Shown here: piece by piece, positions 1-64,000 of the stretch
Position numbering within the stretch: the first letter of the stretch is position 1
Layout: each line of letters starts with the position of its first letter
Source: Perkinsus olseni
Lineage: Eukaryota > Perkinsozoa > Perkinsida > Perkinsidae
Reading direction: 5' to 3'
Assembly: GCA_013115135.1 (NCBI GenBank)
Contig: JABANP010000197.1
Coordinates: 26,104-90,103 of the forward strand
Length of the DNA: 64,000 nt
Made by a program: the position numbers and the translations under genes
Notes under the pieces: model-generated
Database searches by the model: none
What the model saw: only the letters and a program-made list of their open reading frames with translations
Told to the model about the DNA's origin: nothing

Positions 1-1433
1 ACTAGTGTACGCGAAAGTAGATAGCATGGCTCCTGTCTCGGAATCAGTAGTTACCTCTTTACGCCTAGTGGGGCTACAAGTTCTCCCGTGTCCTCGCTAT
101 GTGGAAGCTGTGCAGATATTGTCTGAGCCTCGCTTGCTGAGTCGATATCGCTAATTCGGTAGAGCGGTCGACTGCTAAGCTAGTGGGCGAAGGTTCGACC
201 CTTGCACGCGGCGCCTTGGGTGTCTGAACGATAGTTTATTTCAGCATTGTCACTATTTTATTGCATATTTTGCATACTTCACAGTAGTCGCGGGAACGTG
301 GATTGGAACTCTACTCCTTCAGGTTTGGCCTCTCGGAGTTGGTATCGGCCATTGAGACACGTCTGATATCCCTACTGGAAGGACTGCATGCTCCTTCCTT
401 GGACAGGGCCACGTAAGTGCGCGAGTCTTCGACGACTCGCGGATGACCCCTGTAGGAAAGTTGGTAGTACTCCTTCAGATTCGTACGTTTATTGCTGTTG
501 CTGGCCTCGTCTAGTGAGGCTCCTGGTGTGATGAGCAGCAAGCTCCGGGACTGCCTTGAAGCGGAGGCACTGGTAGCCAGATTGACTTTTGCGCCATCGG
601 TGACAGCTCAGTCAGGTTCACATAGCCTCCTACTTGAAACCGAGTGACGGGGAGACCCTCATGAGCTTGGCTGCTATGATCATAGGTGAGCTGGTGGAAG
701 TTTGGTACCGGGCAGTTCTCTGATGGGCCTCTCAGGGTGCTCGCAGCTGTCGCTGTCTTCTTTACCACTGGCGACCGCCGTGCAGGAGGTTATCGATGAG
801 AGGGTGGGAGACCTTCAGGAGGCACTCGATATGAGGATGTTGGTTCACACCGGAGCTGGCTGCTGCCAATCTAGGAGCGGGCAGAGGCACGGGGTGAGTT
901 GGATCTCCATCGTAGCGTGAGGCAAGTTGTCAACCTTGAGGTCCACTCACGGCTACAGAAAATTCGGAACATCACTTAGAGTATCTATCACTGTTCCAGA
1001 ATAGTAGCTGTTGAAAGAGCCTTCTGTGTTCGCCGAAGTCCAGCGCGCGCAACGGGCGAGATTACATACACATGCCAGTCATGATTAGCGCAACAACGGT
1101 TATGAATCATTGCCTCAGATACTCCCGATTGATGAGTTTCTTCTGCGCCCAGCAGCTGGACGATTTGGAAAACATAGCCAACGTGAGTGGGGGTCCTGTT
1201 GGCAGTCTGCGATCCTCACCCTCTCATCACCACCCGCGGGGTGGGCTCGATTCGAGCTTCGAGATCGAGCATAGCTTGGTGACAGCTCCACCTTGCTCTC
1301 CCCTAGTTGCTCGCGAAGCCGGGATCGTGATTGACCGAGATGTCCCAGGCAATCTTTCGGGTCGAACCAAACTGTTTGATCAAGATTTTGTTGCTACTTT
1401 GCCGACTTTCTTGCTAGGGGTTCCTCTCTGTTC
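1..1433. other. stretch without a confident gene
   Basis: No exon chain can be followed here. A plus-strand stretch around 740-900 reads as a plausible helical segment (ATAVQEVIDERVGDLQEAL) ending at a GT donor, and 1100-1190 contains another short open segment, so 5' exons of the next gene may lie here. Around 150-215 there is a tRNA-like D-arm and B-box (GGTTCGACC), but the stems do not pair well enough to call a tRNA. Confidence 0.4.
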
Positions 1434-2125
1434 TTGCAGTTGCTGCTGATTCAAGCGACGACTCGCTCGTCCCACTTGGCCTTGACAGCCCAGCTCATCT
1501 CGAGTCTGGATAGCGTGCTAGCTAGAGAGGATGATGGCGACGGAGGGGAGGAGCAGGAAGACCAGTCCAGCCACGCCCTCACGGCGCTCTGGTCTCTGGT
1601 TGCCCTCGGCCACGGGCAGGTAGGCATGGTCGACGACCACTCGTACACGCGAGGACCGTTACCCGTCACGTAGAACCTGGATCCCGAGGGGAAGTTGCCT
1701 GGAACGATTAGCTCGCTGTTGGCGATGGCAACCACGTGGCAGTGCCTTGACGACCCCAAAATGGAGCGCCAGCTGCAGCAGCTCTGTCTGAACTTCGTCC
1801 TGGAGCACGGCGAGAAGCCCGAAGTGTCGTCACAGGTCAGACCACCGGTCGATTTTTCCCGTGTCTTCTGACCCTCCTTCAGGTACCACCGATGCCGGAC
1901 TGCGTAGCGCGGGCTGGGTTGAAGAGCAAAGATTGGCAGAATATCTGGTAGGCCGTCGGGGATGCTCTGGAGGGGCACGATGGAGTAGATTCTCCCGCCG
2001 GCTGTGCAATGCTTTTGCGTCGCCAAGAAAGCGAGCCGACCATCGTGGTGGATGATATAAATGGTCGCCTCGGCATTTTGTTCGGGCACGAGAGTCGAGC
2101 CGTGTTACACAAACATCCAATCTGA
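1434..2125 (+). CDS. hypothetical helical protein, three exon blocks, in-frame TAG
   Basis: I do not recognise this protein. Three blocks join in phase: a Ser/Glu-rich helical segment ending at a CAG|GTAGGC donor near 1620, a block containing PKMERQLQQLCLNFVLEHGE ending at a GTCAGA donor near 1838, and a block starting after a CTTCAG acceptor near 1882. The last block stays in one frame to 2125 (it includes PTIVVDDINGRLGILFGHE) except for a TAG near 1949-1951. The TAG could be the true end, a missed intron, a sequencing error or a pseudogene mark. The opposite strand is also open across 1451-2089, but its sequence looks like a shadow of this one. Upstream exons are probably missing. Confidence 0.35.
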
Positions 2126-2172
2126 TTACTCGGCTTTTACCGGACCGTTGGGCTCCTTCTGGTAAACGAGGA

Positions 2173-3636
2173 ATGCACGGGGTCAAGCGAACTTGCGGGG
2201 CTCTCGGATATGCTAGCAGATCGGTGGAACTGGCGGTGTATTATAGTAGTGATCTCAGGTCGTCTTTTGCGCTTGCTGACGATTCCGCTGTTGAGGAGTC
2301 GTCGGTAGCTTTTGGTGAGCTAGTGAGCTCTATTGAAGGAGAGGTGGAGGACATATTGGAAACTCTACCCGAGATCGGTAGAAACGTCATCCGCAGGGAT
2401 CGAACCTGGGATCTGTCTCACGCTGGCAGATACTACCTACTCACCTACCTGGAAAGCCGAGCTAGTGTCTAAGTTCTACGGGAAGGATCGTCTTTTGCCG
2501 ATAAATTTGGAGACGTCTTTATTCACGTTGATTGTGGCCCCGCCTGGTTGGAGGAGCCGCTGGACCCCTACGCCCAACTGCTGCATCGACACGTAAGTTA
2601 AAGTCGGATGGTGGATTGAATGCGACCAAGTCGACCGAAGGTGCGCTTGGCCGGCATGCACGTTGAGCGCCTGCGGAGTGTCCGACTGGATCGAGATGAA
2701 CGACGGGGAGAAGAAACAGATGGTGACCGAGTGGTTGGAGGCGGCGCAGCAGGAGTAAAGCTTATTCGTAGTGCTAGTAGAGTTTCTTATCTTACTATCA
2801 AGGACGGCGTTGTGTATTGCAAGGGGGGAGGCGCCAGGGTTTTGGTCAGTGTGGCCTTTGTGTCATGGTGTGCTCGAAAGGTCGTCTGCAAGCGTCGGTT
2901 GAGGGCTCTCCAGAGGTGGAGGTCCTTCGGGACTCCGACGCAGCCATCGTTCGGTTCAAACTGGTACCCACGGGAGCTTCGGCTGGGCCTTGGTTTGACT
3001 GAGCAGGTGGTGACCTTGCCGCTGTCGATTGTGCGGAACTCGGTGGAGTCAAGTGCGTCAGCAGACTTGGCCATAGAGTCACAAGTGGAGGCCGTACTGA
3101 AAGATGTTGTCCAGGTGAGCAGGATGTGCTGTTGGTACTATAAGCGGGAGGTGTAGGGTTCGATCCTCGGTCACGCTCGTTTTATTACCGCACTAATACC
3201 GTGTTTATTGGCTCAGGATGCTACTAAGGAGTCAGGGGATCTTGCAGCGCCTTCCAAAGAGGGCTTGATGCCCCCGCCTGGTTTGGGGCCGGCCTACGGT
3301 TCTGAAGATCTCAGTGAATCTACTGAAAATCACCCCTGGAGGTAGTGGGATTTTCGGGGAATTTCGTGGCGCAGTGACGCTTCCAGCCTGGCCGGCCTGG
3401 CTGGATCAGAGGACCCCTGGAACCGAGTGCCGATAAGGGCGTGTAAGGAGGAAGCTCATTATCACGATTACACGGAGAGGTTCAAATGGGATTGGAACTC
3501 GGCACGATACATGCTCCGCGATGCCGAGCAGAGGAACCTACAACGACAGAAGTATCTTAGCTCGGCCTATGGACAATTGCATCCGCAGGAAGTAGGTTCA
3601 ATTGGTCGGTGTGTGACTCGCCGATGCCTTTCGTAG
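2173..3636 (+). CDS. hypothetical multi-exon region, boundaries unresolved
   Basis: Several exon-like blocks with strong G/C third-position bias follow one another. One near 2290-2380 contains EGEVEDILETLPEIG. One near 2495-2593 contains DVFIHVDCGPAWLEEPLDPY. One near 2665-2755 contains DWIEMNDGEKKQMVTEWLEA. One near 2865-2990 contains SPEVEVLRDSDAAIVRFKL, followed at 3009-3115 by a Ser/Glu-rich segment. Others lie at 3218-3343 (Pro/Ser-rich) and about 3404-3600 (charged, Trp/Tyr-rich). Phases do not all match, so this may be two or three short genes. No domain is recognisable. The intron near 3344-3399 carries a copy of the GTGGCGC repeat, and the one near 2384-2432 carries a tRNA-like B-box. 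Confidence 0.35.
3358..3375 (+). repeat. intron-resident GTGGCGCG repeat, copy 1
   Basis: Reads GGAATTTCGTGGCGCAGT, then GACG, which matches the consensus with one insertion in the core. It lies in a GT-AG-bounded gap (about 3344-3399) between two exon-like blocks of a hypothetical gene. Confidence 0.55.
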
Positions 3637-4382
3637 GTCCTGGGTGGGACCCTCGGAGGGGAGGACCGACGAGGAGGGGGAGAGCCGCTACCACTTCGGG
3701 TGGGTCATTTTTGGAATTGTGAATGCTATTGTGTGAGGGGCTGGGCTCCGCTTCCTGCGAGAAGCTGCGTTCCGTAGAGCCTTTCCCTAATGGATCTCGT
3801 TGCCGGAAAAGATCCTAGCAAAAATGAGCACATGTTCGTATCCCTTTGAGAGATTATACGGGCCGGAATGTCCTCACTATTTCCTACCCATTTGACGCTG
3901 TGTTCTGTCAGTCGTGATGATGACCCGGCTCGAGTTGGATGTGCTGGGAATCTTCCCAGGGCGGCCGGAAAGTAATTTTCGAGCGCGCCGCTCGTAGTAG
4001 TCGGTATTGGTTACATCCTTGTTGGTCCTCTGCAATTTGCAGCGGCTCGTTCTTTCAGTTTTGCAGGGCATTTTCAGGACAGTGACGAGAGCCCGAAGGT
4101 AGGCCTCGTGCCCGCTTGTCGAAGCGTATCTTATCTTCACCCAGGCGCAAGACGATCGAGCTACAGCATTAAACTCCTTCGGCGAGGACCCATCCCGCCA
4201 GATGATCGACGTGGTGGCGGGTGGGGAGGGGCGAGGAGGGCTGTAGGCAACAATGACCCACCAGCATGTACACTGTGGCTGCCTTTTTGGTGTAGTATTA
4301 TTAGTGAGTATTCTGACTTCAACTCATCGCGCCGAGTTGCCGGTTTCAAGCTTACGAGCAGCATTTTGTCTTTTCGCCCTCT
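3637..4382. other. intergenic stretch
   Basis: No coherent exon chain on either strand. Several short open frames overlap here, but none has splice-compatible neighbours or a recognisable motif. This is probably the upstream region of the TMEM184-like gene that starts at 4383. Confidence 0.5.
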
Positions 4383-6243
4383 ATGGATGATATCCTAACC
4401 TCGGATACTCCGACCATCCCTGCGCCCACCGAGAGCCCCTTGTCCAGCTCGTCTGCCTTCATCACGAGCTACCCAGCCGTCCTGCTTGCCTTGGGCCTGA
4501 TGCTGCTTGCGTGGCTGGTGACCATCTACAATTGCTTCCAACATTTATTGAACTACTCCAGAGAGGATTTGCAAATGCACATCATCCGCATTGTGAGCTC
4601 GTTGCTAGCGGAGCGTTGCTTTGCCCATGCTTGCTTCTAGGTCTTGGTGGCCCCCCTGTACGCCTCTGGGGCCTTCCTTGCGGTATGCCTGTCGAACGTA
4701 GACCTGGGGGTGCTTCTGGAGTCCATACCGGAGATATGGGAAGCGGTGGTGGTCTACTCCTTTTTCTGCTTGATTCTCACGTATGTTGGCGGCGAGCACA
4801 ATTGGATACAAAGTGAGTGACAAGCATCGGAGCCGCAGATTCCGTCACGCGCCACTAAATTCTGCTGACCAGGTACGCAGTATACAGCGCCGGATGGCAT
4901 CCAGCAGCCGTGGCCACTGAACAAGTGTTTTGGGAATCTTGCCCTCACGTCGGAGTTCCTCAGGGGGATGAAGAGATGCGTGCTTCAGTTTGTCGTATTG
5001 AAGCCGGTCATGACGGTCACTGAAATTGTGAGTTTGCAAGCCGCCGGGATCGAACCTGGGTGATTCGTAAGCGAGAGCGAGGCGTGACTCATTTTCTCTC
5101 AGTTAATGCACATTCTGGGACAGAGCGATGATAAAGTGTGGACTATCATTCGGGAGGTCGCTTATAACTTATCATACTCGGTAGGTCCCGCTCGGGATCC
5201 AGAGGTCCCTGGTTCGAATCCTGCACCTGTCAGGTTGCACTATATGCCTTGGGCCTTCTGTACATATCTTCTAGGCGCCATCCGAGTCTGCGAGACAAAC
5301 GGCCCCTGGCGAAATTCGTCTCGGTGAAGTTGGTCATTTTCGTCACTTTCTGGCAGCAGTACTTCTTCGACCTCATTTTCTCGAAGGATGCTGAAGCGAT
5401 CGGCATCAAGTGGAGCGCCTTCGTCGTGTGCATAGAGATGGCCATGTTCGCCATTCTCCTCACCTCCGCCTTCACCTGGCGGGAGTTCGAGTTTGAATGG
5501 GTTGAAGCATCCCCTCCTAAAGTTGATGACATTGAGATGGGCAAGGTTGAAAGTGAGGCCGCCGCGTTTACAATCGAAGAGACGCTTCTTCTGCTCCGAT
5601 ACATTTTGTCGGGCCTCGATTCGTCCACCATGCTTGGGGTTGCCAGATGTTCTGCTTTGCAGGTGCTGTCCCAAGGTGAGGATGGGGCCTCGACGGATGG
5701 GGAGCAGAGCCCTCGGGAGGAGCGGCCGTCCGATCCCGAACAGCAGCAGCAGCAGCCAGCACACGTTACTTACGGTCAGTTGTCTGCACGCCGCAGAGTG
5801 TGTTTGATGGTCTTGCTGGCATTAGGTACGAATAGTCGTATACTTCCAACACAGGCGGACATACGGCTGGCCTTGGCGAATGCAAAGCGGTCGCTGTATC
5901 CGTCGGACGTGGCACTGGATACGTCCAGGAACTGGAGTACTCGATATCAAGGCCACGTGAGTTTCTGACCTGTCTCCTACGATCTGCTATGTATTTTTAC
6001 GTTGTGCTTGCAGTCATAGTGAAGACCATTTAGGTGCTGTTGGAGACCAGTCAAGCGTTCGTGGGCGAGGAGGATGAGGAGCTGGAGGAAGCCTCCGAAG
6101 CTCGGAAAGAGGGCAGCATCGCATCACCCGAGACTAACTCGGAAAAGTCGGCTGGGTGAGCACTCCGTCACGCGCCACGAAATTCAACCGTGTTTCTCTC
6201 GCTTAGAAGTCCCCGACGGAAAAGCCTCAGCGGTACAGACTGA
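4383..6243 (+). CDS. TMEM184 / organic solute transporter alpha-like membrane protein
   Basis: Multi-pass membrane protein of the TMEM184/OST-alpha (Solute_trans_a, DUF300) family. In animals OST-alpha exports bile acids and steroids; the cargo of protist members is unknown. Exons: 4383-4592, 4641-4812, 4873-5027, 5103-5180, 5234 to about 5774, about 5826-5956, 6034-6155, 6207-6243; all junctions are in phase. Family signatures are the first membrane helix followed by REDLQMHIIRI, the VYSFFCLILTYVGGE segment, PWPLNKCFGNLALTSEFLR and VLQFVVLKP, then the KFVSVKLVIFVTFWQQYFFD helix. The cytoplasmic tail is Glu/Ser/Gln-rich with a polyglutamine stretch and ends SPRRKSLSGTD. A 51-nt in-frame segment (5775-5825) could be an intron or coding. 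The introns at 4813-4872 and 6156-6206 each carry the GTGGCGCG repeat in reverse. Confidence 0.9.
4843..4861 (-). repeat. intron-resident GTGGCGCG repeat, copy 2
   Basis: The plus strand reads CGTCACGCGCCACTAAATT, the reverse complement of the consensus AATTTCGTGGCGCGTGACG with one change in the core. It lies wholly inside the intron 4813-4872 of the TMEM184-like gene. Confidence 0.7.
6165..6183 (-). repeat. intron-resident GTGGCGCG repeat, copy 3
   Basis: The plus strand reads CGTCACGCGCCACGAAATT, the exact reverse complement of the core consensus. It occupies much of the 51-nt intron 6156-6206 in the same TMEM184-like gene. Confidence 0.75.
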
Positions 6244-6420
6244 GCCCCTTCTTGTTATTTTAATGGTTTGTATTACAACATTCATGGGCCTCTTACCGGT
6301 CGCACTATCATTGCTGCTACACTTCATTCCGAAACAAAGAAGAAGTTCAGAACATTCCAAAAAACTAGATTTTCGTTTTTCGTGGTGGTTGTGCGATCCG
6401 TTCGTTTAGTGACTCCCACC

Positions 6421-8630
6421 ATGCCCTCTAAGCATGCAGTGAGTATAAAGGCTCATTCGTCCACTCCCGAAGGCCACGCTGCTCCGCCCTCGGTGTCCAG
6501 CCACGGCAGCATCCTCGGCAGCCCGGAACTGGGGCCGAAGAAGAGCGATGGTGAAGATGATCATGAGAAGCGAGACTCTCGAGACTCCGTATGGTAGGTT
6601 GGGGTGGTGAGAATGGTTCGGCCGGTGTCCAGTTGGCGTCCCTAACGTATCTTGTTCATAGTGCGCCGACGAAGTTCTTGCCTTTCCGCTTTGTCTCTGG
6701 ACGCGCCTTTTGACGACTTTCTGACTGGTTTGCATGTAGGGCGGTCGGAAGAGAGAAAGATGGAGCTTGTGTTGAAGGACAACGACTCTGAGTTCCGAGA
6801 TCTATGCGACGAGAAGGAGCTCGGGTAGGTGCAGCCGCGTCCTTCTTTACCCGTTTTCGATAGTGGACGTTATAGTGGTTGGCAACGCTTATTAGTATTA
6901 ATATTTATTCCCTATTCCCTATTCCTTACGCATACTTATAAGTTTGTATGAACTTAGCGCGATAGAGGGCCCGACCTTCAGGATCGTAGTATTATAAATT
7001 CAGTATTAGAACGTGCGTTCCAATACGCCGGCTGTTGTCCTGTGTGAAATAGTAATTACTATTAGAATCATCGTAATGGTAATTACTATTCAATCCGCGA
7101 GTATCGAAAAATGTGGTATGAGTAACCAGTGAATAATATGCACTGAGTTTACTTACTATTGTGATTCCTCTATTCTTAGTTGGCAATCGAGAGCAGTGAC
7201 CCTGTTGTGGAACCGGAGGAAGAAGAATTTCGAAGACCAAGCCCTGGATACTCAGAAGGCCACGCGGGTTCGATTCACCCCGGAGGAGAAAAAATATTTC
7301 GAATTCTACAGGTAACTTTCCGGCCATCGTGAACGCCTTTGATGCTGCGTTGTGCTGCAGGGGGCGGTTGCCCCAGATGTGTCCGGAGGTGTTTATGAAG
7401 CTGCCGCTTCGCTCCGCTGCTTCCGACAAGCTCGAGGATGCCCCGAGAAAGATCTTTGTGGATATCGGCTCGGCTCCGGGAGGAATGAGTAGGCAACCTT
7501 CATACCACAAACCTTTGCTGTGCGCGTGGGAATCTTTTGCGATATCGTAGTGCTTTCTGAACATTATAGGTAAATTCTTGCTCACCTCCCTGCACTGGAC
7601 CAAGGGTCATGCTTTCTCATTAGCGCCCGAAGATGGAGGTAAGCGGGGGATTCCGCTACACCGTGACTTTCGGTGCGGGGCTTGCTAGAAATGAAACGAT
7701 TGACGTGGGAATATGTGGAACGGAAGTGTGAAAATATCGCTCGAGTTGAAATCAAATATGTGGAACGGAAGTGACAGTTCATGAAGACTCCTGGGAAATG
7801 GCGTGGTCAACTGCGGGGCACTCAGTGACACTGCACTCATGTCACTTAGCGGCGGTTCTTCCTGCCTTCTCAGCAAGCTCTGAGGAATCTTCTCAGGCCT
7901 TGAGATGAGGTACCACAACCCCTCCCTGGAGTTCGAATGTGCGGATCTAGCCGAGAACGGCGCCTACAAGCGTATCGCCTCGGCACTGGAGAGCCGGGGA
8001 TTCAAGAAGCACTCCCTGGACTTCATCAACTTAGGTATGTCCTCAGTGGTAATGATCCTTCCCGTCGTTGCATTGAGAGTGGTAGGTGTTGTTATTGATG
8101 TGGGCCAGTGCAACAGAGACGACGATCCTTATGTGACTGCGAAGAAGTCGGTGGAGGTGTGCAGGAACCAGTTCCTGCTCATGCTCGATTTCCTCAAACC
8201 CGGCGGCTCCTGTAGGGCGTCGCGCGGTGAAGTCGAAAAAAACATGCCGGGTTTACATCAGGCATGTGGATTCACAGCGGTTCGCATCTGGACACCTACC
8301 TCTTCTATCTCAACTGGCTCAATCGTATGTTCGAGCGCTTGAGGGTCACTAACACGCTGGTAGGGCCGGTCGTTCAACCTGAGGCGTTATGCCGTTTCAC
8401 GCTGCTCAGGTACCGAGCCGGAGCCCTGTGTACACTATTGCTGAAAACTTTATACCCGGTGACAGCGACGCTGCATTAAAAGTAGGAGGCTATCAGCTCG
8501 GCTACGATGCAGCTTTTCTCGTCAGGCATGCGACGATTTCCGCGAGTTCCTGCTAACTCACCCGGCCGATCCCTCAACACCGGAGATATGGCAGGTGAAC
8601 TCGGTTCCCTTGCGGCGCAAGGTGTGCTAA
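6421..8630 (+). CDS. FtsJ-like Rossmann-fold methyltransferase domain protein
   Basis: Predicted SAM-dependent methyltransferase of the FtsJ/RrmJ fold; the substrate is unknown, and family members methylate rRNA, tRNA or mRNA caps. Exons: 6421-6593, 6675-6824, 7180-7311, 7361-7488, 7570-7638, 7897-8034, 8086-8211, 8262-8359, 8410-8481, 8526-8630, all phase-consistent. Motif I is FVDIGSAPGGMSKFLLTSL, matching the D-x-G-x-x-P-G-G SAM loop. Later strands read LEFECADL and LGVVIDVGQCNRDDDPYV, followed by LLMLDFLKPGGSC. The K-D-K-E catalytic tetrad of RrmJ is not obvious: the fourth-strand position has DVGQ, and after GGS the chain goes to MWIHSGSHLDTYL. Activity could therefore differ or be lost. 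A charged, Ser-rich N-terminal region of about 100 residues precedes the fold. The start is the first ATG in frame, and earlier exons cannot be excluded. Confidence 0.8.
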
Positions 8631-10800
8631 AACTACAAAGTGCCCTAGAAGAAAAACTCATTATAAACTAGCGCGACAAGAATGTCAAATCGATATTCGA
8701 CACCGCTTGCTCACACTCTTCGTTCGAAAAACGATCCGTTTTTACACAGCTAGAGAACTCGTGAGACTAAATGACGAGAAAACGGCACCGCGCGGCGCGG
8801 TGGATGGCGAGTCATCGGCGTCCAGGGTTGAATGGGGTTGAGTGTTGTTTAGGTGAGCTCATGGGCAGAAGTGCAGTCATTGCTTAACCCAAACTCACAG
8901 CTGCTGAAAGATCTTCACGCGGTGTGGAGAGAGAAGCGGGAGAAGTAGGGAAGTATAAATCGACTACTTGGGCGAGCGCTTATTGCGTAGAGAGGTGGTG
9001 GATGAGTTCGTGTTAGGCTGGCTGGGACTCGCATCAATGCTGAACGGTCTCTAAAGGAAGACTGCGGCGGTGACGAGCAACTCTATTTATCCAATAAAAA
9101 CATACAGCCCCTCATGAAGGACCTCTCTGGGGTGAGTGAACGCGATGGTTGAAATGCCCGCCGTGGGAATCGAACCCGGGACCTCGGGCATGTGCGCCAC
9201 TCAGGTCCGTGGCCGCGGTAACGACACGAGCGGAGATGAAGACTTGACGGTTCCCACTGAACAATACACACACGTAAGATATCGCTTGCTGCGGGTGCAG
9301 TGACGGTGGTCGATCTCAGCCTCGACTCTATAACGAATCGCCTGCCCTGGCGTTCTGCGCTCTAGCAGCGTCAGAAGGGAAGGGCCGGAAGGAAGCGCCA
9401 TCAGCAGCGCAGCCAGCGCCCACGGTCTCGTTCCGACCCCCGACCAAACCCAGGGGCCTATAGACTGACTTGTTCATCATTTCACATTCACTTTGATTTG
9501 TGTGAGTCAATCGTCGTTGATGGCTGGGCGAGAACGAAGCGATCCTGAAGCGACTTTCTTTGCTGCTTCCGTGGATGCTCGAATGATACCAATGGCGAAG
9601 GTATCGTTGCCTATTCGCTCCTTGAGACTACCGGACCTCGGAGGCCCATGCCCGGGCACTGCCAGGGCCTTATCAAGAGGGAAGCATGTGAGTCAAACCC
9701 GCCTGCTCGACCGTATATTTCCAGCTTGCCGGATGTGAGTGTAGCGTGTAGACTATTTCGGTCTTACTCAGCTCGCCTGGAGAGGAGGCGCTGACGATAG
9801 GCCCGGGTGGGCCAGCCCGTTTTGTGACCGATCGAGAAGTGTCGCCGGCTTGTGAGGGGCTCCAGGCGAGGTAGATGGCCCTCGTGACGCCTCCGGTTTT
9901 TACCCGGTGTGTTAGCCTCTCAGTACCATACCCAAGTGTCACGCCTGCGAGTTCCTATGTAAGCCGTTTCGACCGGCAAGCGGCCATGAGGTCGCTGATG
10001 GTGGCGTTTGTGTAGGTACGGAAGGGTTCTCCTCACGGTCTCATGGTCGGGGCTCGAAGAAGTTATGATAGCGTAACCGTGACGGCAGCACGCTTGAGCG
10101 ATTCTCGGATGGGTGTCCTGCTGTTCAGATCGATACGTTGTCTCCCGCACGTACGGGATGGCCTGGAGTTGTTCGGAAGCCATTTGGAGTCCCATTGTTC
10201 TCTGTTGAACGAATCCTTCGACGACACATCGTCGAAGTAGACTTCGTTGTGTTGTACATAGTGAGTGGCCTTTGAGTTAATAATAAGTCACAACGAGGCA
10301 GGAAGCTTAGCAGAAGTAGCTAGTTCGATAATGTTGACGTCTGCCGGGATCGAACCTGCGCGGAGTAGGCGATTCGAGATTTTGGCATAGTTGTCTCCCC
10401 ACTCGAGCAGATTCGCAGACGTGAAGTATGGACTGAAAAGCGTTTGCCCTCATCGCTCATATCGGTCAGTGAGAGTTCTTGTTGTCAGTCTCGCTTCAAC
10501 GTCGCACCTGAAGCATCTTCATGTTACGCGATGGTTATGTCCGACCCCACAGTAGTTGATTAATATTGCATGCCCATACCCAGTAGTTCAAGTAGATTGC
10601 GGCGATCTAGTTCTCTCTCTGGAGGGTATAGTCTGGTAGGGCACGGTCGAACAGCACCGTATCACCGTGTGACCTAATCAGTGGTCTGATTCTAGCCCTC
10701 GTTCTTAAGACCCTTCAAGTTCAATTAATATCTCACCGGTTAGTCATCTTCTGTTTACGTTCGTTTTGCACGATAGAGCCGGTCTGCTTGGGGGCCGTTG
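8631..10800. other. gene-poor stretch with tRNA-like elements
   Basis: No exon chain or recognisable protein on either strand. Two minus-strand B-box motifs lie here, at about 9150-9210 and 10337-10422. Short open frames near 9493-9740 and 10043-10240 lack splice-compatible partners. Confidence 0.45.
10337..10422 (-). other. tRNA-like element with perfect terminal stem
   Basis: Read on the minus strand, the 86-nt segment begins ACGTCTG and ends CAGACGT, a perfect 7-bp terminal stem. The sequence GGTTCGATCC, a good Pol III B-box, lies just inside the 3' arm. The invariant T8 and a clean D-arm and anticodon arm are not seen, so I do not call a functional tRNA. It could be a decayed type II tRNA (a CCAAA loop is visible) or a tRNA-derived short repeat. 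Confidence 0.3.
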
Positions 10801-13030
10801 ATGGCTCTTCTCTTTTCAAGGTCAGTCTCATCTTCGCTGCTGCCATGGGGGGAGTTTGCATGCAGGCTGTACAACTGTTGCTGCCGGCTATCAGAACCCA
10901 GCCCAATGGTGATGACGTCAAGCAGCAGAGGACCAACCCGCCTTCCTTCTATCTTCTCGTGTTGTAGTTGTGCTCCCCAGTAGTACTCTCCGTGGTGGGG
11001 CCCTCTCGACGCCCGACGAGGATAGTGCTGAGCTGAGGGCGGCAGGAGAGGTAATACGGGTAACCGTGCTTCGAATATTCTAGCTTGACCCTAGTTTGTC
11101 AACTTGCCTTGTTTCTTGCCGTGACCTTCGTTGTTGTTTCTGCATCAGTCCCTCCGCGACCGGTTCTAAAGACCAATTGATAGCAGATCTCCGCCGACAG
11201 TTAGTGGAAGCGAAATCCACTGGTACTAAATCTCACAGATGAATCGCCTAGCGGGCTGCCGCTCTCTCGTCTATGGGTGCTCTGTTGATGAGTCGCTTCG
11301 TCAGGAGGTTCAGGGGGAGGCCCGAATGGTGGTGGGAAGTGCCTGGTGGACGCGAAAAGGCGACACATGCGGATGTTCGACATGCTCAGGCTTGCCAACT
11401 ATGACTGCCAATCTAAGGGAAAATTGATCGACAGGTAGTCCCTTGGCAACCCCGAAGAAGGGAGGTACCATAAAACCCTCGATTCATACGCTGTGGGAGA
11501 TTCACGCAGATATCTAGGCCTTTGTGCGTCCGTTCGGAGCAGCTTGTGCCTCGTTTCGGGCGTGCGAATGGACACTGGTGTATCTGGTGGAATGAGGTTC
11601 CTGCTGAGCAGTTACAAAGACGCTGTAGTTGTAGAGGTAGGCTCGTACTTGGGCGAAGAGTTGAAGCAATTTATTCATGCCAAGAAGGTGAACTCAGTGT
11701 GAGTTGAAGGATAGCAGTGTGCCGCGCGGCAGGTTTACACGTTCGAGCCAACTCCGGCGAAGAAAGCTAGAATAATGAAGGCTATTAAGAAACGGAATAT
11801 GGAGAATATCGTGGAGTTCCATCAGGCAGCTATCACTGATAAGACCGGTAGCTGTCATGAGTTTTAACATATTAAATGCGATAAGAAAATTTATGTGATA
11901 CTGCATACCATATTTTTCTTTGTATTATAATATGTTAGTACTCCTTTCCTGCCTGCCGAGGCCTTCGATTCATTCGGGATATTCAGGTACGGTTAAGCTG
12001 CACTTAGAGTGTGCCCACTGGAAGCAGCAGTCCAAGGAGGGCTGTGTGTCGAGCCAGCAGGGTGGGTCAACGCTTCCCTTGTGGTAGTAGAGATGTTCAT
12101 GGTAGATACAGTAGGGGCGCCGCCACCGTGGCGAAGTCAGGAGTTCTTTGACAAGTACTCAATTGACGTGCCTGTACGATTGGATGAAATGCGGCTCGGC
12201 GGGAGCTGGTCACATCGCAGGCGTATCGGTTGGACGACCCGGGTTTGATAAAGGAGCACATAACACTGTTGAAGGTAGATGTGCAGGGCCATGAATACCA
12301 GGTAAGGGCGCGCGCTTTTGTGTTTTCGATTAGATGTATATTTGACAAGTTATGGTACTGCCATGGCAGGTGTTGCGAGGGGCGGAGCGGATATTGCGGG
12401 AGGATCCACCCGACATGCTGCATTTGGAGTTCAGTCCACAGCTGATGAGAAAGAACAATAATGGTCATATTTTTGGGCTTTAAAAGGTTCCTGGCTTCTT
12501 CTAAAAACTATAGAAATTCTGTTTTTCTATTCTCCTGAAACATATATTTTGTTTCCCTCTATCCCCATCTCTATAAAAAATTAGAGATTTTCAGGCTCAT
12601 TAAGTTTAAGTCGTTTCGCACGACGTTGGTCGTGGTGCCTGATGGCTTTCGACGGGTTCATCAGGTTTGGAGGGCTCAGTAATGCTTGAGTACATCTATT
12701 CCTTCGGGTATATCTGTTTTGATTGTGCAGCGTTCACGCCGCCAGCGATGGACAAGGATAAGCGGGACATTCGAAGGTAATGCTTGAGAGGGGAGAACTT
12801 CTAGAGGCGTTCAGCCGTGGTGAATAACAGTGGGATGCCTTCGTCCTTGACTTTAGCAAATTCGGCCGCTATGACGAATTCGGGACTTCTGTTAATAGCC
12901 AGGGAGTAATGAGGTTGTATATAGTTACCACAAATATTTCGGTTCTAACCCTTACGATGGTCAGCAGGATGATACAGGGTCGGGCAAGGGGGACCATGGG
13001 CAATGGACTGACATACTCTGTGTTATATGA
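10801..13030 (+). CDS. FkbM-family SAM-dependent methyltransferase-like protein
   Basis: FkbM-family proteins are class I methyltransferases, usually O-methylating sugars or polyketides; the substrate here is unknown. Likely exons: 10981-11050, 11149-11222, 11293-11434, 11465-11696, 11733-11847, 11987-12061, 12091-12173, 12221-12301, 12370-12463, 12680-12776, and terminal exons from 12857 to the TGA at 13028. The SAM-binding strand is DAVVVEVGSYLGEELKQF. The second-strand acidic region reads VYTFEPTPAKKARIMKAI. The family hallmark is HITLLKVDVQGHEYQ followed by VLRGAERILRED and MLHLEFSPQLM. The C-terminus contains LEYIYSFGYICFDC and ends near QWTDILCVI. The first exon (ATG at 10801) and the junctions before 11149 and after 12857 are uncertain. 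A Gly-rich linker precedes the fold. Confidence 0.78.
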
Positions 13031-13284
13031 CATGGTATTCGATAATGAAGCTTCTAGCCAGAGAGTGTCTCGTTAAAGTAGGGGAAAATAGCGGGCTCGG
13101 TGGGGAGTGCACCATTTCTGATGGCATGCGAGCATATCGCGGATCAGGGCTGGCTGTTGTGCGGCTCGGCCGTCCTCCTTCCGGGAAGAGTACTCGGTGC
13201 GTAGGTTGTCCTGTTGATCGCGTGATGCTATCGATAAAGTCGGGCAACAGGCAGGCCGAGGAGAGCACTAATGGGGAAGTGTCG

Positions 13285-15304
13285 ATGTCCATGCTGGACT
13301 CGGCGCATCATCAACAGATGTACCAAAGGCAGCTGGTATTGCCGGGGGATGTGATCAATGCTGAGAAGGGCTTCTTGAAGGTAGTAGGAGGGCTGGATGG
13401 ATCGGGCAAGGGGCCCTATGCCTGTGGCTTGGCTAAGCAAGAGTGTAGAATCGACGCAAACACGTGAGGGTGACTGAGGTGATGAACGGGACTTTGCATG
13501 TCGTGAGTCTATCATTAATAACCCACCGTAGCCTCACGGCATCTTAGCTGAGGATTGTATTTTGTGTGAGATGACGCCCTAGAGGGCGGTAGGATGCCGA
13601 GCTCAGATATGTGGGATGTATTGTTCTTATGGCTTGGGTGTTCCTACTCGGATTTTTTGTGCGTGAATTTCGGTCCTGAAAGAATGGTGTCTTGGACGTT
13701 TCAGTGTGTTGTGGTTCGTTCTTCGAGTTGCTGTGATGAGTGTACCTCTGTGATCACTGAGCGGCTCGGTCTCGATACGTCGACGACGGAATGTATTGAA
13801 ATTAGTATCACCAACGCTGGCATGCCGCGGTTTTCCGGGCGGATTGGGGTTCGATGGTGTAGGGTCGCGGCCTTCTAGTTGACCCCGTCGACGGCAAGCT
13901 GGTTGCTACTGTCAGAGGGATCTTAGAGAGAGTCAATAAGCTGCTGTACATACGCCCTTTGAAAGTACTACTGGGGAGAGGGCTCGTCGAGGGCGTCGTG
14001 GAGGGAAGTCTGATCTCAGAGTCGGTATACGGGGGAGGTCGGGGACGTTATCGTCGGACGGGTCGCTGAGGTGGGCGGAGATAGATGGATGCTGGACTAT
14101 GGCGGGTAAGCCGATGGTCTAAGGATCGATCCTGAGGTAGGGCATTTTACGTTCAGAGGAGGATCTTTGGCGTCCTTGCCCATTGGTGGTGTTAACCTTC
14201 CGCAAGGAGAGCAACGTCGTCGGACTGATACCGACCGGATGAACATGCGGGCCATGTTCACTGAAGGGCGACCTCGTCAGCGCTGAAGTAAGACTTGTCA
14301 GCTTTCGAGAGAACTTCGGCGGGCAGGATCGACTGTTTGCGAAGCTACTCTCGATGTTCGGGGCTTTCGCAGCTTCTCCCATGTTATTCGCTGTTACCGT
14401 TGGTTGGAGCTTTCCTCTATACGTTGGGCTGTACATGGTATTTTCATCACGTTCCTTCGCACAGGAGGCGCTGGCTGCCACGCCAATACTACGATTGAGA
14501 TTTTCGACCTTCTCTTCCAGACGTTGAGACCGCTCTTAGCGTCATCGTTATGGGTCTCACCTCTTTTTCACCCTTCAGATTCAGAAAGTGGTATCGGACA
14601 CTGGAGATGTTATTTTGCATACTCGAAGTGCTAAGTACGGCAAACTGTATAATGGCCAGATGGTGCGAGGTAGGAAGGCTGAGCAGCAGCTGCTGAACCA
14701 GTCGAAGGCATGCTTCTCGGTAGTGTCCTCCTCCCTGGTGAGGAAGACAGTCTTCCCATATTGTTGAGAATCTCCCAGCACCCTTCGATCATGTAAGTGG
14801 GACGTTTGCACTGTCTCGTTGTAGGGGTGTAGTAGTAGAGCGCAACATAGGTAGATTGGGCTCATTGGGAACTAGATTGAGCGAGGAGTGGTAGAGACGG
14901 TGGTTGTAACTTACTAATGGTATGAGCTTAGCTCGATTGTGTTGTGTTGACAGCGCACATTGGTGAAAACTTGATGATGCCTCGGCTGCTGTCTTCTTCT
15001 CTGCGTGGACGTGGCAACGCCATCCGTGCTGCTCCTCAGTTACAGCTTGTACTTGGCCTGAACGGTTGGATTTGGGTGGGTATGAGGCCGAAGCAGTCCG
15101 GGCATATTCAGTCTATTAACTTCACACAAACAGAGAAGGGGTCAGCTAGTCATCACCACCATTGATGTCTCAACCGAGTGGTGTTGTTGTAGGTTCCAGG
15201 AGGTTGACCAAGCGTCGAGACAGGCCATATCTCTCCTCTGTGCATGCGTACGTTGGGAGATGCCGTTCCGTGAGCGTGAGATTCTCGAGTATATTAGATC
15301 GTAG
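13285..15304 (+). CDS. RRP4: exosome complex RNA-binding subunit RRP4 (EXOSC2-like)
   Basis: RRP4 caps the RNA exosome and guides RNA into the 3'-5' decay channel in nucleus and cytoplasm, using an N-terminal domain, an S1 domain and a KH domain. Exons: 13285-13380, 13411-13444, 13879-13964, 14020-14105, 14157-14287, 14579-14669, from 14724, then exons ending near 15165 and at 15304. Matching segments, in family order: RQLVLPGDVINAEKGFLK, ATVRGILERVNKLLYIRPLK, SRYTGEVGDVIVGRVAEVGG (S1), GGVNLPQGEQRRRTDTDRM, VILHTRSAKYGKLYNGQMVR, LVLGLNGWIWVG (KH) and a C-terminal helix with REREILEYIRS. One extra base near 14266-14270 breaks the frame between FTEG and DLVSAE. The 30-nt segment 13381-13410 could be an intron or ten extra codons. 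The start could be an upstream ATG. Confidence 0.85.
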
Positions 15305-15723
15305 TGATAGCGCGGGTGACGATGATGATGGAGCTGTGATGTTCAGATTGAGGCCCTGGGCAGTTCTTTCTCCGAGGTAACAGTGGACTCGATGCTAGCC
15401 GTGGTTGATGCCGCTCGACGGAGAGGACTGGAGGGCAAGGACTTCTTGTAAGGCATCAGGGTGGTTCGATTCTCGGCACTGCGGTCAGCTGCGCCGAGGC
15501 TACCATCCGGGGTCATTCTCTCTCACTCTCTCCGCGTGGGAATTGATGGGCCGTTTGTGTTTGACTTTGGGTGTACTTCACCCGATCCGAAGCTGGTGGA
15601 CGGGGATAGGTTTCTTGTCAGGATTCCGGAAGTGGCTCTGGAGTGCGCGAACGAGGCACGCGAAGTCGCGGCGGGAAGGAAGGTTGTGGAGGACGACGAT
15701 GAGCAGATGGTCGATGCTTCCTG
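15305..15723 (+). CDS. unrecognised small gene
   Basis: Two clear coding blocks follow RRP4 on the same strand. The first (about 15347-15449) reads as a helical segment containing SEVTVDSMLAVVDAARRRGL and ends at a TT|GTAAGG donor. The second (about 15536-15723) contains GPFVFDFGCTSPDPKL and VDGDRFLVRIPEVALECANE, and ends in an acidic tail before TGA. The intervening intron carries a B-box-like GGTTCGATTC. The reading frames of the two blocks do not join with the splice sites I tried, so an exon may be missing. I do not recognise a family. Confidence 0.45.
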
Positions 15724-17267
15724 ATGATACTGTCACGCTGCGGCAAACGTTTTATCAGCAGAGGGAGCGATGTTGTTGTTTTCATCAATAGTTTGATACA
15801 AGGGAAGTCGATGATGCCGAGCACTCGAGATTGGCGATAGCATTGGGAGTTATCTCCAAGCAAGGCAACCCCACCACAGGGTGACGGTGTTCTTATTACC
15901 ATAGCTAGCATAACGCTGGTGGAAGCCCACCCCGTGGATAACCATCGATGATGTCAATGAACCATAACGTTCGACTGCCACGGCGATTAAACTGAGTTAC
16001 TCCACCCGTCCGTCACGGACGGTCCGTGCCTGGTGTCGCCCACCAAAGCTCCCCTGATCACCCACCGAAGCTCCGCTGACAGCGGTGAGACCGTCGGCTC
16101 TGTCGCACTCGGTCAACTTCGCCCTGCCCGTGTCATTGTGGGCGAGCGGTGGCAGATCTCGAGCGGAACAGATCTTCCGATCTTATCACAGCTCGAAAAG
16201 AAATTCCGGCTAAGGAACACCTTCGCTAGAAGCTCATCGCCCCCCTTCGCTGTGTGTAATCTCAAATCACGAGTCTTGATTGCGATAGCGCAGCCGCTGT
16301 GCTGCTGCCAGAGCTTGATGATAGGGTTCTCGATCCATCCGTAAGGTAATGCGCCTCGTAACCTCTCTCCTCACTGTGGGTACCTCTGTCGCCATCGGTG
16401 TGAAGTCGGGCATCCGTCGCAGCCCTTCTCCAGTGTCACCCTCCAGCCCGATCCCGGTAGTAGCCTAGGAGTGCTGGTGTGGCGGAGGCTGCACTGGTGC
16501 TGTTCAGGCCCATGCGCGCGAAGTTGGTGGAAATGTCTCCTGGACCTCGACGACTTGGAGGTCGAGCTTTCTGTCAACAAACTGAACCGCGTTGCTACCA
16601 AGTGCACTAGAAAGGGACGTAGGTCGATCGTGTCCTCGCCCCTACTCGGAGCTGTCCACTCTGTTGTTGTAGGGGAGAGTTGGAGGCGAAGATCGACACT
16701 CCATATTATGGGGACAACTCCTACACTTGCCAAGAACTTGCTCAAGCCGTCCACGATGTGACGCTTGCAACGGACGAATCTTACTACCAATCACTCTTTT
16801 GGAAGCATTCGCGACCAGGGAGGAGAAATTGCTACGGACGACTCAGGACAGGATGGCCAATGGTCATGGCCCGCGGATCGAGCCCGCAGCCCAGCGGTAC
16901 GTGAGGCTCTCAGGAGGGCGTTCTGTCAGTGATCGTCCGAATACCACTCTTCCTTCAAATCCCCTTTTTATCACGCTATTACGAGCCTGTCATGCTACAT
17001 GTGTATAAGAGTATGTGGATGTTACCAAGAGCTTATTTCAGTGTTGGTCTTCTGCCAGGGCGTAACGCGCGACTGTGTACTCATCATCTTTCCTGCAGTA
17101 CTGTCACGGAGTGTCTTGGCCATTTCTCGCTCCTATTTGGGCCAAATTTCACTTGCTCTCGGCTCTCCAACAGATTAGAAGAGAGCACTCATTCAAGACG
17201 ACTTCGTTGTGCTCTGCGGAGTTGAGAGTGGAAATCTCGCGAATCAGGACATCAGGATCTTTTCACT
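15724..17267. other. stretch with isolated exon-like segments
   Basis: No complete gene can be built. An ATG at 16349 starts a short hydrophobic, signal-like segment (MRLVTSLLTVGTSVAIGV). Around 16680-16800 there is a Cys-containing segment (DTPYYGDNSYTCQELAQAV). Around 16790-16870 a helical segment (LLEAFATREEKLLRTTQDRM) lies in another frame. These could be exons of one secreted-protein gene just upstream of the tandem family, but they lack that family's landmarks. Confidence 0.3.
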
Positions 17268-17965
17268 ATGCTCGCTCCGGCAGCCTTGGTGTTCGTCGCT
17301 TTGCTGGAGTCGACCCATGCAGCAGCCGGGCCGATTCGAGCCCTCAAAAGCGGAAACGGGCTCGTCGCGCCGCCGCTCGAGGTAAGTGGCGCAGGTGCGC
17401 GTCTTCCCTGTTGAATCGCGTGTCATATCTACCTAGGCAAGTCGCGTCAAGAGAGACTTCGATATCCCACCTCACGGGCGCGGGTAGGTGAGCTGAGAAA
17501 GTGGACCATCTTAGCATTATTCATGCCAGATTGAACGGAAGCTGGTGCTTTGTCAATGGTGAAGTGGCAAACGGTGAAGTGACTCAACTGCGTATTCAAC
17601 AGCTTGGAACCTCTATGGTTATCAACTCCTACGTCGGTGACCCTCCCTCGTACTCCCGGTAAGCACTCTCCGTTCTGTGCGATCCATCGCTCTTGCTACC
17701 CGTTCGGCCAAATACAGCCACATCAGAGACCTGGAGAATAACAGTGTATTCCTTGTTCAGTACTTGGATGCTCTTCGGACACTTCCATCGTGCCCAAGAC
17801 AGTGACTGCCACTCCTACCTCGGCAGTATTCACTCACACTGGTATAGCGAGCACGCTTATTACAGGGTCGCATGTGCTCAAGCTAAGTTGAGAAGAGGAG
17901 CTTTGGCTGATGTTTTTATTGAGGAGCTCGTGAGAAGACACCAACTGGGAATAGAGTATGTCTAG
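17268..17965 (+). CDS. secreted IHSxWY-family protein, copy A
   Basis: First of eight tandem paralogues. Exons 17268-17381, 17437-17486, 17530-17658, 17761-17965 with phases 0, 2, 2, the pattern shared by the cluster. Exon 1 encodes a signal peptide (MLAPAALVFVALLESTHAAA) and ends in PPLE at the splice site. Exon 2 is exactly 50 nt. Exon 3 has the W-C pair (GSWCFVNGEVANGE). Exon 4 carries DCHSYLGSIHSHWYSEH, then a helix ending ADVFIEELVRRH. The predicted mature protein is about 145 residues with two conserved cysteines. No known domain is recognised. A surface or secreted role is inferred only from the signal peptide. Confidence 0.75.
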
Positions 17966-18391
17966 TGGTAAGGTGGAATTACTGAATCTTCGCTCCAGAC
18001 TCTAGAGTTGCTTGGAGTGCATGATTACGGGATGTTCTTGTCCTCACGAAGGAGCTGTCGAGTGCCACGGAAGGGATGGATCGACGCTCGTGCATTGTAA
18101 ATTTACTTCCAGAACTTGGTGGAGCTTTGGTCGAGGCCTCCGTCACTCAGCTCATCATCATTAGGTTATCACCATAACTCGGTCATAGCGAGACAGGAGG
18201 CAGCCTCGTTCCCCGTAAGGCACGGTCGTCCGGAACAGGGTCTTTCGTCCCTTCGAAAACCCTCCGACTTGCCCGTATCGTAGACGCAGGCAGCATGCCC
18301 CGCTTGTTCCTCCCCATCACTGTTTTAGAAACTACTGATGATTAGTAGGGGACATCAAGCTCTCCGCAGTTGCATTACATTTCAGCTTTCC

Positions 18392-19128
18392 ATGATGTTC
18401 ATTCCCGCTGCTCTCACCTATCTCGCTCTGCTGAAGACCGTTTGCGTCGAAGGCCGCTCGAACGGCCCCGCCCCCTCTCTTCGCAGTAGTAGTCCGGAGA
18501 GTAAGACGCTCCCTGAGCTGGAGGTGAGCATCGATGGCGGTGTGCACCAGGGCCATGCTCTTACTTGCAGGATGAGACCATTGGAAACGAAGTTCCACCG
18601 ACCCTTACTCGGTTTTTTGGGAGGTGAGTGAGTGGAGATTCCTACTGCTGCTGCTACTGCTGCTGCGGTTTGTTCCGATCCATTCTCTCAGGAACGTCCA
18701 TGGTCGGTGGTGTTCCATCAAGGGCAACGTGGGCGGCGAAAACGCCGGGGTCTACTTGAAGCACCATGACGCTGGTAACACGCTCTTCAACTTGTACACA
18801 GGCGACCCGCCCGCACTCGATGAGTAAGCCTCGTGTTCGCTGTATGCCTCCCTGAGGTGTCGCTGTCTGTGTCATTTTCAGTCAGGGAATTCTCCCAGAG
18901 GGGGCTTTCCCTCATGCCTACGATGACAACTGCCGTGCGTACTACGCCAACATACACTCCGACTGGTACGAGAAAGACCAGAAGTACCGGGCCGCAGTTG
19001 ACGGTGCAGCGGCTGACGGGGCGTCCATCACCAATGTTTTTATTCAAACGTTCTTCGAGAAGTACAGATCGCGGATGGATGCTCAGAACCGCGTCATGCG
19101 GAACGCAAGATGGATAGAAACCCTCTGA
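18392..19128 (+). CDS. secreted IHSxWY-family protein, copy B
   Basis: Complete copy. Exons 18392-18523, 18571-18623, 18692-18823, 18882-19128, phases 0, 2, 2. The signal peptide begins MMFIPAALTYLALLKTV, and exon 1 ends in ELE. Exon 3 reads GRWCSIKGNVGGENAGVYL, then NLYTGDPP. Exon 4 has YDDNCRAYYANIHSDWYEKD, then AAVDGAAADGASITNVFIQ. The C-terminal tail is about 20 residues longer than in other copies. Spacing to copy A is about 430 bp with no other gene between. An ATG pair (18392, 18395) makes the exact initiator ambiguous by one residue. Confidence 0.8.
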
Positions 19129-19295
19129 TTTGTGATCGACTCGCTCCGATCGTTTGTTGGCATGTTGTACTGTCCGAGGTGTATCCGTCGGGGTCACTCA
19201 AGTGACGAGTTCCAATCAAAGAAGAGAGCCAAGAGTAACGCTGGGCCGAAGCGGCATTTTCGAGCAGCGGTCTTATCACTCTGATATCTGCGACG

Positions 19296-20399
19296 ATGCT
19301 CGTTAAAGTCGCCTCCGTCTTTTTCGTCTGCTTGGGGTCCGCTCTGGCCCGCCTGACGCGGACCGCGGCGCTTCGAGTCGACGGGAGCCTACGAGTCCCT
19401 CCCCTCGAGGTAGGATTTCGCCTCCAGGGGACTGCCCGAGATCGAAGTTTGATTCGGCGACTTGGAGTTGCACTCAGGCGAGCAGAATCAAGCTAGGCAT
19501 TCCTGCTCATCTCGTGGAGAATGCAGGGTGAGGGAGGAGTGGGCCCACGCCAGAGGTACCGTTATCAGCATTTCAGGGAGGACGCTGTGGAGGGGTGCTT
19601 GGTGAAGGGCAAGATCGACGGGAGGGACTCGACGATGTACATGCGCGTGAACGAAGATGGTGACACGGTCGTCCATTATTACAATGGCGACACTTCCTGT
19701 CTTAAGAAGTGAGTGTGAATTGGTGAAGTCTTGCCGGACCGCAGGGCACGGATGCTGCTCTCTGCAGTTAGACGTTTCCCTCCTCGCACTGATTTCCGGT
19801 GTGGTCTAGGATGTTAGGTTTGCTTAAGTGTAGAAGTGGATCAACGCAACTTTACCGCACTCACACCGGCGCCTCGATTCTGAGTGTCTTTTCTCACTTG
19901 TTTCCCCCTCGCTCAGCATAGAGGCCAAGATACCTTGGCCCCTACGCTGAGCGATACATTTCGGTTATTATGATCGAGTATCACGATTCGATGTAGATTT
20001 TTTATGCGATCTAGGTGTTCCACTTAGAGTATCAAATCTCCTCGCGAATGAAGATGCATCGATGCTAGTCTGAGCGTTAGGCTTGGAACTTCCCGACACA
20101 GCCGGCGGCCTTTGTACTGCGAAACCTAGCGAATATTCCCTGTACGATGTATGAAGCACGCTGCGATCGCTTCCCCCATCCAACTTGACGATGGCGTTTT
20201 GATCAGGGTCAGAATGATGCCTGGGGAAGTCCCCACTGCTAACTACGACGACGGTTGTGAAGCGTTTGTGGGTGAGATACACTCGGGATGGTACAGTATG
20301 AGCAAGAAATACAAAGCTGCTGTTGATCAAGCAGCGGCTCGAGGAGCGCCGATCGCCGATGCCTTCGTCCAGAGTGTGCTCGACTTGGCTATGTGCTAG
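19296..20399 (+). CDS. secreted IHSxWY-family protein, copy C (long last intron)
   Basis: Exons 19296-19409, 19478-19527, 19577-19708, 20207-20399, with the family phases 0, 2, 2. The signal peptide is MLVKVASVFFVCLGSALARL, and exon 1 ends in VPPLE. Exon 3 has EGCLVKGKIDGRDSTMYMRV (Gly replaces the usual Trp before Cys), then VVHYYNGD. Exon 4 has YDDGCEAFVGEIHSGWYSMS and KAAVDQAAARGAPIADAF. The third intron is about 500 nt, several times longer than in its neighbours, which suggests an insertion. Confidence 0.75.
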
Positions 20400-20937
20400 G
20401 GACTGTGAGGACGAGGAAAGCGGAGGTTCCGCTTTGTCTCGCGATGCTGTTGTCATGCTGTTGTGTGTGGATGTACTTGAAGATCTATGCTGGGAGTTGA
20501 GTTCTAATAATAGGATATTCAGATACACAGACCTGGTTGAAAATACAGCGCGCTGCATCGCTTTCATGATTTGGCTCTTCGAGGATACTCAGGGGGTTCT
20601 CCTGCATCCTCGCCTCAGCGGGCGAGTCGGGAAAAAACATTTGCTGCCCTCGTCGCCTTGAGTCATCCTACTCGATCTCCATGAGTATGAATATTGATTC
20701 TCGGCTGCCTTGCGTAGGTGGCGTCAATACTCGTCAGTGGTGGTGGCTGAGTCTGCGCCAGCGTGCCTACGGGGCAACACCGGCGCCCTCTCGCTAACCT
20801 TGTGTTCATTGCACACTGAAGATGGTCGTACGGCTTGAGCACATGACTTCATTCCTCCCCATGGAGCGATGTCTCCTCCCTGCGAAGCGGGACCGCATAC
20901 TCACGGTCAGTTTTTCTCACAGTAGCACGTACTGTAT

Positions 20938-21637
20938 ATGGTGATGATGTTCCCTCCTGCTCTCTGGGTGTTCATTGCTCTGTTGGAGATAGGTGGCGTG
21001 GATGCCCGTTTGGCCTCGGCAGGAGCTTCCCTTGGGCAGACGCACCCGCAACTGGAAGTAGAAGCCCGCAATGATTCGCCGTGTTCCGGAGTGTCCCTTC
21101 GAATTTTCTCAGAGAGGTCGAATCGGCCAGGATATCTCTCCGGACCTTCGAGGCACTGGGAGGTGAGCAGGGGATCCTTGCGCTGTGTGAAGGGTGAGAG
21201 ATACCAGTTCAGGCGTGATCCAGAAGACTGGTGCTCCATCAAGGGCAAGGTTCGAGGCGAAAATTTCGAGTTCTTCTTTCTACCCGATCACGGAGATATT
21301 GGTAACCTGGGTCGGGAACCGACGAGCGGTCCAGCAGTTCGCGTCATGTCTAGGTATCACGGCATTCCACTTCTACCGAGGCAACCCCCTTAAGTGGGCC
21401 TGGTACGTTCTCTCTTTTATGTTACAGCGGCTCTTGTGATCCGTTTGGAGTGGTATCGCTCTGCTTCAGGCTCATGTTTACCACGGCAACTGTCACAACT
21501 ACTTCAACGATATACACTCAGCGTGGTACACTAAATACCCGACCTACAGAGCCGACGTTGATAGAGCGTCGGCTAGCGGGACTTCGATTGTTGATGTCTT
21601 CGTTCGAGAGATTAGTAGGAGGTACACAGCCAATTGA
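20938..21637 (+). CDS. secreted IHSxWY-family protein, copy D
   Basis: Exons 20938-21057, 21113-21162, 21213-21301, 21354 to about 21393, 21451-21637. The signal peptide is MVMMFPPALWVFIALLEIGG, and exon 1 ends in QLE. Exon 3 is split by an extra intron after GDIG, as in copy E: the first half has DWCSIKGKVRGENFEFFFL and the second ITAFHFYRGNP. Exon 4 carries GNCHNYFNDIHSAWYTKY and RADVDRASASGTSIVDVF. The acceptor chosen for exon 4 (after TTTGGAG) is the one that keeps phase. A stronger-looking CAG nearby would break the frame. Confidence 0.72.
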
Positions 21638-21815
21638 AGCACTTTCACGTGCGTGCTGCAGTAGTTGTCATGAGCATGGTTTGCTATGGTGTAAAGATGT
21701 GCTTATCTGTCCATAGCATGAGTCGAGCTTGGATACGCGAAGATCTTCGTTTCTGGCGAGGACAGTTGATTCCGGGGCCCCTGTTGGCATACATTTCACC
21801 ACTTCAGTCACTCTG

Positions 21816-22573
21816 ATGTCTCTGGTGTCCGTTGTCTTGGCCTATCTCGCACTACTGCGGACCGTTGTCGTTCAAGCCCGTTCGAGTAAAAAGGGCCCGC
21901 ATGAGTTGTTCGGTATAACGTGGAGAGAGGCTCCCCTCCCCAGCTGAAGGTGGGCAACTGCGCGTGCTTGTAGTGATTTCATAAGACACTTTCTGGATCA
22001 TCAGTCAAAGAAAAACTGCATGAGGGATCCTCCAGACTTTAGAGTAAGGAGGAGGAGGAGGTGAGGTTGGGAGGGTTGCTGCTGTCGGTGTTGAAATCCG
22101 AGATTTCAGAGGTGCGGCCGAGTGGTGCTCTTTCAAGGAGACAATTGATGGAGAGAAGTTCAAGGTTTTCATTCTCCCACCTACCGCGCAGAGTAGCTCA
22201 GCAGTTTTCTAGCGATTGAGGATTCCGTTTGTCTTGTAGATGGTCTGATTTTCCGCTTTTACAGAGGCAAAGCGGCCACGTTCGCATGGTAAGTGAGGTG
22301 GATCATGATGGATCAGGTATGGTGGATCATGTGTTTTTCAGGGAGGCACGGCAGCAGGAGTGGGAGTCGATTCACCCATACGAAGGAGACTGTCGGCTAT
22401 TCCTACAAAAGCTGCACTTGTCTTGGTACGTAGGACGCCGAAGCTATGAAAGGGCAGTGGACAGTGCAGTGGCTACTGGTGTGTCAGTCTCTGATATTTT
22501 TATGAGGGAATTGATCAATACATTCAATGCGACACATGATGAAGTCGCACGTCGGGTCCCTCACCATGACTGA
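21816..22573 (+). CDS. secreted IHSxWY-family protein, copy E (first-exon frame break)
   Basis: Exon 1 starts MSLVSVVLAYLALLRTVVV, a signal peptide, but its frame hits TGA at the CAGCTGAAG splice end, where other copies read PPLE or PQLE. One base in the preceding C-run would restore the family frame, so this is either an error or a decayed copy. Later exons are intact: EWCSFKETIDGEKFKVFIL near 22108-22192, GLIFRFYRGK near 22240-22288, and 22342-22573 with GDCRLFLQKLHLSWYVGR and RAVDSAVATGVSVSDIF. Exon 3 is split as in copy D. Confidence 0.6.
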
Positions 22574-23156
22574 TGTGATAGCCACCTTGTTCAGGAGTCG
22601 AGTTCGGGTCAACAACGGGTCCTCATGATCGAGTGATGGTGGTGCCTTCGTGGGCGTGAGTTGGCCGGTGTATGTGAGTTTATGGTCCAACGCCGGATCC
22701 ACCTCATTCAGACTCTTGCCGATGTCCTCAACTAGAGAATCTCTGTAGCGTGGGCATCCAAGCGTTCGAGCATCCAAACGATAGCTATCCAGCTTCACTA
22801 GCTTCAGATAGCTATTCGACTGATAAAATCCGGCGAGGGAATTATCCTCACCCATCCTCCCCCTATACTATAGGGCCTATAGGTGGCTCTTTCTGAAGTT
22901 TGTTATAACCGTGCAATTTGCATGATGATTCATACAGGTTTGCGCAGGCGTGTGCGTCCACTCATGCTAGTAGTCGGCTTTGAAACACAGACCGAATCAG
23001 AGTTGGTGGTACGGCTGAGCTGTAACGGCTCATTGCTTTCCGTACCGCAATGAAGGAAGTTGAATGAACTCGCACCTACTTCGCCCATACTTCAATATGA
23101 GGCATACAGTATGAGACTTGATAGAAGTGTCCTCCACTTCAGCAGGAACCCTGATT

Positions 23157-24186
23157 ATGCTCCTTCCGACTTTCTTTGCTTTATTCGTCTCATTGGAGCA
23201 TAGCCGCGGTGCGACTAGCTTACCTCGACTCGCGCCAATCGCCACCAAGGAGGCTCTGAGTGTACCACCTCTCGAGGTCAGTCGTCCACTGGGTATGGCA
23301 CAACAGTATCACAACATCGCCACTGTGTCAGGCCAACAGAATACGTCAGGAAACTCCGGCTCATCTCGTTCAGAACTTCGGGAGGTAAGGGGCAGAGCAG
23401 AACCACGGTCTGGGTGTTTAGGCTCGGCACATAGTCTATCTATTTATCAGTATACATTATTCAAGGTCTTATCGTTGGGTGATACCCATGTATTGGTGAG
23501 ATCTAATTTACGTTATTTCATCTCGTTCTCAATATTACTATCCAGACGCTGTTATACCTATTTATATGATTTGATATCTATTTCAGTGACGCAGCGAAAC
23601 AGTGGTGCTTGATCGAGGGCAAGGTTGGCGGTGTGCCCTACAGAGTGTACCTGCGTCATAGCGAGCAGGGAGGCACGGCCATCAACTTCTACAGAGGTGA
23701 CTTTTACTACCCTCAGAAGTGAGTCTGATTGGTCACTGAGAGTATCGTCTCGCAAAGCCGCTTCCTCGCTCCACGGACTTGGCGCTCCAGCCTTCTGCAA
23801 TATTCCTGTCGTAATCGGCCACAGGCCGTGGCCGATTACTGGCCGTCCCCGTCACACAATAGATGATACAGTGGACCGCCCACAGGCAGATGTATTTGCG
23901 TTCTCCTTCCAGGATAGAATCCTTCTCTGTGTTTGTTTTTTCTCATCTCTCACTGCACTTGTTATCTGGTGCCTTACTGCTCAGGATGAGGATGCTCGCT
24001 GGATCTCTATTCCCTCGTTATCCAAACCACAACTGTACCACATACATGAATAGAATACACGCCGACTGGTATAGTAAAGGTGGAGCATACAGAGCTGCAG
24101 TCGATGACGCCTCTGCCCAGAAGAAATTGATCGGCGATGTGTTCTTCCACGAGCTGTTCGAGTGGCGTGACGCTCACACTGACTGA
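23157..24186 (+). CDS. secreted IHSxWY-family protein, copy F
   Basis: Complete copy. Exons 23157-23276, 23332-23384, 23587-23718, 23985-24186, phases 0, 2, 2. The signal peptide is MLLPTFFALFVSLEHSRGAT, and exon 1 ends in VPPLE. Exon 2 is 53 nt (17 codons plus 2). Exon 3 reads KQWCLIEGKVGGVPYRVYL, then INFYRGDFYYPQK. Exon 4 has NHNCTTYMNRIHADWYSKG and RAAVDDASAQKKLIGDVFF. A 12-bp hairpin (GTAATCGGCCAC with its complement) lies in the third intron at about 23812-23840. Confidence 0.78.
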
Positions 24187-24365
24187 ATCGTGTTGGGGGC
24201 GAAGCTGGCCTTTTTGATGATGAGCATGTCTAGATGTGGTCTGTGGATGTCATTACTGATTGATCGTGACTGCCGAGTTACAATTCCAGCAGGACATTGT
24301 GAGGCCATAGAAGTATTTGGGTCGTCTTCTGCCGTTTTAAATGGTGCAATCATCCCAGAAGCTGT

Positions 24366-24411
24366 CTTTGTGAATACGAGCAGAAATTCTGCTCGTATTC
24401 TCAAAGACAGC
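24366..24411. repeat. long near-perfect inverted repeat (hairpin)
   Basis: Arms of about 20 bp, starting TGAATACGAGCAG and ending CTGCTCGTATTC with extensions CTTTG/CAAAG, surround a short AAATT loop. A second smaller hairpin follows at once (CGTAAGAGCTGCAAGCTCTTACG). Both sit downstream of copy F, outside any exon. They could be a 3' processing signal, a foldback transposon remnant or a transcription stop. Confidence 0.6.
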
Positions 24412-25425
24412 AAGCTGCAAGAGCGTAAGAGCTGCAAGCTCTTACGGACGAGGAGTTAGCCGAACAAACTAACACGGCCACAGGAGGGTTTCTCGGGTGA
24501 AGGGGTACAAATCCGCAGGGTTGAAGCGAGACGGTCAGTGAGGAGACTTTGGGTCTATCATGTCAGAGTCCTCTGGAGGGTCGACCCGTACCGCCCGACA
24601 AGCTCGTTATGTTTGTTGAGAGGTTAACGCGTTTGGCTTCCTCGTTTATGGCAAATGCGGAACTCCGCCGCGGCTGTCGATTGATTCTTACCTCAACGGG
24701 CTCTCAACTACCACCCCATCTTAGGATCACCGAAATTTTCAGGAAAACAAGAGTTGAAGGTTCGTCAGCGCCCATTTCCCCAGGGGGTTCGCTGAACCAG
24801 AGGATTTGATTATTTTCTGACGATTAGGCTTGGCAATGTTCCCAAGAGAAAGGTCGCTCGTTCAGTGCAGCTCTCCTTATTGGACAATGCTCTTCTCTAG
24901 CCTTCCCTGGTCTGCTGCTTCTGATAGTGTGTTGCGACCTCATCGAGTTCACCTCGGCCATTGGAAAGGAGCCAACAGACTGTCCTAGAAGCCTCTGACA
25001 AGCCACAGATTCCACCACTACAGGTGAATTGCAGTCCTAATGCATGCAGAGACGAGAATTTGTTCAATAAGAAATTTTACTCGCAGCATCACTCTGTGCT
25101 CGAGGTCAGCCCTTAGAGAAAGCGCCTTCAATCATCGCCATGAAGTTGGTAAATCTCCAACCCACCGTTCACCTACCCGCTTGAGCTCAGCTGCTAGCGC
25201 CCAAAGCTGAGCACTTACCGCTTCTTTCTCACATGCAGCGATTGGCATCGCCGCTGGTGATCGAATGGCCCCTCTGTGAACAGTCCGGGAGGGACTTCAT
25301 AGTCTTTGTGATGCTCCTAGATGATTTGGTTCTACTGCCGACCGGATAATCCGGCGTCATTTGCGTCAGTGGAGAAACAATGGTTCCCTCTCTGGGACCC
25401 TCGAATGTCCTCTTCTGCTGATCAG

Positions 25426-25890
25426 GCTGGAAGGGATAGGCTTCAAAGAGGCCGAACCATTTACCGCGGCAAGCTCATGCTGGATCGAAACTCGACATTT
25501 GATAGCCGCTTTCCTGCACTCGAACGGGCCCACGGTCGCCTCACTCCAGTACAGGGATCCCCAGGCTGGCATAAAGTGAGATTGGTCATCTCTTCCAGAA
25601 CTCATGTACGGTCCTTTTGTTCGTGAGTAGATGAGACTCATTTCAGACGTAAGGTGATAGACACGAGCGATGCTGCTGAATACAGAAAGAAGGGAGACGA
25701 GTCGTGTGAAGACTTTCTTGACAGGATTCACGGAAAATGGTATCAGGAATCCTCGGAATCCTATGCAAAAGAAGTTGATGAGATGGCGAGGACTGGAGGC
25801 TCGGTGAACCGTCAGTTCGTGAAGCAATTCGTTCAGGAATTCGCGCCTGAGTATTGGAATAGGTTGGCCAATGAAAATGACATGTTGTGA
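25426..25890 (+). CDS. secreted IHSxWY-family protein, copy G (only 3' exons found)
   Basis: Exons 25426-25575 and 25647-25890 match family exons 3 and 4 with the right phases. Exon 3 is divergent: SCWIETRHLIAAFLHSNG, ending at AA|GTGAGA. Exon 4 has DESCEDFLDRIHGKWYQES, then KEVDEMARTGGSVNRQF and a longer C-terminal tail. I could not place exons 1 and 2. A hydrophobic segment near 24890-24960 (LAFPGLLLLIV) looks like a signal peptide but has no in-frame ATG. This is the most divergent copy and may be a pseudogene. Confidence 0.5.
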
Positions 25891-25980
25891 GCCTGGCGAG
25901 TGGATGTGTGATGTTCGAACGGAATTCTGTTGCGTTCTTGCGGGTGCGTAAGATTCCTGATCGGCAGGAGCTCATTCGCT

Positions 25981-26638
25981 ATGTTTTCGTTGACGGCCTT
26001 GCCTCTCATCGTTCTGCTGAGTTTTCACTACGCCGAGGCTCGTCTCAGCCCGAGGCGGGTCTCCTCGTAGTCGCGGTAACTTCAAGCTCGAGGTAACCGT
26101 TGATATTCAGCAACGACAATAGACGGATCTTTCAGCGTGATAGAGTGAAGAGAGAGAGCCCTCCACTCCTTGAGAATCCCGACAGGTGAGGGGTGATCGA
26201 GCCACGCTGTAGGCGTTGGCACTTGGTATCTCAGAGACCGAACCCAGCGCTGGTGCTCGATTGAAGGGAAGGTTCGTCACGAGCCCCGCAAGGCCTATTT
26301 TCGACCGAATGAGGATGATGGGACGATCATTAACATGTATGCAGGACGGCTGCTTCTGCTGCAGAAGTGAGTCTTTGGATAGCGGTCCCATGGTATCAGA
26401 TGACTGTATTTGGCTCAGAGTGAGATCCTTGCGTAAGAGCGACTTTCCTCACCCTCACTACGATGATTGCTACACGTACCTCGAGAACATACACTCTACG
26501 TGGTATTCCCAGGACCAAGAGTACAAGGAAGCAGTTCGTGATGCTGCGGCCAGTGAAGGGCTGATCGCCGACGTTTTTCTTGAAGAAGTTTTTAGAAGAT
26601 ACAGAACGCCGGCAAGTCGGCTGCCTTTGTTGTTATGA
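25981..26638 (+). CDS. secreted IHSxWY-family protein, copy H (first-exon break)
   Basis: Exon 1 starts MFSLTALPLIVLLSFHYAEA, a signal peptide, then runs into TAG, whereas the expected KLE splice end lies in another frame at about 26093. Exons 26136-26185 (50 nt), 26235-26366 and 26419-26638 are intact with phases 2, 2. Exon 3 has QRWCSIEGKVRHEPRKAYF, and exon 4 has DDCYTYLENIHSTWYSQD and EAVRDAAASEGLIADVF. It is the last recognisable copy; no member is seen downstream. Confidence 0.6.
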
Positions 26639-29146
26639 GGTCGTTGTTGTTGTTGGTTTTCGCACGAGAGATGAGTTAGAGTGGCATAAGCTGCTAAGCT
26701 GGGAGCTCAAGGATTTGCAAGTGCTGTTCGAGGAGTGGTATAACTGTTGTCTGGGGACCTGGCGATGTGCATTCATATCGCATCAGAAGAACACCTCAGG
26801 CTCGAACTAGACGACGGAATCGTGGCCCGTAGATGTCGGCTCCTGGAGAACTAACGACATTGGACGTCGTATCGCCTCAGCGCTGTGCTTATCACTGAAT
26901 GACGATGTACTCATAGTAGTTGTTGTAGAGTACTATCACAATTCCTGCCTAGGGAATCGGCGCTATTAGAGGCTCTGATTCAGAGCTGGAGTAGCAATAG
27001 TTTTTGCCAGGCCAGACTTTTTTCCTCCTAGTTGCCAGAGTTCTGTCTGGTCCACTAAGTGGACCAGTGTGTTAAGTGGATACTAAGTGGACTCCATTTA
27101 CTGAGTGGATTATTGTATCCAAACGTAACTCTCTGAGACTTCGAGTAGCACACTCACCTTCCTTCTCCCTGGGAGCCGCCGTCGGCGCCTGCTCGTGATG
27201 GAGAGCATCCGAGCCTTGGACGCTCTCCATCATCCATCATTCCATCGCCATTCAAGGAGTATTGACGGTGGGGTCGAATCCCTTCCTGCTGAAGTAAAAT
27301 GATAGATAATGGTGAGCTCTCCTCGAGCGCAGTTAGCAGACGAGGATTTGATGTTTTACACCCGACGGCTGCGTGTTCATGGATCATCATTGCGATCATC
27401 TTGAGGATCATTGCGCTCGTCTTCTCCTCATCGGCACGTTGGTCGCAGCCTGTAGGCGCTACAGCCAGAGGGCCTAGGAGTGTCGTTGCCTTCGTATCTC
27501 CAATTGAAACTTCCTCGATACATCAGGCTGTACATGCTATACTTATGTCGTTCAGGTCTGTTGAGTTGCTTGTTCCTGGTTCGGCTATCCGGGTGGCCAT
27601 GGAGTTGCCGGCTCGTTGGGGTTTGCATGACGTCTACGGCTTCAGGCTTTTTCATATGGGAGAACGGAGAGTTTGCTTTGGAACCTTACTAGCTGCATTG
27701 CTCGGTTATCTAACAGCCAGAGTAATGACCTGCTCGCGTCTGGCCACTTCAACTTCGTTGTGGGTGTTTGAAGACAACCTTGAGTAGCTTTTTTGACTCG
27801 CTGTCTCGAGTTATTCACGAGACTGTTTTCTCCAATCTATTAACAGCCGAAGCATTGAACTGTTTTCGAGCAAGTTCTCGATGTATCTTTGAGGTACTTT
27901 ATCAGTATACCTTCCTGGATTTTGCTGGCCCTTGGGTGGACATGATCCCGACCACGCCTGTGGCCGAAGAGAACGGGGCGGAGGAGGTTCGTGAGTCGGT
28001 TATACCTGCTTTTAAGGCTGTTCTTGTACCTTGTTTAATTCTCGATACTCTACTGTGCAATGATTGATACGATGTTTCTTTCGAAGGGAATAACACACAT
28101 CGCGAGGCTCGATATGGCTCGTTCTGTGTGGGATAGCAACACCTCCGGGGCTCGGAAGTGCACCAGCAGTATTTCGCGGTCGCGCTTAATAGCACTTTGG
28201 CCACTGCCCTTGGCTTCGGGAGCCGAGGTTGAATGATTTGAGTAGCATGCCTTTGGTGCGCCATGATACGCCGACTGTTTAGTTGATACCCTCGACCGAT
28301 GCACTTCGACCGGAGACGAGATCAGCCACTTTCCCTGACCGGCCCTATCGGGTATGAGAGGGATGTTCGAGTAAGGCGGCTGGTAGGTTGCAATTCTGTG
28401 GTGCGAGCGATGAGCAGGAGTGAAGTCCATCAGCCGTCAGTGTCTGTCATTCTCTGCTGGAGGCGTCAGCGTTCGCTGCCCAGTTCATAATGTCAGAGCT
28501 GTGCGCCTCTCCTCGCTGACTGCTCTCCGGCCAAAGTCCTGCGTTGGAGCTAATGCGAGTCTCGTCGTGTTCTACAACCACTCAGTCCCTTTTCCCGAAC
28601 TTACAGTTTGGCTCGTTCAGGAGGCGCCATTGCCGAAGCTTCTCGGTGCCGCTGGAGCCGAGCAAGGCAGTCAAGATGCCATTCTACGACACTTCCTCCC
28701 TGTGAAGTCAGGAGCTCTTGTCCAGAATGTCTTCAATATCATCTCAGCAGAGGGCCCGAAGGAAAAGTCAGAAATATATGTAAGGGCGGCTATTTGCTTG
28801 AGGCGGACGAGTGTCTCGAGCGAAGTAACCCGCATGTCCTAGCAGGGAACGACGACTCTGAGGGAGCGCGGATTGTGTTTAACAACGTTCAATGACGATC
28901 ACAAAAGAAAGCCTCTTTCGTAGCACTGGTACGAGGAGAAGTGAAATTCACTTCTCCTCATTCACTTAGTGAATGGTCAGCGGTCTTTCTCGGCATGTGC
29001 AGAACCAGCGTCGTTGACAAGTGTTCATAACCGAAGGCTTCGCAGTGCTGTAATGTAGAACCGTTCCACTCTAGTAATGAACAACCTCTTTTCCAGAGAA
29101 GGGGAATGCCAAATGTCGCCGGCGAATGATGAATTGTGCTTCTCAG
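26639..29146. other. stretch with low-confidence open segments
   Basis: No gene can be modelled with confidence. The longest plus-strand open frame (27299-27787) contains a hydrophobic helix (SWIIIAIILRIIALVF), so it could be the membrane-anchor exon of the fucosyltransferase downstream or of a separate gene. A Cys-rich open segment occurs at 28690-28895. Two palindromic features are visible: GGAGAAGTGAA with its complement at about 28937-28960, and a cluster of AAGTGGA repeats at 27050-27110. Confidence 0.35.
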
Positions 29147-31086
29147 GTTCATATGTGGGGAACACAGGAGAGAACACAGTACACTAACGGAAAGCCTTAT
29201 GACTGTCTCCGATCAACCTGCCATGTCGTTGGGCAAGCGGACCAGACCCCGTCCGGCACTGCAGGCTTCGACGCGGCCACGTACAATCTGCGGACTGCTG
29301 AGGGTTGGGGCAGCGACATGCCCAAGGCTAGGAAGCATGTGATGTATTGATTAACTTACCGAGTGCCGGTTGAATGCGTGGTGCTAGGTATGTTACTGAG
29401 AGCCCTGATAATACGCCAGAGGCTATGCGTAGGACAGCAGCTAATGTTAAGTTCGATTACACCATGACGTACAGGTAGGGAGGGCCAGCCGTTCATTCTG
29501 TTCACTCGCCGTGAATGGGAATGTGCCCTATTGAGAGCCACAGCCCACCCAGCCTTAACTAGCAAATACTAGAGAGATTTATCTTATTATTATCACTGGT
29601 ATGAAAACGACTGGGTCCGCGTGGTGATGATACGTTGTGACACAACCGCAATGTTGGCAATATGTATTGCATAAGGGACAATGATCAACACAAAATGAGT
29701 ATCACAAGCCTTGATACATAATGTGAAGAAGCGAAATAACCTTACTCCTCGACGTGGAGTGCGCCGATCGTAGAAGAGAAGCCTCAAACTCGGCGACTGA
29801 CCACTTGACAACAATTGGTGTATCATCAATTCGGTGGTCATCATAAATAATGATGCGCATTCACTGTATGGAGCGCCTCTGTTCTGTCCACGGCGATGGA
29901 AGGTCTTAGACCTTGAAGAAAATCACTATTTGATTTGCTTTGGTAATTCACAAGAGAAACGTCGTTTGACCGGGAGTCGCGCTCCGCGACTGACGGCTTA
30001 CAACTGGCTGACTCAGGTGGGACTCGGACGTTCCCGTACAGGCTGTTCATGTTGTTCACAGAGCCGCGGCGGACATGAGCGCCTTCACCAAAAATTGGGC
30101 GGAAGGAAGGTGACAGAGTGTACCTGGCCAGAGCTGTTGGCCTATGCGTGCAGGTCGTTGGTCGCGTTCTGGTTCGTGTCTAATTGCCAGACCAGCAGCG
30201 GTAGGGAAGATATTGCGAAGGAGATTGCTGGGTTGGACATGTTCGGGGCCTGCTCGGGACGGAAGGGCTGCAGTTACGTGCAGAAAAAGAAGAAACCCGA
30301 GAAATACGCGTAGTTTGCTGCATCGAGAGGATAGAGGAGCGCGGAGTGGCTTCAGGCAGTGCATGCGGGACATCGCTGCTAAGTATCGCTTCTACCTCTC
30401 CTTTGAGAACTCACGCTGTGACAAGTACATCACCGAGAAGTTTTGGAGGCCCTTGTGGAAGGTGGGAAGGTTGAGCGCCGACTAGTGTGTTCAACTGCAT
30501 CGGCGTGAAGGGCTAGCGATTTTACATACAAAAAGTCGTGCTAGTTTGCTGCGACGGCGAGCCTCAGTAGTCCTTTCTGCGGTTGGCTGCAACACCTGTT
30601 AGTAATTCACTACTGGCTCCTCTTAGAGTGGTCAGAGCACAGGGCGACTGCGATAGTAATCACGCTTAGCCAGGCTACATGCATGCTAGTTGCTTATAAC
30701 CGCGTGTGAGCAGTCATACACTAAATGGGGCTGATAGTGATACAGCAACAGCACATACTTAATTGGCCACAAACGGGAGATTGTATCACGCTGTGTTGCA
30801 TATCGAATTGGTCAGATTAATTCCAGCCGTTCGGCCTCTGATACGCTGTTAAAGTATCACTCTCAAAATTAACATCTATACACTAAATTAGGAAGGTGAT
30901 GGGGCTTTTTTTCTTGGCGTAGGGCAACGTTCCGGTGGTACTAGGAGGCCTCGGTCGGGCTGACTACGAGGAGATTGCCCCACCAGGCAGCTTCATCCAC
31001 GTGGACGATTTTCGTACAACTAAGGAGCTTTCGGCGTACTTGCAGTACTTGACGAGCAATGACACTGCGTACAATGAGTACCATCA
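29147..31086 (+). CDS. alpha-1,3-fucosyltransferase-like glycosyltransferase (GT10), 5' end missing
   Basis: GT10 enzymes transfer fucose from GDP-fucose to GlcNAc-containing glycans in the Golgi. Exons: 29147-29343, 29388-29474, 30017-30109, 30154-30309, 30356-30461, 30923-31086; all join in phase. Family segments in order: KHVMYVTESPDNTPEAMRR, FDYTMTYRWDSDVPV, LVAFWFVSNCQTSSGREDIA, AKYRFYLSFENSRCDKYITE with EKFW (the donor-binding motif), then VPVVLGGLGRADYEEIAPPG and SFIHVDDFRTTKELSAYLQY. After YNEYHQ a CA|GTAAGA donor shows at least one more exon, and a Cys-rich segment near 31400-31440 (CGDDHCQCMPCE) is a candidate. The membrane-anchor exon is not identified. Confidence 0.8.
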
Positions 31087-31845
31087 GTAAGACTAAGACG
31101 AAACTGGGAGAATTCACGTTCATGCTGTTCCGCACGGGAACGTCACCTTCGTAGTGGTTGCAACTCCCGTGAAAACGTTGGATGCCATGATTTGTGATTC
31201 GGATCGATCTTCAGTTGGCGAGCGTTCTATGAAGTGTCCCGGAACGCCAGTACTAGTTACAACCGATGGTGTCATCTGTGTGATAGAATAGCAGTGGACG
31301 ACGCCCGACTTGGCACGGACAGTCGAGCTACCGCACGTTACACGCTGAGCAGCTGGTGGTTCTCGGGGACCTGTAAGCCTGCTGCAAACAAGCCACAAGA
31401 TGGTGCAGTCGTGCGGTGATGACCATTGCCAGTGCATGCCGTGTGAGTCCCACTTTGCGTTGTTTCGTTTTCCGAACGTGATTGTGTTGAAGGTTGGGTA
31501 ATTACCAGGGTCAAAGAGGACCTTCCGGTTTCTTGCCTTTGGTAACAGTTCGGGCCACGGGAGGAGCCTCTGGTTTCCCGTTCCTGGCTTTACCAGCAAT
31601 CCAGGGTGTTCTCTGTTGTCTTTCACTCACTGTGGCGCGCGGAGCCTTGCGTTTTGGCATTCACCCGTTAATGGCTACACCTTGGCGCTCGCCAGGAGTA
31701 TATTCCGATTCTGACGATATGCTCTCGCGACGGACGCGCTGATATCGATCAAAATGGCGTGCGCTGAGTGCGAATCATTTTTGTTTGTAGTATACCTTTT
31801 TTGCTTTGTGGGTTTTCTCATGGCACTTGGACCGTTCGCAAGGTA

Positions 31846-32697
31846 ATATGAATATGGCTTCCTTTGTGAACACAGTAAGCCCCCTCAGGATATTGGCCCA
31901 AGTGGCTCTGGTGGCCGGCAGTGCGATAGGTCGAGCATTCGTACAGGCATTTCAGGAGGCAGCGCAGAAGGGAGCAACGCAGGCAGCGACAAGGTCGGTG
32001 GAGCGCGGCATTGGTGTGTTAGATTGGATCCGCTAAGGGGGGTGCAGGCTCTCCTTTGAGTGCGTCCATGTCGTCATGTCCGTGCGTGATTTTTGTTTTC
32101 CGTGATTGTCAAAGCCGCGAATTCTGATACGTTTGAAGCGAGAGGCGGAATCTGGGACGGCAAGACCCTCCTAGCTGCGAGTATCAAGATGATAAGAACA
32201 TCTTCTGGATGTGTATTTGCTACGTCCATTTTTTCTTCCTCCTGTAGTTAGCGTCCTGGCTGGGCATTTCAGTCTGTGTATTTTTCTCTCAGAACTCTCC
32301 GGAGGCAGATGCCAGTGGAAGAAGCGTATAAGATACTGGGCATTGATACAACAGCGGCCACAAGAGAAGAGATAGCTAAAGTAGTGCATTCTATCCGATT
32401 TCAACGGCCGACATTTGGTCAACAGCCAGCAAAAAATTGCCGGCTGCAAGCTAGAGCTGCTTCACTTGTGTGCTTTCATGTCTTATGTGGTTTCAGCATT
32501 ATAGTAAGCTGTACGAGATGAACGCTCCTTCGGGATCCGCTGCTGGCAGTCCTTACTTACAGCAGAGGATTGAAAATGCGCAAAAAGTACAAGTCTGGGT
32601 TTATGCTACATTCTCGACCGTAACGTGTTTGTTAGGTTATAATTCAACATTTAGAGTCCCAGAAAGGCAGCAAGAGCTGAGCACGATAGCTGGTTGA
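31846..32697 (+). CDS. PAM16: PAM16/TIM16-like mitochondrial import motor subunit
   Basis: PAM16 is a degenerate J-protein that pairs with PAM14 at the inner mitochondrial membrane to regulate Hsp70 during protein import. Exon 1 (from 31846) gives SPLRILAQVALVAGSAIGRA followed by a Gln/Ala helix, as in PAM16 N-termini. Exon 2 (32293-32380) reads MPVEEAYKILGIDTTAATRE, and exon 3 from 32497 reads HYSKLYEMNAPSGSAAGSPY then LQQRIENAQK. As expected for PAM16, the HPD motif of true J-proteins is absent. The exon 1 donor has two phase-compatible choices, and the C-terminus after AQK is uncertain: either read-through to 32697 or a further intron. Confidence 0.8.
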
Positions 32698-33140
32698 GAG
32701 TCGTCGTCGTTTCCGTCGCGCAACAGTACTATGGTGGACATTGGTTTCATTAACCCTTCTGCACCAACGCGGAGCATTCCCGAGTATAATTTGTTACTTT
32801 TGTATTCTCACCAACTGGTAGTTGAACGTAGCTGCGATTGGTGTCGGGTTCAGTGTCGTCATGGTCCGCTCGGGGCTGGTTCGTCTGGGTTGCTGGTTGT
32901 TTTTGGAGAGGTTGGCCCGGGTGCTCAGCAGTTGTTTTTCTGCCGTTGTAGCATAGCTCACTGTAAGAGGGAACTCGGGCGATTATTGTTTGTTCGGAAC
33001 TTAGAGGTGTCTTTTCGGGCCACGACGAGATTGCATTCAAGGATCGCTAATTCATTCTCCGCGTGAAGAGCGTCCCATCTCGAGACTTGTCATTGAATCT
33101 GGCTTGTCCGCAGTGCAGTTTTTGTCGGGAGAATTTCGCA

Positions 33141-35160
33141 ATGGATCACTATGAGCGACTCGAGAAGATAGGAGAGGGCACATACGGTATCGTGTACAAG
33201 GCGAGGGATGCTCAGGTAGTGCTGTGTGGGGGTTGCGTGCTTCATGACCGTTACTGGCCTTCAGGGTAACCTATTCGCGTTGAAGACAATCAGGCTGGAG
33301 GCCGAGGATGAAGGTGAGGGGAGCATGGTGGGGCAGGCCTGGGCGTGCGAACTTTGAGTAGGTATACCGTCTACAGCGATTCGTGAGATATCCCTTCTGA
33401 AGGAACTGAGACATCCTAATATTGTGCGGTAATTGGGGAAGGAGTGGTATTGGTCATGGTTCAGAAATGGAGCAGCACATGGGGGCTCGGGCCCGTGGCA
33501 TCTCATCGCGCGCGCTGAGTTTCCCAATCGTCTCACTCGTCTCTGCAATATGAGTCGTCCATATGGTAGTCCCGTTGGTAGATGAACTGACGTTGTAGAA
33601 TAGAAAGTTGGTATTAGAACTTTCTAATACCAACTCTTACGCAACTTTCTCTACCCGTCAGGTTGTGTGATGTCATACATACTGAGCGCAAATTAACACT
33701 CGTATTTGAGTACTTGGACCAAGACCTGAAGAAGCTAATGGACAGCTGCGGACATCGTAGTAGCCCACTCTCACGGTTGGTAGCGCATGCATAGTGAATA
33801 CGACAGATGGCCTCGATCCTGCTACTACCAAGTCCTTCCTCTATCAGCTTTTGAGTGGGGTCAACCACTGCCATCAGCATAGGGTAATAAGGGTGCTCCT
33901 TCCTTGTAGGGGCACTGCTCTGATATCTCTTGGGTGCTTTACTATGGGTGAACTTATGTGCCGTACTTAGTGAGGCGAGAGCCGGACTTGCATATTCTAG
34001 GGGTCTACTGGGGTGTCATCGTTAACTCGCTCGAGGGTGCTGTAGGGTGGGTCGACTTGTGCATCGTATTTGCTGGTGCGCGAATCAGATCGAATTGCAT
34101 GCTCCAAAGGTTTACTAGAGCATGACAGGCGTGAAGCTCAACCCCTTTCGTCGACTCGAAGTCGAAATGGGTTCCGCACGGTTCAACTGCGTCGGCTCGT
34201 CTCCCTTTGTCGCAGAGTCTGTGGTGCCCACTTCCCGCCCAGACGTTTTTCGGAGTCGATATCATTCTTTTCTTTTCCTTTGCGTAGATCCTGCATCGTG
34301 ATCTCAAGCCACAGAATCTTCTCATCAGCAACGACGGAGCTCTCAAACTTGGTGATTTCGGACTAGCCAGGGCCTTTGGTATACCCGTAAGAAGCTACAC
34401 GCATGAGGTAGTCCTGCCCACCCACCTCACCATTCGCTTGTCCTATCGATGCCTCGCCTGTTAGGTTGTTACGCTTTGGTACAGGGCGCCTGATGTATTG
34501 ATGGGCTCCAGGAAATACTCGACGCCCGTTGATATTTGGAGTGTCGGGGTGCATCTTCGCTGAGATGGTTAACGGAAGACCATTGTTCCCGGGTAGGGCG
34601 TAGTTGTTATGGTCGGCATATAGATGGTGCGGATTCAGGCTCGTCCGACCAAGATCAGCTCCAAAGAATTTTCAAGACCCTGGGGACCCCCACTGTTGAG
34701 GAATGGCCGACGGTAACGGAATTGCCAGAGTGGAAGTACTGATGAGGTGATCTTGGTATCTTGCTGATCTTGCATTTCCTCAGAGCGGATTTCCCCCAGT
34801 ATAATGCTTTGCCGTGGTCCCAAATCGTTCCCTCGCTATCTCCGGACGGAGTAGATCTCCTGTCCCGGCTTCTAAGGTGAGAAATTCCTGTTCTTCTCGG
34901 ACGGACTGGTTCGAGCGGCTGCCACTTGAGTGGTCTTGGCTTTGCCGAACATGATAAAAGGGCGCTCAGGGAGGGCGGTGTTTGTTGAGAGTGTGGTATC
35001 GCTTACGTGCGGGTATTGCTACCTTCAGTGTGTGGTGGTTTGCTGTCGATTATGAGTCCTTGCCAGGTACGATCCCGCCAAGCGCATTACGGGCAAGCAG
35101 GCTCTGGAGCATCCGTATTTCAACGATCTGCCAGACTACATCAAGAAGATGACTCGATAG
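33141..35160 (+). CDS. cyclin-dependent kinase, CDK1/2-like
   Basis: Ser/Thr kinase driving the cell cycle when bound to a cyclin. Exons: 33141-33215, 33265-33313, 33377-33428, 33662-33756, 33807-33883, 34288-34407, 34465-34592, 34624-34735, 34784-34876, 35067-35160. Motifs: Gly loop [12 protein letters not shown] with the inhibitory Thr-Tyr pair, FALKTIRLE (catalytic Lys), [22 protein letters not shown], activation-loop [15 protein letters not shown], and a C-terminus ending at MTR. It is closest to CDK1/2 and to apicomplexan CRK2-type kinases. Two oddities: the PSTAIRE region reads [12 protein letters not shown] with the PST part missing, and a run of four G at 34546-34549 puts one extra base between SV and CIFAEM. 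Intron 7 (34593-34623) is only 31 nt. The ATG at 33141 matches the usual CDK N-terminus. Confidence 0.93.
33607..33635. repeat. inverted repeat in CDK intron
   Basis: GTTGGTATTAGA and its complement TCTAATACCAAC are separated by four bases, forming a 12-bp hairpin inside the intron between CDK exons 3 and 4. Confidence 0.6.
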
Positions 35161-35392
35161 GGGCATAGGTCAAGGATCTTATCCCGAAGCTTGCACTAGT
35201 TGTTGCTTGCTTACGGGTGGGACTAGTAATTGATACGCGTACCATATGGCGGATCAGAGGTAGTTAGTCTGAGAAGCTTTCACAGTAACTCCGGAAATTT
35301 TGCGTTTACAGTGCTGAGCAGAGCCCTCTCGTCCGGCCTGGACACAGCAACACGGCCGTCGTAGTGTGTTGGGGTCAAGTGTAGTTCTGGGC

Positions 35393-38118
35393 ATGATAAT
35401 ATTGCCGGGCCGCTCGACGGCGTCGTTAGTCGGTAGGGTAGGAAGGAGGCACTTTTCGAGAGTGCTGTTGTGGGACGCGGATACTCCACACGCTAAGGCG
35501 ATGGAGAAATTCCGAGAGGCGACCCCGTTGATGACGTAAAGAGGCTGTAGTAGTTGTTCAGCAGTGTGGGGAGGTTGGTATCAGATATGCTCTGGACAAT
35601 GCAGAGAGCTTTGGGAAGAGAGACTGGCTGGCTGCCCTGACGTTACTCACGACTCGGAAGAATGCAAGCAGAAATCATCACGTGTGAGCAAACGGCTGGC
35701 AGAGTGCCTACTCGGCTTTCTAGCGCCAACATTTGGGCCTGAGTCCGGCTCAGGTATCGTGACTTCATGGCGAAGGTGGTCTCTCAACGGGAAGTCTTTG
35801 GCAAGGGATCGATACACCTCATGCTGCACAGATTAGCTATCATTGGTAGTAGCTCAACTCTACAGGGTCCGAGAGCTGAATATTTCTGGGACCTTGGGTG
35901 TTCATGCGTTACTAGAAAGTATTTGATATTCCGACAGGAGGCTTTCGCTGGAATGGTAGTAGCAACTCATGGACCATGAGTCACCGACGTAGTGAAGAAG
36001 TAGTAGAATCGGTACTTGGCTTGTTATCCAGTCGACAATACCATGTCCGGTATACATGCCAGTGCTCCATGCTTTGGAGCGTTAAAATTTAGTCATTCTC
36101 ACGGGGCGTCATATTTGGTGTCCCCGTGAGTGTCGTCTTGAGCGCTTCAACTGTGATTGATGAATGACCTCACATGCTCAGCAGATCGCGACTTGCCGGT
36201 TTTCATTCCGCCATTGCCAGGTGCATCGGCTATTGTGTGGCGGTTAGTGCCCTTTATAACGGCTCAGCTGACAGCGTTGCAACCGAGGCAAATCTGTCTT
36301 ATATCATGGGCCCTGGCTAAGGCTAAGGTAAAGTAGTATCCTGGCGTACTTCAGACAGCAGGTCGACTCGCGCTGAAATTGTGCTCCGTGCATTCCCTCA
36401 GGTGTTTGATAACGACTTCAACGAGAAGTTGGCTCTCTGGCTACAAAGCGTCGACCCGGGTGAACTCAGCAAGCTGGTGCTAGAGAGATAGACCTTTCGT
36501 CGTCCGAGCAATTGCCCGTGCCGTCAGGACGCCGCCCATCTTGCCTGGAGTTACGCTCGACGGGCGGAGATCGCCAAAGACGGAGAATCAATCTCCTCTG
36601 GGACCTCGAGTGAGAATTGCGGTTCTCCTGTCCGTGACGGGTACGACACGCTCAGGAGCTGCAGTGTCTTCGGCGGCTGATAGTCGTGCACGGATCGTCG
36701 GACCGGGAGCAAGATGGGAGGGTGGGAGAGGCATACATTAGTGAGAGCCACAGCTCTTCAACGCTCTTGAAGGCGGCGGCCGATCTTTTCCCTAAGGTGA
36801 GACCCTGAAGTGTGTATAGTAGAGGGTGTTTCATGAAGGTGTGGGTGGCTTGGGCACCCAACTTTCTCTTAATGGATGAGAAATGAAACTATGGAAGCAG
36901 ATGCGCCATATCACGAAGAGTAATCTCTGAAAACTTTCGTCGATTTCCGTAGCGCTGGACAGAAGCTACGTTGTGAAACGTCTTCGAGGACCCGCGACTA
37001 CTCGGCGCCGGCCTCAGTGAGTGCTTCGCGTCTGCCGAGGTGGATGGTCGTGGGAGTTTTCTCGTTAAGTTGGCATCTTGTTGTTGCTGGTTTGGTCAGG
37101 ACTTGGGATTGTTTACTGAGCTGAGTGATACAATACGAGCGGCCGTCGAGGGAGACGAATTCTCCTTCACAAGTCAAGAGCTCACTGCCTTGTGGATATC
37201 AACTAGCATCATTGGAACGTCGCACAGGACGTAATGGGACGGAATATTGTAGTGCGCGAAATTCTTCTGCCCGGGCTTCAAGAAGGGCATGGCATGCCCG
37301 GCATGCTCAAGAGATCTTGCATTTGTTATCACCCAGTTGAGGTTCCGTTTCAGCGTTATTTTGCATGACCCCCGAATACTCCAATACAAATGAGGAAAAC
37401 CTCCACGGGACTGAGTGGCCTACTAGATGGGCTCATGGTGATTGTCAAAGTTGCTGAGTCTATGAGCCTAGGTGGTGACTAGTAATAAGTCACAACCAGT
37501 CACGTCGTCAGTTGGCAGTCAGTTGTCGGCGTGGTCTTAGAGAATTGATGTGGCAGTCTAAAAATTTTGCCGTGCATGTTGTACTCAACATCCTATCGCA
37601 TCGAAGATTTTGCAGCCGCCTCCGATCGAGGTTTGGTCTCCACTTTCGGAGTATCTCGGTGGCTGAGTTGGTGCCGCTCTGAGTGATTCTTGGAGAGATG
37701 GGGTCGTGATCGACTAGAAGAATCCATCGGATTATCTGACCAACTTTTTCAACATCCTGGAAGGCCTTCGTCAGATGCTTCACTCTGAAACTTGCGAGAT
37801 ATGTATGCAATATTGATTTTATCTTTGCCCTTGGTGGCGGTTCTCAATCGGTATTCCCAACGGTATATCCGTTGGGATCGTGCTCAACACCTGTTACAGT
37901 GCATGCAAGCTGTGTCACTCAAAGGCCGCAGTACAGCTGCAGGAGGCCCTATCGGGGCGGCTTCTACCACTTATACCAAGCCGGCAGTTCTGTGTTCTCC
38001 TGGGACAGGGTAGCGGCTCCAGGGTGCCTTCTCGAAGCTGAGGAACATACTTGGGAACATACTAAAGAACACAGAACTGGCGGCTTTCGTCCAGAGCGCT
38101 AGCAGGAGCGTTGGATGA
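35393..38118 (+). CDS. putative organellar helical-repeat protein (HPR/FASTK-like), partial model
   Basis: Many short exon-like blocks on one strand look like a helical-repeat protein of the type apicomplexans use for mitochondrial RNA. The first block (ATG 35393) resembles a mitochondrial presequence: MIILPGRSTASLVGRVGRRH. Others read GIRYALDNAESFGKRDWLAA (about 35585), AKVVSQREVFGKGSIHLMLH (about 35770), FITAQLTALQPRQICLISWA then LAKAK (about 36250), FDNDFNEKLALWLQSVDPGE (about 36405), a 36735-36795 block ending AAADLFPK, TELSDTIRAAVEGDEFSFTS (about 37110), AVQLQEALSGRLLPLIPSR (about 37925), and a last helix ending at the TGA at 38116. Not all phases were resolved, and more than one gene may be present. 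Family assignment rests on the helix pattern, not on a diagnostic motif. Confidence 0.4.
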
Positions 38119-38502
38119 CGAGGGAAGGCGAGAGCAGAGTCGGCGGACAGCTCCAACCGTCTCCATCAGCGTGTTCGGGTCGTTCGCCCTGGCAGCGCTG
38201 GAGGAGTCACGGTTGGAGGCGACGAGGGCGCACAGCCGACACGTGAGGCTCGGCCTATCAAACTTGAGAGATCTCTGACTGAGGCAAGGGTAGAGCCTCT
38301 CCACGACTGGCAGTGATAACTGCTGCCTGCTACAGAAGAACTCCACTCTGAACCAGATAACAATCAGATTCAGGATGTGCATGTACATTGAATTCAGTTT
38401 TGTGTTCACCACTCCTTCGATTACTCGACTTCGATCAAATGCTTTCTTATCCTTGTTGGTTCTGAGGGTAGCTGCTCGAATTTCGTAAGATTTATAGAAC
38501 AT
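38062..38502 (-). CDS. possible antisense open reading frame
   Basis: A 146-codon frame runs on the minus strand and has a plausible helical composition (LPVVERLYPCLSQRSLKFDR). It overlaps the 3' exon proposed for the plus-strand helical-repeat gene, so at most one of the two is right over 38062-38118. It could be a short gene, an exon, or chance. No motif identifies it. Confidence 0.25.
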   Translation of the reverse strand: MFYKSYEIRAATLRTNKDKKAFDRSRVIEGVVNTKLNSMYMHILNLIVIWFRVEFFCSRQQLSLPVVERLYPCLSQRSLKFDRPSLTCRLCALVASNRDSSSAARANDPNTLMETVGAVRRLCSRLPSSSNAPASALDESRQFCVL

Positions 38503-38610
38503 GAGGAATCCTCGTGTTGTACGCCTATCCGATCCGATCGGAATGGTCGTTCAAGCGGGAATCCTCAGTGCGATCAACCCTCCAACTCATTGTCTCTCAA
38601 TCAGCAGCTC

Positions 38611-39334
38611 AGGCACATCAAGCGAGAGTGGATAGAGTTCCTTCAAGAGCAGAGTCGGCGGTTGCGGTTCGATATTGCGTTCAATCAGTTCATGTGCTTG
38701 AGCATTGCGAGTGAGTTGAAGGAGGGGCGATTCGAGGGCATCCTTCGTTGAGTGATTTGGATGCTCCATCATACACAATCGTCACCGCTACTGCTCTTAA
38801 CCTTCGGAGTTACGCGTTGCACCATGCCGCTCGCTCAGGAGCAGCGTCTGCGCTTGACGCTTTGGACCCACGAGTGATCTACCAACTCATACACTTTGTG
38901 GATAAGAGAGGCCTCAATATGAAAGCGGAGACTGGTGTGGAACTTGCGGAGATATTCGCCAAGTCGGCCATTGACGACATCAATGCGTGGAAACGGCTTG
39001 GTAGCACTCGCAGAGCTGCACAGTGGTTAGTGTGCTCTGTTGTGCAGCCATACTGTTCGAGAGGAAGGGGATTGGCCTGCAGCTGCGGGATATTCATCGA
39101 TTCAAAAGGTGATGAAGTGCCCTCAGTTTGCATGTCCATGCATGGTCCTATCTCTCTCGATCAAGTGGCGGCCTCAAAAACCTCAAAAGCGTTTCATGTG
39201 CACTCGAGATGCTGCCGACGTGTGATCTCGTTAGGGCATTCGAGCGATCGGGCAGAATTAATCAGCGCATCATGGGTTTTTACGACCTCTTCGTCAAGGT
39301 TAGAGAAGACGAGAAGAAGTACGGCCCTGCATGA
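38611..39334 (+). CDS. hypothetical helical protein, 5' end missing
   Basis: Three blocks. 38611 to about 38748 reads LRHIKREWIEFLQEQSRRLR, then FNQFMCLSIASELKEGRFEG. 38841 to about 39027 follows a CGCTCAG acceptor and reads DPRVIYQLIHFVDKRGLNMK with ELAEIFAKSAIDDINAWKRL. The last, up to TGA at 39334, reads KSVSCALEMLPTCDLVRAFE and ends FVKVREDEKKYGPA. The composition resembles the helical-repeat gene just upstream, so these exons could belong to the same or a related mitochondrial-RNA protein. The start was not found. Confidence 0.4.
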
Positions 39335-40103
39335 CACTATGTTTCTCGAAACGTTTCAGTATACTTTCGACTTGCGTCACATCCTGCCGGTGGCACACCT
39401 GGAGCCCTCTGGCACTTCCCAGTAGCTTCGTTTGATTGGTCTATCTAACTGAGCGGTTCGGCATTAGTTCCGTCTATGTTGCAAATAATGTGGATTCGGT
39501 GCGCTACTCCCTGAACCCACAACGCTGTGAACAGCGTGGTATCGCCGCATTCCTTTTCCACTCTTTCTCTTCTCAAAGCTATCTCATTAACCACGTCGAT
39601 TGAACGCAACCGGGTCGGACTTAGTTCTATTTTATCTCGCCATGACACAGTGGAAGCCTAAGAGTCGTCATTCTGCAACAAAAGAAGTAAAAAGCCCTCC
39701 TTTCCTGCGGCCACTTCATCACCTCTCATCCTTTTCAGAAGCGAGAAGCGAGGAGTGAAAATAGTTCAGACAGCTCCAACAGGTAATCATTCTTGACCTT
39801 CGCGGCTCTTGCTTAGCCTAACTTCTCACAGTACTTCATCGTATTTCAGGGCGACGTCCTCTTCTCAAGTAAAAAAGACAAGGCTCGACGCGCGTGAACA
39901 AGTGGCAGCTTCAGTAGACTCACCGCCGATTTGCTCTCACAGCATCTACTGAACGCTGTGAGCCGGTCTCTCATTAGGTGGTGGAATATAAACTGAAAGG
40001 CTCTCGGTGGTGAGAAGTTTGTAGGGAGGAACATCCGAGGTGAGGACAGTGCCGTGGTGCCTTCAAAAATATCAGAGCAGATTTGTCGACGCAGAAGGCG
40101 CTG

Positions 40104-41116
40104 ATGCAGTGGATCGAGGCTGAGCACTTGAAGATGCTCTATTCGAAGGAGGAAGTTGAGCAAGCGTTCGGCAACGGCCTGACCGAGGAGAAGTTCGTCG
40201 ATAATTGCCGAGAAGTAACATCTGTCGTCACGGCGTCGGATCATTCGCCCTGCATTCTTCCAGTACGCCTGTCGTGTGATGCCTGACCGGGCAGACGTGT
40301 ATCACTCGAGCATGGAAGATATCATCAACGAGCTCCTGAACATCGCTGTGATGGACACCTACGCGGCGAAGGCTGGCGATAGCACCATAACGAAGACCAG
40401 AACCGATCATAATGAGTATGCCAATCACTGGACTCTTACAACTTGGCGCCCCAACGTCCTATCATTTCTCCTATTTAATGCATTTCTGAGTGTGTGAGAG
40501 CCGGATAACTCCGTTCGGGCTCTCCCTTTTTTCTCGTATCCGTAATTTCTCCCCGCCTTATTTGTTTAGAACGAAAGCTGATAGCGCAGAAGTGACATCG
40601 ATTAATGGCGTCCTAGCCAAGTGCGGGTTACCGACTATGTCCCCTACTGAGGCTACTGTGGAGGAGTTACAGACTGCAGTAGACGTAAGTTACCTGTGTG
40701 CTTTACGCCACTTGAGTTCTTCGCTTTAGTGTATCCAGCGTCTCGCCGCCGCTGAGTCGGACAATCTGTTACCGGCGGATATAAATACGCTTCGAGTGGT
40801 GTTGAGTAAGTCACTCTAAGGCTCTCATCTCCTTCACGGGTATTGACTCGTCATCAGGGGACAAGTACCTCGATAGATGCCAGAGTGATGTGAACCATGC
40901 TATGGCAGAGCTGCAGGGAATTACCGCCAACCCTGTGTCTGATACATCGTAAGATGCTCGATCAGGATGTTGCTTCGCTCCGCCCGACTCTGTTGTTACC
41001 GGAGTTGGTCGCTTTTGGACGACTCGTGTTGCTTTCCCTCAGGCGCGGTAAAGTTGGACGATGATGGGCTGTCGTCTATTGACTTGACATTTTCAAATAC
41101 TGTTGTGACTGCTTAA
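40104..41116 (+). CDS. hypothetical coiled-coil protein
   Basis: Exons at 40104-40214 (MQWIEAEHLKMLYSKEEVEQ), 40264 to about 40400 (DRADVYHSSMEDIINELLNI), about 40570-40684 (INGVLAKCGLPTMSPTEATV then EELQTAVD), about 40738-40803 (AAAESDNLLPADINTLRVVL), about 40860-40950 (DKYLDRCQSDVNHAMAELQG) and a short last exon. The product would be a mostly helical protein of about 220 residues. The layout resembles small subunits of cytoskeletal or tethering complexes, but I cannot name a family. The ATG at 40104 is the first in frame with good coding; earlier exons are possible. Confidence 0.5.
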
Positions 41117-41211
41117 CTCTCCTGCAATGACTTTCCGAATACCGTCGTGACTTTCTGATTCTACTCCGTCTTTGTGTCGTCAAAATTGGCCAGTGGCTGG
41201 TCCTAATCTGA

Positions 41212-42429
41212 ATGAGCATGGCGAGACAGAGCCCTTCCGGAGCGGACAGTGGGAGTAGCGTTGACGAGAGGGATTCCACCTCACCCAATCAAGTTTCGTG
41301 CCAAGTGGGAGGAACCAGCCTCGATGCCATCTCACAGCTGAGCGCGTGTATCTTCAGGGTTGCGGACGGTGGACGGAGACAAAACTGTGTTGTCCGAAGT
41401 GCTCAGCGTCCTTTGGTCGGACGTCATTTTTCTGCAACCAGAAGTGTTTTGAAGATAACTGGGCGGAGCATTCAAAACTGCATACTGTGTTGGCCACGGC
41501 GGTGAGTTCTGAGCGGGGCGATGATGTGAGGAAGTCAGCTCAGTCAGGCCCGGATTGAGAGGGAGAGGGCCAAGGCAACGGGCAAAACGGAAGCCACGCC
41601 AGAGGCAGCGGGATGGATACCACCTTTCGCCGGCAAGAGCAGCGAGTCGACAGCGGCGGCTACGGCGGCGATGAGGGAGGTTATCACTCACAGAACTGCC
41701 TTGGAGGAGAGAAGGCGTCAGAGTTGAGGGCTGACGCGCTGCTCGGGTGTAGTTCACTGATCAGACCCTGCTGATGATTCTGACGACGAAGCGATGATAT
41801 CGACCAAGACAAAGCAACGCATCAAGGAGTTCCTCGACACCACGGCCCGTCGCATCATGGACGGAGGGGCGGAGGCGGCGGCAGGCCCTGCGCCTACATC
41901 GTGAGTGGCTAATCCACAAGCATCATTTACTCGGCTCGGCTAGTTGCATATTCCTCTTTTCAGTGTTGTGGCAGCATCGGGATCCAACGTCCCGGACGCC
42001 GGAAGTGGCAGCGCGTCACCGGGTGCGAAGGCCAGTCAGGTCCTCGCCGACGCAGTGTTGTCTTGATAGGCCCTCAGCTACGATCTAGAGGGGCCTCGCC
42101 CTCTCCAACTGCTCTGTCGCTCACGACGGAGGTTTCCAATGTGAAGAAAACCTCGTTGAACGTGGACATGCAAAGTCCGGGAACCATCCGACGAGCGGCA
42201 GACCAGTAGGCTGATGGCGACTCCCCTGCGTATGTGCTCTGCGAAGGCCTCAAGGGCTCTACACGCTTCCCTCAGGTCCTTCGAGGCCTTTCTAACTGGC
42301 TCGGCAAAGGCCGTGATAGCGTTCACCAGGCAAGCCTTGCATGAGCCGAGACAGCTGTTGGCAGGCTTGCGACCGGCTATACTAGTGCTGATATGCATGG
42401 TTGCACTACTCATTGTCTCCTCGGGGTAA
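41212..42429 (+). CDS. tail-anchored protein with MetAP1-type (MYND-like) zinc finger
   Basis: Exons: 41212-41304, 41358-41501, 41548-41722, 41765-41900, from 41964, about 42079-42202, and about 42271-42429. The N-terminal finger has the C-x2-C, C-x2-C, C-x3-C, H-x3-H pattern: SCQGCGRWTETKLCCPKC, then FFCNQKCFEDNWAEHSKLH. This is closest to the finger at the N-terminus of eukaryotic methionine aminopeptidase 1, but no peptidase domain follows. Instead come Ala/Glu-rich helices (REVITHRTALEERRR, KQRIKEFLDTTARRIMD) and, via a short intron (38 or 23 nt depending on the donor), a C-terminal helix RPAILVLICMVALLIVSSG that ends the protein. If the last two exons are a separate gene, the fusion disappears. 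Exon phases support one gene. Confidence 0.6.
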
Positions 42430-42550
42430 AACCCTTCGCAACGGCACAGCTACCTGGGCTCGTCTCAGCACTTCGCTGCATCAACTCGATCGCGCCGCCG
42501 ACTTCCTCCCGCTCACGCTTGTCCGCAGCGCGCAGTCGGGTGTGGACGGG

Positions 42551-43125
42551 ATGGAAAAGCCCATCCTCAACCTCCCTTCCGGCGGTGGCGACGGAGTCCG
42601 AGCTAGGTCCCACGTAAGCATCGCGTCGGATATTCTTGCGAGAGGCGGAACTTTCATGGGCAATTTTCCCTGCTTAGTTTCTTTCGACGGCATCCAACCA
42701 CAGTGGTGGCTCTATGCCGGAGTTGAAAGCGGAACGACGCGAAGTTTCTGTGGGAGAAGCTGTAGAGCCGCAGCCAACACAGGACTCGACAGGGTCAAGC
42801 AACATCATCATCGGGCTCATCAACAGTCTTTCGGGAGGGGACCGTCCAGCCAGTGCTATCGTTCACGAAGAACCACATACAGAGGCAAGCTGATTAGTGG
42901 TGGAGCATGTATCCTCATCGTCTGCAGGCTGCCACCACGCCTCTGGTTATTGCCGAGGTGACACCGACTCAAAGGGCAGTGAGCGAACCTAGCGCAGATG
43001 TTTACAAGAAAGCACTCGTCAATCTGGCAAAAATGACAGGACATGAGGAGGATATCGACGGTCTACTTTCGAAAGCTGGCTCCGCCGCCGGCAATGCGAA
43101 TAACTCATTTATTGGGTATGGGTGA
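42551..43125 (+). CDS. hypothetical Ser/Glu-rich protein
   Basis: Exon 1 from the ATG at 42551 gives MEKPILNLPSGGGDGVRARS, then a GTAAGC donor. A middle block from about 42705 reads MPELKAERREVSVGEAVEPQ and SNIIIGLINSLSGGDRPASA. The last exon follows a CTGCAG acceptor near 42947 and reads PLVIAEVTPTQRAVSEPSAD then MTGHEEDIDGLLSKAGSAAG, ending at TGA 43123. The middle block reaches TGA unless a 67-nt intron is taken starting at GTTCAC. Low-complexity composition, no recognised domain. Confidence 0.4.
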
Positions 43126-43296
43126 AGAGCCCTCGCGTGCTGGATGGTGTCAACATGACCAAATGGTCCCTTCCGTGAGAATTCGTTATCGTGCTGCGTT
43201 GAGCGTTGAAAACGGATGCCGAAGGAGTATGGTTCAATCACATGATGATTTGTGACTTACACGATACCGCCCAGTCCAGGACGGAACCTCCAACGT

Positions 43297-43369
43297 GGGG
43301 GACTAGCTCAAATGGTAGAGCGCTCGCTTAGCAAGCGAGAGGCACCGGGATCGATGCCCGGGTTCTCCA
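43297..43369 (+). tRNA. tRNA-Ala (AGC)
   Basis: The 73-nt sequence folds as a cloverleaf: acceptor GGGGGAC with GTTCTCC (two G-U pairs), D-arm TAGCTCAAATGGTAGAGC, anticodon arm CTCGC-TTAGCAA-GCGAG with anticodon AGC, T-arm CCGGG-ATCGATG-CCCGG, discriminator A. CCA is not encoded. The internal A and B boxes are intact. Confidence 0.95.
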
Positions 43370-43560
43370 TTTTGATACAAAATTCTGCCATCGAGTGGTG
43401 AACGTCTACTTTGCAAAGCTGTTTCCTTCGTCGCCAAATAGCCTCTTCCGTGAGAATCCGTTATTGTTCTGGACCGAACGTAGATACTGAACGCCGTAGC
43501 ATGATTCAATCGCAGAGCATAACAAGAGCGGTTCACGCCTCAAAGATAAACATCTAACGA

Positions 43561-43633
43561 GGGGGACTAGCTCAAATGGTAGAGCGCTCGCTTAGCAAGC
43601 GAGAGGCACCGGGATCGATGCCCGGGTTCTCCA
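43561..43633 (+). tRNA. tRNA-Ala (AGC), second copy
   Basis: Identical over all 73 nt to the copy at 43297-43369. The upstream flanks are also related but diverged (both carry a CTTCCGTGAGAAT segment and a related GATTCAATC / GGTTCAATC segment), so the pair arose by tandem duplication of a unit of about 264 bp. Confidence 0.95.
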
Positions 43634-43859
43634 TTTACAAACCCAACCCAGCTTCGTAGACACACGAAGCCAATGTTGAGACCGTGTTGTAGACTCATCC
43701 GATGAGAAGCTTTCTGCGAGAACTGCTGCGATTAGCTCAGAGTCGGGACGCTCATCAAACGTTCGAGCCAAGTACCCGTTCCTCTGGTCCGCTGACGCGA
43801 ACCTTTTATGTATCGGCATGTCATCCCATTGATCAATAGACTTTCAACTCACCATACAG

Positions 43860-44760
43860 CTAGAATACAAGCAACGCATCAGCTGTTTTGCACAAAGGTT
43901 CTAAATGGTCCCCGTTACGAGGGAATGAAATTCCTGACAAAACAAATCCACTCACTCCGCGCAGTCTCGCGTTTACCTGGGCCTGCTCGGACTGGCCTCG
44001 GCTCCACTCAGTAAAAGCATGGATGTCAAGATCAGTCTGGGACTTCGCGAAAGCGTCGGCCACAATTCCAAGGGAGATATCCTAAGGTGAGAAGTAGGCC
44101 AGTGTCGGCGCGACAGGCCCCCTCACCTTCGCCTCACTCCAGTTCTTGGACTTGGCATACGCTAGAGTCTCCACGACCTGAGCAGCACGAGCGAGATTGA
44201 GAAGCAAAAGCATACTAGGCGGGGCAACTCACCCCAGCAAGCTCTTCCTTCGATACCTTATTATCACCGTTAGCATCGCAAATTGAGAAAGTGAATTCCG
44301 ATCTGACAAGAATCTCATATTGATGAGTGGTAATCGGCGATGTACCTTTCTGCTTCGGTGACACCTTCAGCGTGGAGCAAAAGATACGCACCTTGACAAC
44401 GAAGTCTGCGAGAATTTTATTGGCATGAGCAACTTACAGAGCTCGTTATAGGATATCTTGCCGTCCTTAGGGAAGTTATCAAAAAGTTCGAAGATGGCAT
44501 CCATGGTCTCCGAGGAAGTGGAAGGACTTGAACGCTGCAGCTCTTCTCGAGTGAAGCCTAGTCATGTAGATGGGTTTATGCTAGAACCCGAAGCACTACC
44601 ATCACTATCCTTCGGTAGCTTGTCAAAAGCAGTGGCCAAGCCAGCAAGGCCAGAGGAGATGTGTAGCGTTTGTCGCACTTCAAGAACCCCAGAGATGGCC
44701 GGCACAGGTGTCCTAAGAGATCGGCTACAGAACTGGGAGCACCGGCATCCGTTCAGAAGG
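43860..44760 (-). CDS. EF-hand calcium-binding protein (calcineurin B / calmodulin-like)
   Basis: On the minus strand, exon blocks from about 44760 downward give LEVRQTLHISSGLAGLATAF, FDKLPKDSDGFTREELQR (EF-hand-like), DAIFELFDNFPKDGKISYNE (second loop), a short segment NKILADFVVK, TFSICDANGDNKVSKEELAG (a canonical loop with Asp, Asn, Asp, Lys and Glu at the expected spacing), VVETLAYAKSKNWSEAK, and a last block IVADAFAKSQTDLDIHAFTE. Only the DANGDNKVSKEE loop looks fully competent to bind calcium. The overall order resembles calcineurin B-like or recoverin-type sensors. The N-terminal exon and the exact stop near 43860 are uncertain. Confidence 0.65.
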
Positions 44761-45015
44761 CGTTAGTGGACAAGAGATAACAAGTGCATCAGCAGAACTC
44801 AGCGTGGAGATCAATATCTTTTCCGATGAAAGCGGGTCACAGTAAACTCACCTGTATATCGCGAAGCCTCTGGTAGAGCCAATCCTACCGATAGTAGACC
44901 TCAACAGGCGATTGATTAGCATGTTGAAACGTCAATAACGCTACGTGGCGTATGAGTGAATTATTACAACACAACGGCGAGGGAGATAAAACTCGAAACC
45001 GGCGGTTATACTCCG

Positions 45016-45252
45016 TCAAATGTAGCCCAGGCGTTTGGCTATCAAAGAAAGCAATATTATTACGGAGATAGCCAAGGTAATCTCCTTGTGGTCCTCTGCG
45101 TAAGTGCTGAGAACCGTCTTCCGCAGTATGAACCAGAACACGACTATGACGGCTAGAATGGCTTGAGGTGATTGATTGGAGCCCCTCCGATGGACGACAG
45201 GGGGTCGAGGACGCCGCTGGGGAGCGTCGGCCTTGCTATGTCGCATTTGCAT
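45016..45252 (-). CDS. small two-helix membrane protein
   Basis: A 78-codon uninterrupted frame from ATG at 45252. The Arg/Pro-rich N-terminus (APQRRPRPPVVHRRG) precedes two hydrophobic helices, AILAVIVVFWFIL and ITLAISVIILLSLIA, joined by a short polar loop, and ends KRLGYI. I do not recognise a family. It lies just downstream of another small membrane-protein gene on the same strand and could be its last exon. Confidence 0.45.
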   Translation of the reverse strand: MQMRHSKADAPQRRPRPPVVHRRGSNQSPQAILAVIVVFWFILRKTVLSTYAEDHKEITLAISVIILLSLIAKRLGYI

Positions 45253-45349
45253 TGAGAAATCAACTGCTCAGCAGCGAAGAGCCTCCGAAACTTCTCCTAT
45301 AGATTAATAACTCTACCGCTGAGCAACGTACCAGAAACACACCATGGCG

Positions 45350-46195
45350 GGCATCAGCTGCTGTCGCCCCTCCACTTTTTGATGAACAGTCGCCTATAGC
45401 GTATCTTGGTCCTTCGAGCCCACTCCGCAATCACTTTTGGACGTCTCACTAGCCACACTCCACAGCCTACTGTGGTGAAGGGGAAGCAGAAGGCCAGCAC
45501 GTACACCTAGGGGGATGCCGGGACGATAATGATACACGAGATGTTCGATAAACCGATTCCGAAATTCCGATCGATTTTGGAACTGCATCATTTTACGTGC
45601 GAAAATCAATTTCAGAATCGAATCTGAGTTTCAGAATTGCTTTAGGCAACTGGGGGTCGGACAAGGTGAGAGAAACACGGGTTGCGATAATTTTCGGTGA
45701 CTCGATAAGGATGTCATCTACTAGTGATGTAGAAGGGACTCAAAAACGAATGAACGAGGCACTGATTGACTGAATGATAACCATAAGGAAAGATCTCGCG
45801 TGCTTTTCCGGGATGACGAGCTTCACTGTTACTTACAGGCAGGTTGTCGACTAAGTAGGTAGGAGAGGAGACTGCCACACTGTCGTCGAAGTACTCGCTC
45901 GTCCGCCCTCTGAGGGTCCACGTATGGCGTTCAACTACCACGGGTGGCGTGCATGAGGCAACCTAAGATACTTCCAGCTCACGTTTGGTGTGGGTGCCGA
46001 TACGCAGCTCTCGCCAACTGAGTGCTGCCAAGAGACCAGTGAAGCCTGATGGAGGAATCTTTGCGCACAGCAAAGATTTTTACCAAACCGCCTACCGAAG
46101 ACTCTGAAGGGCCGCGTGACTTCGTAGCCCGCTGAAATACCTTGAGTGACACCGAAGACGAATACACCAAAGCCGGTGAGGAGCACTTCAAACAT
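45350..46195 (-). CDS. hypothetical membrane protein, at least four exons
   Basis: Exon-like blocks on the minus strand: about 46195-46090 (MFEVLLTGFGVFVFGVTQGI then AGYEVTRPFRVFG), about 45934-45842 (VERHTWTLRGRTSEYFDDSV then PTYLVDNLP, followed by GTAAGT), about 45510-45395 (VYVLAFCFPFTTVGCGVWLV then RRPKVIAEWARRTKIRY), and a short last block (RLFIKKWRGDSS, TGA). Two membrane helices flank a polar loop. No family recognised. The initiator is a guess, since an upstream ATG near 46386 opens a short frame that might be exon 1. Confidence 0.45.
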
Positions 46196-46745
46196 CACAA
46201 GACTTGCGCCCACATCTTTGCGAAAGCGCTTTAAGTCGAAACATTAGCGCACGCCCGAACGTGCGAACTGCGCACGTATCTTGCCCATCCTTCCGGAAAG
46301 ACACGTAAAAGTTGACCACCTCCCCTCCCCCCTGCTGGCATGGACTCAAGCAGCCCGATGAATATCGCGGAAGTCATGCGAGACATGGCCAGCGATCGAC
46401 TAGTCGGGAATAGGTGATGGTCGGCTGAAGTGTGGAGCACACGAATCTGGCTTGGCGTTTAGGATAGCCGCCTTCGAATGCAACAGCCGCTGCGAGATCG
46501 ATGCGGTGAAGACAATAACGTAAGACCAACGACTAGCGGACTGAGAGAGGTAGTGTCGTTGGTGAAGGTATCAAGAGCTGTGGGCGAGGGCAGTGGATCT
46601 TGCCAAGGGAATACGAGAGAGACTGGGCAGTGGACACTGGAGCGAGAAAACGTATCAAGACACCATAGCAGGTGATAATCGTAAGATAAGACTCCTAAGG
46701 GATATGCTTTGCATGCTTCAGCGTGCTGCATGGATCGTACGATAG

Positions 46746-49700
46746 ACTGGTATGTCGTCTATATAGCCTGTGCTGCATTGGGGCTGCCACTGGCCGCTAT
46801 GGGTAAGGGCCAAGGCAGATGGGGGAAGGCGACAGTAGGGGTGTTGTAGGCACTGACTTACCGAGCAAGGCGCAGCAGGATGCTCGGAATACGTACATTA
46901 TGAAGGAACTGAAGCCGGCCGTTGTGATCGGCGACAGCGGAGTAGATGGGTCGATGACTGTGGAAGAGCTCATCGCGCTGGGAAGAGGGAAGGAAGATAT
47001 CCTCATACCGAGAGGCCGCGATCTGATACTAGGACTGCACTTCACAGGAGGTATGTTGCTGGGGGAATAAGTTGTGGAAGGAGTGGTACGGATGCAGGCA
47101 CAACCACGATGAACTACAGCAAGTGCGTTATTGTCACTCACGGAATGGTAATGTAAAGGGAGTTAATTTCGTGGCGCGTGACGGTGATAGACATGCTGGA
47201 CAGGTGCTGCACGAGATATTACACTATAAGAAGACCGTTCTCAACTTTATCCCGCCCGAAAAAGTGTCTGTGTGCTCCACAACGGTCTCGTTCACTGGTC
47301 GTCAGCAGCCTATGGCATCCTCAGTATTGGTAATAATAGATCGGTAGTTACTCGCCGAACGATGAATCGGTGGTCAGGCCTGTCTCTGGGCGCTATGGTG
47401 GCGTTGCCTGGTGGTGACTATAGCCTGCAGAGGGATCCGGCTTTGTTCATAGAAATAGCTAGCAGTGCTCACGCTAGGCTTACTAAGCGAAGGCGCACGC
47501 TTATTTGCGGTTTTGTACCGACGGTGCTGAGTACATTGAGGAGAGATTGTGTGATAGACAGAGCTCACCTTGGAAGAGAGAATGATATGGTCCTCATCTC
47601 TTGGGGAGAGAAGTTACCTCAAGAGCTAGCGGATGAGTGGAATGGTATTAAAGAGAAAGGGAGGGGCCCGGGATCGAACCGGCGACCTGTGTGGACTCGT
47701 TTGATCAAGACGTAGATGTTATTGTGGCCGAGGTTGTGGAGGTCGAAAAAATTGTCGCACTCATGAGAAAAGATCTCGTGGCGTAGAAGTCGGTGATTCA
47801 GCCTGTGGCCGAGGCTGTGGACGCGGTCGTAGAGGAATCTTGACCTCATGCGTGCAAGATACAAAATAGGTCAATGATGACCCCAAAAGATGCGTCGACA
47901 CTGAGTAGTTGTCCATTGCTGCTGCAGATGCCAAAGAAATAACATTATTGGACTTGCTCATCGCCAGCGAGTATTGGCTGAGCTTCTACGCCACCAGAGA
48001 TCGACAAAGCCGCCACTATCCCAATGCTCGATACAAGTTGACCGAGGGAGCCATTATAGACATCGACGAGGTGCCCAACGCGTTACGTGAACAGGTGAGA
48101 GGAGCTGGAGGATAAATAACTTTGTAAATGCCGCCAAGCGCTCGGTTGTGCTCGGCGGGGCCTACCTGGTCAGCTCTGTAGTAGTCTTGCATTGAGTTTT
48201 TTGAGGTTGATAAATCAGTGTGTGAGGACTTTTCTTGTGCGCTCAGACTATGGTGGGAGAGTTGTTACTTGGGGGTGACATGGTGACACCGTATGGGTAT
48301 TATGTGCCGAAGGGAGGAGATCCTCGGGCGGAGCGAAACAATGAGGAGAAGTTCACAGTTAGGAGCGGAATACGATTCTACAGTAAGATGGGATGACGCG
48401 CGATCGATAAGGCGAGCATGGGTACTTTACAGGAACGAACGATCTGGTGCGCGTCCACCCGGACAGGACGGTCGAGTTCATTGGACGACTTGGCAACTAT
48501 GTCAAGCTTGGTGGCGCCTTCCATGATACCAGTAGTAAAGGGGATGAGTATTCGCTCGTTGAGCAGGGGAAAACTAAACCATAGTTGATAGAGAAATCGG
48601 ACCGCAAGCAAAGGCATCGCACCAGGGCGGCGATATGATCATCTGTGGGCCGTTTTGTATCACCTAAATTGCACTTCACGCCATGAAGTTGTACGCGGTA
48701 TCGGCCTTCGTAGCGTAAATGGCTACCCAAGGCGTTCACGTGGAGGCATCCTTCGGTTGAGTAATTTGAACAGCCTTGCCTAGAGAGCATTGGGATGACT
48801 GGGGGGTGGTACGGAAAATCCGTTCATGATGGTTGTTGTGGTATCAGATGTGATTCAAGAGCAGCTGTCGGAGGAGCTGGAAAGGCAGTGTTACCTGGCC
48901 AACTACCAAGGCCAACTACACTTCTTCGTTATGCACCGTCACAAATATGATAGGATCAACGCGAGTCGACTATTGGCTGCTGTAAGGAGTAAGATACCTA
49001 TGCTGGACGTGGAGAACGTTCATTTGCTACCAGCCAAGTAGGTTTAGGGGAAGGTGCGGTATTCCGGGGAAAAAAATTTTCTTTGCGGGAGTATGGGAGT
49101 TTTTTGAAGGGCTCGTCGTTTGGGTTTTCGTGTCACTCGTATAATAGAAGTGCTTTTGTAATGACACTAACAGCGTTATTTCATTTTTTATCTAGTATAT
49201 CATCAGAATGCTTTTATAGATGGTGATCTATTCAATATTGAACCGCACCATTCACGGACGTGGTTTCGCACAGGACAGCAGTGGGCTGTTGATTGTTTGC
49301 GAACGCGAGCCAGATTGTTGAGGTGATGGCTGTCAGTTACCAACTACCCCGTAGCGAGGGTACTGGTAAACTATCCGCGGCGATGTTGGTGGACGCCGTG
49401 ACCAAGGTTGATGTTAGTGGTGGTATCAAGAGGAAGGCGAGTGATACTATGGAGGAGATCGAGGCCAAGAGAATGCGAGGCACTGCTTTGATGGTAGTTA
49501 TCGGAGTCTGGCTTTTGGGGGCTTCCTCCATCACTGTCTTCGCCCTAATCGTCGTCTGTAGTAACACTCTGCTTGATCAGTTCTCGCTCGCCATCCCTCT
49601 GTGGTCTCTGCTGAGCCCTCCCCTCACCATACTCTGGGCCTTCCTCCTCCGACTCCTGCTCCTACCATGGATACTGAGGACCGTGGAGCATCCGGCCGGT

Positions 49701-52700
49701 GAATATGTTGCATACTACACCCCCTTCGGACGCTATGGTATGTGCTTTGGATTGGCCCAGCTGCCGGGTGTGGTGGGATGGTACGTCTATGTCTTGGCGG
49801 CGGCCATTGGAGCGATCCTTGCTGGAAAGCGGAAGCCGATCAGAGCCCTTTGCTGGTTGCCAGTATCGCTGATAGTACAAGGGCCGGCTCAGCTAGGGCA
49901 GGATGTCGACCAATGGGTGGGGTATTTCTCGAAATGGGGGGTGATGGGAGTGGCAAGATGGTATATCGAGCAGCTACAGAGGCTATGCCGTAGCAAGTAA
50001 GTGAAGGGAGCTAGACCGCGCTTGGTTATCTTCAAAGGGGTTTCTTGCGTAGTTAAAGGTTCTATGGTTATGCTTTACGTAGTGTGGTGAGATGAATGGA
50101 TAAAAGATTGCGAAGGGAGTGCTCGCTCAGGATGCACGTTTGTAAATTACCCGGTCACAGCCTACCCTGTGTGCCTGAACGAATTAGTAGTCCACCTACC
50201 CTTTGTATGTTCTCTCGGAATTTTGGCGGTCGTGATTTAGTCTCATGAGAATACACTGATTATTCTAGGTCAATTTGATGGCCGTTTGTTGTTGTTGTTG
50301 CATCATCCACTATTTCAGGGCGTACTGGAAGTGCCTCGAGCTGCTCGACACAGTGTACGGGCTTCTGACGGTGCCCTCCTCAGCCGGGGGTGCGGGGACC
50401 CGCTGGACGTCGGAGGAGTACAAACGGTGCAGTAGATGCCACCGGAGGTAGGGTATTGATGAGACGAGGTTCGGGTGATGTAGGAGTACAGGTACGCTCT
50501 GAACTATGGTTGTAGCGACACCTTCTACGCTGAGCCGTGGAATTGGTACTGTGAGGATTGCTGGTGGACGCATATCGGTCGGATCAAGTAGGTCTTTTGT
50601 GAGGGACGGGAACCGTGCCAGCTGTTGGGGAGGTATTTTCGTGGCGCGCGGTAGTTTCCGGTCTGCTATTTCAGTGAGTCCTTTGGTACGGACATAGCAG
50701 GGCCGGTGGGTGTAACGAGGCTGATCGGCGGTCACAGTAGCTCCTCGACATGCGGGAGCGATACACCATCGAGGGGGGAGACCAGTCCGTCGTCTGGGGG
50801 GAGTGATAATCCAGTGCCCTATCTATTACCGCAGGACAGCAGTTACAATTCTGTGGAGCGGAAAGTGAGGATTTTTGTGGCGCGCGGTCACGGTTTAGGG
50901 GACGGCTGTTTTTCATGTATGATGATGAATTGACGACCATCGCTCGGTGTGGTCAGGTCGTGGGGATTCTGGCGGCTATTCTGGGTGAACCTCCGACCTC
51001 CGAAACGACCCTTATGGGCTTGTCCAGTCTCACTACTGTACTACTGACGGCGCGAATCAACAAGGAATTTGGTAGGGTTTTTTCGACTGGAGGGATGGGC
51101 GGACTTTGTCTGCTGCGTATTTTAGATACCAACCTGTCTGTCGCTGAAGTGATGAATTCTGGGACGACTCTGCAAGCTCTGTGCAAGCGTATCGAGATGG
51201 CCGTCGGTGCCTCCCAGTCCGAGGCTGTTGGCGCTCCTCTACACTTGAAACCCGCCGGGGGGAAGGAATACGCGGTCTTTACCAACGAGACGTTGTGGAC
51301 CGGTGCTGTCTGCGACTGGCTTCTGGCCGCGAGTAATCCTTTGGAAACGGCCCGGGTTCAATCCGCAGTTAGGGCAATTGTAAAGAAGCATCCTTCTTTA
51401 CGATCCTATCCAGCAGATGAGGGAATGGATGCAAACCATAAACGTCCTGACGAAGGCCAGTGGATATTTCCACCTTCGTGGCTGGGGACACGGTTCGCTA
51501 CTAGGACGACTTCTCAGCTGGTGTGTATGTGAACTGTGGCCGAAGATAGCGGTTCGGCCAGACTGCGGCGGCGGTCCGGAAGTGATCGAATGCACGTATG
51601 ACGTGAGCGAGGCTACCGACGTCGTCCGATGCACGGATCGGCTCTGGCGGGAATACCCGTTCAAACCGCCGTTTCAAGTTTTCCTGCTGCGGCCAGCAGA
51701 GGGTGATGGGGTAAATTATCTGTACATTAAGACCACCCATTTGCTGTCCGACGGCTACTGTGTATTGCCACTGGTCATGGACTTTGAAAGATTCATCAAC
51801 GACCCTGAGGCGAATCCTGTGGAGCTCAACCCCTATTGTATCCTGCAGAAGCGACTCAAAGATACCATCGAGATGAGATCGGATGTGGCGTGCGGGTATA
51901 ACTTTGAGCAGCAGATGGAGAGGTGGCAGAGTTGGGAGAGGGGCACGATCAAACGGAGGACGCTGTGGCTCGAGAAAGGTGAGATTCTCCTCGTTCACGT
52001 GCTCGTGTCTTTAAGTTTGTTGTTCAGAAACGGTTGAAGCCCTGACGGTTGCGGGGCAGGAGATGGCGGTTTCCGTTGAGGTGAGGTATTCGCTTCGCAC
52101 TTCGCGACTGTGTGGAGTTATAGGGCTCCGTTATTTGATGTTGGTCGTGGCAGGTTATGGTCTTGGCAGTGGTACTGCTGTCGCTGTCACGATTCCAACG
52201 ATGGTCCTGGGTGTCGCTCAACTTGATGCAGACTCTGCGGGATGAGGTCAGCCTGGGTACCTGCTCACTCCCTCTCGATATGCCGCCAACGGCTAGCATG
52301 CTGCCTTCCACTGCAATATGCTGCGTGCTTCCTTGCCTCGAAAGGAGAGGGGGGGGTTTGATGGATTCTGTGTTTCCGTGCAGGTTGAGTACCACACGCA
52401 GGACATGGTGGCGTTCTTCTCGGACTACCGGGATATGGGCCTCTTCCCCACGCACTCGAGTAGCAGCGTCAATGACTTTGTCTACGAGCTTTCGACGCGG
52501 ATTCGGATGAGAAAGTGGAAAGCACATGATTATACCCTGTAAGGCGGGAGGCAGAATTGTCCCAGCCGATGAGATCTCAGTCGTTGTGTAGTTACGACCA
52601 CAGTGACTGCCTGGTGAAGGACCTCGAAGGGACGGACGTGTTCCCGGTGGTTGTGAACTTGATACCTCACAACTCTCCTCACTACCGGAATGAAGGCAGC

Positions 52701-53233
52701 ACTGATGATGACGATGACGATGATGAGGAAGGGAGGCGCTGCAAGATCACCAACGTGCCAACGTAATGTGGGCTTCACGAGCTACCGCGCGCCACGAAAA
52801 TATGAGCGTATAAATCGCAGCTTCACTTTGAAATGGATTGCGGGGGAGCCTGGAGGTGGAATGGAGTTTCAATTTCGTTCACATCGTACTCGGCTGCGAG
52901 TGGTGAGAGGTATTCGTGAGCTCTTGCTGGAAAACCCGTTTTCTCGGTTCACCGCTGCTGTGATTCCCAAAACGGCTACGGTCAGGTACAGTAGGATGAT
53001 GTTCCAAGGGGCCGGTAGGCCTAGCAGCTCCCCCATGCATGTTTACATTGAGGAGACTATCCCTGGTTCGGAGTGGGGACTGAGGTGGGAACTATGCTGA
53101 GGGGGTTGTTAGTCTCTGTCGATGTTTGCACGGCCAACTGGCAGGTTTCAATTCAACGAAGCCTACTTTAATTGCCATGATGTTGTACAGTTCGTGCGTG
53201 AGAGTGTCAGAGGGGCAATAAGAGATTTGACGT
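46746..53233 (+). CDS. NRPS-like enzyme: adenylation, membrane segment, Cys-rich segment, carrier, condensation
   Basis: Adenylation motifs in order: A2-like WYVVYIACAALGLPLAAMG (46746-46802), A3 HFTGGTTTMNYSKCVIVTHG (47030-47147), A4-like HNGLVHWSSAAYGILSIG, a following LPQELADEW segment, A7/A8 RTNDLVRVHPDRTVEFIGRL (48433 on), and A10 LPRSEGTGKLSAA (about 49340). A multi-helix membrane segment follows (about 49480-49960, for example TALMVVIGVWLLGASSITVF), then Cys-rich CSRCHRRYALNYGC and WYCEDCWW (50320-50600). A carrier domain has GLSSLTTVLLTARINKEFG (about 51015-51075), with Ser for phosphopantetheine. A condensation domain has VRAIVKKHPSLRSY, TTHLLSDGY in place of HHxxxDG, VFPVVVNLIPH and a C-terminal FNEAYFNCHDVVQF. 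The product is unknown; a membrane-tethered acyl or amino-acid amide maker is plausible. The N-terminal exon and some junctions (near 47231) are unresolved. The Cys-rich part could be a separate gene. Confidence 0.7.
47165..47184 (+). repeat. intron-resident GTGGCGCG repeat, copy 4
   Basis: Reads AATTTCGTGGCGCGTGACGG, inside the predicted intron between adenylation exons A3 and A4 (about 47148-47230) of the NRPS-like gene. Confidence 0.7.
50634..50651 (+). repeat. intron-resident GTGGCGCG repeat, copy 5
   Basis: Reads ATTTTCGTGGCGCGCGGT, inside the predicted intron beginning GTAGGTC near 50589 in the NRPS-like gene. Confidence 0.7.
50870..50893 (+). repeat. intron-resident GTGGCGCG repeat, copy 6
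   Basis: The core TTTTTGTGGCGCGCGGTCAC follows a GTGAGG donor by a few bases, just before the carrier-domain exon of the NRPS-like gene. Confidence 0.7.
52784..52801 (-). repeat. intron-resident GTGGCGCG repeat, copy 7
   Basis: The plus strand reads ACCGCGCGCCACGAAAAT, the reverse complement of the copy-5 form, inside a predicted intron (about 52763-52819) of the condensation region. Confidence 0.7.
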
Positions 53234-55142
53234 AAGTCGGTGGACAACTGGGTCCTGCGTGTGGCTTCCCCTACTGTACCGCCTTCGGATCGCTCCCATT
53301 GCCTCCTTGGTCGCGCTGCAGTAGTAACACTGGAGTGATGTTGCTGTTCATTTCCTCTACTGGTTGCTCGCCACTTGCGCGTCAGGTCCGGAGCTGGAGC
53401 AGTGGCAAGCTCGCAGGCCCCTCACCGGAGATGGGAGGGCTTGGACGCTCAATGATGACGACCTCTCAATATAAGTTGACGACGTATTTCCTGATGTTAA
53501 TATTCGGTACCATTGAATGACTGTCAAGCACTTGTTTACCCTCCATAGTATCGTGCCTGAAGCTGGGCGCCTCCCGTATCCTAGTAATGGCGATATACGC
53601 CGTGATTATTATCATTGACGTCCTTTTGCAAGCACATACGATTTATGCAGTGACGATGATGACGATGATGCTGTGGTTGAGCCGTTTTGCGTTGTCTGGA
53701 ATTTCCTCTTCCGCTGATGTGTCGGGTCGTCTCGCCAGCGTCCAGCTCGCAGCGGAATACCCACCAGCGGTTGCTTTCGATGGGTTAGCCGTAGTAGCGA
53801 CAGTATCGGCAGCTGCTGTCGTAGCCTGTGGCTCGTAGGGCAACAGTGAGCCGCAGGCCGATCCTGGCTCGCCCGATGGATTCGCTTCGGGAAATCAACT
53901 TTGAGAAGTATTGTCGCTCCAATGGTCATTCAACTTCATATTAGACAGACTGTTATGGTCGTTTTTCCGAACTGCGGACGGACTCTTCGATTGACCTGAA
54001 CAATTTGTTCATTGTTGGGCGCGCGAAGCTATCTGCGCAACTTGACGGGCAGCGGATCGAGTCGAGAAGACGAAGACGTTTTAATCGAATCTTACTTGCG
54101 TTCAACGAGCGTTTCCAGTAAAGGATGATTGTTTAACAATCCTAGAAACGTTGCAGAAACGAGGAAAGAATACATGTTCGAACTGCGAAGGCGGTTGAAT
54201 CGAAACCGGTCTACGCCAAAAGAATGAGGCACCGGGCCGATCTTATGAACGTAGAATCCTCGACGACGGCGGCTAGCGATTCGGCTCGATCTTCCAGCCT
54301 CTTTCAGAGTAATGCTATACTTCACTAACTCGACTGTCACTGACCGTAGAATGTCGATGCTTGAGCAATATAAAGTGCCCTTGCTCAACTTCCATTGAGT
54401 CGATGAGAGTCAATGACATTGACAAGCCTTAGGCTGACTCTGTCCTGGGACCTGTGAAGCGTGGGTCAGAAGACCATAACACCAGCGGAGTCTGCTGCAC
54501 TCATTGGTCCGTTCAACGACTCGGGGTCGTTCGTCGCTCATCTTGGCGACCCGACGGGCCACATACTGCGTTTGGGTTCGCCCCGGTTCACTGACTTCGC
54601 TCCGCAAGAATCTCCCTGTATGCCCCGAACTATCTTCCGAATTATTCGATCGGTTGAATCCTCTGGCGTTTGTATGCCTCTCAACGTTTTCCAGGCAGCT
54701 TCGGTGAAGGTCCGTGGGAGTGGCGAGATTGTCCAGGCCAGGCGTGCATGCGATGGTATCGTGATCGATGAAAGTGCTGAATCTCGCCGGCAGTCGGAGA
54801 AGTACCGGGGAAGGAGCGATTAGCCGGAGGAGGTAGTCTGGGCTGCAGAGGCGTTAGTCAGAGAGAGTTGATCTTTAGCGCTTTCTAATCAATCCTTGAT
54901 GACAGTGCATCTTTCGTATGATTCTTAGTACTGAAGTATTTAACTACAAACTAGCTAATAGAATAGGTTGCGCGAGAGAATTCCTACACAGCGAGTTGGC
55001 GTGAATTATCCCCTGTGACTTAATAAAAGAACTCAACATCATCCCATTGTACGTATACGTGTAAAGCGAACAACAAATGATCAAGCGCGTTTTTTTCATG
55101 CCGAGAGGGAGACGGGAAATTCCGCCTCAACCTTCTCTTTTT
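53234..55142. other. stretch without a confident gene
   Basis: No exon chain recognised. A 121-codon plus-strand frame (54461-54823) and a splice-like segment inside it (RRATYCVWVRPGSLTSLRKN, about 54560) may be coding, perhaps for a small basic organellar protein, but neighbouring exons were not found. A hydrophobic, microsatellite-like TGATGATGACG tract lies at 53650-53680. 54841-55080 is AT-rich with no feature. Confidence 0.4.
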
Positions 55143-55892
55143 TTATGCCGAGAGGGTGACAGGTAATTCATCTTCAACCTTCTCGTTTTTTTCATAAACA
55201 ACATCATCATCGTCGTCATCAAGTTCAATTTCAATGTCATCATCGATCGTAGATTCCACTGTGGGGGAAGAGCCGTCCTTTGAGATCGGCGGAAGTTGCA
55301 GCAGTTGTTCCTCAAGCCAGGCTTGTCGAGACTTCTTGGACACACCGACGCATATCATCTTACCGATCCTGAAAGAGAGACTGTGAAGCGGTGACGACAT
55401 GCGACGAGGGACTCACCATCGGAAGCAGTGGAAGCAACAACGGCAGCAGAAGCATGCTACACAGCAGGAGAGGACGCCGTTCACAACGAATAAAATAATA
55501 ATAGCAGTGGCGTCACCCCCGCTGATTCTGAGGAAAATGACAGTAAGTCTCGTGAGACGTTTTGTCGTTTCTTACTTTGGGATGTCCTCATCCGATCCAG
55601 TTTCTTCACTTGTTTCTTCCGCCGGTTTGTCACCATTCTCCTCAGGCGATTCTGTTTCTTCGCTCCTCTCTTCGACCACACCTGTTTCGTCAGTAGGTTC
55701 CTCGAATAGGGTTCGCTTGGAGGTGTCCATGCTCGGAACTGTGCCTCTGAGAATAAAAAAATGACCATTGTGTCAGGGCGATGATGTTATTCACCTCAGG
55801 CTTGCCCCATGGGTCAACTCGGTAGCTTGAACGCCCAGGTCGACCAGGACGATGAAGTATAGCAATGTACTGAGCCAACGGGTAAGGGTCAT
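55143..55892 (-). CDS. acidic type I membrane protein with Cys-rich juxtamembrane segment
   Basis: Four phase-consistent exons: 55795-55892, 55576-55746, 55417-55527, 55143-55368. Exon 1 is a signal peptide (MTLTRWLSTLLYFIVLVDLG). Exon 2 encodes an extracellular region of about 55 residues rich in Glu, Thr and Ser (EERSEETESPEENGDKPAEE). Exon 3 is a single membrane helix (ATAIIILFVVNGVLSCCVAC) running into CFCCRCCFHCF, which suggests multiple S-acylation. Exon 4 gives a cytoplasmic tail with KKSRQAWLEEQLLQLPP and an Asp/Glu-rich stretch (EIELDDDDDDVVYE). About 200 residues in total. No known family; it resembles a small surface receptor or adaptor. Confidence 0.7.
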
Positions 55893-56064
55893 GCTCGTTT
55901 CCTTTGCAAGGGATAATTATAAGATAATTATTATACTGAAAAGATCGACCATCAGCACCGATAGTCGCTTTAGAGTGCCGGAGTAAGTCAGGTCTCCCCA
56001 TTGGTCGCAGAGGCGGGCAACTCGAAAGACTAATTCTCCAGAAACTTGACCAGAAATCATGGAC

Positions 56065-56313
56065 TCATATTATACCACTAGGTGAGCAGCAAGAGCTGAG
56101 GGCTTTACCGTGACAGATAGTGCAAGAGAGTTGACGTTGGCATGAGAAGACCGACTTCCTACTGAGACCCCGACACACGAGCGGTCGCATAACCAGAGGA
56201 GAGCACTTGTGGTCATCCACACACTGCAGATCAACAGAAGAATGAAGGCAGTGTCCACAGTCACCAGTAAACCTCAGTGTTACGCTCCGTCTCACGTGAC
56301 GTTGGGCTAGCAC
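56065..56313 (-). CDS. possible Cys-rich exon
   Basis: An open minus-strand segment contains evenly spaced cysteines: GDCGHCLHSSVDLQCVDDHK, then CSPLVMRPLVC and CQRQLSCTICHG, before a GTAAAG donor. It may be an exon of a secreted or zinc-binding protein. Neighbouring exons were not found and no family is recognised. Confidence 0.3.
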   Translation of the reverse strand: MLAQRHVRRSVTLRFTGDCGHCLHSSVDLQCVDDHKCSPLVMRPLVCRGLSRKSVFSCQRQLSCTICHGKALSSCCSPSGII

Positions 56314-56760
56314 GAAGCAGCGCCTAATCTTGCGCAGATGCTCGGAATCGCGACCGTTTCACGCTGTAATATCTCGCCCGCCCTTTAATTAAAGAGCGCG
56401 CCTCGTATCTTCGCGCGCGCACGCCCGACCTCGCGCGCTTTTGTTTCCGGTCAAGCTGTCTTTGACAGAATGAGCTTTTCTTAGCAGAAACCATCAGTTT
56501 CCATTGCGTGTTCTATTGCGTTTGTGGGCTGCGAGACAATAGCCAGACAAGTGACTCATCCATCCATAATTCCGCGGGGTATCGTTGAGCGTGGATGGGC
56601 CATCTCTCGCGTTACCATGGAAGGCACTATACATGGTTCGGTTTCCCGTGAAAGCGGCGTAACGCTTGCGTAGAGATACTCTGATGGAAACGGGTATCGT
56701 AATATCGCTACAGCTTGTCGTTTGTTTTGTTTGGTGCTTTTCCGAAAGTGACGAACATTC

Positions 56761-58027
56761 ATGGCTGGTGTATGCAAGAAAGGCTCCGATGAGTTCGACC
56801 TGGTGAGATCGGAAAACAACCGATACGCACAGGTGACGACCTTTGCCTCAGGAGGGATTGGAGATGTTACGTCTCGATCGGTTGAACAGCGCTAGCTCTT
56901 CGTCCACCAGAGCGAGCATTAGCGATGCAATAGAAGTACCAACACGCTCTATCGACTGGTCTGACTTCAACTACCCTCCGCTTCTTAATATAATACATTT
57001 TGATATGCAAGATCTACCTCAGGGCGAGGTACACTACGTTAAGTTGGCCATCTCCTTTGATGGCTCTTGGCAGATACATAGCGCTGGCAGATTGCTGCAC
57101 TTCTCGCTGAAACTCACGTTTGCCCTTCTCGCGCTCAACATAGCGGATACCGTGGCAGTGGTTGCCCTGTATGAAGAGGCTGAGAAGGTCATTGGGGGGG
57201 AGCTGGGCGGAGTTTCACTATGCTCCCAATTGGAAAATACGCGGTAACTCTCTGAAGATTTACTCGTCAACTTTATGTGTATTGTATTTCAACAGCGTTA
57301 TCCGCTTTCCTAACATTGCACAGTCGCAACGCGACAGTAGTCCTCCGATGCTTTATGAGAGGGTGTTTTTACGAAATTGAAGTCGCACGCTTGTCTGCAG
57401 GTCCGCCTGTTATACGCTGTTCTTAATGCCGTTATATTCGGCGCTCTTGGATTTTATGGCTTCTACAAGGTGAGTGCTGCATTTTACCGAAATCCTGGTA
57501 TCTAAAATTTTCTGCTGTAGGGGATGAAAGGCCTGGCTGAGGGGGCAACTGCCGATCTGGATGCATTCAGATTCGCCCAAACACTTTTGACGGTGAGTAC
57601 TCCAACCAGTGTGCTTTTCTCACGGAGTTTCCTTTCTCACTCGCCTAGCTACCCGGATTCTGCGCTCTATGAATCGGTTCGGGACCCGTCTTCGCCTTGA
57701 TAGGTTTTCGCCATGTGTGATGCCGTGCTGTTGTTCGTTCAGATAGTTATGGTTTGCTTCGCCACGGTTCCATGTGGTAGCATTGAGGGGTTCCTCAGTG
57801 ATGCTATGCTCCGCAGAGAAACGTAAACAGGCCTGTGTAGAAACGACATTATCATTGGGTGGCTCGTCAGGCATGGATTCTGGTTCGTGTCGGCTATGAT
57901 TGAGAGCGTTGGTTGGTCGATTAATGTCATCCTATCCTTCTATGTGACATCCAAGGTTGGTCCGTGCCGCAGACAACTCCAAAGATTGTTTTTGTAGATA
58001 AAGAATCTGATGCAACCCGACGTCTAA
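56761..58027 (+). CDS. SCAMP-like four-helix membrane protein, copy 1
   Basis: Secretory carrier-associated membrane proteins act in post-Golgi vesicle traffic. Exons include 56761-56833 (MAGVCKKGSDEFDLVRSENN), about 56850-57043 (Ser-rich linker, then WSDFNYPPLLNIIHFDMQDL), about 57082-57171 (first helix, LTFALLALNIADTVAVVALY), about 57402-57470 (LLYAVLNAVIFGALGFYGFY), 57522-57592 (GMKGLAEGATADLDAFRFAQ), about 57860-57954 (FWFVSAMIESVGWSINVILS) and a last exon ending KNLMQPDV. The PP-x-x-N-I-I-H-F-D motif corresponds to the SCAMP juxtamembrane WPPFxPxxHHD signature. Some junctions are approximate. Confidence 0.65.
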
Positions 58028-58631
58028 CGCGATTCCCCGACGGAACCTGACTGAGTTATTTCTACCCACTCTAATATGCACCATTTCTCCCTACTATCGA
58101 CCTCGCGACTGCTGGCCTATCAACACTAGTTGGCCTGGGCAGCGCTTTTCCTTTTGCCGTCATCGTCCTTTTCCCCATCGCCATTCCGTAGCTCTGTATC
58201 ACGCATCCCAGATAGCCTCCTAAATGCTCTGTAGTGCAGGCTTCGTCGAGCTCGATGATTATACGCATGGATGGTACTGCTATTGCAACCCTAGTCCCAA
58301 TGCGATGTCGAGTTTAGTTGGCTCTTACTCTACTTACGGTTCTCGATCGAACGCTCTGAGGCTGCTGGTCCAGCGCTGTTACCGATGAACGTCTGGTTTG
58401 ACTGTCTCCTGGCACTCCGTTGTTGACGTTGTTCTCTCCGAGTGTCATCAGCTCTATTCTGTCTGCTGTAATGAAGGGCTCCTCGACAAGGGCCGCTGCG
58501 GGTGTTGCAGCTAAGCAGGTATATCCTTGCTCATATTCGCGTAATTGATGATCTTTCTCGCCGTGAACGACCAAGGGGTTTTCGTTGACCGTCAGAGCTC
58601 ACCACTACGGTTGAATCCTGATTCGCGATCT

Positions 58632-59797
58632 TCCCACTCCGTCATGTCGGTGCCTGTCAGATCGGTATCGAGCTCACCGATGCCAGCAGTTCTATCTACT
58701 CCCGAGCGGCTTCGTCGTTCTCGCCGGAGCAGCCTGGAGCTATCAGATGGTCGCACTTGAACTTCCCTCCAGGCCTCAACTTGGTGCACTTCGATCTGAC
58801 GGAATTACCGAGGAATGTGAGGTGTCTGATGTGCTTATTGTGGTCAGAGATAGTACAGCGTGGAGATAGTTATATTGCCTCCCCATTTGCGTGAATGCAG
58901 CGGTGGCGCAGGTTAGAGATCATGGAGATGCCATGACGGATCCTGCCATGCTGGCAAAGACTCCTCGGCGTTGAGCCGTCTTTTCCTCACCGAATGACCT
59001 TATCGTGTTGTGTCACCAGCGGTACTTTGCATACATTGCCTGCTCCTATCCGCGACATGCGCGGTGGCTCGTCCACTGCGTACTCGAATATGTCGCATAT
59101 TCTGCAGGGGCTGTGTCCAAATACAGTACAAGGAAGGGCGACTTTGTGTGCGTCCGAGTGATATCTTTCCCAGGCAGCTGCAGCCCTGCGGCCGACCTTG
59201 TGGGTATTCACTGCTACCATCACACTACTGACGGTCAACTTCATCAACTCAATCATCATAGTGGCAATCAAGGAGCCCCACGCTGAAGGAGTGAAGCACG
59301 CTGCTGCTGCTTCTCATCTTGTGCGTACTTCAGCCCCTTAACTCTAGGTACGAGTTCTCTATTCGCTTCTCAACCTCATCCTCATCGGATCTCTAGCATG
59401 CTTCTCGATATATCAAGTGAGTGACTTTGGTTACGGCATGCCGTCACTGAGCTGTCAGGCCTACAAAGGCCTGGCGCTGAGCTCCAGCTTCCACATTGCT
59501 CGCTTTACTACACTACACGGATGCCTTACAGTGGGTTCCTTCCTCATTCACCCCTCTCTGTATCCAGCCTCAGGCTCTGATGGGCCTCATGGTCCTTCTA
59601 CCGTGCTCGAGCTTCAATGGCTTCCTCGTACCTGTGCGCTACAACGACAACAACATGTAGTCGGGCCGCCTTGTTCGTCGCTTCGAGCCACCTCCTGCTG
59701 CAGTGGTGGGTATTGGATCTTCGTCATCGTCCTCGAGAGCCTCATGTGGCTGATGACTGCCTGCCTCTCCGCGTATGGCATCCACAAGGTGCAGTGA
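58632..59797 (+). CDS. SCAMP-like four-helix membrane protein, copy 2
   Basis: Paralogue of the preceding gene with the same exon order: about 58632-58818 (SSIYSRAASSFSPEQPGAIR, then HLNFPPGLNLVHFDLTELPR), about 59231-59321 (LTVNFINSIIIVAIKEPHAE), about 59350-59419 (VLYSLLNLILIGSLACFSIY), about 59457-59520 (YKGLALSSSFHIARFTTLHG) and about 59703-59797 (GYWIFVIVLESLMWLMTACL, ending YGIHKVQ). A segment near 59032-59110 may be another exon. The first exon was not found. Tandem duplication is clear from parallel motifs, although the proteins are now well diverged. Confidence 0.6.
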
Positions 59798-60485
59798 CGG
59801 CGTCACTGTAGCAGCAGAGCGGATGCTCTCAGCTGCTCAGGTCCGGTCATATCTTTGAGAGAAGTTCTTTGTGTAGCATGCCCATGAATAATGTCTTACC
59901 GCTGCCACCGTCTCTCCTGTGGGATCGAGTTGCCAACCTAGTGGGATGGTCTTACTGAGTTCCCAACGCTCAGGGATTTAACGTGGGAAACTGCACCCAG
60001 TCTAACGGATCTCGGCCTAGCTGGTTTGATTGGCTGGTTGGAAGAGAGTGTGAAGGTTTCCAGAATGCCTCTGGTCGCAGAAGCAACCACTTTCCACCTG
60101 ATTCGCGCGCTCTCGAGTAAATGCTATGCCCTCACGGTTCTCCGTTGGACACGATTGGTAGTAACTCCTTCAACCGTGTATGTGAGCTCGAGATCATCAC
60201 GGGCGTGGATAGACATGTCCGGTGAGAGTTCCCTAGTAGGGCTATGCTTGGACGAGAGGAAGTTGCATCTACCAGCAGTGGGTCGCTGCGTCCCTCTACG
60301 CCATTTTACAGCTCTAAGTTTTGAATCACCTATTGTGTCGAACAAGGAGTAAACACCCACCCTTCCGACAACAACAGGATGGCTGATCGCGCTCGGTGCG
60401 ATGTGCACGGTTAAACGGTGTTAGTTTTCCGGCCTTTCGCCAGTGGCTTCTCGCAGTTCCTCCCTCCCAATTCGATTGTTTTATA
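59798..60485. other. intergenic stretch
   Basis: Between the second SCAMP-like gene and the golgin-like gene. Short open frames on both strands (for example 60026-60352) have no splice partners or motifs. Confidence 0.5.
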
Positions 60486-62426
60486 ATGCTTAGTAGATTG
60501 AGTGGGCGGGCTCGAGAGCTGGCCGACCAAGCGATGGGCGAGCTGAGGGACGCGCTAGAAGACGAAGAGGAGGAAGAGGAGGGAGAGAGTGACGGCGAGT
60601 CTCCGTCCGTCCGATCACAGACGACGCGAGACAAGGCTCCCACAGCAGGAGCCAGTCGTTGTTGATAAAGGTATGGCCAGGAATGAACCATTGTAAGCTA
60701 TTGGATTACACGGCTCAGAAAACGTGCCGGATCCGGAGAGCGATGCTGGTGATGAACCTCCACCGCCGCCGCCCCCACCGCCCCCTCCGCCTCCTGCTGG
60801 TGCTGTAAACGAGGGTACCTCTCCAGTTCACGCGATGGCTGGTACGTGGGGTGCCTGCTGATGCGTGGTATCACCTCGTTATCCGGAGCAGATCGGCCAG
60901 GGTCTGTCGGATCGAGTCCAATCCACTTGGGTGGCTACCCACCTGCGCAGCCCGCACAGCAGCTACCACCCGGCATGGACGAGCTCATCGAGGTACGTGC
61001 GCTGACCGACCACCTGTCTGTCATCACTCTCATCTGCCTCTCCGCTGGTCGTCTGGACTACCTGTTCTCAGGTCTTGGCGTCATCTTCCGAGAATCCCAG
61101 TGGTCGCGCTACGATCGCGAAGATCCTCAACCAGGCCAAGGCAGCAAATAGAACTCTCGTGGATGTGTCGAAAAGTGTAAGTACTGGGATCGTTCGGTGC
61201 CTCAGCGGCGGGCCTGCTCGCTCCATCACTGCACTGAATTGGGTGACGTGTGGTATGAAAGTATATCTCTCCAGTCGGCGATCACCCCGTCTGCCAGAAG
61301 CTGCTGCGACTGTTCAGTTACCCCGGGATACAGTCCCTTCCAAGGGCCTCCTATTGACGCGGCTTCAAACGACAGTGCAGGCCCTCAGCGATATGGTGGC
61401 CTCGGCCTCCTCTTCGAGCGAGGCTTCAGGCCCGGAGCAGGACCAGGCCGTAAGGACACCTTTCAGCTCTGCATGGTTGAGTTATGTAGGTGGCAGGTTG
61501 CTGAGTTGATGAGAGCCGTTGAGGAGGAAACAGAGCGGCACGAAATAGGTGAGTAAAATCGTCGTCATTTTTACGGTGATGAGTTGTGATCTCCAGAGAG
61601 AGCACGCATGACACAAGAATTGAGCCGGACGAATGCAGAGAATTTGCAACTGAAGAAGCAACTGGAAGAGCTCCACCAACAGCACGATGAGGTAGCCTCG
61701 ACATCACCACCCGCCGAAAGGGTGATGAGGTTCGTTAGGCGATGGAGGCTGCCGAACAACGAGCTAAAAGTGCGCGGGAGAACGCTGAAACTGCGGAAGA
61801 TGATTTGGAAAAACACAAGTACGATGACGCGGGTTTTGAGACTTCTCCGGTATAGTGCGGCGGGTTAGGCTGATGCTCGCGAAAGTGGTCGCCGATCGTG
61901 CCGAGCTGTCTGAGAAGCTAGACGATGAGGATAGAGTTGATGCAGGCATACTGCGGCAAATGCTGGTCCGCGTGGCTCTTAATATCGACAAGTGAGTTGG
62001 TGACGGAACGTTAGCCGATCGATCATCGAGGGTGACGTGCTGTGTTTCCTCAGCGTGGCGGTGCGGGCGGATGCCTTGTCGGTGATGGCAGAAGTCGTAC
62101 GGCTGCCAGACGACGTGAAGCAGCAGTGTGGCTTGCCTGTACGGCGTCAGTCAGCTAGCAGCCCATTGGTAGGGAATGGTGTGGTATAGGGTGATCGTAA
62201 TACATCCGCAACATAGGGACTGGAGTTGTCAAGGAACTCCTCGCTTGCGGACAAGTTCGTTAACTTCCTGGATGAGGAGGTCGGCGGCGAGGCATCCGAA
62301 ACCAGCCCAGAGCAAGATTCAAGTAGGCTCCGCAGGGAATCATCAGCGGCCCTCCCCGACTCAACCTGCTCAGGTGGAAGACCCGATCCTCAGAAGCAAT
62401 TCACGTCTGCGGCAAACTCTGTATAG
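60486..62426 (+). CDS. golgin-like coiled-coil protein with GRAB-type domain
   Basis: Starts MLSRLSGRARELADQAMGEL, an amphipathic helix typical of membrane-sensing N-termini, then an acidic stretch. A proline tract of thirteen residues follows (about 60760-60800). Later exons give SGRATIAKILNQAKAANRTL, a coiled coil (WQVAELMRAVEEETERHEI; LSRTNAENLQLKKQLEELHQ; MEAAEQRAKSARENAETAED), then DRAELSEKLDDEDRVDAGIL and LRQMLVRVALNIDNVAVRAD with ALSVMAEVVRLPDDVKQQCG. The last part matches the GRAB (Arf-binding) domain order seen in GMAP210/Rud3-type Golgi tethers. The C-terminal exon from about 62218 is Ser/Glu-rich, starts ELSRNSSLADKFVNFLDEEV, and ends at TAG 62424. A Golgi tether role is inferred. 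Confidence 0.6.
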
Positions 62427-62999
62427 CAACCCTTTGTATATGATGAACTATTCGACAACTGTTTCTTGACGGTAATGAGCAGTGTTGAAGACTGCGCAGT
62501 TCGACTGAGACTTCACGGAAATGGAATTGGTCGTCTACCGGCCAACCTGTACGCGTGTGGCGTGGGGTCGGTCGGTGCGAGCCCCCTACGGACACTTACT
62601 CGAACACGGGGATTGGGAGCTAGTGAGAGGGTGCGTCGTCCAATGCGAATGCTCCTCGCTTCGCTGATTGATGATCAACAACATACCCCACGACTGTACC
62701 TTGAAGCGGCCTCGGGGCCGTCCAGACAATTGACAAGATCATCGTGAGGTTTGCTACACCCAGCGTGATACCTCTAACGACAGTGCCACGGTGATACTGC
62801 CCTCTATACCACCCCTACGATGAACCGCATTCGAGATCTCTTCGCGTTACTCGACGCAAGAGACCCTGACTGAAACTGTCCAATAATATGACCGGCTTGG
62901 GAAATAGCCTATGATATCTCATCTAGACTGGATAATCCAGGACTACTGATAAATTATGGTCCAAACAAAAATAGAAAAACTCTACTCCATAATTTTCCC
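62427..62999. other. intergenic stretch between convergent genes
   Basis: Probably the 3' regions of the golgin-like and SOD-like genes, which converge here. A plus-strand open frame at 62466-62747 has no supporting motif. Confidence 0.5.
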
Positions 63000-63995
63000 T
63001 CACTCGGGTAGAATCTCTCCGCAAGCCAGACGAGCGCCCGAACTTCTCTCATTCCGAAAGTCGTCCGGGTAAGCGTGCACCATTGTTGAGCGATGCAGCA
63101 CCGAGAATGCTCCCTCGAGCTTGATGATCCTGCTGGTGAGCGAACCTCTGGCGACACCCGAGGCATCAGCGACGGCGTTACCCAGGGTACCGAGGTGTCT
63201 AATATCGTCATCCGGGCCGCCGTGCTGGTACTGGTAAGGGTTGTAGTGCATTCCAGCTGAGTTGCACCCGCTGGGGGTGAACCGGGCACTCTCGTGAATG
63301 TAGATGCCGTGACTGGAGTGAGGTTCCAGACCGGTGATCTCGTAGGTGATGGTGGTGTTCTGCGGACCGTGCTGAGTGTAGTGGAACGTACCCCGGGCTA
63401 TCCTTGCGCCGCGGCGCGGGGCCCCACTGTCGTGAGGCTCCAAGACACTCTTGGCCTTAAGAGGGTACTTAGGAGGCGTTTCCGGGTCAACTGAAGAGCG
63501 CATGTATTCTGATATCACTACTAACCGTGACCTACATGGAGATATGTCCAGGCATTTGAGTGGGTGCTTTGTCGAAGAGCACTGCCCTGACCGAGCGGAG
63601 CAGATCGTAGCGCCGCCGTCAACGTTGGTCTTCTCAATGTAACTGATGATACTGCGGCTGCCCGAGAGAACGCGTGCGGCAGCCACGTACAGGTCCTCGC
63701 AGGCGTGTGGCGGGGGCAAGTAGTTCTGGCAGTGAGATCCAGCGTCGCCGCAGCCACCGATCCACAGGCAAACATTATGGCACGCATTCTGAAAAGATCG
63801 AGGGGCTAGCTGGACCGTCCACGTCGAAGAGTATCCTACCGCACACGCTGAAGAAAGCGTTAGGGCGCCGAGGATCGCCGCAGCGTAGGCGACGTTGCTT
63901 GTGAACAGCATGGAGGTGAAAGATACGTTTTGTAACTGCTGGAGCGTATGATTCATACAGGACTGTTTCAAACCGTGGTGCACGACAAGCGGCAT
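63000..63995 (-). CDS. Cu/Zn superoxide dismutase-like secreted protein with altered metal site
   Basis: An uninterrupted 331-codon frame. The N-terminus carries a hydrophobic segment (NVAYAAAILGALTLSSACAV) compatible with a signal peptide, especially from an internal ATG at 63911. A Cys-rich region of about 130 residues follows. The last 130 residues match Cu/Zn SOD: GTFHYTQHGPQNTTITYEIT, SGCNSAGMHYNPYQYQHGGP, RHLGTLGN, TMVHAYPDDF and ARLACGEI. Kept: the His equivalents of 48, 63, 71, 80 and 120, both disulfide Cys, and the active-site Arg. Changed: the first Cu-ligand His in HGxHxH is Tyr (HGIYIHE), and the Zn-ligand Asp in GDLGN is Thr (GTLGN). Catalysis is therefore doubtful. The window ends 5 bp upstream of the first ATG. 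Confidence 0.8.
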   Translation of the reverse strand: MPLVVHHGLKQSCMNHTLQQLQNVSFTSMLFTSNVAYAAAILGALTLSSACAVGYSSTWTVQLAPRSFQNACHNVCLWIGGCGDAGSHCQNYLPPPHACEDLYVAAARVLSGSRSIISYIEKTNVDGGATICSARSGQCSSTKHPLKCLDISPCRSRLVVISEYMRSSVDPETPPKYPLKAKSVLEPHDSGAPRRGARIARGTFHYTQHGPQNTTITYEITGLEPHSSHGIYIHESARFTPSGCNSAGMHYNPYQYQHGGPDDDIRHLGTLGNAVADASGVARGSLTSRIIKLEGAFSVLHRSTMVHAYPDDFRNERSSGARLACGEILPE

Positions 63996-64000
63996 ACCAG

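What the first reader, a model, noticed from the sequence alone, without database searches (positions are those of the whole stretch)
17268..26638. Tandem family of small secreted proteins with no recognised domain
Eight copies lie head-to-tail in 9.4 kb. Each complete copy has a signal-peptide exon ending in (PP)LE at phase 0, a tiny exon of 50-53 nt ending in phase 2, an exon with a W-C pair and a NFYRGD-like strand, and a last exon with C-x5-8-IHSxWY followed by an amphipathic helix ending in DVF. Phases are conserved even where protein identity is low, which shows descent by duplication and rapid divergence. Clusters of this kind are typical of surface or host-interaction proteins in parasites, but no function can be read from the sequence.
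Basis: partly seen in the sequence, partly recalled or inferred. Interest (0 to 1): 0.9.

Follow-up and report, generated by a model that had tools for sequence, protein, structure and literature searches.

The report
Tandem secreted-protein family in Perkinsus olseni
A clam parasite carries a row of eight related genes, about half of them clearly intact, for small proteins it probably secretes; the family matches no known protein domain and looks like an old invention of this parasite that selection has preserved.

Summary
The array is real. Eight head-to-tail copies fill 17268-26638, from the start codon of copy 1 to the stop codon of copy 8. Leave-one-out profiles recover exon 4 of 8 of 8 copies at E <= 4.2e-10. 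The organism is Perkinsus olseni, by inference the FOZ60 assembly. Four copies (c1, c2, c3, c6) are clearly intact with the four-exon layout. c4 has a fifth exon and a doubtful donor; c5 and c8 are frame-broken in exon 1; I found no in-frame exon 1 for c7. The family is not confined to the array. Two diverged groups, B and C, lie on C158/C208 with a like signal exon, the phase-0 junction, two cysteines and a C-x7-H-x3-Y core. No Pfam family is met. Two AlphaFold models show a beta-meander followed by three helices, without a significant PDB match. 'Rapid divergence' is not supported: pN < pS in 28 of 28 exon-4 pairs, dS out of range in 16. Best reading: an old P. olseni family of secreted, probably one-disulfide alpha/beta proteins under purifying selection with birth-and-death. 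A host-facing binding role is plausible, not shown.

The parts
17268..17965 (+). copy c1, intact, exons 17268-17381, 17437-17483, 17530-17658, 17761-17965; 164 aa
   Evidence: P0002 (FOZ63, partial) identical over 120 residues of exons 2-4
18392..19128 (+). copy c2, intact, exons 18392-18523, 18571-18623, 18692-18823, 18882-19128; 187 aa
   Evidence: P0001 (FOZ61) 163 of 186 identical
19296..20399 (+). copy c3, intact, exons 19296-19409, 19478-19527, 19577-19708, 20207-20399; 162 aa
   Evidence: P0005 (FOZ63, partial) 97 of 98 identical over exons 1-3
20938..21637 (+). copy c4, five exons 20938-21057, 21113-21162, 21213-21301, 21354-21406, 21470-21637; last donor weak (GTTCTC), so intactness doubtful; 159 aa if used
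21816..22573 (+). copy c5, frame-broken in exon 1 and around exon 2; exon 3 pieces 22110-22192 and 22240-22288 and exon 4 22342-22573 still open and alike
23157..24186 (+). copy c6, intact, exons 23157-23276, 23332-23384, 23587-23718, 23985-24186; 168 aa
25447..25890 (+). copy c7, exon 3 (about 25447-25575, weak, by eye) and exon 4 (about 25647-25890); the likely exon 1 region upstream (about 24880-25024) has no open ATG frame that I could see
   Evidence: exon 4 E 4.2e-10 leave-one-out, exon 3 not recovered
25981..26638 (+). copy c8, exon 1 (25981-26092) frame-broken; exon 2 26136-26185, exon 3 26235-26366 and exon 4 26419-26638 open

Best explanation
An old family of small secreted proteins, found so far only in P. 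olseni, kept by purifying selection while copies are gained and lost. Shown by computation: tandem copies, shared exon phases, two invariant cysteines, dN < dS on average, relatives elsewhere in the genome, broken copies beside intact ones. Inferred: the signal exon sends the protein to the ER, and the linker ending in PPLE separates it from the working domain. That domain folds as a four-strand beta-meander (exon 3 and the start of exon 4) with three helices (exon 4), locked by one disulfide between strand 1 and helix 1 (C69-C123 of c2). It acts outside the parasite cell by binding a partner, most likely a host (clam) molecule; the partner is unknown.
For: Tandem array with conserved phases. 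Leave-one-out recovery. C, C, H, Y, Y invariant across the nine sequences of groups A, B and C that were aligned. Signal-like N-termini at 6 of 8 copies by a hydropathy threshold. dN < dS in 28 of 28 pairs and between the two B copies. Models of A and B both give strands first and then three helices, and in both a phase-2 intron lies between strand-rich and helix-rich parts (in A just before the last strand; read). Gene C is present on C158 and missing at the matching site of C208. 9 of 9 database relatives are P. olseni.
Against: No expression, localisation or binding data. The hydropathy rule passes 35 ORFs in the window, 6 of them these copies; c2 is not among them and c7 has no ATG. No sign of diversifying selection, which host-facing arrays often show. 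Both models are middling (pLDDT 68, pTM 0.63 and 0.64), and the B model's alignment held five exon-4 rows of A, so its helices are not independent. The link to group C alone is modest (E 0.0092 with the A-only profile). Species restriction rests on a search that needs shared 5-residue words; I did not check that P. marinus and P. chesapeaki proteomes are in the database. The disulfide was not measured on the model.
Confidence: 0.45

Rival explanations
1. Secreted but not host-facing: the proteins serve the parasite's own wall, sporangium or extracellular matrix, or its life in sea water.
For: Purifying selection on average, no sign of diversifying selection; old duplications.
Against: Presence/absence of gene C between haplotype-like contigs and 72.6-87.6% identity between isolates for c1 and c2 are more than one expects of a wall component; a weak argument.
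Confidence: 0.3
2. A member of a known inhibitor or binding fold that the middling model hides, such as staphostatin-type cysteine protease inhibitors, a PUR/Whirly-like four-strand-plus-helix unit, or the p32/C1QBP fold.
Confidence: 0.12
3. A decaying relic array: most copies are dying and the rest have no function.
For: 3 of 8 copies without an open exon 1 found, a fourth doubtful.
Against: 4 of 8 clearly intact; dN < dS; counterparts in other isolates are open (P0001 complete; P0002 and P0005 partial records); breaks may be assembly errors.
Confidence: 0.08

Closest known systems
Unnamed P. olseni hypothetical proteins FOZ61_007293, FOZ63_011245, FOZ61_004490, FOZ63_019516, FOZ63_015412, FOZ62_027430 (group A); FOZ62_031355, FOZ61_008562 (group B); FOZ60_005887 (group C)
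   Same: Same family by profile or single-sequence search; same exon content as my models where compared.
   Different: Annotated one by one without a family name; three are marked partial, and two carry a neighbouring gene in front (P0004, P0006).
Tandem lineage-specific secreted families of apicomplexan parasites (for example Theileria SVSP, Plasmodium PIR; recalled, not compared here)
   Same: Tandem copies, likely signal peptide, apparent lineage restriction, copies in unequal state.
   Different: No relation tested by sequence; here 4 of 8 copies clearly intact, synonymous sites mostly saturated, no evidence for surface exposure or antigenic variation.
KhtT (7agv), p32, PUR/Whirly and staphostatin folds
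   Same: Among the structural rows for the model; KhtT best, 70 residues aligned between 44 and 137 of 186.

Membership tests
Tandem lineage-specific secreted protein family (kind) | Several homologous copies in tandem | tested here: met
   Eight copies in 9.4 kb; leave-one-out profiles
Tandem lineage-specific secreted protein family (kind) | N-terminal secretion signal | tested here: inconclusive
   Crude hydropathy rule: 6 of 8 copies pass, as do 29 other ORFs of the window; no SignalP available
Tandem lineage-specific secreted protein family (kind) | Restricted to one lineage | tested here: inconclusive
   9 of 9 database relatives are P. olseni; presence of other Perkinsus proteomes in the database not checked
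Tandem lineage-specific secreted protein family (kind) | Diversifying selection (typical, not required) | tested here: inconclusive
   pN < pS in 28 of 28 pairs, synonymous sites mostly saturated; whole-domain averages can hide single sites
Tandem lineage-specific secreted protein family (kind) | Exposure to the host | not testable with these tools
   No expression or localisation data
Any Pfam family | Match above the curated cut-off | tested here: not met
   c2: 0 families; nine members of A4: four weak matches, best E 0.089
Dynein light chain | Sequence relation of exon 3 | tested here: inconclusive
   5 of 7 listed PDB sequences, E 0.27-0.31, with the five-copy profile (the other two are YjgC, E 0.20-0.21); not listed with the nine-sequence profile
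Staphostatin / PUR / Whirly / p32 folds | Same fold | tested here: inconclusive

The most novel reading that the evidence does not exclude
A Perkinsus-specific protein superfamily with a fold not yet in the PDB, a beta-meander with three helices and one disulfide, whose members (groups A, B and C) differ almost beyond recognition while the signal-exon junction and five residues stay fixed, and which the parasite deploys against its bivalve host.
Probability: 0.25. Interest if true: 0.65.

Novelty: new member of a known kind. Interest (0 to 1): 0.42.

Why it matters
P. olseni threatens farmed clams (start of the abstract of PMC7649815 in the listing), and the paper searches I ran listed nothing that by title or abstract start describes a secreted gene family in it (the lists of the last three were cut, as told in the full report). 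A family defined by gene structure, five fixed residues and a predicted fold gives a marker set that RNA data can test at once. It would also show that a lineage-specific tandem array need not be fast-evolving.

Tried and rejected
Dynein light chain as a relative: E 0.27-0.31 with the five-copy profile, not listed once groups B and C were added. MavC insert: E 0.29, noise. A genome-wide PPLE-plus-donor DNA signature: pattern CCNCTCGAGGTRAGT gave 1 hit against 2 for the reversed control; dropped. The upstream secreted gene as a ninth member (it has C-x6-VH): not among the hits up to E 10 of the A+B+C exon-4 profile; rejected. Further copies in the fetched stretches of C158 and C208 (70 kb) and in C109 upstream of the window (26 kb): none beyond those named (the rest of the list has E 3.4 or worse). 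A candidate on C41 (E 5.5) was not examined. A tree of the copies is unresolved inside group A; A and B/C fall apart with full support, on long branches.

Full report
What it is. The window is part of contig C109 of a 61.5 Mb, 968-contig genome. The nearest proteins, 9 of 9, are Perkinsus olseni hypotheticals. Contig C158 (76,164 bases) has the length of the contig that carries FOZ60_005887, so I take the genome to be the FOZ60 assembly. P. olseni is an alveolate of the phylum Perkinsozoa.

Anatomy. Eight copies lie on the + strand. c1, c2, c3 and c6 have four exons, GT-AG introns (12 of 12) and phases 0, 2, 2 in 4 of 4. Their tiny second exon is 47, 53, 50 and 53 nt. c4 and c5 share an extra phase-1 intron at a like place in exon 3, which makes these neighbours likely sisters. 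c4 stays open only with a weak donor, GTTCTC, four bases after the strong GTACGT. c5 and c8 run into stops in exon 1, and c5 also loses phase around exon 2. c7 has an open exon 4, a weak exon 3 and no ATG signal exon that I could see. I cannot tell true pseudogenes from assembly errors. The upstream gene too differs in frame from its FOZ62 counterpart, so base-level noise is possible here.

More than chance. With each copy left out in turn, the profile of the other seven finds its exon 4 in the six-frame ORFs of the window in 8 of 8 cases at E 1.9e-23 to 4.2e-10; the best unrelated ORF never does better than E 1.2. For exon 3 it is 6 of 8 at E <= 0.0033; c1 comes at 0.025, little better than an unrelated ORF at 0.059, and c7 is not found. 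Gene predictions by others agree with my models: P0002 is identical to c1 over 120 residues, P0005 to c3 at 97 of 98, P0001 to c2 at 163 of 186. These are predictions, not RNA evidence.

The family outside the array. A search of the genome with c2 gave 14 of 14 matches on C109. Joined exon-4 pieces gave 8 of 10 on C109 plus one each on C158 and C208 at E 0.007, and 8 of 8 on C109. On the reverse strand the new places read as a signal exon, a cysteine exon and C-x6-LH-x2-FY. The 149-aa model I made is covered end to end by P0007 and P0008 (P0007 matches the C158 copy at 145 of 149). That is group B. Searching with it found group C at C158:18599-19055, whose first exon ends in IPPLE at phase 0; my 130-aa model equals FOZ60_005887 letter for letter. 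An exon-4 profile made from group A alone finds B at E 2.3e-5 and 2.8e-5 and C at 0.0092 in the ORFs of the window plus 96 kb; the next ORF outside the window stands at 7.6. The nine sequences of A, B and C that I aligned keep two cysteines, one histidine and two tyrosines. B keeps a phase-2 intron between its strand part and its helix part; in C that intron is missing (read). The evidence for C alone is modest; the signal-exon end and its phase carry part of the argument.

Haplotypes. C158 and C208 align over more than 20 kb, 12 of 14 aligned rows at 89-96% and one of them inverted, so they look like two haplotypes or homeologues. Gene B is on both. Gene C sits in a stretch of C158 that C208 lacks apart from a 43-base island: a presence/absence difference. 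The array's 3 kb downstream flank has no second copy in the assembly; 3 kb upstream only a dispersed repeat is shared with other contigs.

Selection. Over 54 shared exon-4 codons, pN is below pS in 28 of 28 pairs; dS is beyond the formula in 16 and 0.94-3.59 in 12. The two copies of B give dN 0.031 and dS 0.206. So the proteins are constrained on average and the duplications old. Results the other way: counterparts from other isolates differ, c1 from P0006 by 27% (69 of 95 identical), c3 from P0003 by 32% (70 of 103; it may be a paralogue), while residues 1-86 of P0004, from the methyltransferase-like gene at 7905, match the window without a difference. The copies are thus not slow genes, but rapid adaptive change is not shown.

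Mechanism. Shown: family, array, constraint, relatives, broken copies. Inferred: secretion (hydropathy only), a disulfide between C69 and C123 of c2, a binding role outside the cell. A host-facing role is my single most likely guess but no more than that; a role in the parasite's own surface or wall is close behind.

Known or new. I saw listings (titles and starts of abstracts), and passages of one paper (PMC2868825). None listed describes this family by title or abstract start. Three lists were cut: 15 of 384 papers, 10 of 87 and 12 of 17. Lineage-restricted tandem secreted families are a known kind; this is a new family of that kind, unnamed in the databases searched.

Noticed in passing
window 16349-17009, +: A single-copy, likely secreted gene (first part of FOZ62_027430) directly upstream of c1; the window's reading frame differs from the FOZ62 protein early in the gene, and that annotation fuses it with c1.
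   Followed up: partly
window 14803-14961: A dispersed repeat of about 150 bases with 50 further matches listed (a lower bound), in several contigs spaced 735-993 bases apart; no Rfam family at gathering score.
   Followed up: partly
C158 about 18241-20223 (L047/L048) against C208 (L052): Presence/absence of gene C between two haplotype-like contigs, with a 43-base island left between two missing stretches.
   Followed up: partly
window 7905-8594, +: A methyltransferase-like gene (by eye); in FOZ63 it is annotated as one protein with a c3-like copy (P0004), which hints at another array layout there or at a misannotation.
   Followed up: partly
window 43296-43370 and 43561-43633: Two tRNA-Ala (AGC) genes in an 88-nt direct repeat, 97% identical.
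   Followed up: no
window 24361-24411 and 19909-19954: Two near-perfect inverted repeats (25-nt and 21-nt arms), one between c6 and c7, one inside the long third intron of c3.
   Followed up: no
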